NCBI GenBank assembly: GCA_002898175.1
Contig: BDSW01000257.1
Coordinates: forward strand, 1 to 37,934
DNA length: 37,934 bases
Source: a bacterium BMS3Abin04
Lineage (GTDB): Bacteria > Bacteroidota > Ignavibacteria > Ignavibacteriales > Melioribacteraceae
Reading direction: 5' to 3'
In this document: positions 1 through 37,934 of the stretch, one piece after another
Layout: each line of letters begins with the position of its first letter
Position numbering within the stretch: position 1 is the stretch's first letter
Notes under the pieces: generated by a model
Told to the model about the DNA's origin: nothing
The model's database searches: none
Seen by the model: only the letters and a program-made list of their open reading frames with translations
Made by a program: the position numbers and the translations under genes

Positions 1-765
1 TTTAATTACACCGGAACCGTCGTGTACGCCTGTGGAAGCGACTAAATCGCATTTAACTTTATCCGAAAGCATTGCAATCCAGCGTAAGGGCATTGATAAA
101 TCTTGAGGATTACTGAGGACGTATGTGGAAATAATTTTTTCGTCTTCTATATCAAAATCCGGAGCGAAAAATTTATTAAACAAAACCAATCCCTTAATTC
201 CCGTTTCGGAAAGTTTTAAAATCATTGTTGCTAAGTTTGAGAAATAATGACTAATTTTTAATGTAACCGGAACGCTGGTATTGTTCAACACTTTTTCAAC
301 AATATTAAAATATAGTTTCTCGTTTTCTTCGCAAGTTCTATTGAAATTTGAAGGCAGAAGAAACATGTTCAATTCGATAGCGTCAACTCCAACGCTTTCC
401 ATTTGCTTGGCAAAATAAATCCATTCGTGGTCAGACATGCAGTTTATACTTCCGATTACAGGGATGTTAACATGTCTTTTTAGATCAAGGAGCAGATCGA
501 GATATTTTTCAACATTGTGCTGTTTTACTTTAGCATCAAAATAATCGAATAATCCCTCATCATAGCCGGCTTTAACGGCTTCTTTAATTTCATGTTCAGA
601 TTCTAATGTTATTTCTTCTTCAAATATCGATCTTAATACAACAGCTGAAACACCGTTGTCTTCTAATGTTTTAATACTATCTATATTATCTGTTAATGTA
701 GAACTGGATGCAATAATCGGGTTTTTTAATTTCATTCCCAAATAAGTAGTTGATAAATCTGCCAT
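1..765 (-). CDS. Dihydroorotate dehydrogenase-like FMN-barrel protein, partial (3' end outside window)
   Basis: I translated this by hand because the ORF track omits it: the stop codon lies beyond base 1. It gives 255 codons from an ATG at 765, with AGGA about 8 nt upstream. The protein starts MADLSTTYLGMKLKNPIIAS, typical of the dihydroorotate dehydrogenase TIM-barrel family that binds FMN. In true PyrD enzymes the strand IELN is followed by a S/C-P-N catalytic loop. Here it reads IELNMFLLPSNF, so the catalytic Ser/Cys-Pro-Asn is absent and pyrimidine synthesis is doubtful. It follows the GltD-like gene in the same direction after 43 nt, so it is probably the last gene of the Mbx operon. A GltD-like flavoprotein next to an FMN barrel recalls the PreT/PreA halves of bacterial dihydropyrimidine dehydrogenase. 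The family assignment is firm; the substrate is unknown. Confidence 0.85.
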   Translation of the reverse strand, partial: MADLSTTYLGMKLKNPIIASSSTLTDNIDSIKTLEDNGVSAVVLRSIFEEEITLESEHEIKEAVKAGYDEGLFDYFDAKVKQHNVEKYLDLLLDLKRHVNIPVIGSINCMSDHEWIYFAKQMESVGVDAIELNMFLLPSNFNRTCEENEKLYFNIVEKVLNNTSVPVTLKISHYFSNLATMILKLSETGIKGLVLFNKFFAPDFDIEDEKIISTYVLSNPQDLSMPLRWIAMLSDKVKCDLVASTGVHDGSGVIK

Positions 766-808
766 TTTATTTTCCTATAATTGTCTAAATTTCAATTTAC
801 AAATTATA

Positions 809-2605
809 TTATTTATTTTCACTTTTTAAGATAAACTTTTCAATTCCCTTTACTGCACGGTAACCGTCTGCAATTGCACTAATTGCATCTGCTCTTCTGT
901 TTGCAATATCACCTGAAGCAAATAACCAAGGTACATTTGTTTGTTGATCTTCATTAACAATAATTCTACCGCGTTTAATTTCAATTTGATTTTTAATATC
1001 CTCAGGTATAAAATTATAGTCCGCTGATTGCCCAATAGCGCCGATAACAGAAGTAACTTCAATGATGTGTTCATCACCTTCAATAATTTTTGGCCGCGGT
1101 CTTCCTCCTTCGGGGTCGGGAATCATTTCTGCATTGGCATATTTTAATGCTTTTACCTTTTTATTTTCATCAAGTATTATTTCTAACGGAATTGCCTGAG
1201 GATGGATATGAACGCCTTCATCTTCAGCTCCCTCAATCTCTTCCCAATCAGCCGGCATATCTTCAACACGGCGTCTATAGAGAATTGTTACGTCAGCGCC
1301 AAGTCTTCGCGAAACTCGTGCAGCATCTATTGCTACATTTCCACCACCTATTACAACAACTTTATCTCCAATCTCAACATGTCTGTCGCTATTAATATTC
1401 CTTAAGAAATTAACGGCTTGGATAGAACCTTCCTCATTTTCACCTACTAGTCCTAATTCATATGGCACTTCAAATCCAATTCCTATTAAAATAGCTTCGT
1501 GATGCTGCTTCATTTCCTCTAAAGTAATATCTTTACCGACTTTTGTATTGTATTTTATTTTCACTCCCATTTTTTCCATATATTCTACCTGCTTATCTAT
1601 GCTGTCCAAAGGTAGTCGGTATTTAGGAATCCCATACATTATCATTCCGCCTGCGTGCGATTTCGATTCGTATATTGTAACATTAAACCCTCGTAAGGAT
1701 AAATAATAAGCTGCTGTAAGTCCCGAAGGTCCGGCGCCTATTATTCCAACTGAGTGACCGTTTGGCGGAAGAATTTCAGGGTTAACAATCTTCTCGATTA
1801 AATCGGCATTATTCACAGTGCTGGTTGCATAACCCTTTAACCAACGAATAGCAATAGGTTCGCCTCGATGTCCAATAGCACAAACAGTTTCGCATCGTCG
1901 TGTACAAACTTTACCGCAGGTTTCGCCAAGCGGGTTATTATCATAAATAATTTTTACTGCTGCTTCGTCATCGCCATTTGCAATTGCGTTGATATATTCC
2001 GGAATATGCATGTGAACAGGGCAGATATCTGTACAAATAGAACAACCCACACAGCGGGCAGCTTCTTTGCGTGCTTCTTCTTCATTATATCCAAGCAAAA
2101 CTTCCGCAAAAGATTTTACTCTTTCTGTCCCTTCCAATTCATGCATTGGAATGCGTTCGTATTCTAAAAGAGGTTTTCCTTCGGCGCTTTGGAATGAAAG
2201 ATTTTCTTTACCTTCCGGGTTATCCACACCCGGCATCCACAGAAATGAATCCGGGTCTTCGCTTACATATACATAATCTTTAGTTAAGTTTAGTGAACCG
2301 GTAGGACAAACATCAACGCATAGAGCACACCAGCAGCATCGTCCGTTATCAACACGCGGGCGTAAGCCGGAATCTCCGCTGTTGGTTTCAAACCCGTCAA
2401 CATGAATCATATCAATTGCTGCATTTTGACAGATAGTTGCACATGTTCCGCAGCCGATACACTCTTCCAAATCGTTAAAATGAAGACCTCTATAGCGAGC
2501 CGCAGTTTCCTTCTTTTCTTTGGGATACCTAACGGTATGAGGTGGTTTTGTACCTTGTTTTAATGCAGAGAACGGAGCTAAAACTCCTTTTATATCAAAT
2601 GCCAT
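809..2605 (-). CDS. NuoI-like diferredoxin fused to GltD/NfnL-type NAD(P)H:FAD oxidoreductase (MbxN position)
   Basis: This 598-aa cytoplasmic Fe-S flavoprotein has three parts. Residues ~40-110 are a two-cluster ferredoxin domain like NuoI (C49/C52/C55/C59 and C90/C93/C96/C100). Residues ~180-250 are the N-terminal Fe-S domain of GltD/NfnL/DPYD proteins (C185/C188/C191/C195 and C230/C234/C238/C242). Residues ~285-590 carry two Rossmann folds: GIIGAGPSG binds FAD and VVVIGGGNVAIDAA binds NAD(P)H. Sixteen cysteines would hold up to four [4Fe-4S] clusters. It occupies the last-subunit (NuoI/MbxN) place, 9 nt after the NuoD-like gene. No glutamate synthase large subunit lies beside it, so the usual label 'glutamate synthase beta subunit' is unlikely to be its role. 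I infer that it couples the membrane complex to NAD(P)H. As I recall, similar fusions or neighbours occur in Thermotoga-type Mbx clusters. Domain calls are firm; direction of electron flow is inferred. Confidence 0.9.
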   Translation of the reverse strand: MAFDIKGVLAPFSALKQGTKPPHTVRYPKEKKETAARYRGLHFNDLEECIGCGTCATICQNAAIDMIHVDGFETNSGDSGLRPRVDNGRCCWCALCVDVCPTGSLNLTKDYVYVSEDPDSFLWMPGVDNPEGKENLSFQSAEGKPLLEYERIPMHELEGTERVKSFAEVLLGYNEEEARKEAARCVGCSICTDICPVHMHIPEYINAIANGDDEAAVKIIYDNNPLGETCGKVCTRRCETVCAIGHRGEPIAIRWLKGYATSTVNNADLIEKIVNPEILPPNGHSVGIIGAGPSGLTAAYYLSLRGFNVTIYESKSHAGGMIMYGIPKYRLPLDSIDKQVEYMEKMGVKIKYNTKVGKDITLEEMKQHHEAILIGIGFEVPYELGLVGENEEGSIQAVNFLRNINSDRHVEIGDKVVVIGGGNVAIDAARVSRRLGADVTILYRRRVEDMPADWEEIEGAEDEGVHIHPQAIPLEIILDENKKVKALKYANAEMIPDPEGGRPRPKIIEGDEHIIEVTSVIGAIGQSADYNFIPEDIKNQIEIKRGRIIVNEDQQTNVPWLFASGDIANRRADAISAIADGYRAVKGIEKFILKSENK

Positions 2606-2614
2606 AATTGCCTC

Positions 2615-3718
2615 TTATCTCTCTATTTCAGGAGGACATGTTCCTAAACTATTCATTATAAAACTTACATCGGCTATATTTGCACCGACAAGAATTTTTT
2701 CCAACAAAGAAACACCATGAACATATGCAGGTCCGCGTACATGTACTCTTCTTGGTTTTATTGAACCGTCGCTTACTACATAATATCCAAATTCACCACG
2801 GGCAGACTCGGTTTTAACGTAAGCTTCACCAGGAGGAACCTGCCAGGTTAACGGGTTCGGAATTTTATTATAGTAATCGCCCTTCGGCATCTTCTCGATT
2901 ACTTGCCTTATTATTGAAATTGATTGTTCATATTCTTGTCTTCTAACAAGTGCTCGTGACCAAACATCGCAGCCGTCCGAGGTTGGGACAATAAAATTTA
3001 ATTTATCATAAACTTCATACGGTTCGTCAATACGAACATCATGCTTTATTCCTGAGCCGCGTAAAGGCGGACCGACAACGCCCCATTCAATAGCTTTATC
3101 TTTTGGAATAATTCCAACACCCTGAGCACGTTTCTGAAAAAGTGCATTATTAAAAAGCAAGTTGTCATAATCAGGCAAACGGTTTTCCAAGTAATCGAGA
3201 GTTTTTAAAACTCTGTCGGTAAAGCCTTCCGGAAGATCACGCCTTACACCGCCTGCCCAAATGTACATATGGTAAACTCTTCCGCCTGTTAATTCTTCGA
3301 ACAAGTCTAAAATGTAATCACGATCACCAATAGTCCACTGCGGCATTGTATAAAGTCCCATAGAACCCGATTGACCACCCATCCAAAGACCGTACGTAGC
3401 AAGTCGCGCAAGTTCCAAAACCATTACGCGAATATATTTTGCGCGTTCGGGAACTTCCCGTCCTTCAATTTCTTCAATTGCACGTGCAAGGTTTTCTTCA
3501 TTCGGATCAGGTTCGGGTACACAAATACGGCAAACAATAGGAAAGCTTTGTGTCCAAGTTCTTTGTTCCATTAACTTTTCAAATGCTCTGTGCAAATAAC
3601 CAACGTGAGTTTCAGCTTTAACAATTGTATCGCCGGCTACTTTTAGTTTTACCATCATATTCCCGGTTATTCCGGGATGTTGTGGACCAAGGTATATTGT
3701 AGTTTCTTTTTCTCTCAT
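2615..3718 (-). CDS. mbxL: NuoD/NiFe-hydrogenase large-subunit homolog of an Mbx-type complex
   Basis: This 367-aa peripheral subunit is homologous to complex I NuoD (49 kDa) and to group 4 NiFe-hydrogenase large subunits. The family start GPQHPGITGN is present, as is HVGYLHRAFEKL. The N-terminal NiFe motif CxxC is kept (C63 and C66, in IVCRICVPEPD). At the C-terminus, where hydrogenases have DPCxxC, this protein reads GTCPPEIER: C361 is kept and the second cysteine is replaced by E364. A complete four-cysteine NiFe site is therefore absent, which argues against hydrogenase activity. Complex I NuoD lacks all four, so this is not an ordinary complex I subunit either. The pattern fits the Mbx/Mbs branch, which in Thermococcales works in sulfur respiration. 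Its start overlaps the stop of the NuoC-like gene (ATGA), so translation is coupled. Homology is firm; the catalysed reaction is unknown. Confidence 0.92.
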   Translation of the reverse strand: MREKETTIYLGPQHPGITGNMMVKLKVAGDTIVKAETHVGYLHRAFEKLMEQRTWTQSFPIVCRICVPEPDPNEENLARAIEEIEGREVPERAKYIRVMVLELARLATYGLWMGGQSGSMGLYTMPQWTIGDRDYILDLFEELTGGRVYHMYIWAGGVRRDLPEGFTDRVLKTLDYLENRLPDYDNLLFNNALFQKRAQGVGIIPKDKAIEWGVVGPPLRGSGIKHDVRIDEPYEVYDKLNFIVPTSDGCDVWSRALVRRQEYEQSISIIRQVIEKMPKGDYYNKIPNPLTWQVPPGEAYVKTESARGEFGYYVVSDGSIKPRRVHVRGPAYVHGVSLLEKILVGANIADVSFIMNSLGTCPPEIER

Positions 3719-4314
3719 TCTTCTATTCTACGAATCGAAAATTCTTTTGCAAAATCCGGCACTTCTTCACCGCTGTGTTTACTAATTGTTTCTCGCACAT
3801 CTTGTGCGTCTTCACGTCCGGGACGCTGATAAAAATTTTCTTTTGAGTACTTGATTGTATCAAAATCCCTTCTCATCGGTGGAACGCCTTCCCAATCCTC
3901 AAGAATAAATTCTCCTAGGCGCTCGTTGCCTTTAAAATTGATGCCATACATCTCATGAATTTCGCGTTCATAAGTTTCCGCTTGAGGCCATAAGTGACTT
4001 AATGTAATAAACTCCGGTTTTTCTCTGTTAACTCTCGTTTTAACCATTATCATTAAGCTTGCTTCGTACGACCAGAGCATAAAAATGAGTTCAAATTCAT
4101 TTTCTTCTATCCAATCAACGCAAGAAATATGTGCCAGGTGTTTAAAATTCAAATAGTCTCTGGCATAGGATAAAAACAGAGGAACTAAATCTAAGCGAAG
4201 TTTAACTTTAACTCTTTTTTTGCGTTGAATTTCAACTTCAGCTGTGTGAAAAATCTTTTGTATTTGATCAACGCATGTATTTTCTGTGCAATCTTGAATG
4301 TGCATATTAATCAC
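3715..4314 (-). CDS. mbxK: NuoC-like 30-kDa subunit (MbxK)
   Basis: This 199-aa subunit belongs to the respiratory-chain 30-kDa family (NuoC). The C-terminal half shows the signature HEMYGINFKGNERL, followed by ILEDWEGVPPMRRDF, which corresponds to the conserved 'L..dWeg.PlRKD' end of NuoC. The protein bridges the NuoB- and NuoD-like subunits in the hydrophilic arm and carries no cofactor. The track start is a GTG at 4314 that overlaps the preceding TGA. An ATG three codons later at 4305 has GGTGA at good Shine-Dalgarno distance and may be the true start. The gene overlaps its downstream neighbour mbxL by 4 nt, in keeping with a co-translated complex. It is separate from NuoD, unlike the NuoCD fusion of E. 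coli. Confidence 0.9.
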   Translation of the reverse strand: MINMHIQDCTENTCVDQIQKIFHTAEVEIQRKKRVKVKLRLDLVPLFLSYARDYLNFKHLAHISCVDWIEENEFELIFMLWSYEASLMIMVKTRVNREKPEFITLSHLWPQAETYEREIHEMYGINFKGNERLGEFILEDWEGVPPMRRDFDTIKYSKENFYQRPGREDAQDVRETISKHSGEEVPDFAKEFSIRRIEE

Positions 4315-4856
4315 CAGTTATAATCGGGCATTTTCCAATTGTGAATTACTTTCTTTTGATTTTCTCTGTACCACTCTAAATTTTTTTGATATTTTTCCGC
4401 ACCGTTAGCTTTACCTTCGGAAATTAACTGCTGTAATTTTATAAATCCTGAAATTACACTTTCAGGACGGGGCATACAGCCATTGATATAAACGTCAACC
4501 GGTAAATAGCGATCAAGAGCTTTAATTGTATTATAAGAATCCCAGTACATTCCGCCATTTATTGTACACGAGCCAAAACCAATTACATATTTAGGGGATT
4601 GCATTTGTTCATAAGTACGAATTACTCGCTTTAAAGTTTTAGTTGCTAAGTAACCCGTAATTAACAATACATCTGCCTGGCGGGGTGTTGCCGCACCTCT
4701 AAGTCCGAAACGCTCACCGTCGTATCTGGAAGTCATAGTCGGCGGAACTTCAATTGCGCCGCATCCGGTTCCGTACGCTAATATCCATAATGAATGTTTG
4801 CGTGCAAAGTTTTGAATTATATCTACAATTTTTTTTGAATTTTTATCGTAAGTCAT
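4311..4856 (-). CDS. mbxJ: NuoB-like Fe-S subunit (MbxJ)
   Basis: This 181-aa subunit is homologous to NuoB and to the small subunit of group 4 hydrogenases, which holds the cluster nearest the active site. Recognisable segments are GTGCGAIEVPPT, VIGFGSCTINGGMYWDS and INGCMPRPESVI. The spacing C97-C127 matches the last two N2-cluster ligands of complex I. The first motif has a single cysteine, C32 followed by Gly, where complex I has tandem Cys-Cys and hydrogenases have CxxC. I read the codons directly (TGC GGC), so this is not a translation slip. Three cysteines plus a non-Cys ligand, or a remodelled cluster, is the implication. The gene sits 6 nt after the NuoH-like gene and overlaps the NuoC-like gene. 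Homology is firm; the cluster chemistry is inference. Confidence 0.9.
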   Translation of the reverse strand: MTYDKNSKKIVDIIQNFARKHSLWILAYGTGCGAIEVPPTMTSRYDGERFGLRGAATPRQADVLLITGYLATKTLKRVIRTYEQMQSPKYVIGFGSCTINGGMYWDSYNTIKALDRYLPVDVYINGCMPRPESVISGFIKLQQLISEGKANGAEKYQKNLEWYRENQKKVIHNWKMPDYNW

Positions 4857-4862
4857 AATAAT

Positions 4863-5777
4863 TTATCCTTTCATTACAACTGCAAGTATTGCAATAACAC
4901 CAAAAACCGTAGGCCATTTCCAGAAGAATCTAATAGCCTGTTCTGTTCTAAATCTCGGATTAACAATTCCGGTTAATACCGGAATCATGTAAAGCAAAAA
5001 AGTTTTAACTATTAGGGTCCCGAAATCACCGGCGCCTCCAAGAAAGATATCGGTAAATAGAACAAGTTTTGCAAAAGTAAAAATAGAACGACTTGTCTGC
5101 ATCAGTCCTAAATATTTTCCCCCGAATTCCGAGGGAGGACCTGAAGCTATTTCTGCCGGGGCAATTACAACATCAAAAGGTGCATATCCCATCATTCCTA
5201 AAAATGCTAAGATTGCAGCTATAAAAGCGATGGGCGATTGAAAAATTATCCAATTTGTAAATTTGTCTTGAACAGCTAATAAATCATTTAATGAAGTAGT
5301 ATGAAATTGAATCATAATTGCAACAAGCGCTAAAACAAAAGGGATTTCATAGCCGACCATCATGCTTAATCCACGGGAAACACCGATAGCTGCATTTGGG
5401 TTACCTGATTGTCCGACACCTAAAGCCATTCCGAGTGAACCAAAAACCATTATGTAAAGCAGGAAGATTAAATCTCCGCTAAAACTTAAATTTGCAAACA
5501 GTTTGGAATCTCTTAAAACCGGTATAAAATAAAGAGTTGTAACAGAAGCGGTAATTGCAAAAACCGGTGCTAAATGATGCATCCAACCATGGCTTACGGT
5601 AGTTTTTTTGCTATAAAGTTTAATAATATCCCAAAAATTTTGAACGACCGGAGGACCGAATCTATTTTGAACGCGGGCTGTAATATTCCTAACAATACCG
5701 CCATATGCAACACCAACAATAAATGCGATTATTGGAGTTATTATTATACCAAGAACTTTTAACCAATTAATATCCAT
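4863..5777 (-). CDS. mbxM: NuoH-like membrane subunit (MbxM)
   Basis: This 304-aa multi-pass membrane protein of the NuoH/HycD/MbhM family anchors the hydrophilic arm to the ion-pumping arm. The family motif ARVQNRFGPPVVQNFWD is followed by the charged loop PFDVVIAPAEIASGPP and SEFGGKYLGL, matching the conserved 'PFD..EaE.e...G...EysG' region of NuoH. About eight hydrophobic segments are visible. The position between the antiporter-like subunits and the NuoB/C/D-like genes is that of mbxM in the archaeal Mbx order. The start ATG at 5777 has a TTAGGA Shine-Dalgarno-like stretch upstream. Nothing appears truncated. Confidence 0.92.
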   Translation of the reverse strand: MDINWLKVLGIIITPIIAFIVGVAYGGIVRNITARVQNRFGPPVVQNFWDIIKLYSKKTTVSHGWMHHLAPVFAITASVTTLYFIPVLRDSKLFANLSFSGDLIFLLYIMVFGSLGMALGVGQSGNPNAAIGVSRGLSMMVGYEIPFVLALVAIMIQFHTTSLNDLLAVQDKFTNWIIFQSPIAFIAAILAFLGMMGYAPFDVVIAPAEIASGPPSEFGGKYLGLMQTSRSIFTFAKLVLFTDIFLGGAGDFGTLIVKTFLLYMIPVLTGIVNPRFRTEQAIRFFWKWPTVFGVIAILAVVMKG

Positions 5778-5822
5778 CTATAAAAATCCTAATTAACTAA
5801 ACTTGTATTAGAAAGTATTTTA

Positions 5823-7673
5823 TTAAAGTGCAACACCAAATATTAGTTCTGAAAACAAAAATAAAATCAATAAAAATCCCATTACATACATTGCATAAGT
5901 TTGTCCGTTCCCAGTGTAAACATATCGTAGATGTTCAAATGAATCTTCTAATAATTTACCAGTATAATTGTATAGCTTGTCAACACTAGGTTTCAAAACC
6001 GATCCTAACGCTCTTTCAAACGGTTTATAAAAATCAATTGCATAAGTAAGATTTTCGTTTCCTGTTGGAACTTCACCTGAGGTATGAATATCCTTTGTAG
6101 TTACATAACGATTTTTTCTGTAACCTTTGACCGTAATTAATATCCAGGCAATAATAAATACACCCCCAATTGAAGTTACAATTGTATTCAAATCAATTTC
6201 ACTGCCCCAATTATTAAATAGAACGGAGGTTTCCCATGCATGTTGGAAGTTCCCGAGATAACCCATAGCACCGGAGATCGGTTTTAACAATAGTCCCGGG
6301 AAAACACCGAATACTAAAGTTGAAACTGCGAGGATGAGCATCGGGACAATCATTCTTAACGGAGCTTCTTTTACGTTCTCGGTTTCTTTTTCTTCCTGCC
6401 CTAAAAACATTGAAAAGATAAATCTATATAAGTATAAAAATGCTGCTGTGCTTGCAAAGAAAATAACTATTACTAAGAAATAATGATTAGATTGAATCAA
6501 GGATTCATAAAGCATCCATTTCCCTGCAAAGCCGCCCAGAGGAGGGATGCCGGCAACAGTAATAATTCCAAATAAAGCCGTGAAAAATGTATACGGCATT
6601 TTTCTAATCAACCCTGATACTTCATTCATGTTTGTTGTTCCGGTTCTGTAATAAACGGCTCCAACAGAAAGGAAAAGCATCGACTTAAAAATACCGTGCA
6701 TTATTGTTAAAAATAGAGCTGCTGTAATACTTAACGGTGTCCCAATTGCAAGCCCGGTAATTATATAACCTAATTGACCAATGGAAGAGTAGGCGAGCAG
6801 CTTTTTGGCATCTGTTTGAAAGATTGCATAGAATGTAGAGAACAAAGCCGTCAGTGCGCCTATCCAGGCTAATATTTCTTGAACATAAGGATAAAATCCT
6901 TGCCCGGCAGCAAGTTTAAATAAAACTAAACCGATACCAAAGATTCCCATTTTCGAAAGCGCACCTGAAAATATGGCTGTATACGGCGCTGGAGACATTT
7001 TATAAGCATCGGGAGCCCAAACATGTAGCGGCATCATTGCACTTTTAACGCCAAATCCGGTTATTAATAATATTACTACGGCTAATTTTGCGGCAATGCT
7101 CATTGTTCCGAAGTTTGCAAATATGTTTGCAAGCTGAAGGGAACCGAGCCCGGAGTAAATAATTACGATAGCCGTCAGTATTGAATAAGCCCCTATTGCG
7201 CTGAAAATAAAATATTTAAGTCCAACGCTTTGCGCCTCTTCGCAGCAATAAATAGTTAACATGAAAGACGACCAAGTCATAATTTCCCAGAAGAAGAAAA
7301 GGGAAATTAAGTCCTGACTATAAACAATCCCAAACATTGCCCCGATTGAGAACATAAAGTTCATGTAAAAATAGCCGAGTCTTTCTTTATTAGCCATAAA
7401 AGCGGATGAGTAAATTAATGCAAAGAAAGAAAGGACAGCAATAAGTAACCCGAATAATTGGCTATATTCTGTTACACCCCAATTTATTGCAAACATACCA
7501 ATTGAAAAATTAACATTTGATGTTTGCCCCGGCAATTGCCAAACTATGTATCCGGCTATCGTTATTGCAATTATTACAATTGCATCACGTAAAACAGGAA
7601 TAGTGTGATGAGCAATAAAAGCCAGCAAACCTGCAGCAAAAATTAATAGTAATAATACCGGAATTGAAATCAT
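5823..7673 (-). CDS. mbxH': Antiporter-like subunit of the NuoL/MrpA-N/MbxH' type with C-terminal extension
   Basis: This 616-aa integral membrane protein carries the proton-conducting-transporter domain (Proton_antipo_M family). The transmembrane ion-path residues are present: the Glu in FFFWEIMTWSSF (TM5 type) and the Lys in GFGVKSAMMPLHVW (TM7 type), followed by APDAYKMSPAPYTA. About 14 hydrophobic helices are followed by a soluble stretch around residues 525-590 and a final helix near the end, YAMYVMGFLLILFLFSELI. This extension may act as the lateral helix seen in NuoL-like subunits. Two antiporter-like subunits in tandem, with NuoH next, is the H-H'-M arrangement of Mbx. The gene translocates H+ or Na+ by homology; the ion cannot be read from sequence. 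Confidence 0.9.
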   Translation of the reverse strand: MISIPVLLLLIFAAGLLAFIAHHTIPVLRDAIVIIAITIAGYIVWQLPGQTSNVNFSIGMFAINWGVTEYSQLFGLLIAVLSFFALIYSSAFMANKERLGYFYMNFMFSIGAMFGIVYSQDLISLFFFWEIMTWSSFMLTIYCCEEAQSVGLKYFIFSAIGAYSILTAIVIIYSGLGSLQLANIFANFGTMSIAAKLAVVILLITGFGVKSAMMPLHVWAPDAYKMSPAPYTAIFSGALSKMGIFGIGLVLFKLAAGQGFYPYVQEILAWIGALTALFSTFYAIFQTDAKKLLAYSSIGQLGYIITGLAIGTPLSITAALFLTIMHGIFKSMLFLSVGAVYYRTGTTNMNEVSGLIRKMPYTFFTALFGIITVAGIPPLGGFAGKWMLYESLIQSNHYFLVIVIFFASTAAFLYLYRFIFSMFLGQEEKETENVKEAPLRMIVPMLILAVSTLVFGVFPGLLLKPISGAMGYLGNFQHAWETSVLFNNWGSEIDLNTIVTSIGGVFIIAWILITVKGYRKNRYVTTKDIHTSGEVPTGNENLTYAIDFYKPFERALGSVLKPSVDKLYNYTGKLLEDSFEHLRYVYTGNGQTYAMYVMGFLLILFLFSELIFGVAL

Positions 7674-7724
7674 CTTATATATACCTCGTAAATACTATTG
7701 CCCATAATTAGATCAGTCATTATT

Positions 7725-9194
7725 TTAATGTAACAAACCATACTTAATATAAGCTGCTTTATCTACTAAATCGTGTGCTGCAGGCTTTATTAAATCGATA
7801 ATTTGGTGCGGATAAAGCCCAACGTATAAAATTACAACTGCAAGAATTCCCATAGCTACTAAACCAGAAATAGGTGTCCTGCGTACATTGTCTTGACTAA
7901 CATCTTTTTTAAAATATAATCTTCCAACAACTCTTAAATAATAAATAGCTTCAATTATTCCGCTAAATAAAATCAGTACAACCGAAGCCAAGAAACCGCC
8001 TTTAGCCACGGAAGTTAGAATATATAGTTTGCTCCAGAATCCCGAAAAAGGAGGAAGTCCGATTATTGCCAATGCTCCGAGAGCAAAGAAAAAACTTGTA
8101 ATCGGTTTGTTATGACCTAAACCGTCAAGAGCCGAAATCTTTTTAGAGCCGGAATGGAAAACCAAATAACCGGCAGCAAGGAACAGTAGGGTTTTGATAA
8201 CTGCATGATTAAAAACTTGGAACAAAGCAGCGCGAACACTAGCATCCGTCCCTACACCAAAAGCTATCATAATCAAACCCATTTGACCTATGCTGGAAAA
8301 AGCGAGCATTCTTTTAATTTGCTGTTGTCTCATTGCAGACATTTCGGCAATCAGCATAGTAATAACACCCAAAACTAAAATTAATTCAAACATTGAATGG
8401 AAATTAAATAAGACGAATGCAAACCTCATCATTGCATAGGTTGAAGCTTTTACAACTATGCCGCCGAATACACCGCCAATAGGTGATGGAGCTTGGGAGT
8501 ATGCATCCGGCGCCCATCCATTCAGGGGAAACAATTCAGACTCAATTCCGAAACCAACTAGAAATAGAATCATTATAAATATTTTCGGTTGATTTGGTAC
8601 AGTTTGCATTTTAGCGGCAATATCGGCAATGTTTAACGTGCCGGTATTAGCGTATATCAGCATAACGGCTAATAAATAAAATGTAGAAGAGAAAGACCCG
8701 ATTAATAAGTATTTGAAAGCAGCCTCGGCGCCGTCTTTATCTCTAAGAAAAGCTGTAAGCGAATATGCAGCGATTGAAGTAATTTCTAAAAATACAAACA
8801 TATTGAAAATATCACCGGTGATCATAATTCCGGTAGCTCCTGCAATTACAAGCATAAAGAGCATGTAATATTTTTCGAGAGGTTCTCTGATGATAAATTT
8901 ATAACTATATAGCCAAATAACCAATCCTATAAGCATAACCATTGTAACAAGGAATGCAGCCAGCGGCCCGAAATATAAGGAAATGCCGAAGGGCGGTTTA
9001 AACCCGGCAATAATTTCAACTATTGGTTTTTGTAGTGCAATGGGATATAGAGAAATTGCCACATAAGAAAGATAGAGAAGTACTAAACCAGGAATAAGCT
9101 TAACAGCTTCTTTTGAAAATCTTCCTACGATTGGAATTAAAAACGCTGCGAATAATGGTACTGCAATAAAATGTACCGGACTAAAATTCATCAA
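7725..9194 (-). CDS. mrpD: MrpD/NuoN-like antiporter subunit (MbxH)
   Basis: This 489-aa multi-pass protein belongs to the MrpD/NuoN antiporter-like family. The TM5 glutamate is present as E137 in NMFVFLEITS, at the same position as the essential E137 of Bacillus MrpD. The TM7 region, usually GFGxKA..PLHxW with a key lysine, reads GFGIESELFPLNGWAPDAY. Glu218 therefore stands in for the lysine, and Asn for the following histidine-type residue. I checked the codons (GAG TCT GAA). It may be a feature of the Mbh/Mbx H branch. The next subunit in the operon retains the lysine. The gene starts 7 nt after the MrpC-like gene. It is a membrane-arm ion channel subunit by homology. Confidence 0.9.
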   Translation of the reverse strand: MMNFSPVHFIAVPLFAAFLIPIVGRFSKEAVKLIPGLVLLYLSYVAISLYPIALQKPIVEIIAGFKPPFGISLYFGPLAAFLVTMVMLIGLVIWLYSYKFIIREPLEKYYMLFMLVIAGATGIMITGDIFNMFVFLEITSIAAYSLTAFLRDKDGAEAAFKYLLIGSFSSTFYLLAVMLIYANTGTLNIADIAAKMQTVPNQPKIFIMILFLVGFGIESELFPLNGWAPDAYSQAPSPIGGVFGGIVVKASTYAMMRFAFVLFNFHSMFELILVLGVITMLIAEMSAMRQQQIKRMLAFSSIGQMGLIMIAFGVGTDASVRAALFQVFNHAVIKTLLFLAAGYLVFHSGSKKISALDGLGHNKPITSFFFALGALAIIGLPPFSGFWSKLYILTSVAKGGFLASVVLILFSGIIEAIYYLRVVGRLYFKKDVSQDNVRRTPISGLVAMGILAVVILYVGLYPHQIIDLIKPAAHDLVDKAAYIKYGLLH

Positions 9195-9201
9195 ATCACC
9201 T

Positions 9202-9543
9202 TTACCATTTCAATTTTCGGATCTTATCAATATTCAAAGTTTTATGGTGATCGTATAAACGAATAACCAATGATAAAGCAACTGCAGTTACACCCAACCC
9301 TATAACAATTGCCGTTAGTACTAAGGCTTGAGGAACAGGGTCTACCATTTTATCCGGTGTTAATCCTTTAACAGAAAAAATAGGTGCCGTACCGTTCTTG
9401 ATATACCCGATAGATATCAAAAGCAAATTCACACCGCTGTCTACAATTGATAAACCGATTACAATCTTGATTATATTTTTTTTAGTAAGTACAGCATACA
9501 TACCAATTAGAATAAGCAAAATTGCAGTGATATAATAAATCAT
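9202..9543 (-). CDS. mrpC: MrpC/NuoK-like subunit (MbxG)
   Basis: This 113-aa protein has three transmembrane helices, the fold of MrpC and NuoK. The start MIYYITAILLILIGMYAVLT, the middle IVIGLSIVDSGVNLLLISIG and the third helix VPQALVLTAIVIGLGVTAVAL match the family, including the P-Q-A-L-V-L-T-A-I-V-I-G stretch shared by MrpC proteins. The loop GTAPIFSVKGLTPDKMVDPV is the typical MrpC loop between helices 2 and 3. The gene lies between the MrpB- and MrpD-like genes with gaps of 4 and 7 nt, as in Mrp, Mbh and Mbx operons. It forms part of the Na+/H+ antiporter module of the membrane arm. Confidence 0.92.
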   Translation of the reverse strand: MIYYITAILLILIGMYAVLTKKNIIKIVIGLSIVDSGVNLLLISIGYIKNGTAPIFSVKGLTPDKMVDPVPQALVLTAIVIGLGVTAVALSLVIRLYDHHKTLNIDKIRKLKW

Positions 9544-9547
9544 CTAC

Positions 9548-10234
9548 TTAATCCGATTTAATAGTTTTGAGCATATTATCTAATAGTCCAGTGAGTTCAG
9601 CCCCCACTTTAAAACCAATAGCTATATAAATTATTGGAATGATGCCTGCGCTTATTAATCTTCCCGGTTCTCCTAAAGGAAGAACATTCTGTAAAAATGA
9701 ATTCCCCCAAATCAATCCGCTAAGCCCTGTAAGAACAAATGTCATTCCGGCAATCGACTCGATATATGTTAATGCTTTGTGGCTGGTCTCAAAAGAGCGA
9801 TAAGATATAAACATCAATAAAACTCCGGTAGCTATAATTGCTCCTCCTTGAAAACCCCCGCCGGGAGTTAAATGACCATGCACAAATACATAAGCGCCTA
9901 AAAGAACTATTAAGGGATAAAGCATATGAGCGCCTACTCTAACAATCAGACTTGCATGCTGCAGTCTTCTCTTCTTGCCTTTTTTGTCAAATAAAATGGC
10001 GCCTAAACCTAAAGAAGCAATAAATAAAACCGTAACTTCTCCAAGTGTATCAAAACCTCTGTAACTAACCACAATAGCAGTAACCGAGTTAACAGCCCCC
10101 GTTTCTCTAACGGTGTTGTGCAAATAATATTGTCCAACATTGTTCCTTTTTTCACCAAAAGGGACGGTAAGGAACACCGAAAGAAAATAATAACCAACGA
10201 GTGCTAAAATTATAATAGCAGTAGCTTTTCTCAT
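9548..10234 (-). CDS. mrpB: MbhE-MrpB fusion-type membrane subunit (MbxF)
   Basis: This 228-aa protein joins two Mrp pieces. Residues ~1-85 resemble the last part of MrpA (MbhE), with NTVRETGAVNSVTAIVVSYR and GFDTLGEVTVLFIASLG. Residues ~95-225 are MrpB/MnhB-like, with LTPGGGFQGGAIIATGVLL, the hallmark MrpB loop. In Mbh these are two genes; in Mbx they are one, which supports the Mbx assignment. The start overlaps the stop of the DUF4040 gene by 4 nt. At least six hydrophobic segments are visible. It forms part of the Na+/H+ antiporter module. Confidence 0.9.
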   Translation of the reverse strand: MRKATAIIILALVGYYFLSVFLTVPFGEKRNNVGQYYLHNTVRETGAVNSVTAIVVSYRGFDTLGEVTVLFIASLGLGAILFDKKGKKRRLQHASLIVRVGAHMLYPLIVLLGAYVFVHGHLTPGGGFQGGAIIATGVLLMFISYRSFETSHKALTYIESIAGMTFVLTGLSGLIWGNSFLQNVLPLGEPGRLISAGIIPIIYIAIGFKVGAELTGLLDNMLKTIKSD

Positions 10235-10479
10235 TCTTCGTACCTTTCGGTTTTTTTAATAGCAATAACGAATATAATTGTTGAAAGCGCTATACCAATG
10301 GCAGCCTCTGTTAAGGCTACGTCAGGAGCTTGTAACAAATAATAAAATATCGACAGTATTACGCTTATTGCAGAAGTTCCTACAACAGCAAGTATTAAAT
10401 CCTTTTGAGTTATAGAAAATATTGCTGCAATTATAATAATAGCAGCCAGCACATATATCATTATCATTAACCAGCTCAC
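10231..10479 (-). CDS. mbxD: DUF4040 / MrpA-C-like subunit (MbhD/MbxD type)
   Basis: This 82-aa protein has three hydrophobic helices and matches the DUF4040 segment found near the C-terminus of MrpA and as a separate gene in Mbh and Mbx. The diagnostic stretch is FYYLLQAPDVALTEAAIGIA, with conserved APDVA-TEA in the ion path region. It begins on the last base of the MrpG-like stop and overlaps the next gene by 4 nt, so translation is probably coupled. It has no role outside the complex that I can see. Confidence 0.9.
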   Translation of the reverse strand: MSWLMIMIYVLAAIIIIAAIFSITQKDLILAVVGTSAISVILSIFYYLLQAPDVALTEAAIGIALSTIIFVIAIKKTERYEE

Positions 10480-10823
10480 TATTCGTCACCTTCATTTTGT
10501 GGAACTTCCGAATAAGTATCTATACCGTTTGGGTCGTTCATATAAGGTTTATGTCCAATTTTATAACTTCCCCTGGCTAAAGCATGGGAGCTAATTGGGT
10601 TAGAAATAGCAAAGAAGATTGCTATAATTAATGTTTTCCAAAACCATTCGGGTTGTAACAAACCAACACCCAGAATTGTACCGAGTGCACCAAGAGTAGT
10701 TGCTTTTGTTCCGGCTTGCAGTCTTGTAAAAATATCCGGCATTCTAAATATTCCAAGGGCGCCAAGAAATAAAAAAATAACACCTATGCTCGTTAAAACA
10801 TAACCCAAATATGTGAGGATCAT
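10479..10823 (-). CDS. mrpG: MrpG-like subunit (MbxC)
   Basis: This 114-aa protein is an MrpG/MnhG homolog. The family pattern is clear: LGYVLTSIGVIFLFLGALGI, then FRMPDIFTRLQAGTKATTLG, a near-canonical MrpG motif, then a third helix and AISNPISSHALARGSYKIG. It is a small structural subunit of the multi-subunit Na+/H+ antiporter module. The hydrophilic tail GIDTYSEVPQNEGDE lies in the cytoplasm by inference. It overlaps the mrpF-like gene by 4 nt. Confidence 0.93.
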   Translation of the reverse strand: MILTYLGYVLTSIGVIFLFLGALGIFRMPDIFTRLQAGTKATTLGALGTILGVGLLQPEWFWKTLIIAIFFAISNPISSHALARGSYKIGHKPYMNDPNGIDTYSEVPQNEGDE

Positions 10824-11068
10824 AATCCGCCCTCCATATATCTTGCCAAGGTTAAAACTCCTACAAAAGATAAAACGCCGTAAATAAGCGAAACATCTAT
10901 ATAAATGTATCTTTGGAAAAGATAACCGAGAAGTACTAAGCCTGCAGTTGTAATGGTTGTTAAATTGTCCAAAGCAATAATTCTATCGGAAGCAGTCGGA
11001 CCTAAGACGCCGCGAATAGCTGCTAATATAGAAGCAATAAGAACAATGCCTAAGAAAATCCAGATCAT
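10820..11068 (-). CDS. mrpF: MrpF-like subunit (MbxB)
   Basis: This 82-aa, three-helix membrane protein is an MrpF/MnhF homolog. The conserved segment VLGPTASDRIIALDNLTT corresponds to the MrpF motif 'rGPt..DRi.alD'. The end VLSFVGVLTLARYMEGG is also typical. It overlaps both neighbours (mrpE and mrpG types) by 4-nt ATGA junctions. It belongs to the Na+/H+ antiporter module of the complex. Confidence 0.93.
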   Translation of the reverse strand: MIWIFLGIVLIASILAAIRGVLGPTASDRIIALDNLTTITTAGLVLLGYLFQRYIYIDVSLIYGVLSFVGVLTLARYMEGGL

Positions 11069-11553
11069 TTAAATATTTCCTTCAGAATATTCTCGAAATT
11101 TGCTCCGATTTCATTAAATATTACTTGCGGATCTCTCGACACAACGTCAATCCAGTGGATATAAAGTTTATCATCTACTATATCTACCGTTAAAGTTCCC
11201 GGTGTAAGTGTAATTGAATTGGCAAGGAACACTTTTGCCGTATCTGATTTTAATTTTGTAGTATACGTAACAATACCCGGGTTAATAGGGAGTTTTGGAT
11301 TAATAACTCTTTTTGCCACATCCCAATTAGCTTTAACTAGTGCAATTAAAAATACTATAAGATACTTGATAATGTAAAATATTCTCTTTGGATAGAAGTA
11401 CTTTAATCCATAATCGGTAAAAGTTTTGTATGAAAAGAGTGTAATTATAAAACTAAGAATAACGCCCGCAATAACTTCTTGAGGATCGAAAGAAGTTGTG
11501 AACCCTAACCATACAAGGAAGAAAACAATAAAAGTGAATAAAAAACGGCTCAT
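11065..11553 (-). CDS. mrpE: MrpE-like subunit (MbxA), first gene of the operon
   Basis: This 162-aa protein is an MrpE/MnhE homolog. It has N-terminal helices (FLFTFIVFFLVWLGFT, EVIAGVILSFIITLFSY). The soluble end carries the MrpE signature FLANSITLTPGTLTVDI and then LYIHWIDV. It is the first gene of the minus-strand Mbx operon; upstream lies a 526-nt divergent intergenic region. A TATTATATAG stretch 10-20 nt before the ATG is AT-rich enough to be a -10 box, but I cannot define a promoter with confidence. The 18-bp palindrome at 11681-11698 is the best operator candidate for it. Confidence 0.93.
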   Translation of the reverse strand: MSRFLFTFIVFFLVWLGFTTSFDPQEVIAGVILSFIITLFSYKTFTDYGLKYFYPKRIFYIIKYLIVFLIALVKANWDVAKRVINPKLPINPGIVTYTTKLKSDTAKVFLANSITLTPGTLTVDIVDDKLYIHWIDVVSRDPQVIFNEIGANFENILKEIFK

Positions 11554-11680
11554 AAAAATTCTATATAATACTAAACATTTTTTTTATGACCTAAAATTAG
11601 ATAAAAAGGTATTAAAATTCCAAATTAAAAAAATATTTTTTTACTCTGTAAAGTTTATTAGCATGTATTTTTTTTATATT

Positions 11681-11698
11681 ACCGATTATTTAATCGGT
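11681..11698. promoter_or_regulatory. 18-bp perfect palindrome, candidate operator of the Mbx operon
   Basis: ACCGATTATTTAATCGGT has perfect 8-bp arms around TT. It lies 128 nt upstream of the mrpE start. A stem with a workable loop would be only 7 bp with an ATTT loop, and no upstream gene needs a terminator here, so a dimeric regulator site is the better reading. The arms resemble Rrf2/IscR type I half-sites (YYGACT..AGTCRR), but the spacing is 1 nt shorter. That comparison is from memory and weak. Confidence 0.5.
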
Positions 11699-11897
11699 TA
11701 GTTTTTACATGTATTAATAGATAGCAGCAGTAAACGGTTAAAGGGACATAATACCGAACAATTATTTTTTTTAACCCAAAATATTTTTTTAATAATAGAA
11801 GTAAAATTTACAATGAAAAAATTCAACACAAAACGTATTTAAATTAAATAATACCTTCATTCAAAACGCCCTTTAAGCATAGCAGAAGTTATACATT

Positions 11898-11913
11898 TGG
11901 CTAAATATAGCCA
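11898..11913. promoter_or_regulatory. Dyad TGGCTA-N4-TAGCCA, candidate activator site of the chemotaxis operon
   Basis: This is a perfect inverted repeat with 6-bp arms. It sits 52 nt upstream of the -24/-12 element at 11966. The 17-mer TTGGCTAAATATAGCCA (11897-11913) matches 16 of 17 positions of the reverse complement of 19184-19200, which sits 50 nt upstream of the flgB promoter. The conserved sequence and spacing suggest an enhancer site for a sigma54 activator. Confidence 0.6.
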
Positions 11914-11965
11914 TCATAAGTTAGTCTTTTACTAAGAATTCACAGTTTCTCTTCGAAAATCCTTT

Positions 11966-11981
11966 CGGCACTCAAATTGAT
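11966..11981 (+). promoter_or_regulatory. Sigma54-like -24/-12 promoter of the HEAT-che operon
   Basis: CGGCAC-N5-TTGAT has GG and TTG at exactly the spacing of the sigma54 consensus TGGCAC-N5-TTGCW. It is degenerate at the first T and at the -12 C (A here). The same deviation, TTGA[AT], occurs in the flgB and fliL elements. The leader to the ATG at 12080 would be about 85 nt. Confidence 0.5.
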
Positions 11982-12079
11982 AAAAAGTAACCAAACACAT
12001 TAAACTTAGACAAAAAATTTCGATACTATTAATTGAAAATCAAGTTTTTACTTAACCTTATAGGAATTTAATAAGAATT

Positions 12080-13459
12080 ATGGGACAACAAGATTTTTCC
12101 AGGGTGAAAGATTTAATAAATTCTGATGATGTTTCTGTAATTAAAGTTACAGCAGAAAATTTTTTATTAACTGAAATGCCGGATCAAATAGTTGCTTTTT
12201 TTGCCGAAAAACTTTTAAGCTCTCATTATGGCATAAGGGACTCGGTTTCAAATGCGTTAATTTTAAACAAAAATCAACGTATACCGGAAATTGTAATGCA
12301 GTATATTGCATCCCAAAATAGTTATACTAGAAATTTAGCAGGGGAAATTTTACTGGCAAAAGGAGATAAATCGGTAGATGCTTTGTTAAACCATTTACAC
12401 AAGGGTGATGATGATGAGAAAAAGTTTGTTATTGATATCCTTGGCTTAATTGGAAATGTAAAATCTGAGGATGCAATTATAGATTTACTAAATGAGAGCA
12501 AGGAAGATAATGTCCTTTTAGCGTGCATTGAAGCTTTAGGTAATATTAAATCTAAAAAAGGTATAAAACCGATAATAAAAATGTTTGATATTGATGAATT
12601 ATTTCATCCGACAATTATGGAGGCTTTAGGAAAAATTGGAGGTGAAGAAGCAGCTGAGTTTATTTTGGAAAATTATTCCCAAGTCGATGATTTAACTAAA
12701 TTTTCTATAATTGAAAGTTTAGGTACAAGCAAGAATAAAAATGCTTTCTATTTACTTTCTGAACATTTAAAATCTTATTCCGGTCCCTTAGCCTGGGCAA
12801 CACTTGAAGCTCTAATCAAATTAAAGAAAGATCTAAATTTGGTTTTAGAGTATGATGAGAAATTAAGGGCAATTATTTTAGATATATTATTAGAAGGAGA
12901 TGATAGATATAAAATAGCAGCAATTAATTTTACAAAATCATTTGAGGATAAGGAGATCCTTATTACATCAATGAATATCTATGGCGAAAACGAAGAGATT
13001 GACGAAAAACTTAGATACAATTTCTTTAGTAACTCCGAACTTTTTCTGTCTTACATACCGGAAATAATCTCCGCTTCATCGTCAAATATTAAACTACTTC
13101 TTCAAACAGTTAAAGATATAATTGCAAATGACGGGGGAGAAAGTTATTTAAAACTTTCTGAACTAAATAGAAATAACTTTGCAAATGCTTTAGCAAGTAA
13201 TTTAAGAAACCACGATGAAGAAGTAAGAATGTTATGTGTTGAATTATTGTTTTTCCTTAGTCCGGAAACCGCTCTTATGTTCTTGGATACCATGGTAGAA
13301 GATGACAGTTTGTGGAATAAGTTAAGACTAATGGAAATTATTAGGGAAAGTTCTGATAAACGAATAATAACAACTATTCAAAAACTAGCCGACGATCCCG
13401 AAGAAATGGTAAAAGAAACGGCAGAACAAATTTTAAATGTTTATGGGTTACTTCAATAA
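12080..13459 (+). CDS. HEAT-repeat protein heading the chemotaxis operon
   Basis: This 459-aa soluble, all-helical protein is built of HEAT/PBS-lyase-type repeats along most of its length. Repeating units of about 30 residues are visible, for example GDKSVDALLNHLHKGDDDEK, DNVLLACIEALGNIKSKKGI and LFHPTIMEALGKIGGEEAAE. It has no signal peptide, membrane helix or catalytic motif. Such repeats are protein-binding scaffolds. It lies 22 nt before cheR and shares the promoter of the che genes. Its job in chemotaxis is unknown to me. A scaffold for CheR or the receptor array is conceivable, but nothing in the sequence proves it. The start at 12080 lacks a close Shine-Dalgarno sequence. Confidence 0.85.
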   Translation: MGQQDFSRVKDLINSDDVSVIKVTAENFLLTEMPDQIVAFFAEKLLSSHYGIRDSVSNALILNKNQRIPEIVMQYIASQNSYTRNLAGEILLAKGDKSVDALLNHLHKGDDDEKKFVIDILGLIGNVKSEDAIIDLLNESKEDNVLLACIEALGNIKSKKGIKPIIKMFDIDELFHPTIMEALGKIGGEEAAEFILENYSQVDDLTKFSIIESLGTSKNKNAFYLLSEHLKSYSGPLAWATLEALIKLKKDLNLVLEYDEKLRAIILDILLEGDDRYKIAAINFTKSFEDKEILITSMNIYGENEEIDEKLRYNFFSNSELFLSYIPEIISASSSNIKLLLQTVKDIIANDGGESYLKLSELNRNNFANALASNLRNHDEEVRMLCVELLFFLSPETALMFLDTMVEDDSLWNKLRLMEIIRESSDKRIITTIQKLADDPEEMVKETAEQILNVYGLLQ

Positions 13460-13481
13460 TTTAGCAGGGTAAAGAATAATT

Positions 13482-14390
13482 ATGATGCAGCAAACTTTAG
13501 CTCCAAAGCCAACTAATTCATTTAAGTTTAATTTTTCATCAAATAACAATAGAAAACTTCAAATGACCGACCGAAGTTATGATGAATGGAGAAAATATAT
13601 CTATGAGATTAGCGGTATTTATTTTCAGGATAATAAAAAGTATTTACTTGAAAGCAGGTTGCAGAAAAGAATAAATTATTTGGGCATAGATTCGTTCGAA
13701 AAATATTTGGAATATTTAAGATTTAATCCTAAAAGGGAGTTAGAAAAAAAACAGCTGTTTGAGGTTATAACAATTAACGAAACATACTTCTTTAGAAATC
13801 AGCCGCAATTTGATGCACTAATTTCTACGATAATTCCCGAAATTTTAGCTTCCGATAAAAAAGCAAATAAAAATAAACTTAGAATTTGGAGTGCGGCATC
13901 ATCCACCGGCGAGGAAGCGTATACTATTGCAATGATGGTTTCAGAACTTATTAAACCCAAATATCCAAACCTAAATGTTGAAATTGTAGGAACCGATATA
14001 AATTTTGCTGTAATTGAAACTGCAAAAAGAGGTATTTATAAGGAATACTCGATACGCAATACTCCTCCGCTGTATCTTAAAAAATACTTTAAGCAAAATA
14101 ACAATTCGTATGAGATTTCTCCTGAACTGAAAAAGATGACAAGTTTTAAATTGGTAAATTTATATAGCGATACCGAGATGCGTATGATGACTAGTTTTGA
14201 TGTGATTTTTTGTGCAAACGTGTTAATATATTTTGATTCAGGATCTAAAAAGCAGGTTGTATCAAATCTTTATAATTCTCTTAATAGAGAGGGCTATTTA
14301 TTTATCGGTTATTCGGAATCGCTTCACGGTATTTCGAAAGCTTTCAAACTTACAAGTTTCCCTAAAACAATTGGATATAAAAAGGAGTAG
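13482..14390 (+). CDS. cheR: Chemoreceptor glutamate methyltransferase CheR
   Basis: This 302-aa SAM-dependent methyltransferase methylates receptor glutamates. A ~25-residue unstructured leader precedes the CheR N-terminal helical domain (YDEWRKYIYEISGIYF). The catalytic domain shows ITINETYFFRNQPQFDAL, the SAM site WSAASSTGEEAYTIAMM, IVGTDINFAVIETA and DVIFCANVLIYFD. In most CheR proteins the last motif reads CRNVLIYF; Ala replaces Arg here. No pentapeptide-binding insert is obvious. An ATG at 13563 could be an alternative start that removes the leader. The gene is followed after 7 nt by a CheY-type receiver. Identification is firm. Confidence 0.93.
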   Translation: MMQQTLAPKPTNSFKFNFSSNNNRKLQMTDRSYDEWRKYIYEISGIYFQDNKKYLLESRLQKRINYLGIDSFEKYLEYLRFNPKRELEKKQLFEVITINETYFFRNQPQFDALISTIIPEILASDKKANKNKLRIWSAASSTGEEAYTIAMMVSELIKPKYPNLNVEIVGTDINFAVIETAKRGIYKEYSIRNTPPLYLKKYFKQNNNSYEISPELKKMTSFKLVNLYSDTEMRMMTSFDVIFCANVLIYFDSGSKKQVVSNLYNSLNREGYLFIGYSESLHGISKAFKLTSFPKTIGYKKE

Positions 14391-14397
14391 TTAATAA

Positions 14398-14763
14398 ATG
14401 AAAAAAGTAATACTAGTTGCTGATGATTCTCCGACTATTAGAAAGTTTGTTTCATTTTCGCTTAAGATGAGTGGCTTTGAAGTACTGGTGGCATGCGATG
14501 GTATGGAGGCTGCAGAATTACTTCCTAAGTATAATGTGGATTTAATTATTACGGATTTAAATATGCCGAATTTAGATGGATTCGAATTAATTAAAGCAAT
14601 TCGTGAAAATGAAAATAATAGAAATATACCAATAATAATTCTTTCCTCGCTAAACGGGAATGAAGATATTCAACGGGGATTGGAATACGGAGCAAATTCC
14701 TATTTGGTTAAGCCGTTCGATCCTAAACGAGTTCAGTATGAAGTTGCTAAATATTTAAATTAA
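14398..14763 (+). CDS. Single-domain CheY-like response regulator (first of two)
   Basis: This 121-aa stand-alone receiver domain has all phosphorylation residues: acidic pair D9/D10, phospho-acceptor D53 in IITDLNMPNLDG, Ser in ILSS and K105 in VKPF. Tyr102 corresponds to the switch aromatic Y106 of E. coli CheY. No output domain is present. It sits between cheR and the second receiver, with a 12-nt gap to the latter, so CheA is the likely phosphodonor. One of the two proteins probably binds the motor and the other may be a phosphate sink or adapt another process. Sequence alone does not settle which. Confidence 0.9.
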   Translation: MKKVILVADDSPTIRKFVSFSLKMSGFEVLVACDGMEAAELLPKYNVDLIITDLNMPNLDGFELIKAIRENENNRNIPIIILSSLNGNEDIQRGLEYGANSYLVKPFDPKRVQYEVAKYLN

Positions 14764-14775
14764 GGATAATTAATT

Positions 14776-15153
14776 ATGGAACCAAATTTCTTAGTTGTAG
14801 ATGATTCTGTAACCATGAGAAGAATTGTTACGAATTCTCTTAAAGCATTAGGTTATACGCAATATATAGAAGCAGCAGACGGCAAAGAGGCGCTTGAAAA
14901 GTTAAATGCCAATGCCGGCGTTAATTTTGTTATTACAGATTGGAATATGCCGGTTCTTTCCGGTTTGGAACTGACTAAAGCTATTAGAAGTCACCCGGAA
15001 AAATCCAACCTGCCTATTTTAATGGTAACTACTAGAGGAGTTAAGGAAGATATCCTTCAGGCTTTGCAGGCAAGAGTATCTAATTATGTTGTAAAACCGT
15101 TTACTCCAAAAATATTAAAAGAAAAAATCGATGCAATTTTAGCAACTGTTTAA
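14776..15153 (+). CDS. cheY: Chemotaxis response regulator CheY (second receiver)
   Basis: This 125-aa receiver is closer to classical CheY. It has the acidic pair D9/D10 in VVDDSVTMRR, phospho-acceptor D55 in FVITDWNMPVLSGLEL (the TDWNMP block is shared with enteric CheY), Thr in MVTTRG, Y104 and K107 in VSNYVVKPF. It should be phosphorylated by CheA, bind the N-terminal motif of FliM and be dephosphorylated by the CheZ-like product of the next gene, 10 nt downstream. The direct cheY-cheZ adjacency supports the assignment. Confidence 0.93.
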   Translation: MEPNFLVVDDSVTMRRIVTNSLKALGYTQYIEAADGKEALEKLNANAGVNFVITDWNMPVLSGLELTKAIRSHPEKSNLPILMVTTRGVKEDILQALQARVSNYVVKPFTPKILKEKIDAILATV

Positions 15154-15163
15154 GGAATGTGAA

Positions 15164-15928
15164 ATGAGTGATTTGCATAGCAATATGGAAGATGTACTTA
15201 AGAAAGTATCGGATCTTAAAGTTCTCTTTGAATTTGGGGAAAAGATAGTCCCGATTCTGGAAAGCCTAACGCAGTTTTTAGACGAAACGGTTCCTTTGCT
15301 GGAAAGTATAAATGAATCAATATTAGAAAGTTCGAACAGGATGCCTGAGGCATCTACTCAGATTGATAGTGTTACTTCGGCAACTGAATTAGCTACAACC
15401 GAAATATTGGATTTGGTAGATGAAATAACAGACAAAATAGGGAATACAAAAAACATTTTACTAAACTCAAAGAAAAAAGTAAATATGCAGCTTGAGTTAA
15501 TGGAAAAATTAAAAAATACAGTTCAAGAAAACCCGGAAGCGGTTAAGTTGGTTGATGAACTTATTAGTAGCTTTACAAAATATGAAGAAATTGAAACAAC
15601 TGAAAAAATACTTACGGAAGTGGAAGAAGCTTCTTATAAGATAACTCTTTCGCTTCAAGTGCAGGATATTACTTCTCAACAACTAGCTGCCGTTAATCAT
15701 TTAATAATTGCTGTTCACGAAAAGCTGGATAACTTGTTAAATGCTATCGATAAATCCGCTGTAGAAAAGGGTGTAAGTTTATCTGAGAAAAAATTACAAA
15801 GTGGTCAGCATTTTGATGCCGATGCTGCTTATAGTAAGGATAAAGATTTACAAAAAGATGTTGATACAATAGTTGAAGAACAGCAGCAGAAAGCATCACA
15901 AGCAGAAATAGACAAACTATTTTCATAA
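15164..15928 (+). CDS. cheZ: Divergent CheZ-like CheY-P phosphatase
   Basis: This 254-aa, almost entirely helical and acidic protein lies directly after cheY. Overall similarity to enteric CheZ is low, but the active-site region is recognisable. SLQVQDITSQQL places D168 and Q172 four residues apart, exactly as D143 and Q147 in QDLTGQ of E. coli CheZ; the Gln positions the attacking water. Helices at ~15-160 would form the long hairpin of the dimer. After a flexible, charged linker (~200-240) the protein ends SQAEIDKLFS, a CheY-binding-type peptide very similar to the FliM N-terminus encoded in this window (SQNEIDQLL). The call rests on these two motifs and on position; the family is known to be highly divergent outside Proteobacteria. 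Confidence 0.82.
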   Translation: MSDLHSNMEDVLKKVSDLKVLFEFGEKIVPILESLTQFLDETVPLLESINESILESSNRMPEASTQIDSVTSATELATTEILDLVDEITDKIGNTKNILLNSKKKVNMQLELMEKLKNTVQENPEAVKLVDELISSFTKYEEIETTEKILTEVEEASYKITLSLQVQDITSQQLAAVNHLIIAVHEKLDNLLNAIDKSAVEKGVSLSEKKLQSGQHFDADAAYSKDKDLQKDVDTIVEEQQQKASQAEIDKLFS

Positions 15929-15947
15929 AATTTTATAGAGCAAGAAT

Positions 15948-17846
15948 ATGGCAGACTACTCTTTATTAAATGATCCGGATATGAAAGAAATTTTTGAGAG
16001 TTTTCTCATAGAAACAAGAGAAATTCTTGAAAAGCTGGATTTGGAATTAGTAAAGTTAGAAACACAACCGGATGATAAAGACTTACTGAATGAAATATTT
16101 AGAGCATTTCATACAATTAAAGGAACTTCCGGATTTTTGGGACTTGTACGTTTACAAACTATAACTCACAAATTAGAAGATATTTTAAATAAACTCCGAA
16201 AAGGAGATGCCACACTAAACGATGAAATCGCCGATGGAATACTAAAGGGTTATGATTCCATTAGTGAATTGTTAGATGTAGTTGAAACACAAAAGAACGA
16301 AGATTATGATAATGAAGAAGTAACGCAAATCCTCCAAGCGATAATTGATGATCTGAATAATGCAAAAGCAGAAACTTCTGCAGAGAAAGTTGAAACTAAA
16401 GTACAAAAAGAACCTGCTGAAAAGAAAACGAAAACCAGGAAAAACAACGCTAATAAAAAGGAAGTAGTAACTGTTTCTGAAAATGAAGCGGAAGTTGCAA
16501 CTGCTGTTGTAGAAAAAGAAGAAAAGGTTGATCAAGTTGAAAGTGGAGAAAAACAAACTGCAAATGTGCAGGATGAAAAAACTATAGAGACAGTAGAAGT
16601 TAAGAAAGTCGAGAGCCCAAAAATTTCTACAGCCGCCAAAACTCAAAGTGCAAAAACAGTTGAACAAACAATACGTGTTGACGTAGATAGATTGGACGAT
16701 CTGCTAAACATTATATCGGAATTAGTGCTTGGCAGAAATAGATTGATGCAAATAAATATGGAAACTTCTCATGAATATGAAGGGACCAAAATTGCACACG
16801 ATCTGGCTGATACTACAAGACAGATTGATCTTATGACAACAGAATTACAACTTGCCGTAATGAAGACACGAATGATAAAAATCGGAAAAGTATTCAATAG
16901 ATTCCCCCGTTTGGTAAGAGATCTTAGTAAAGAGACGGGTAAAGAAATTCAGCTTATAATCCGCGGTGAAGATACCGAGTTAGATAAAACACTCATAGAA
17001 GAAATTAATGATCCGCTTGTGCATCTAATTCGTAATTCAGTTGACCATGGAATAGAAAATCCTGAAACAAGGGAAGAAATCGGTAAGAATAGAAAGGGTG
17101 CCATAATCTTATCTGCTGAGCATGAAGGGAATGATATTATCATTACAATTGAAGATGACGGTAAAGGAATTGATCCCGAAGTAATTAAAAAGAAAGCAGC
17201 TGAGAAAGGAATAATTTCTGCAGAGAAGGCAAAGGAATTATCTAAACAAGAAACTTTTAGCTTAATATTTGCACCCGGATTTTCAACGGCAGAAAAGGTT
17301 ACAAATGTTTCCGGTAGAGGTGTTGGGATGGATGTTGTTAAAACTAACGTAACCAAACTGCACGGAATAATTAATGTTGAGTCGGCTGTTGGCGAGGGAA
17401 CAAAAATAATTATTAAGCTCCCGTTAACGTTAGCAATTATTCAAGGATTACTTGTTGAAATTGCAGGGGAAACCATTGTAATTCCATTAAGTTCAGTTAT
17501 AGAAGTTATACGTGTATCCAAGAAAGAAATATATATGGTCAATCAAACCGAGTGTATTAAAGTGAGGGATTCGGTTCTACCTCTTTGTGATATTGATACC
17601 TTGTTGTATCGTGTAGACTCAAGTCTTAAAAATAATAATTGGCAACATGTTGTAGTGGTTGGAATAGCAGAAAAAAGAGTAGGAATAAAGGTCGATAATT
17701 TAATCGGTCAAAAAGAAATTGTTATAAAATCTTTAGGCAAATATTTAGGTAACTTGGACGGTATAGCCGGTTCAACAATTATGGGTGACGGTAAAGTAGT
17801 TATGATAGTTGATATTGCCGAATTAGTTAATAAATTAATGGAGTAA
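15948..17846 (+). CDS. cheA: Chemotaxis histidine kinase CheA
   Basis: This 632-aa cytoplasmic kinase shows the CheA order. The P1 HPt domain (~10-110) has phosphorylated H55 in FRAFHTIKGTSGFLGL. A Lys/Glu-rich linker (~140-235) follows, then the P3 dimerisation helices (~240-325). The P4 ATPase (~330-490) has the N-box HLIRNSVDHGIE, G1 box EDDGKGIDP and G2 box GRGVGMDVV. The P5 CheW-like domain (~500-632) links it to receptors and CheW. No folded P2 (CheY/CheB-docking) domain is visible: the linker is low-complexity. Its stop is 2 nt from the cheB start. No cheW or receptor gene lies in the window, so these partners must be encoded elsewhere. Confidence 0.96.
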   Translation: MADYSLLNDPDMKEIFESFLIETREILEKLDLELVKLETQPDDKDLLNEIFRAFHTIKGTSGFLGLVRLQTITHKLEDILNKLRKGDATLNDEIADGILKGYDSISELLDVVETQKNEDYDNEEVTQILQAIIDDLNNAKAETSAEKVETKVQKEPAEKKTKTRKNNANKKEVVTVSENEAEVATAVVEKEEKVDQVESGEKQTANVQDEKTIETVEVKKVESPKISTAAKTQSAKTVEQTIRVDVDRLDDLLNIISELVLGRNRLMQINMETSHEYEGTKIAHDLADTTRQIDLMTTELQLAVMKTRMIKIGKVFNRFPRLVRDLSKETGKEIQLIIRGEDTELDKTLIEEINDPLVHLIRNSVDHGIENPETREEIGKNRKGAIILSAEHEGNDIIITIEDDGKGIDPEVIKKKAAEKGIISAEKAKELSKQETFSLIFAPGFSTAEKVTNVSGRGVGMDVVKTNVTKLHGIINVESAVGEGTKIIIKLPLTLAIIQGLLVEIAGETIVIPLSSVIEVIRVSKKEIYMVNQTECIKVRDSVLPLCDIDTLLYRVDSSLKNNNWQHVVVVGIAEKRVGIKVDNLIGQKEIVIKSLGKYLGNLDGIAGSTIMGDGKVVMIVDIAELVNKLME

Positions 17847-17848
17847 AA

Positions 17849-18925
17849 TTGATTCCTAAAATTAGGGTTCTGGTAGTTGACGATTCAGCTTTTATGAGAA
17901 AATCTCTCTCGATTATTTTAGGTTCAGACCCTGAAATTGAAATAATTGATACAGCGATAAATGGACTCGAAGCTGTTGATAAAGCGATAAAATTAAAGCC
18001 TGATTTAATTACGCTTGACATTGAAATGCCGCAAATGGATGGGTTGACGGCACTAAAAGAAATTATGGCAAAATCTCCAACCGCAGTAATAATGGTAAGC
18101 TCTTTAACAACACAAGGGGCAGATGCAACTTTAAAAGCTCTTGAATTAGGTGCTGTTGATTTTATTCCCAAGGAGATGTCCTTTGTTAGCGTGGATATGG
18201 CTCATATTAAAAAAGATTTAACGAGAAAGGTAAAAACCATTGTTCGTCAGAAATCTTTAAGGGATAGAATATCTCAACTTAGAAATAAAGAAAATACCGG
18301 CTTAGCAAAGAGACGGATTAATACAAGTTCTAGCTCCAGGTTTTTGCCTAAGAATAATTATAAATCAATTACAATAGGCATTTCCACTGGAGGACCTTTA
18401 TCATTACAAAAAGTTATTCCTAATTTTTCCGGTAGATTAAATGTTCCTATTTTTATTGTTCAGCATATGCCGCCCAAGTTTACTCAATCACTTGCCAATA
18501 GATTGAATAGTATGAGTAAGTTGGAGGTTAAGGAAGCCGCAGAGGGCGAAATTGTAAAAAACGGAACTGTATACATTGCCCCGGGGGGGCATCAATTAAA
18601 GCTGAGAAAAGACACCGGTGGTAACGTAGTTGTGCATATATCGGAAAATCCACCTAATGTTTTGCATAAACCATCAGTTGATGTTATGATGGAATCCGTT
18701 CTTTCTATTTACGGTAAAGATACTTTGGGTATAATAATGACCGGTATGGGACATGATGGATTAAACGGTATAAAACAATTAAAAAGTCTCGGTGGTCATT
18801 GTATAGCACAAGATGAACAGTCCTGTGTAGTTTATGGAATGCCCAAAGCAGTTGTAGATGAAAACTTAGCAGACGTAGTAGCGTCATTAGAAAAAATTCC
18901 CGAAATTGTAAATATGGCAGTGTAA
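17849..18925 (+). CDS. cheB: Chemotaxis glutamate methylesterase/response regulator CheB
   Basis: This 358-aa two-domain enzyme removes methyl groups from (and deamidates) receptors. The N-terminal receiver has acidic residues D11/D12 and phospho-acceptor D57 in ITLDIEMPQMDG. The linker (~130-170) leads to the methylesterase domain with the catalytic triad S179 (GISTGG), H206 (IVQHMPPKF) and D303 (TGMGHDG). The start is an unusual TTG at 17849, 2 nt after the cheA stop, with TGGAG within the end of cheA as the ribosome site. A TTG start is supported because the receiver domain begins at residue 5. It is paired with cheR in the same operon. Confidence 0.95.
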   Translation: MIPKIRVLVVDDSAFMRKSLSIILGSDPEIEIIDTAINGLEAVDKAIKLKPDLITLDIEMPQMDGLTALKEIMAKSPTAVIMVSSLTTQGADATLKALELGAVDFIPKEMSFVSVDMAHIKKDLTRKVKTIVRQKSLRDRISQLRNKENTGLAKRRINTSSSSRFLPKNNYKSITIGISTGGPLSLQKVIPNFSGRLNVPIFIVQHMPPKFTQSLANRLNSMSKLEVKEAAEGEIVKNGTVYIAPGGHQLKLRKDTGGNVVVHISENPPNVLHKPSVDVMMESVLSIYGKDTLGIIMTGMGHDGLNGIKQLKSLGGHCIAQDEQSCVVYGMPKAVVDENLADVVASLEKIPEIVNMAV

Positions 18926-18926
18926 C

Positions 18927-19175
18927 ATGGAAAACAAATTTAAAGAATCGATTTTTAGAGAAATTTCGTACAGAGATATCGATATTTCCGGTAATGTTAT
19001 CAAATCAAAAGACATAAATATTATTGGAACAGCAAAAGTAGATGTTGAAGAAGACAATCACAGTGGAGTGAAAGTTATTCTTAAAAAAGATGCTTCAGAC
19101 AATATTAAAGAGATAAAATTTGTTTGTTCATGCGGCGAAACTAAGTCTGTTTTACTTGATTATAGTGATGAATAA
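18927..19175 (+). CDS. Small conserved-looking protein of unknown function after cheB
   Basis: This 82-aa hypothetical protein follows cheB after a single base, so it is the last gene of the chemotaxis operon. It is hydrophilic, with a likely beta-rich core (DISGNVIKSKDINIIGTAKV) and a C-terminal FVCSCGETKSVLL holding a CxC pair that could bind a metal or form a disulfide. There is no membrane segment or signal peptide. I do not recognise a family. It is real rather than spurious by tight spacing, good coding character and codon use like its neighbours. Confidence 0.7.
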   Translation: MENKFKESIFREISYRDIDISGNVIKSKDINIIGTAKVDVEEDNHSGVKVILKKDASDNIKEIKFVCSCGETKSVLLDYSDE

Positions 19176-19183
19176 TTTTCAAG

Positions 19184-19199
19184 TGTCTATATTTAGCCA
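19184..19199. promoter_or_regulatory. Dyad TGTCTA-N4-TAGCCA, candidate activator site of the flgB operon
   Basis: This is an imperfect inverted repeat (one mismatch between arms) located 50 nt upstream of the flgB -24/-12 element. Its reverse complement with one extra base, TTGGCTAAATATAGACA, matches the site at 11897-11913 at 16 of 17 positions. This is the second copy of the putative flagellar enhancer site. Confidence 0.6.
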
Positions 19200-19249
19200 A
19201 CTCTTTTTTTAAAAACACCTTATTTCAATCAATTTACCAATTATTTTGC

Positions 19250-19265
19250 TGGCATTAGTTTTGAA
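19250..19265 (+). promoter_or_regulatory. Sigma54-like -24/-12 promoter of the flgB operon
   Basis: TGGCAT-N5-TTGAA has a perfect -24 half (TGGCAY) and TTG at the correct spacing, with A instead of C at -12. It lies 28 nt before the flgB ATG. The fliL element has the same TGGCAT and TTGAA halves at the same spacing. Confidence 0.6.
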
Positions 19266-19293
19266 CTAACCTTAGTAAAAAGTAAGGTTACTG

Positions 19294-19665
19294 ATGTCAA
19301 TACCTACAAACAAACTATTAGAAAAAGTCCTGGATTATACAACTCTTAGGCAAAGAGTAATTAGTGAAAACATTGCAAATATTGGAACAGCTAATTATAA
19401 GAGAAAGGATGTAAAGTTTGAAAGTGAATTGAGCAATGCATTGGATACACAATTACATTTTAATAATTCAAGCTCAATTGAAAATGCCGATTTTAAGATA
19501 GTTACTGATAATAGTCAGGATATGGTATCCGGTATGAATAATGTTGATATAAATAACGAAATGGCAAATATGGCTCAAAATACATTATTGTTCAAATTTG
19601 CCGCCCGCAAACTCAACGGTTATTTCAGGACATTACAAGGTGTAATTAGAGGAGATATGAGATGA
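19294..19665 (+). CDS. flgB: Flagellar proximal rod protein FlgB
   Basis: This 123-aa rod protein shows the family N-terminus: LEKVLDYTTLRQRVISENIANIGTANYKRKDVKFE, with the conserved 'N.AN..T..yk' block. The C-terminal half has MSGMNNVDINNEMANMAQNT-type sequence and ends in the helix that packs in the rod core. Proteins of this class are exported without a cleaved signal. It is the first gene after the sigma54-like promoter and overlaps flgC by 4 nt. The length is normal for FlgB. Confidence 0.95.
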   Translation: MSIPTNKLLEKVLDYTTLRQRVISENIANIGTANYKRKDVKFESELSNALDTQLHFNNSSSIENADFKIVTDNSQDMVSGMNNVDINNEMANMAQNTLLFKFAARKLNGYFRTLQGVIRGDMR

Positions 19666-20150
19666 AAATAGTTCCCAATTTTTTAGCATTTAGGATAAGT
19701 TCCAAAGGAATGAGTATCCAAAAGAAAAAAATGGAACTTATCACGGAGAATATTGCGAATACCAGTACAACTAAAACAAAGGATGGAACACCGTATAAAA
19801 GGAAGTTCCTTGCCGTGGCCCAAAAGGAGGGACTTCAGAGTCTGATCCCTGCTAGTTTTAATACCTTAAAGCTTAAAGGAGGCGGCAAGTTCCATCTTGA
19901 AGCTCCGCAACCGGGTAGATTACAAGAGAAGGAAGATTTGGTTTCACAAGTAAAACAAGATAGCTCGGAAGGAGAGCTGGTTTATATGCCTGATCATCCG
20001 GATGCAAATGAAGACGGTTATGTTCAAATGCCCAACGTTAATGTAGTAACGGAAATGGTGGATATGATAGCTGCTTCGCGTAGTTATGAAGCAAATTTAA
20101 CTGCCTTTAATGCTTCAAAGCAAATTGCTAAAAGTTCACTGGAGATTTAG
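19662..20150 (+). CDS. flgC: Flagellar proximal rod protein FlgC
   Basis: This 162-aa rod protein has the N-terminal flagellar rod motif ELITENIANTSTTKTKDGTPYKRK. It has the FlgC-typical YMPDHPDANEDGYVQMPNV and a C-terminal helix VTEMVDMIAASRSYEANLTA that closes the rod/hook fold. Its start codon overlaps the flgB stop (ATGA). It is slightly longer than E. coli FlgC (134 aa) because of the middle segment. It forms the proximal rod together with FlgB and FliE from the same operon. Confidence 0.96.
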   Translation: MKIVPNFLAFRISSKGMSIQKKKMELITENIANTSTTKTKDGTPYKRKFLAVAQKEGLQSLIPASFNTLKLKGGGKFHLEAPQPGRLQEKEDLVSQVKQDSSEGELVYMPDHPDANEDGYVQMPNVNVVTEMVDMIAASRSYEANLTAFNASKQIAKSSLEI

Positions 20151-20152
20151 TA

Positions 20153-20401
20153 ATGAAAATATCTACAAATAGTATCGGAAATTATAATCCTTATAAAATT
20201 AATAATCAAAAATTAAAACTAAATAAAACTACTGATGTGAAAGACCTTCAAAAAGTTGCTGACCTTTCAAAAAGCGAGAAGAATTTTTTTAAGTCGATCT
20301 ATCCGGATAATACAAAAGAAATTATAGACTACCATTTTTATAAATCATCCGGTAAAATGTCGGGTGTTTCAGTAGGTTCATTATTTGACAAGAGAGGTTA
20401 A
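20153..20401 (+). CDS. Small unknown protein between flgC and fliE
   Basis: This 82-aa protein begins 2 nt after flgC and ends 1 nt before the fliE start, so it is translated with the rod genes. The N-terminal third is Asn/Lys-rich and probably unfolded (YNPYKINNQKLKLNKTTDVK). A short helical part (KSEKNFFKSIYPDNTKEIID) is followed by a compact C-terminal motif HFYKSSGKMSGVSVGSLFDK. There is no signal peptide and no membrane helix. I do not recognise the family. The disordered N-terminus and its place among exported rod proteins would suit a type III export substrate or chaperone, but this is only inference. Confidence 0.7.
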   Translation: MKISTNSIGNYNPYKINNQKLKLNKTTDVKDLQKVADLSKSEKNFFKSIYPDNTKEIIDYHFYKSSGKMSGVSVGSLFDKRG

Positions 20402-20402
20402 A

Positions 20403-20690
20403 ATGAAAATTGGAGACGTAAGCGGATCGTTACCCAAATTTCCCAAGAGTATTGAATTAAACAAAGTCGGTAATCCAAGCTTCGGACAAATGTTTTCCGG
20501 TTTGGTTAAAGATATCAATGGAGATCAGTTAACATCCAAGCAAATGATAAATGATTTTGTTGAGGGTAAAGACGTAGAGCTTCATGAAGTTATGATAGCG
20601 GGTGAAAAAGCTAAAACCAGTTTACAACTTTTAATGGAAATTAGAAACAAAGCAATTGATATGTATAAAGAATTAACAAGGATGCAATAA
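20403..20690 (+). CDS. fliE: Flagellar hook-basal body adaptor FliE
   Basis: This 95-aa protein joins the MS ring to the rod. The family C-terminus is clear: HEVMIAGEKAKTSLQLLMEI followed by RNKAIDMYKELTRMQ. FGQMFSGLVKDING precedes it. I place the start at the ATG at 20403. The track's 20385 is a TTG that would add six residues and overlap the previous gene, while AGAGAGG lies just upstream of the ATG. It is followed 2 nt later by fliF. Confidence 0.94.
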   Translation: MKIGDVSGSLPKFPKSIELNKVGNPSFGQMFSGLVKDINGDQLTSKQMINDFVEGKDVELHEVMIAGEKAKTSLQLLMEIRNKAIDMYKELTRMQ

Positions 20691-20692
20691 TT

Positions 20693-22312
20693 GTGGATAA
20701 AAGTAAAAATCTTTACGGTTCTCTTTTAGGAATATTCAACAAACTGTCCTTACAGCAAAGATTAATGCTGGCAGGAATTGCTGTTGTAACTTTCGTTTTG
20801 CTCGGTTTTATTCTATTTGTTTTCAACGAGCCGACTTACTCAACACTTTATTCAAATCTTTCTCAAGAAGATGCTTCACAAGTTGTTAATTATTTATCTG
20901 CCGAGAAAATAGCATATAAAATTGTTGGAAATGGTACGACTATTACAATTCCCAAAGATAAAATTTATAAAGTAAGATTAGACTTAGCGAGTAAGGGTGT
21001 TCCTAACTCAGGTGTTGTCGGATATGAAATATTTGATCATAACACAATGGGGATGTCTGAATTTATGCAGAGAATAAATTATAAGAGAGCGCTTGAAGGG
21101 GAATTAGCCCGAACAATAAGCGAGCAAGACGGTATTAAATCAGTAAGGGTGCATATTGTTATTCCGACTAAGTCAATATTTAAAGATGAAGAAAAGCAGC
21201 CGACAGCTTCAGTTGTATTAAAATTGGCTTCTAGAAATACTCCGTCGCGAAGTAATATTACGGCAATTGAAAACTTGGTTGCCGGTAGTGTTGAAGGACT
21301 GACTCCTGGAAATGTTACTATTGTTGATACAAGGGGACAAATGCTATCTAAACCGATTGACCAAGATCCGTTAGCAAGCAGCGGTTCAAAACAGTATGAG
21401 ATAAAGACGAATATTGAGAAGTATTTAACTAAAAAAGCTCAGAGGATATTAAATAAGATAGTCGGCTATGGAAACTCCGACATTCAAGTAAACGTTGATT
21501 TAAATTTTAAGCAAGTTGAAAAAACTATGGAAACTTACGATCCTGAATCTCAAGTAGTAGTTAGTGAACAAACCAGTAAATCACAAAGCAACGGTGTAAC
21601 TACCAGCGATTCCAGTGCGCTTGTTTCGGAAAATACAACGACTAATTACGAGATAAGTAAGACCATAGAAAAGATGATAGACGGTGCGGGCAATATAGAA
21701 AGGATTACCCTTGCAGCTGTAATAAACGGCGTTCCCAAAGAAGTAAAAAACGGTAGCAAAGTTGAGACTGTATATGAACCTAGAACAGATGCACAATTGA
21801 AAAAGATTGAGCAATTATTAAGACAAGCAGTGGGTATTAACGATAGTCGTAAAGATAAAATCACTATTGTTAGCATACCTTTTGAAACGCCTGCTGAGGT
21901 ACAGGATGATGGTACTGCATCGCCACTTGATGATATTGGTAAATGGATAAACTATTTGTTAATGATTTTAGCTATTGCAGGAGCCGGCTTTGTGTTAAAA
22001 AGTTTAATGAAAAAGTTGAAAGACGAAAAAATAATGATTGGCACAGGTACACCGAGTTATGAAGATCAAGCGTTCAGCAGTCTGGCAACCGCAACGGCAG
22101 GAAACCCTGCTGGTCTGCCGCCTTCAACATTTCAGCCGAAATTGCAGAAAAAGAAACAGTTCCTAGAAATAGGCGACATTGAAGATGAAATTACAGATGA
22201 AGCAGCCCATAGGCAAATGAAACAAGAGAAAATTGTTAACTATGTTGCTAAAAATCCCACTGAAGCAGCAAAACTAATAAATTCATGGTTGAGGGAAGAT
22301 GAATACGAATAA
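20693..22312 (+). CDS. fliF: Flagellar MS-ring protein FliF
   Basis: This 539-aa inner-membrane ring protein has a first transmembrane helix at ~25-45 (LAGIAVVTFVLLGFILFV). The ring-building motifs come next: YSTLYSNLSQEDASQVVNYL, VPNSGVVGYEIFD and EGELARTISEQDGIKSVRVHI. A variable region follows (~300-400), then a second helix at ~420-435 (WINYLLMILAIAGAGFVLK) and a cytoplasmic tail that ends with the FliG-binding region (EKIVNYVAKNPTEAAKLINSWL). The start is GTG. The end overlaps fliG by 14 nt, so the two are translationally coupled, fitting their direct contact. Confidence 0.97.
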   Translation: MDKSKNLYGSLLGIFNKLSLQQRLMLAGIAVVTFVLLGFILFVFNEPTYSTLYSNLSQEDASQVVNYLSAEKIAYKIVGNGTTITIPKDKIYKVRLDLASKGVPNSGVVGYEIFDHNTMGMSEFMQRINYKRALEGELARTISEQDGIKSVRVHIVIPTKSIFKDEEKQPTASVVLKLASRNTPSRSNITAIENLVAGSVEGLTPGNVTIVDTRGQMLSKPIDQDPLASSGSKQYEIKTNIEKYLTKKAQRILNKIVGYGNSDIQVNVDLNFKQVEKTMETYDPESQVVVSEQTSKSQSNGVTTSDSSALVSENTTTNYEISKTIEKMIDGAGNIERITLAAVINGVPKEVKNGSKVETVYEPRTDAQLKKIEQLLRQAVGINDSRKDKITIVSIPFETPAEVQDDGTASPLDDIGKWINYLLMILAIAGAGFVLKSLMKKLKDEKIMIGTGTPSYEDQAFSSLATATAGNPAGLPPSTFQPKLQKKKQFLEIGDIEDEITDEAAHRQMKQEKIVNYVAKNPTEAAKLINSWLREDEYE

Positions 22313-23324
22313 TAACGATATAAACGAACTAAATGGTTTACAAAAATCCGCCTTACTTTTTATCGCACTAAATGTCGACGTCGCGTCTCAAGTATTTAAA
22401 TATTTGGAACCAACCGATGTAGAAGCAATTTCAGCAGAAATTACAAAAGTAAAAAATATACCTTCAAATGTTGTTGAGCAGGTTATAGATGAATATTATG
22501 AACTTGTTACTGCAAGAGAATATCTGTTGGAAGGAGGGCTTGAGTTTGCTCAGCAAGTTCTGGAGAAGTCTTTTGGTTATTCTAAAGCTTTAGAGGTTAT
22601 TGAAAAAGTTAAAAATATTACCACGCTTCATGGATTTGATGTACTAAAAAAAGCAGACTCAGCCCAATTAGTGAACTTCTTAAGTAAAGAACATCCGCAA
22701 ACGATAGCACTAATATTAGCGAACCTAAATCCTGATCAAACTGCGGAAGCTCTTACGGAATTGCCGGACGATTTGAAAGTTGAGGTAGTTTATAGAATTG
22801 CTACACTGGGTAAAATATCTCCTCAAACACTAAAGCAAATTGAAAAAGTTGTTGACGAGCTTGCCGGTTTCTCTATAAATCAAACGATGGGTCAGTTGGG
22901 CGGAGCAAAGACGGTAGCAACAATTTTAAATAGAACTAAAGTAAGTTTAAATAAAGAAATAATTTCAAAATTAGAAGAAAAAGATCAAGATGTAGCTTTT
23001 GAAATAAAACGATTAATGTTTCTATTCGACGATATTATACACTTACAGGATAGAGATATACAACGAATACTTAAAGAAGTTGATAGAAAAGATTTGGGAC
23101 TTTCACTGAAAGTTGCAGATGATAAAGTAAGGGATAAAGTTTTCTCAAATATGTCTGAACGTGCAGCCGACCTGCTTAAGGAAGAACTGCAGTTTATGGG
23201 TCCTGTTAAATTAAAAGAAGTTGAAGAAGCACAGGCAAGAGTAGTTGATGTTATTAAAAACTTAGAAGAACAAGAAGAAATAACCATCAGTTTCAGAGGC
23301 GGTAGCGAAGAAGTCTATGTCTAA
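22299..23324 (+). CDS. fliG: Flagellar motor switch protein FliG
   Basis: This 341-aa rotor protein contacts FliF with its N-domain, FliM with its middle domain and the stator with its C-domain. The EHPQT motif is present in LSKEHPQTIALILANLNP. The C-terminal torque helix region reads LFDDIIHLQDRDIQRILKEVDR and DKVFSNMSERAADLLKEEL, with the alternating charged residues expected. It ends ISFRGGSEEVYV. The ATG overlaps fliF by 14 nt and the end overlaps fliH by 8 nt. Length is typical. Confidence 0.97.
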   Translation: MNTNNNDINELNGLQKSALLFIALNVDVASQVFKYLEPTDVEAISAEITKVKNIPSNVVEQVIDEYYELVTAREYLLEGGLEFAQQVLEKSFGYSKALEVIEKVKNITTLHGFDVLKKADSAQLVNFLSKEHPQTIALILANLNPDQTAEALTELPDDLKVEVVYRIATLGKISPQTLKQIEKVVDELAGFSINQTMGQLGGAKTVATILNRTKVSLNKEIISKLEEKDQDVAFEIKRLMFLFDDIIHLQDRDIQRILKEVDRKDLGLSLKVADDKVRDKVFSNMSERAADLLKEELQFMGPVKLKEVEEAQARVVDVIKNLEEQEEITISFRGGSEEVYV

Positions 23325-23949
23325 TACATTAAAAATTTTAATTAGGTCAAAAAATATAAAAGCAGTAATTGCCGATAAAAGAGTGGAGTTTATTGAAAAT
23401 GAAGAAGTATCTAAAAAAGAAGATATTATTGCTGAACAGCTTGAAATACGATATCAAAAAGGATTTCAAGAGGGTTATGAAGAAGCGAAAAAGGAACTTG
23501 AGAAAAAATTTACTGATAAACTAATTTCACAATCGGAAGAATACTATAAGATACTTTCGAGCTTCGAAAATAAAATAACCGATTACGAAACTGAATTTGA
23601 TAAAATTGTTGCAAAGGTTTCAATAAAAGTTGCCGAACAAATATTGCATCGTGAGTTAAAAGAACAATCGACAATAATTCCCGTACTCAAGGCAAGTCTT
23701 AGTAAGATTTTAGGAGCTAATAAAATAATAATTAAAGTTAATCCAAAAGACTTTGATTTATTAAATACTAGCGATGTAGTTAACAAGTTTAATACCGGCT
23801 TAGCAAAAATTAAAATTGAAATGGATGATAACATCGAAACAGGAGGCTGTGTAATTGAAACTGAAATTGGAAATGTTGATAGTAGAATATCAACACAAAT
23901 AAATGAAATTAAGAAGCGGTTTGAAAACATGTTGAATAATAATGACTAA
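23317..23949 (+). CDS. fliH: Flagellar export ATPase regulator FliH
   Basis: This 210-aa peripheral stator of the export ATPase is built like FliH/V-ATPase subunit E. It has a charged N-terminus, a central coiled coil with YQKGFQEGYEEAKKELEKKF (GxxxG-type helix) and a C-terminal domain VKINPKDFDLL-like (IIIKVNPKDFDLLNTSDVV) ending in VDSRISTQINEIKKRFENML. It overlaps fliG and fliI by 8 nt each. It binds FliI and holds it at the export gate. Confidence 0.93.
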   Translation: MSNTLKILIRSKNIKAVIADKRVEFIENEEVSKKEDIIAEQLEIRYQKGFQEGYEEAKKELEKKFTDKLISQSEEYYKILSSFENKITDYETEFDKIVAKVSIKVAEQILHRELKEQSTIIPVLKASLSKILGANKIIIKVNPKDFDLLNTSDVVNKFNTGLAKIKIEMDDNIETGGCVIETEIGNVDSRISTQINEIKKRFENMLNNND

Positions 23950-25288
23950 TAATATGGAATTAACTGACTTATATATTGATAGGTTTTCTAAGGCAATAGA
24001 AAAAGCCGAACTAATAAAAATTAATGGAAAGGTTACCGATGTAATTGGTCTTGTTATTGTTTCTATTGGTCCAAACGTTTCTTTGGGTGAAATTTGTACT
24101 ATTGTAGATAAATCCGGGAATGAAGTTTGTAAATCGGAAGTAGTTGGATTTAAAAATGGTAAAGTTCTTTCAATTGCACTTGATGAAGTGGAAGATATTT
24201 CACCATCCTGTGAAATAGTAGCTACCGGCAAAACATTTTCGGTTGGGGTAGGCGAAGAACTCCTTGGAAGAGTAATAGACGGATTAGGTAATCCTATAGA
24301 CGGGAAGGGCGAAATAAATTATGTTGCAACAAAAAAAGTTTTTAGAGTGCCGCCTAACCCGCTTGAACGAGCAAGGATTACAAAACCTCTTCAAACGGGA
24401 ATACGTGCTATTGACGGATTATTATCGTGTGGAAGAGGACAGCGATTAGGAATATTTGCCGGTAGCGGCGTCGGCAAAAGCGTAATGCTTGGAATGATGG
24501 CAAGAAACACCGATGCAGATGTCAGCGTGATTATATTAGTTGGTGAACGAGGAAGAGAAGTAAGAGAATTTATTGAAAAAGATTTAGGGGAAGAAGGACT
24601 TAAAAAATCGGTAGTGGTTGTAGCTACAAGTGACAAACCCGCATTAATGCGTATTAAAGCGGCGTTTATCGGTACAACAATAGCAGAATATTTTAGGGAT
24701 AAAGGAAAAGATGTAGTTCTGATGATGGATTCGGTTACTCGTTTCGCAATGGCACAGAGGGAAGTTGGTCTTACAGTTGGCGAACCACCGACTACAAAGG
24801 GCTATACGCCGTCAGTATTTGCTATATTACCGAAATTATTGGAAAGAGCAGGTACGTCAAACAAGGGAACAATCACAGGTTTTTACAGCGTATTGGTTGA
24901 TGGTGATGATATGACCGAGCCGATTGCAGATGCTGTTCGCTCAATACTTGACGGTCATTTTGTATTGTCCAGGAAGCTTGCTAATAAAGGACAATTCCCA
25001 GCAATTGATCCTCTACAGAGCGTAAGTAGAGTAATGCCGGATATAGTTTCCGATGACCATCGAATGAGAGCAATAGAATTTAACGAGATATTGGCAACTT
25101 ATAATGAAGCGGAAGATTTAATAAACATCGGCGCATACGTTAAGGGAAGCAATCCTCAAATAGACCATGCTTTATCAAAAATACATTTACTCCGGGCATA
25201 TTTAAAGCAAGATATGAAGGAAATGGCAACTTATGAAAATTCTGTAGAAAAGTTAGAAGCTATAATTGAAAAGCCCCTAGTTGAATAA
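23942..25288 (+). CDS. fliI: Flagellum-specific ATPase FliI
   Basis: This 448-aa ATPase powers and regulates flagellar type III export and is related to the F1 beta subunit. The Walker A loop is FAGSGVGKSVM (173-182). Also present are ILVGERGREVREFIEKDL, the Walker B strand VVLMMDSVTRFAMAQREVGL, and the type III ATPase stretch GEPPTTKGYTPSVFAILPKL. GFYSVLVDGDDMTEPIADAVRSILDGHFVL follows as in the family. The start overlaps fliH by 8 nt; an in-frame ATG at residue 5 is a possible alternative. The stop and the fliJ start share one base. Confidence 0.97.
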   Translation: MTNNMELTDLYIDRFSKAIEKAELIKINGKVTDVIGLVIVSIGPNVSLGEICTIVDKSGNEVCKSEVVGFKNGKVLSIALDEVEDISPSCEIVATGKTFSVGVGEELLGRVIDGLGNPIDGKGEINYVATKKVFRVPPNPLERARITKPLQTGIRAIDGLLSCGRGQRLGIFAGSGVGKSVMLGMMARNTDADVSVIILVGERGREVREFIEKDLGEEGLKKSVVVVATSDKPALMRIKAAFIGTTIAEYFRDKGKDVVLMMDSVTRFAMAQREVGLTVGEPPTTKGYTPSVFAILPKLLERAGTSNKGTITGFYSVLVDGDDMTEPIADAVRSILDGHFVLSRKLANKGQFPAIDPLQSVSRVMPDIVSDDHRMRAIEFNEILATYNEAEDLINIGAYVKGSNPQIDHALSKIHLLRAYLKQDMKEMATYENSVEKLEAIIEKPLVE

Positions 25289-25722
25289 TGGCAAAATTTT
25301 TATACAAATTTGAAAATATTAAGCGGATTAAAAAGACTTTTGAAAAGGAAATACAGCGTCAGTTAAGTGTGCTGAATTTGGAGATAAGAAAATTGAAAGA
25401 ATACATTGAAGGGCTCCTAAACGAGAAGGAAGAAGAAAAAGCTAAAGTATTAAGTAAACAATATCTAAATAGTTCTGAACTTCATTTCTATTCGGATTTT
25501 GAAAAATTGATTAACAAGAAGATTGATGTTGCGAGGGGAAAGATAAAAATGCTTGGAAAAGAAAAGGAAGATAAAATTATAGAACTAACACAAAAAGCAA
25601 AAGAAAGAAAAATATTCGAGAAACTTGAGGAACATCATCTTAATGATTTTAAATTTAAGCAAAATAAACTTGAACAAATAAATATTGATGATTTAGCAAG
25701 TAAAAAATATTCTAAGAGTTAG
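25288..25722 (+). CDS. fliJ: Flagellar export chaperone FliJ
   Basis: This 144-aa, entirely helical and highly charged protein has the FliJ size and antiparallel coiled-coil look: LYKFENIKRIKKTFEKEIQR at the start, long Glu/Lys helices throughout and a second helix rich in KEDKIIELTQKAKERKIFEK. FliJ inserts into the FliI ring like a gamma subunit and helps exchange export chaperones. Sequence similarity within this family is low, so the call rests on position right after fliI (sharing one base), length and coiled-coil form. Confidence 0.88.
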   Translation: MAKFLYKFENIKRIKKTFEKEIQRQLSVLNLEIRKLKEYIEGLLNEKEEEKAKVLSKQYLNSSELHFYSDFEKLINKKIDVARGKIKMLGKEKEDKIIELTQKAKERKIFEKLEEHHLNDFKFKQNKLEQINIDDLASKKYSKS

Positions 25723-25725
25723 TCC

Positions 25726-26262
25726 ATGAAAAGTATAATTATTTACATATTGATTTTTACAATTGTTTTCCTCGGTGTTACGGTAGGTATTTTCATTCTG
25801 AATCAGAAGTACAATAATATCTTTGCACTGGATTTTTCTCCGCCGCAATCCCAATTGCAAAATGTAGCCGACTCAACATTAACTGCCGGGGATTCTCTAA
25901 TGGTTACAGCAGCCGATAGTTTGGCAATGGCAGAGCAAAAATCGGATTCATTGCAAAATGAAATAAGGAAATTGCAAGGAGAGCTGCAAACTGCTAAAGC
26001 ACAGATTGAACAAAGAGATACAAGGATAGAGCAATTTAAAAAACGATTAGTAACGAAGCATGACAGTTCGTATCAAGCATGGCTAAAATCCACGAAAAAA
26101 TTATATGAAACAATGAGTTCATCTAAAGCGGCTAAATTATTATCGCAAATCTCCGATAATCAGGCGAGAGATCTCCTATATTCAATGAACCAGAAGAAAG
26201 CTGCTGCAATATTACAAAAGTTAACAATTGATAAAGTAAAAAAATTAACAAGGCCAAGATAA
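25726..26262 (+). CDS. motE: MotE-family flagellar protein (membrane-anchored coiled coil with MgtE-N-like domain)
   Basis: This 178-aa protein has one N-terminal membrane anchor (IIIYILIFTIVFLGVTVGIFIL). A coiled coil (~70-115, SDSLQNEIRKLQGELQTAKA) is followed by a C-terminal MgtE-N-like domain with repeated YETMSSSKAAKLLSQISDNQ and LLYSMNQKKAAAILQKLTID. This build, at this place between fliJ and fliK, is that of the MotE family, known to assist the stator or motor in several phyla. The C-domain should face the periplasm if the anchor is a signal anchor. The stop overlaps the fliK start by one base. Confidence 0.85.
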   Translation: MKSIIIYILIFTIVFLGVTVGIFILNQKYNNIFALDFSPPQSQLQNVADSTLTAGDSLMVTAADSLAMAEQKSDSLQNEIRKLQGELQTAKAQIEQRDTRIEQFKKRLVTKHDSSYQAWLKSTKKLYETMSSSKAAKLLSQISDNQARDLLYSMNQKKAAAILQKLTIDKVKKLTRPR

Positions 26263-29225
26263 TGCAATTTAATCCAATGTTTTTAGAAAATAATGAAGTA
26301 GCGAATAATATTATGTTAGCCCAACCGGGAAAGCTTAAGAATAATAAGTATTTATTTAAAGATATTATTAAAGTCCTTATGAATAAGGGCAAAGTAGATA
26401 CTTCTGATGTAAAGAAAGCTGATATCGGTGGGGAAAAGAATACTGATAATATTAAATTAACGTTTGTAAAAGGGCAGTATCTTAATCTTAAAAACAAAGT
26501 TAAAGATAAATCCGATCTTCAAAACCTAGCGGCGTTTATTCCTCCTTCCATCATGGAAAAACTGGAAGCATTAGGTTTAGGGAAAAATGATGAAACCGGG
26601 ACAAAAGCTTTTAGTGTCGATTTATCATGGAATAAACTAAAATTAATGACAAGTAATGTTATTACTAAAAATGCCTTAAAGCAAAGCTTATCTCAAAATA
26701 AAGATCTCTTGTTAAGTTTGCAAAAAGGCAATGCGCAGATTAACATCGATATAAAACAAGAAAATACCGCCAACACATCAGCCGCTAAGTATAATGTGAA
26801 TATTACTCTAATAAATGATGCAAATAGTTTTATAGAGGAAATTAACGGGGAAGGGAATTCAGGGAAAGTAAAACTTCCTTTCCTACAAATAAAGAATGAT
26901 TCTAATACCGGTAATAAAATTATTGATATAAGCACGAAAGTTAATAACTCTTCTAAACATAGTGTGGGTGTAATAAATAAGGTTACGGAAACGGAAAACG
27001 AAAGTTTGAATGGAACCAGTATTAAAATAGAAGCAAATAAAGTATATAAAAATATCAGGCAAAATTTATCCTTTCAAATTTCACGCGGGAAAAACTTAAA
27101 ATTAGTTAAGACAAAAAGTAAAAGTAAATCTTTGGAGAATACTAATCCGAATGAAAACACAAAGAATGCAATACAAAGCAAAATTAAACTGTCCTTATTC
27201 TCATATTCAGATGCAAATAAAAATGCAAATAAGGGTGAGATTAAGCAGCAAATAGTTGTCGATTCCCGAAACGGGAATAGGAAAGCAGAACTAGTTCAAA
27301 TTAATAAACAAAAGCAGAGCGGAGAGAATTTATTTAATAATAAAGAACTGAAAAATATAGTATTCAAAAGAGAAATCACCTCGAATTTACTAAAAACTTC
27401 CAACGCTTTAAGATCTGAAAGTATAAATGATAAAAATAAAACAGCAACCGCCAATACTTCAAATAAAGTTGTAACAGAACATACTGTTAAACAAAAAGGT
27501 GTTGTTCAACAATCGGTTAATAAGGATATAGCTGCTACTTCCATGAATAATGAAAGCTCAAATTTAGACAAAATACAAATTACAAATAATCGAGTCAATA
27601 ATACTATAATCAATAAGATAGCAGTAAAGGTTACAACCGGTGTGGGGGAGAACAACACTATTAAACAGAAAAGTTTTACTCAAAAACCGGTTGATAAAAA
27701 TGAGGCGAAAGTTATTATTAAGAATGAAAGTTTAAATATTAGTAAAGGGAAAAACAATACAGATTATTTGAATAATAAATCAATTAAATCGAATGATGGA
27801 GCAAAGAATTCTAAGAGTATAGAAGTACCGGCTAAAGGCATACAAAATAATAATAAGATAAGTTCCGGGAAAGAACATCATCCGGTGGAAGAGCTTAAAA
27901 ACAATAATATTGAGATAAAAAGTAGAGCTGTAGAGAAAGATTCTAAAACAGTTAAATTAAATAATAAAGATGCTAAGCAAAAGGTACTTCATAATACAGA
28001 ATTATCAGACGCGAGCAAAAAAGATAATGTTAAATATTCCGGCAAAACTATTGCGGATAAACTTACAAAGCCACAGTTGCGAAGTAATGCTATTCCGGAT
28101 AATAAAATCAATCATTTAAAAAGTTTTAATATAGAAGAAAACAACGGGTTAAAGGCTTCTGAAACTGAATATAAAGAAACCGGTTCGGGTAGTGATAAAA
28201 CATTGCGTATTAGTCATGATTCCGAAACAAAACAAGATCAATCGAATAAAGCAAAAATAGTTGATAAAACAAAAGAGACCGTTACTGTAAAGGGGAAGAG
28301 CATCAATCATAATTCAATGAAGAGTGACGAAAAAAAGGTAGTTCTTGATTCAGAGTCAAAAGCAATAAATGTTGGACCCGGTGATGAGAAAAAAGAATTA
28401 GTTCGTAAAGAAGTCAAAGTAGATTTAACAAAATATAGTAATGCAGCTGAAGGCGGCAAAAAGGAGTATGTTAAGACTTCTCAAAGCATTAAACCGGATG
28501 ACCAAAAAAATGAAAAGGCAATTTTGAATACGGTTAAGCATGCTGATGGAAAGCAAGCTGAAGTTAATAAAAATGCCAAACCTGCCGGACTCTCCTCCGT
28601 AAAAGGTGAAAAGCAATCTTCGGACGATGGACAAAATTCCAGATCGAATGAAAACTTAGACAAACATAGTAGCGAAAAAAATATTGAACCAAGTTTAGGA
28701 GAAAAACATGTCTCAAACAAACACTCCAAATTTGATGATGTAATTGAAGGGTTAAATAATACCATTAACCACAAAGCTGAAAGCGCTTCTAAGGAAGTAA
28801 ATCTTAAACAAACAACCGAACATCTGCTTAAACAACAGGATGTAGTAAAAGAAATTTCTAAGTTCATTCAAAAAAATGATAAAAGTTCAATATCGTTTGA
28901 TTTAGAACCAAGACATTTAGGCAAATTAAAAATTACTCTTGATTTACACGATGCTGTTGTAAAAGCACATATACAAGTAGAAAATTCAGCAGCAAAACAA
29001 TTAATAGAGAATAATCTGAATGAATTGCTCTCTAATTTAAGCAGAAGCGGAGTGCCGATGGGAAGTGTAAATATTTCTTTAAATGATGCTAAAGAGAGAC
29101 AAACAAAGAAAGAACAGGAAAAACACAAAATTAATTCAGTTAACTCAAGCGGCGGCGGCAGTGAACAGGAATCAGCGAAAGCTTCAAAAATGATGGGTTA
29201 CAACACTTACGAATATTTAATTTAG
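26262..29225 (+). CDS. fliK: Flagellar hook-length control protein FliK, unusually long
   Basis: This 987-aa protein is at least twice the usual FliK length (about 400-500 aa). Residues ~1-850 are low-complexity, rich in Asn, Lys and Ser, without a recognisable fold, and would be an extended ruler. The C-terminal ~865-945 is the Flg_hook domain: SISFDLEPRHLGKLKITLDL, then AHIQVENSAAKQLIENNL and LSRSGVPMGSVNISLND. This part contacts FlhB to switch export specificity. If the middle serves as a molecular ruler, a longer hook or a different ruler mechanism would follow; that is inference. Neighbours motE and flgD support the call. No frameshift is visible across the 3 kb. Confidence 0.92.
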   Translation: MQFNPMFLENNEVANNIMLAQPGKLKNNKYLFKDIIKVLMNKGKVDTSDVKKADIGGEKNTDNIKLTFVKGQYLNLKNKVKDKSDLQNLAAFIPPSIMEKLEALGLGKNDETGTKAFSVDLSWNKLKLMTSNVITKNALKQSLSQNKDLLLSLQKGNAQINIDIKQENTANTSAAKYNVNITLINDANSFIEEINGEGNSGKVKLPFLQIKNDSNTGNKIIDISTKVNNSSKHSVGVINKVTETENESLNGTSIKIEANKVYKNIRQNLSFQISRGKNLKLVKTKSKSKSLENTNPNENTKNAIQSKIKLSLFSYSDANKNANKGEIKQQIVVDSRNGNRKAELVQINKQKQSGENLFNNKELKNIVFKREITSNLLKTSNALRSESINDKNKTATANTSNKVVTEHTVKQKGVVQQSVNKDIAATSMNNESSNLDKIQITNNRVNNTIINKIAVKVTTGVGENNTIKQKSFTQKPVDKNEAKVIIKNESLNISKGKNNTDYLNNKSIKSNDGAKNSKSIEVPAKGIQNNNKISSGKEHHPVEELKNNNIEIKSRAVEKDSKTVKLNNKDAKQKVLHNTELSDASKKDNVKYSGKTIADKLTKPQLRSNAIPDNKINHLKSFNIEENNGLKASETEYKETGSGSDKTLRISHDSETKQDQSNKAKIVDKTKETVTVKGKSINHNSMKSDEKKVVLDSESKAINVGPGDEKKELVRKEVKVDLTKYSNAAEGGKKEYVKTSQSIKPDDQKNEKAILNTVKHADGKQAEVNKNAKPAGLSSVKGEKQSSDDGQNSRSNENLDKHSSEKNIEPSLGEKHVSNKHSKFDDVIEGLNNTINHKAESASKEVNLKQTTEHLLKQQDVVKEISKFIQKNDKSSISFDLEPRHLGKLKITLDLHDAVVKAHIQVENSAAKQLIENNLNELLSNLSRSGVPMGSVNISLNDAKERQTKKEQEKHKINSVNSSGGGSEQESAKASKMMGYNTYEYLI

Positions 29226-29234
29226 GAGTATAAA

Positions 29235-29930
29235 ATGGTAAATGATATTTCATCTTTAATCAATCAATCAACAAATTTTAATACGGGCGCTGCTCAAGGT
29301 AAATCTTCTTTAGGTAAGGATGATTTTTTTAAACTTATGATGGCACAGCTAAAAAATCAAAGCCCTTTAGATCCGACAGACAGCAGTAAATATGCAGCCG
29401 AGCTGGCACAGTTCAGTTCACTTGAGCAATTGCAGAATATGAATGATTCCCTTACTCAAAATATCAATGCAAACTATATGCTTACTCAATCTGTTAATAA
29501 TACACTTACAGCAGCTTTAATCGGGAAATCTGCAAAACTCAATAGCAGTCAAATAAAATATGACGGTCAGAGTGAAGGAGATTTTACATATAAGTTACCG
29601 TCTCAGGCAAACACGGTTACGGTAAAAATATTAGATCAAAACGGGAAAGTTGTAAAATCTTACGAAAATGTTCCAATGACAGCCGGTGAGCATAAACTTT
29701 CTTGGGATTTTACCGATAATGCAGGTGACGAAGTGGCTAATGGTGATTACACAGTGAAAGTTGAAGCAACTACACCGGACGGTGATCCGATGACGACGGA
29801 TATTTATTCAACAGGCGTAATACAAGCAGTCAGATTCACAGAGTCGGGAACATCGATCGTTGTAAATGGATCTGAATATTCGTTAAGTGATGTTTTTGAA
29901 ATATTAGAAACAAATGATAGTTCAAGTTAA
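29235..29930 (+). CDS. flgD: Flagellar hook-capping protein FlgD
   Basis: This 231-aa scaffold caps the growing hook and is not part of the finished filament. The N-terminal family motif is LGKDDFFKLMMAQLKNQSPLDP, followed by AAELAQFSSLEQLQNMN. Residues ~105-195 form the FlgD Ig-like/FLG insertion (VTVKILDQNGKVVKSYENVP and DFTDNAGDEVANGDYTVKVE). It ends with the Tudor-like part TDIYSTGVIQAVRF. A good TTTAGGAG ribosome site precedes the ATG. It sits between fliK and the TIGR02530 gene, as in many Gram-positive and Bacteroidota-relative operons. Confidence 0.96.
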   Translation: MVNDISSLINQSTNFNTGAAQGKSSLGKDDFFKLMMAQLKNQSPLDPTDSSKYAAELAQFSSLEQLQNMNDSLTQNINANYMLTQSVNNTLTAALIGKSAKLNSSQIKYDGQSEGDFTYKLPSQANTVTVKILDQNGKVVKSYENVPMTAGEHKLSWDFTDNAGDEVANGDYTVKVEATTPDGDPMTTDIYSTGVIQAVRFTESGTSIVVNGSEYSLSDVFEILETNDSSS

Positions 29931-29950
29931 AATAAATATAGGTTAGTAAA

Positions 29951-30331
29951 ATGGCTGATGTTATTAACGGTGTAAAAGTTCCCTTTGTTCCAATAATTCC
30001 GGGACAAGGAAGTGTACACAAAAATACTCAACTTAAAAGTAAAAGCTTTAATGAAATATTTAGTGCCGAAATTGAAAAAGTTAAATTTTCAAATCACGCA
30101 TCTAAAAGACTGGAAGCAAGAAATATTCAACTAACCGAAAATGATTTGAGCAAATTACAAGAGGCGGTTTCAAAAGCGGAAAGCAAAGGAGCAAAAGATT
30201 CTTTGGTAATGATGAATGATACGGCTTTCATTATCAACATTCCAAATAAAACTGTTGTTACTGCAATGGATATAAAAAATAGTAAAGAAAATGTTTTTAC
30301 AAATATAGATAGTGTTGTTTTTGCCGAATAA
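29951..30331 (+). CDS. TIGR02530-type flagellar operon protein
   Basis: This 126-aa cytoplasmic-looking protein lies between flgD and flgE, the typical place of the TIGR02530 'flagellar operon protein' family. The family block is readable: FNEIFSAEIEKVKFSNHASK, then RLEARNIQLTENDLSKLQEA, and DSLVMMNDTAFIINIPNKTVVTAM, a conserved ending in this group. Its function is not established; hook assembly is suggested by position. A 21-nt gap separates it from flgD. It is followed by the structured 103-nt leader of flgE. Confidence 0.88.
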   Translation: MADVINGVKVPFVPIIPGQGSVHKNTQLKSKSFNEIFSAEIEKVKFSNHASKRLEARNIQLTENDLSKLQEAVSKAESKGAKDSLVMMNDTAFIINIPNKTVVTAMDIKNSKENVFTNIDSVVFAE

Positions 30332-30350
30332 AAAATATTAATTAAATAAC

Positions 30351-30375
30351 GGGGCGGGACCTTCAAGGACGCCCC
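30351..30375 (+). repeat. GC-rich hairpin in the flgE leader (hairpin 1)
   Basis: GGGGCG pairs with CGCCCC (6 bp) around a 13-nt middle that can itself fold (CC-TTCAA-GG). No T-run follows, so it is not a standard terminator. Such a GC block stands out in AT-rich surroundings. Confidence 0.6.
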
Positions 30376-30377
30376 AA

Positions 30378-30405
30378 GATTCAACTGACTGACAGAAGTT
30401 GAATC
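30378..30405 (+). repeat. 9-bp perfect hairpin in the flgE leader (hairpin 2)
   Basis: GATTCAACT and AGTTGAATC form a perfect 9-bp stem with a 10-nt loop, two bases after hairpin 1 and about 17 nt before the flgE ribosome site. No T-run follows. It is a candidate mRNA-processing or stability element, or a protein-binding leader structure. Confidence 0.65.
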
Positions 30406-30422
30406 ATGAAATAAACAAAACT

Positions 30423-30430
30423 TAGGAGGT
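30423..30430 (+). promoter_or_regulatory. Strong Shine-Dalgarno sequence of flgE
   Basis: TAGGAGGT is a near-perfect anti-16S match, 4 nt before the ATG at 30435. It is the strongest ribosome site in the flagellar operon, fitting the high copy number of hook protein. Confidence 0.8.
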
Positions 30431-30434
30431 CGTT

Positions 30435-32087
30435 ATGTCACTTATTAATTCCCTATTCGCCGGTGTGTCCGGTATAAGAAACCATCAAGCTATGTTAGAT
30501 GTCATTGGTAATAACATTGCTAATGTAAATTCTATTGGCTACAAGGGTTCACGTGTAACTTTCAGTGATACGTTTAACCAGTTTGTAAGATATGGAACAA
30601 ATCCTACCAGTACATCGGGCGGTACAAATACATTCCAAATAGGACTTGGTATGAAATTAAATTCTGTAGACAGGAATTGGAATCAAGGAACATTTGAAAG
30701 AACCGGAATTGTAACAGATCTTGCACTGCAAGGAGATGGGTTGTTTGTGCTTGAAAGAAACGGAGAAAAGTTCTATTCCAGAGCAGGAGCTTTTATATTT
30801 GATGCGAGCGGAAAACTTGTTAATCCGCAGAACGGTGCTATTGTACAAGGAAAAGTAGCTACCGATGAAGGGGCAATTCCACCCGGAAATAATTTACAAG
30901 ATATAATAATCGATACAAATTTAAGATTACCCGCTGTTGCTACTACTAAAATCGGATGGGGAGGAAATTTAGACAGTACGGCTCCTATTACTAGATCTGA
31001 AAATTATGAACAAACCGGAAGTGTCAATAAGAGTGTGGCACCGGGTGATAATGCAACTGAGTCCAATACGGTATACGATGAAATGGGAAACACATACAAA
31101 TTTAATGTTACTTATGAAAAAACCGCAATAGCCGATACTTATAATCTTACATATGAATTAACTGATATGGATGGAAACCCAACTAGTCCTGCAATAGGTC
31201 CAACTACTGTGTCAGCCGTTTTCGACGGTTCGGATCCGGAGGGTAAAATGCTGTCGCTGGATGGAAATAATCCGCCGCAAAAAATTACTATCTCTGAACC
31301 AACATTAGGAATTAACTTCGATTTTGATGCTTCTTCCGTTACGGAAAAGACAACAAATACCTTAAGTTCCGCTGTGGACGGAAATAGAGAAGCTACGATT
31401 ATTAAAGGAACCGTTTCGGTTTTTGATTCATTGGGAAATGCACATACTTTAACAATGACTTATACAAAACTGGATAATAATAGTTGGAGCTGGAAAGCTG
31501 ATGTGCCGGCTGCAAGTGGTAATTTAACCGGGAATTCGGGTAGCTTAGCATTTAACCCCGACGGTTCTCTTTCAACTGTTTCTCCTAATCCTCCGGTTGT
31601 TGTGTTTAAACCCGAAGGTGGTGCAAGTCAAACGAATATCCAAATAGATTTTGGTTCAAAGTTTGACGGTATTACGCAGACTTCTGCCGATTCGGTTATT
31701 TCTGCATTTAATCAAAACGGTTCATCTGCAGCTTCATTATCAAATGTCAGTATTGATCAATTGGGTTATATTGTTGGCGTTTTCACAAACGGGCAATCTA
31801 AAAAGCTTGCTCAGATTCTAGTTGCAAATTTCCCTAATAGAAATGGGTTGGTGAGTGTTGGCGAAAACATGTTTACAATTTCTGCTAATACCGGCGATCC
31901 GCTTATTGGAGAACCCGGAGAAGGATCGAATACAACAATACAATCCGGGGCACTTGAGCAATCTAATGTAGATTTATCGGAGGAATTTACCAGAATGATT
32001 GTTTCACAAAGAGGATTTCAGGCAAACGCAAGAGTAATAACCGTTTCCGATACTCTTCTTCAAGAAATAACCAGTTTGGTCAGATAG
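30435..32087 (+). CDS. flgE: Flagellar hook protein FlgE
   Basis: This 550-aa hook subunit has the N-terminal rod/hook motif MSLINSLFAGVSGIRNHQAM and LDVIGNNIANVNSIGYKGSR. FlgE-type domains follow with ALQGDGLFVLERNGEKFYSR and TMTYTKLDNNSWSWKADVPA. The C-terminal ANVDLSEEF-type block reads QSNVDLSEEFTRMIVSQRGF and QANARVITVSDTLLQEITSL. It is exported by the flagellar type III system without a cleaved signal. The length is above E. coli FlgE (402 aa) because of inserted surface domains around residues 150-430. It is flanked by a structured leader (30351-30405) and a structured trailer (32088-32161), which probably set its mRNA level apart from the rest of the operon. Confidence 0.97.
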   Translation: MSLINSLFAGVSGIRNHQAMLDVIGNNIANVNSIGYKGSRVTFSDTFNQFVRYGTNPTSTSGGTNTFQIGLGMKLNSVDRNWNQGTFERTGIVTDLALQGDGLFVLERNGEKFYSRAGAFIFDASGKLVNPQNGAIVQGKVATDEGAIPPGNNLQDIIIDTNLRLPAVATTKIGWGGNLDSTAPITRSENYEQTGSVNKSVAPGDNATESNTVYDEMGNTYKFNVTYEKTAIADTYNLTYELTDMDGNPTSPAIGPTTVSAVFDGSDPEGKMLSLDGNNPPQKITISEPTLGINFDFDASSVTEKTTNTLSSAVDGNREATIIKGTVSVFDSLGNAHTLTMTYTKLDNNSWSWKADVPAASGNLTGNSGSLAFNPDGSLSTVSPNPPVVVFKPEGGASQTNIQIDFGSKFDGITQTSADSVISAFNQNGSSAASLSNVSIDQLGYIVGVFTNGQSKKLAQILVANFPNRNGLVSVGENMFTISANTGDPLIGEPGEGSNTTIQSGALEQSNVDLSEEFTRMIVSQRGFQANARVITVSDTLLQEITSLVR

Positions 32088-32161
32088 TTTAGTAATCCAT
32101 AAACCCGAGGGCTCTACAGAGATGTGGGCCCTCCCTCCCATAAAATTTTTAGGATTACTAA
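32088..32161 (+). repeat. Two-layer stem structure directly after flgE
   Basis: TTTAGTAATCC (32088-32098) and GGATTACTAAA (32151-32161) are perfect 11-bp arms. Nested inside are GAGGGC (32106-32111) and GCCCTC (32127-32132), with a further CTC/GAG pairing in the loop. It begins the base after the flgE stop. It lacks a terminator T-run; a 3'-end stabiliser or processing site is the likeliest role. Confidence 0.65.
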
Positions 32162-32188
32162 ATTTAAATAAGATCTGAGGTTATAAAT

Positions 32189-32213
32189 CTTTTGGTTTTT
32201 AATCTTAACCAAA
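32189..32213. repeat. 8-bp inverted repeat TTTTGGTT...AACCAAAA
   Basis: Perfect 8-bp arms with a 9-nt loop lie between flgE and fliL. With no T-run after it, a rho-independent terminator is not supported on the plus strand. It may be a second regulator site or the end of the flgE transcript. Confidence 0.45.
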
Positions 32214-32353
32214 ATTGCATATTACGTAACAGTACATTTATTTTACTCTCCGCTATATATTATTCAACTGCACAATATTAACCAATGGAAAACCTATCCT
32301 CCGAAAAAAGTCCGTATTTTAACTCTTTTTCAAACAAAATAAACAAATAAAAA

Positions 32354-32369
32354 TGGCATGCCTCTTGAA
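32354..32369 (+). promoter_or_regulatory. Sigma54-like -24/-12 promoter of the fliL operon
   Basis: TGGCATG-N4-TTGAA matches the sigma54 consensus TGGCAYR-N4-TTGCW at every position but the C of the -12 box. It is 33 nt before the fliL ATG, which has AGGA at good distance. It has the same halves and spacing as the flgB element. Confidence 0.65.
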
Positions 32370-32402
32370 GTGTTGTTTGGGAAACAAACATAGGATTAAA
32401 AA

Positions 32403-32939
32403 ATGGCTGATGAAAAAGAAGAAAAAAAAGAAGTAACAGAAAAGAAAAAGGGGATAAACAAAAAAGTATTTATTGTTGGATTACCTCTTTTTATTGTTCA
32501 GCTGGTTATTGTTTATTTCGTTACTGTAAATTTTCTTGTTAAACCTGCAACAGTCAGCAATGGCAAAGAAAAGGTTGGAACCGAGCAATCAGAGTCAGCA
32601 AAAAAAGAATCTTCCGGCGAATCTGAAGATAACGGGCAATCGTTCATTTTTCCTATTAAAGATTTAATAATCAACCCGGCAAGAACCGGCGGGAAAAGAC
32701 TTCTACTCTTATCTGTAGGATTTGATGTTAACAGCGAAGAAGCTAAGAAAACTTTAGAAGAAAAAGAGATAGCCTTAAGGGATATGATTATATCAACATT
32801 ATCAAGAAAAACTCTGAGTGAGCTTAGCGGTCCGGCACAAAAGGATTCGCTAAAGGCAGAACTCTCGGCTCGTTTGAAAAAGATTGTTCCCAAGTTAAAA
32901 GTAAAACACGTTTATTTCAGTAAATATGTGATCAACTAA
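32403..32939 (+). CDS. fliL: Flagellar basal-body-associated protein FliL
   Basis: This 178-aa single-pass membrane protein has a Lys/Glu-rich cytoplasmic start. One helix follows at ~25-45 (VFIVGLPLFIVQLVIVYFV), then a Ser/Glu linker and the periplasmic FliL domain (FPIKDLIINPARTGGKRLLL, then REDMIISTLSRKTL-like). It ends VKHVYFSKYVIN, as the family does ('v..Vyft.fv.q'). It surrounds the stator and supports torque. It is the first gene behind the third sigma54-like promoter; fliM follows after 1 nt. Confidence 0.94.
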   Translation: MADEKEEKKEVTEKKKGINKKVFIVGLPLFIVQLVIVYFVTVNFLVKPATVSNGKEKVGTEQSESAKKESSGESEDNGQSFIFPIKDLIINPARTGGKRLLLLSVGFDVNSEEAKKTLEEKEIALRDMIISTLSRKTLSELSGPAQKDSLKAELSARLKKIVPKLKVKHVYFSKYVIN

Positions 32940-32940
32940 A

Positions 32941-33933
32941 ATGGCAGAAGTATTATCACAAAACGAGATTGATCAGCTGTTAAACAATATGGGTTCTTCC
33001 GAACAGGGAGAAAGTAAGGGAAATATCCAAATACCTTCTTCTAATCCTGAGGTTATTCCATTTGATTTTAGATTACCGAATAGAATATCTAAAAATCAAC
33101 TTCGAACGATTAGGAATATTAATGAAAACTTTTCCGAACTTTTCAGTTCCTATTTATTATTGAAACTTCAATCAATTATTAATATAAACGTCGTTTCAGT
33201 TGACCAAATATATTATTCCGAATATGTACTTTCGGTTTCTAATCCTGCATGCCTGTTTACTTTTGACGTAAAAAAAACAGATATTAAAGGGATTTTAGAA
33301 TTTAGTAACGAGTTTGCATTTACACTGATCGATAGATTATTAGGCGGTAATGGTGCGGGAACGAAAAGTTCAAACATAATTACAACAATTGAACAGAAAG
33401 TACTGGGTGGTGTGGTTGAGAAAATAATGCTTGATCTTCGTAAAGCTTGGCAAATAGTCGGTGATTTTGAATTTGTTTATGACAAATTTGAACCTGATGT
33501 TGATTTTGCTCAGATAACTTCTCAAAGTGAAAGTGTTTTACTAGTTACCTTTGAAATAACAATAGGTGACCAGTCATACTTAATGAATTTATGTTTTGCT
33601 ACTTATGCATTTGATGCAATATTATCTCAAATGGCTAATCAGAGTTTATCTTCTATTCGTCCGGTAAAATATAACGGTACAACTTCTAAAAATATTTTAG
33701 GTGAAAATATTGTTTACACCGAAATAAAAGTGGAAGTGGAATTTGCCCGTTCAACGATATTGTTTAATCAACTAATGCAATTAGAAGTTGGTGATGTAAT
33801 TAGCACAAATAAAAAGTTAGGGGAAGAGGTGCTGATAAAAATAGGTGATAAGAAATTATTTTACGGAATACCTGGAAAACTAAACGGACATAAATCAGTT
33901 AAAATTACAAAAAGTGTACATCAAGAGGAGTAA
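32941..33933 (+). CDS. fliM: Flagellar motor switch protein FliM
   Basis: This 330-aa switch protein has the N-terminal CheY-P binding peptide EVLSQNEIDQLLNNM, a middle CheC-like domain (~45-225) and a C-terminal SpoA domain (~245-325). Recognisable segments are IPFDFRLPNRISKNQLRTIR, FEFSNEFAFTLIDRLLGG-type sequence, and a C-domain with LEVGDVISTNKKLGEEVLIK. It receives CheY-P from the upstream chemotaxis operon and sits between FliG and FliN in the C ring. The neighbours fliL and fliN confirm it. Its first motif is matched by the CheZ tail in this window. Confidence 0.97.
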   Translation: MAEVLSQNEIDQLLNNMGSSEQGESKGNIQIPSSNPEVIPFDFRLPNRISKNQLRTIRNINENFSELFSSYLLLKLQSIININVVSVDQIYYSEYVLSVSNPACLFTFDVKKTDIKGILEFSNEFAFTLIDRLLGGNGAGTKSSNIITTIEQKVLGGVVEKIMLDLRKAWQIVGDFEFVYDKFEPDVDFAQITSQSESVLLVTFEITIGDQSYLMNLCFATYAFDAILSQMANQSLSSIRPVKYNGTTSKNILGENIVYTEIKVEVEFARSTILFNQLMQLEVGDVISTNKKLGEEVLIKIGDKKLFYGIPGKLNGHKSVKITKSVHQEE

Positions 33934-33939
33934 GATATA

Positions 33940-34419
33940 ATGACTGAAGAAAATTTACCTAATCAAGACGAACTCAAAAAGGAAATACAACCGGAAAGGA
34001 CGGTTGAAAGCACAAACGAATCTGCAGTTGATAATAAAGAAAAGACAACAACTGATACTGCAGTGGATTATCAGGAAACACCGGAACAAACTGAAGTTAA
34101 AACACAAGTTGCCGAATTTCCCGAATTTGACGAATCTACAAAACATGGTTTTACCGATAACGAGAAAATGGAGTTTCTTAAAGATCTTGAGTTAAATGTT
34201 TATATAGAACTTGGTCGTACTAAAATGCAGATTAAAGATATCCTCGAATTAGAAAGAGGTTACGTTGTTGAACTTGAAAAACTTGCAAGTGAACCGGTAG
34301 ACATTTTTGTGAATAATAAAAAGATTGCAGAAGGTGAGGTTGTTGTAATCGATAAGCATTTCGGTATTAGAATTACAAACCTCATTGAAGCTTCTGAAAG
34401 GCTTCAGGGATTGAAGTAA
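33940..34419 (+). CDS. fliN: Flagellar motor switch protein FliN
   Basis: This 159-aa C-ring protein has an acidic, Thr/Glu-rich N-terminus (~1-75) without a fold. The SpoA domain (~80-158) follows with FLKDLELNVYIELGRTKMQI, then ERGYVVELEKLASEPVDIFV and IAEGEVVVIDKHFGIRIT. This is the FliN form without a CheC phosphatase domain, so it is not FliY. GAGGAG upstream is a good ribosome site. The stop overlaps fliO by one base. Confidence 0.96.
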   Translation: MTEENLPNQDELKKEIQPERTVESTNESAVDNKEKTTTDTAVDYQETPEQTEVKTQVAEFPEFDESTKHGFTDNEKMEFLKDLELNVYIELGRTKMQIKDILELERGYVVELEKLASEPVDIFVNNKKIAEGEVVVIDKHFGIRITNLIEASERLQGLK

Positions 34420-34763
34420 TGAATTATTGGGATATAGTAAAAGTATTAGTAATTCTACTTATTATGCTTGGGGTAATGTATTTATTACTTTTCCTGGTAA
34501 AGAAATATCTATATTCTTTTGATAAGAAAGGTTCAAATACATTAAAAATCAATGTTCTATCTACACAAACAATCCTACCTAAAAAATATGTTTCGGTTAT
34601 TGAATTTCATGATCAACTATATCTTGTTGGTATTTCCGATCAATCAATTAATTTGCTTGATAAATTAGACCAATTTATTGATGATCCAAATCCGGACCAA
34701 GATGTAAATGCGGAGAAGCCGAATTTTCTGAAGCTTCTTAAAAAGAACATGGGTCTAAGATGA
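34419..34763 (+). CDS. fliO: Flagellar biosynthesis protein FliO
   Basis: This 114-aa protein has one N-terminal membrane helix (VKVLVILLIMLGVMYLLLFLV) followed by a small cytoplasmic domain with LKINVLSTQTILPKKYVSVI and LYLVGISDQSINLLDKL, the two conserved FliO strands. FliO helps assemble FliP in the export gate. It shares one base with fliN and overlaps fliP by 4 nt. The family is weakly conserved; the order N-O-P fixes the call. Confidence 0.92.
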   Translation: MNYWDIVKVLVILLIMLGVMYLLLFLVKKYLYSFDKKGSNTLKINVLSTQTILPKKYVSVIEFHDQLYLVGISDQSINLLDKLDQFIDDPNPDQDVNAEKPNFLKLLKKNMGLR

Positions 34764-35524
34764 AAAAAAATATAGTCGTTTTAGCGCTTTTGGTTCTTTT
34801 GCTAACTTCACCAAGTACCAGCTTAGCACAAAAAAAAACCGGCACTATAGCGCTGCCTAAGATTGGCGTAAGTATAGGAACATCCGACAAACCGGAAGAT
34901 TTATCGGTAACATTACAGCTTTTGCTCTTAATGACAATTTTGTCTTTAGCTCCCTCTATACTTATTATGACAACTTCTTACTTGAGAATTATAATTGTAT
35001 TTCAATTTTTAAAAACCTCGCTCGGTACAATGCAAATGCCGCCAAATCAGTTGCTTGCGGGTATTGCTTTATTCCTTACGTTTTTTATTATGGCTCCTAC
35101 TTGGAACCAGGTAAATGATCAGGCGTTACAGCCGTACCTTAATCATGAGATAAGTATAGACTCGGCATATACACAGGGTGTAAAACCGATTAGAAAATTT
35201 ATGTTGCATAATGTGAGGAATGAGGACTTGGAATTATTTGTGAGTATGTCAAGTATTAATAGACCAAATTCACCTACGGATTTACCAATGCAGGTATTAA
35301 TTCCAGCTTTTGTTTTAAGTGAATTGAGAGCAGGTTTTGTAATTGGTTTCTTTCTATTTATTCCTTTTGTAATGGTCGATATGATAGTTTCAAGTATTTT
35401 AATGTCAATGGGTATGATGATGTTGCCTCCGATGCTGATATCATTACCATTTAAAATACTACTTTTTGTACTTGTTGACGGGTGGAATTTAATTGTTGGA
35501 TCTCTAGTTAGGAGTTTTGCATAA
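34760..35524 (+). CDS. fliP: Flagellar export gate protein FliP
   Basis: This 254-aa membrane protein has a cleavable-type signal peptide (VLALLVLLLTSPSTSLAQ), as FliP proteins do. The family signature follows: MTTSYLRIIIVFQFLKTSLG, then QMPPNQLLAGIALFLTFFIM and APTWNQVNDQALQPYL. The C-terminal part has PAFVLSELRAGFVIGFFLFI and PFVMVDMIVSSILMSMGMMM. Five copies form the core of the export channel. It overlaps fliO by 4 nt and is 1 nt from fliQ. Confidence 0.97.
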   Translation: MKKNIVVLALLVLLLTSPSTSLAQKKTGTIALPKIGVSIGTSDKPEDLSVTLQLLLLMTILSLAPSILIMTTSYLRIIIVFQFLKTSLGTMQMPPNQLLAGIALFLTFFIMAPTWNQVNDQALQPYLNHEISIDSAYTQGVKPIRKFMLHNVRNEDLELFVSMSSINRPNSPTDLPMQVLIPAFVLSELRAGFVIGFFLFIPFVMVDMIVSSILMSMGMMMLPPMLISLPFKILLFVLVDGWNLIVGSLVRSFA

Positions 35525-35525
35525 A

Positions 35526-35795
35526 ATGAGTCTTGATTTAGTTATCTCGATATTGTCTGAAGCATTTTATATTGTACTTTTAATACTGTTGCCGGTTTTG
35601 GGTGCGGGATTAATTGTAGGGGTTGTTATTTCAATTTTTCAAGCAGCAACTTCTATACAAGAAGCAACCTTAACATTTGTGCCTAAAATTATTATTACAG
35701 CGGTAGCTATAATTGTTGCATTACCGTTTATGGCTGATAAACTAATCGGATTCACACATAAAATATTTAATCTAATAACTACAGTGCTCAAATGA
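35526..35795 (+). CDS. fliQ: Flagellar export gate protein FliQ
   Basis: This 89-aa protein has two transmembrane helices. I choose the ATG at 35526 (MSLDLVISILSEAFYIVLL). The track start at 35517 is a TTG inside fliP that adds three residues. With the ATG the length equals that of E. coli FliQ. The motif VVISIFQAATSIQEATLTFV and PKIIITAVAIIVALPFM is diagnostic. Its stop overlaps the fliR start by 4 nt. Confidence 0.96.
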   Translation: MSLDLVISILSEAFYIVLLILLPVLGAGLIVGVVISIFQAATSIQEATLTFVPKIIITAVAIIVALPFMADKLIGFTHKIFNLITTVLK

Positions 35796-36568
35796 CAAAT
35801 ATTCTAATATCGGATTTTTTGGGCGGGATAATGATCTTTTTAAGAATTGGAGCCATGTTTTTTACTGCTCCGATTTTTAACAATAGAAATATTCCGGTCT
35901 TGCCTAAACTGGCATTTGCTGTGTTGATAACTTATATACTTGTCTTTTCTGTTAATTTGGGTCCCGTGAAATATACCGACAGCCTAATACCGCTTGCTTT
36001 TATAGGCATAAAAGAAATGATTACAGGTTTACTGATGGGGCTGGCACTTAGATTTGTTTTTATTGGTATTAGTTTTGCCGCTATGAATATAGGCAGAGAT
36101 ATGGGTTTATCAATGATTGAAATGTTTGATCCTTCTTTATCATCGCAAAATAATTTACTTTCTGTTTTATTAATGTCGCTGGCAATAATAGTTTTTATTT
36201 TGATAAACGGACACCACTTTATCATTGAGTCGTTAGTGTATTCATTTAAAGTCATACCCATTGGGCATTATGTAATTAACGGTTCTGTCTATACTCTAAT
36301 TGTTAAATATTCTGCATTAATATTTATTCTGTCTATTAAAATTGCTGCGCCCATTATGGTAGCCTTTTTCTTAATACACCTTGCAAGCGGAATAATTGCC
36401 AGAGTAAGCCCAAATTTTCAGGTGTTCTTTGTTTTACTACCGTTAAAACTGATTTTGGGAATATTTATGCTCATGGTGTTAGTCCCGATATACGTTTATG
36501 TATTTAAGAATTTGCTTATGAATTATGAAGATAAACTATTAGAAATCATTAAAATGATGAGTGCTTAA
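35792..36568 (+). CDS. fliR: Flagellar export gate protein FliR
   Basis: This 258-aa, multi-helix membrane protein is the single-copy cap of the FliPQR channel. Family segments are FLRIGAMFFTAPIFNNRNIP, VLPKLAFAVLITYILVF, MGLALRFVFIGISFAAMNIG and AAPIMVAFFLIHLASGIIAR followed by VSPNFQVFFVLLPLKLILG. It overlaps fliQ by 4 nt and precedes flhB by 2 nt. It is separate from flhB, unlike the fusions found in some clostridia. Confidence 0.96.
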   Translation: MTNILISDFLGGIMIFLRIGAMFFTAPIFNNRNIPVLPKLAFAVLITYILVFSVNLGPVKYTDSLIPLAFIGIKEMITGLLMGLALRFVFIGISFAAMNIGRDMGLSMIEMFDPSLSSQNNLLSVLLMSLAIIVFILINGHHFIIESLVYSFKVIPIGHYVINGSVYTLIVKYSALIFILSIKIAAPIMVAFFLIHLASGIIARVSPNFQVFFVLLPLKLILGIFMLMVLVPIYVYVFKNLLMNYEDKLLEIIKMMSA

Positions 36569-36570
36569 TT

Positions 36571-37656
36571 ATGGCTGAATCTGACGGACAAGAGAAATCT
36601 GAACAACCAACCTCGAAGAAACTGGACGATTCCAGGCAAGAAGGTAAGGCGCCAAAAAGTATTGAAATAAATTCTCTGGCAATATTCGGTTCGGGACTTT
36701 TGCTCTTGTTTTTCTCAAGAAATTTTATCGGGAATCAATTTAGTCAGTTAAGCATTAATATTTTTAGTTCACTTGGGAAATTAGATATTTCAATGGCTTT
36801 ACTGAAAATGTATGTAATAAAGGCAGTAATATTTTTTATTTTGACTATGACACCTTTTCTCCTGGGTCTTTTCATTATGGGAATTGTTGCCGGTTATGGG
36901 CAAGTAGGTTTTAGAATAACACCTAAAGCGCTTATGCCTAAACTATCTAATTTAGATCCAATTAAAGGTTTAAAAAATAAATTTTTTTCAGCACAGCCGT
37001 TTTTTGAGTTATCAAAGTCTGTTGCTAAACTTTTTATTATAGGATGGTTTTCTTACATTATTCTCAAGGACATGATCGTAAATACCATTGGTCTGGCAGA
37101 TCACTCTGTAGAACAAATAGTGCAGTTCGCAATAAGCAACTCCATTGAATTCCTTTGGAAAGTTACACTTGTATACGTAGCAATTGCTGCGGTTGATTTA
37201 ATATATCAAAAGCATAAGTTTAAGAAAAACCAGATGATGACTAAACAAGAAGTAAAAGAAGAACACAAGCAGACTGAAGGAAGTCCGGAAGTTAAGTCGC
37301 AGATAAAAAGTAAACAGTTTGAAATGGCGCGTATGAGGATGATGGAAGAGGTTCCTAAAGCGGATGTTGTAATAACAAACCCAACACATTTTGCCGTAGC
37401 TCTTAAATATGATGTCGGTAATTTTTCCGCTCCCAAAGTTGTTGCCAAAGGTAAAGATGATGTAGCGCAAAAAATTAAAAAGATTGCAAAAGAAAATGAT
37501 GTTCCTATTCACGAAGATGTTCAATTAGCAAGAACATTATATAAAGCTTGCAATATAGGTGATGAAATTCCTGAAAACTTATTTAAAGCGGTTGCACAAA
37601 TTTTAGCTTATGTATTCCAACTAAAAAAAGATAAAAAGAAAAGAAGCATTATTTAA
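36571..37656 (+). CDS. flhB: Flagellar export switch protein FlhB
   Basis: This 361-aa protein controls export specificity. It opens with the family start EKSEQPTSKKLDDSRQEGKA and has four transmembrane regions up to residue ~210. The cytoplasmic domain contains the autocleavage site NPTH at 270-273 (VVITNPTHFAVALKYD), at nearly the same position as in Salmonella. Cleavage and contact with FliK change export from hook to filament proteins. The end PENLFKAVAQILAYVFQLKK is also canonical. It lies 2 nt after fliR. Confidence 0.97.
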   Translation: MAESDGQEKSEQPTSKKLDDSRQEGKAPKSIEINSLAIFGSGLLLLFFSRNFIGNQFSQLSINIFSSLGKLDISMALLKMYVIKAVIFFILTMTPFLLGLFIMGIVAGYGQVGFRITPKALMPKLSNLDPIKGLKNKFFSAQPFFELSKSVAKLFIIGWFSYIILKDMIVNTIGLADHSVEQIVQFAISNSIEFLWKVTLVYVAIAAVDLIYQKHKFKKNQMMTKQEVKEEHKQTEGSPEVKSQIKSKQFEMARMRMMEEVPKADVVITNPTHFAVALKYDVGNFSAPKVVAKGKDDVAQKIKKIAKENDVPIHEDVQLARTLYKACNIGDEIPENLFKAVAQILAYVFQLKKDKKKRSII

Positions 37657-37659
37657 TAA

Positions 37660-37934
37660 ATGAAAAGAATATTAGAAAATAGCGATTTTATATTTGCATT
37701 CGGAATTATCTTCATTTTAGGATTGATGATAATTCCATTACCTCCGTTCTTGTTGGATTTCCTGCTTGCAATAAATATATCACTGGCATTGCTGATTCTT
37801 ATTGTTTCTTTGTATATAAATTCACCCTTAGAAATTTCAGTTTTCCCGCAGCTATTGCTGGTATTAACAATATTTAGATTGGCTCTTAATATAAGTTCAA
37901 CAAGGTTAATTTTGCTTCAAGGATATGCAGGTGA
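37660..37934 (+). CDS. flhA: Flagellar export gate protein FlhA, partial (5' end only)
   Basis: I translated the last 275 nt by hand; the gene runs off the window. The ATG at 37660 is 3 nt after the flhB stop. The 91 visible residues include the first transmembrane helices (FAFGIIFILGLMIIPLPPFL) and the FlhA signature VLTIFRLALNISSTRLILL. FlhA forms the nonameric ring that docks export substrates. Only about 13% of a typical ~690-aa protein can be seen. Confidence 0.95.
   Translation, partial: MKRILENSDFIFAFGIIFILGLMIIPLPPFLLDFLLAINISLALLILIVSLYINSPLEISVFPQLLLVLTIFRLALNISSTRLILLQGYAG

Follow-up and report, generated by a model that had tools for sequence, protein, structure and literature searches.

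CheZ of E. coli has SQDQVDDLL at its C-terminal end and binds CheY on the face that FliM uses; a FliM-like tail on a CheZ is thus not new in itself. A che operon of the bacterium BMS3Abin04 (Ignavibacteria; Melioribacteraceae) raised the question whether a CheZ outside Proteobacteria, which also ends in a FliM-like peptide, could capture CheY-P by its tail, and at how many sites. The operon lies in a stretch of 37,934 nucleotides (assembly GCA_002898175.1, contig BDSW01000257.1, positions 1 to 37,934), in the following called the window, to which all coordinates refer. A first reading made from the letters without database searches (the sequence-only reading) had proposed that this CheZ ends in a copy of the FliM motif and that CheY-P may be held by the very peptide that it uses on the motor. 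The coordinates, the letters of the tail, the match to FliM and the catalytic pair D168/Q172 given in that reading were all correct.

The cheZ Gene and Its Neighbors

The cheZ gene (15164..15928, + strand) is one open frame of 254 amino acids, assigned from its translation and from Pfam CheZ to a CheY-P phosphatase homolog. The C-terminal letters of the translation are EEQQQKASQAEIDKLFS, and a longer C-terminal stretch reads QQQKASQAEIDKLFS. The order of the operon is HEAT-repeat protein, cheR, cheY1 (14398..14763, + strand), cheY2 (14776..15153, + strand), cheZ, cheA and cheB; then come flagellar genes including fliM (32941-33933), whose product starts with MAEVLSQNEIDQLLNNM and therein carries the N-terminal CheY-binding motif SQNEIDQLL (32956..32982, + strand), recognized from the translation and from the FliM of relatives.

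The relatives were found by a profile search of genome contigs, a single-protein query having given no matches, and the closest named genomes with CheZ matches belong to the Melioribacteraceae, class Ignavibacteria. In 78 of the 80 named loci cheY2 is located directly 5′ of cheZ, and in 72 of those 78 cheA follows directly 3′. The gene of the HEAT-repeat protein (12080-13459 in the window) adjoins cheR on the 5′ side in most related che operons.

Family, Catalytic Pair and Fold

Judged from its sequence the window gene encodes a CheZ homolog outside Proteobacteria, which would be active as a phosphatase. Pfam CheZ (PF04344) matches the window protein at 3.8e-5, under the gathering cut-off, and NCBIfam gave no CheZ match for it; the same Pfam family is matched by 70/70 aligned orthologs at E ≤ 1e-3 (best 2.3e-14). 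When a profile of 42 orthologs was compared with the PDB, E. coli CheZ (1KMI) was the top chain (E = 0.0011), with designed coiled coils scoring near it. The catalytic block LQVQD168ITSQ172Q (15653..15682, + strand) is invariant or nearly so in alignment A1 (42 sequences, assembled without the motif pattern) and in alignment A2; D168 and Q172 themselves are invariant in both and pair with D143 and Q147 of E. coli CheZ (QDLTGQ). The assignment to CheZ outside Proteobacteria, for which the sequence-only reading had relied on this pair, is borne out by the Pfam matches of the orthologs together with the invariant DxxxQ. The genome contains one CheZ match only, and CheC and CheX, which do the same job outside Proteobacteria and belong to unrelated Pfam families, gave no match in it.

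Distant CheZ-like proteins encoded beside cheY and cheB at three other loci (L205, L206, L207) have HDIV[ST]Q replacing QDITxQ and end in NQDDIDDLFG or ISQADIDALF[AS].

The AlphaFold2 monomer consists mostly of two long helical segments (pTM 0.45). Between these segments, a presumed helical hairpin, and the tail lies a low-confidence linker (residues 202-226; 15767..15841, + strand) in which no helix is predicted (pLDDT < 50 at 202-215), followed by two separate short tail helices, residues 227-241 and 246-253. Ahead of the tail helices stands an FDxxAxY block, FDADAAY in the window protein (15812..15832, + strand), of which A221 is invariant and F217 and Y223 are kept in at least 90% of the sequences (alignments A1 and A2). 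When Foldseek was run with this monomer, CheZ was absent among the matches listed, which were generic long-helix proteins only, so that the fold stays putative. Sequence and predicted structure together point to a C-terminal helix of the CheY-binding type after a flexible linker.

The Terminal Motif and the FliM Peptide

The terminal motif S245-QAEIDKLFS (15896..15925, + strand) coincides with the second of the predicted tail helices. SQAEIDKLF is identical to SQNEIDQLL of the window FliM at 6/9 positions, and the shared residues include the contacts Q8, I11, D12 and L14 (FliM numbering). In the E. coli FliM-CheY complex, L6 contacts A90/I95, Q8 contacts V108, D12 contacts K119, and I11 and L14 contact I95, A99 and Y106 of CheY (PMC3774744 Table 3). 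The CheZ tail retains all of these FliM residues but Leu6, the equivalent of which is usually Ala or Thr, so that the Leu6 contact is absent. Compared with the FliM peptide (LSQAEIDALL), with which it agrees at the other four contact positions, the window motif is located at the C-terminus of an enzyme and has Lys at position 13 and Phe for Leu at position 15; the LL of FliM at 14-15 is thus replaced by Leu-Phe. The same difference runs through the relatives: their FliM is nearly always LSQxEID[QAL]LL (motif seen in 40/43 FliM loci), whereas their CheZ tails are mostly [ST]QxEIDKLF. Every FliM examined in distant genomes has the motif once, at the protein start.

Calling the tail a copy of the FliM motif was therefore loose wording for a real match that includes the contact residues; and of the claim that CheZ uses the very peptide of the motor, the conserved holding residues stand, but the peptide is not the same, with its KLF and without Leu6. 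By their sequences the two peptides appear kindred in contact chemistry, yet consistently distinct, nine residues being compatible with common descent and with convergence alike.

The sequence-only reading had been made to depend beforehand on conservation of the tail among orthologs. The motif [ST]Q-x-[ED]-[IVL]-[DN]-x-[LIM]-[FLI] was found in the last 16 residues of 115/133 unique complete orthologs, a count that, coming from overlapping genome collections, is not one of independent events, though the tree is deep; in shuffled tails (2000 shuffles each) the rate was 0. Q246, I249, D250, L252 and F253 are invariant in alignment A1. Pairwise comparison of the codons for the contacts Q8, I11, D12, L14 and F15 in 79 orthologs gave 7699 synonymous vs. 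454 nonsynonymous differences, a ratio helped by the selection of these orthologs with a pattern fixing Q, D and F. In the same set Ile stands at position 11 in 78/79, Leu at position 14 in 74/79 and Phe at position 15 in 79/79, the last being required by the pattern and invariant in alignment A1 too. The codons indicate that the terminal motif of CheZ is under purifying selection at the contact positions.

A chance likeness in a short tail of low complexity is so improbable on this evidence that we rejected it. The bare codon pattern Q-x-[E/D]-I-D-x-[YTN codon] is by itself not rare (8 matches in the 3.66-Mb genome, both strands counted, vs. 5 with the reversed pattern as control), and only CheZ and FliM among these matches have Ser/Thr before the Gln at a protein terminus. 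What argues against chance is that position and residues are kept across orthologs only about 35–57% identical to the window protein and that codon variation at the motif is dominated by synonymous changes.

A Second, Degenerate Copy

Just 5′ of the terminal motif, Q230-KDVDTIV (residues 230-237; 15851..15874, + strand) forms a second, degenerate copy, which the sequence-only reading had missed and which falls into the predicted helix 227-241. Q230 is invariant, and D234 is invariant in alignment A1 and present in at least 90% of alignment A2; Ala often takes the place of Val/Ile, and most of the upstream copies are without Ser before the Gln. A separate degenerate upstream copy was found in 124/133 orthologs and any such match in 0.6% of shuffles, figures that are descriptive, the looser pattern having been composed after the sequences were seen.

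The profile alignment puts the E. coli CheZ tail SQDQVDDLL onto the upstream copy and not onto the terminal motif, a placement in which local alignment favors the nearer copy. The Pfam CheZ match also ends at the upstream copy (Pfam positions to 198/203), and counted from the catalytic Gln, the motif lies 55 residues away in E. coli, the upstream copy of the window protein 58 and its terminal motif 74. In addition, four CheZs from the same class (L193, L194, L195, L204) end soon after the upstream copy, as E. coli CheZ does. The upstream copy therefore probably corresponds to the tail of E. coli CheZ, which would make the FliM-like end an extra site; position, alignment and spacing all speak against that end as the counterpart of the E. 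coli tail.

E. coli CheZ (1KMI) is otherwise like the window CheZ, as far as sequence and model predict, in the DxxxQ pair, the helical hairpin, the flexible linker, the C-terminal Q-xx-hD-xhh helix and the cheY-cheZ gene pair; to this the window CheZ adds the FliM-like SQxEIDKLF end and the conserved FDxxAxY block. E. coli CheZ and five other proteobacterial CheZs, taken from plasmid-collection records, have one motif each and end in ...VDDLLxSLG[FM], whereas the window CheZ has two.

Being degenerate, the upstream copy may bind CheY weakly or not at all. It is conceivable, and in our estimate the most serious of the alternatives though clearly the less probable reading, that CheY is bound at the terminal SQxEIDKLF only and that the upstream QxxVDxIV helix is structural, packing on the bundle or the FDPNAxY block or serving in oligomers. 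This would fit with the terminal copy being the closer one to FliM, with the upstream copy adjoining the conserved FDxxAxY block, and with the arrays described below, in which it is the canonical copies that multiply. It fits less well with the alignment of the upstream copy to the CheY-binding tail of E. coli CheZ, and with the four CheZs mentioned above, which lack the terminal copy and keep the upstream motif alone, near the C-terminus as in E. coli. We therefore continue with two sites per chain as the preferred reading.

CheY2 as the Probable Partner

The surface expected of a partner for a FliM-type peptide (K119, Y106, I95, V108) was found in CheY2. In 77/77 sequences CheY2 has T87, K92, Y106, F111, T112, L116 and K119, and position 95 is always I or V; the window CheY2, with K92, Y106, T112 and K119, is thus the predicted partner of both the CheZ tail and FliM. 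CheY1, the second receiver, has E119 in 77/77 and S87 in 72/77 sequences, and Lys is not among the four commonest residues at position 92. Since D12 pairs with K119, CheY1 is an unlikely partner. There is a parallel in CheY4 of Vibrio cholerae: with Thr in place of K119, it shows no binding to FliM, and efficient binding to CheZ was inferred to be lacking as well (PMC3774744). A matching surface is found on CheY2 alone. The sequence-only reading had both CheYs in view for peptide binding; by residues, CheY2 is compatible and CheY1, with its E119, is not.

CheY2 also has an invariant Arg at the place of E. coli E89 and Leu/Met at that of A99 (77/77), two positions close to the active site and to the face that binds FliM.

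Arrays of Tail Motifs in Related CheZs

In a phylum-wide sample a CheZ match was found in 62/396 genomes, and several of these proteins carry more than one canonical copy besides the upstream one: five in L176 and L213, four each in L178 and L180 (SQSAIDALF and PQDEIDNLF counted), three in L197 and L198, and two in L173, L181, L183, L185, L200, L203 and L212. A Rhodothermus MAG contig (L157) has at least four canonical copies before its available sequence ends. The copies in L176 and L213 are spaced by 15–16 residues and differ from one another mainly at synonymous sites. When traced on a tree built from the catalytic part, the multi-copy state requires 6 changes, of which well-supported branches force at least 3. 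The relatives with the larger arrays (L176, L213, L178, L180, L197, L198, L157) share phosphatase, operon and motif with the window CheZ, from which they differ in having 3–5 canonical copies plus the upstream one. Their sequences suggest multivalent capture of CheY-P in related CheZs. A limited literature search yielded no account of tandem or array CheZ tails, and a text search of the literature for the peptide string nothing relevant; as far as this search goes, the tandem and array layout of CheZ tails is undescribed.

Two variants of the tail were seen besides. The CheZ of L202 has three further repeats, DEDIDIDALFAAN, without the SQ start, beside a canonical terminal motif. In L199, L201 and L204 two cheZ genes stand in tandem in one operon, both without a terminal FliM-like copy.

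Tails in Genomes without FliM

Three of the multi-copy CheZs (L197, L198, L200) come from genomes of one genus (G376, G321, G313) that are 99% complete. FliM and FlhA gave no match in these genomes, which retain cheY1, cheY2, cheZ and cheA, with a CheZ of 2–3 canonical copies and, close to cheZ, a CheY2-type CheY of the same surface sequence. For the tail this favors a role in capturing CheY over a mimicry tied to FliM, and the idea of a FliM-dependent mimicry does not hold for these genomes.

FliM and FlhA are likewise absent from G279 and G128, which belong to the group with tandem cheZ genes.

The retention of the motif in the absence of FliM and FlhA could also be taken to mean that the terminal peptide has a binding partner different from CheY, or localizes CheZ to the motor or the receptor array, the likeness to FliM then reflecting another shared partner. 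CheZ is indeed localized in E. coli and other bacteria, through other parts of the protein (PMC7750401). We think this improbable: these genomes also encode, near cheZ, a CheY2-type CheY whose surface sequence is the same, all FliM-CheY contact residues but Leu6 are kept in the tail, and K119, the partner in the salt bridge, is invariant in CheY2. For these reasons a tail serving in localization only was rejected.

Proposed Mechanism

A CheZ-type CheY-P phosphatase with tandem CheY-capturing sites in its tail is, in our judgment, quite probably the best explanation of sequence, model and comparison with known systems. Our direct observations concern the sequence and its conservation, the number of copies, the order of the genes, the surface residues of the CheYs and the predicted helices; from these we infer that the tail binds CheY, that it competes with FliM, that the protein is active as a phosphatase and that capture is multivalent, as follows. 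The window CheZ most likely works as E. coli CheZ does, with two tail sites per chain. The long helical hairpin, which is expected to dimerize into a four-helix bundle, would bear the catalytic D168/Q172. A flexible linker would join it to a tail with two short helices, the upstream Q230-xx-VDxIV and the terminal S245-QAEIDKLF, each built like the CheY-holding peptide of FliM and of E. coli CheZ. The tail would catch CheY2-P on the α4-β5-α5 face, with Gln bound to the backbone of V108, Ile/Leu to I95/Y106 and Asp to K119, take it out of the competition with FliM and hand it over to the catalytic bundle. E. coli CheZ owes its main affinity for CheY-P to the short C-terminal helix on a flexible tether; the tethers might bridge CheZ dimers via CheY-P, and highly active oligomers were proposed (PMC1447658). 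With two sites on each chain, and hence four in a dimer, the local concentration of CheY-P would rise and dimers could be cross-linked, and in relatives with 4–6 sites an effect of the same kind would be stronger.

A variable number of tail sites beside a catalytic motif that stays single would also be expected if the tails served mainly as a buffer for CheY-P in competition with FliM, phosphatase activity being secondary. There is little probability to this, since D and Q of the catalytic pair are invariant in alignment A2 and the genome, in which CheC and CheX found no match, contains no other CheY-P phosphatase of a known type.

Significance

The findings support CheZ as the only recognizable CheY-P phosphatase in a lineage outside Proteobacteria. 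Natural CheZs with 1–6 peptide sites form a series in which valency can be tested against CheY-P lifetime, cooperativity and competition with the motor, and through copy number the proposed cross-linking of dimers by CheZ tethers into active oligomers (PMC1447658) becomes testable. For the group as a whole we consider a wider view about as likely to be right as wrong: in Ignavibacteria, Rhodothermia and their relatives, CheZ would be a multivalent CheY-P trap with a tail helix of the E. coli type and 1–5 extra FliM-like peptides, expanded or lost several times, whose copy number may tune the avidity and cooperativity of the phosphatase and its competition with the motor, and which in some genomes would act without any flagellum.
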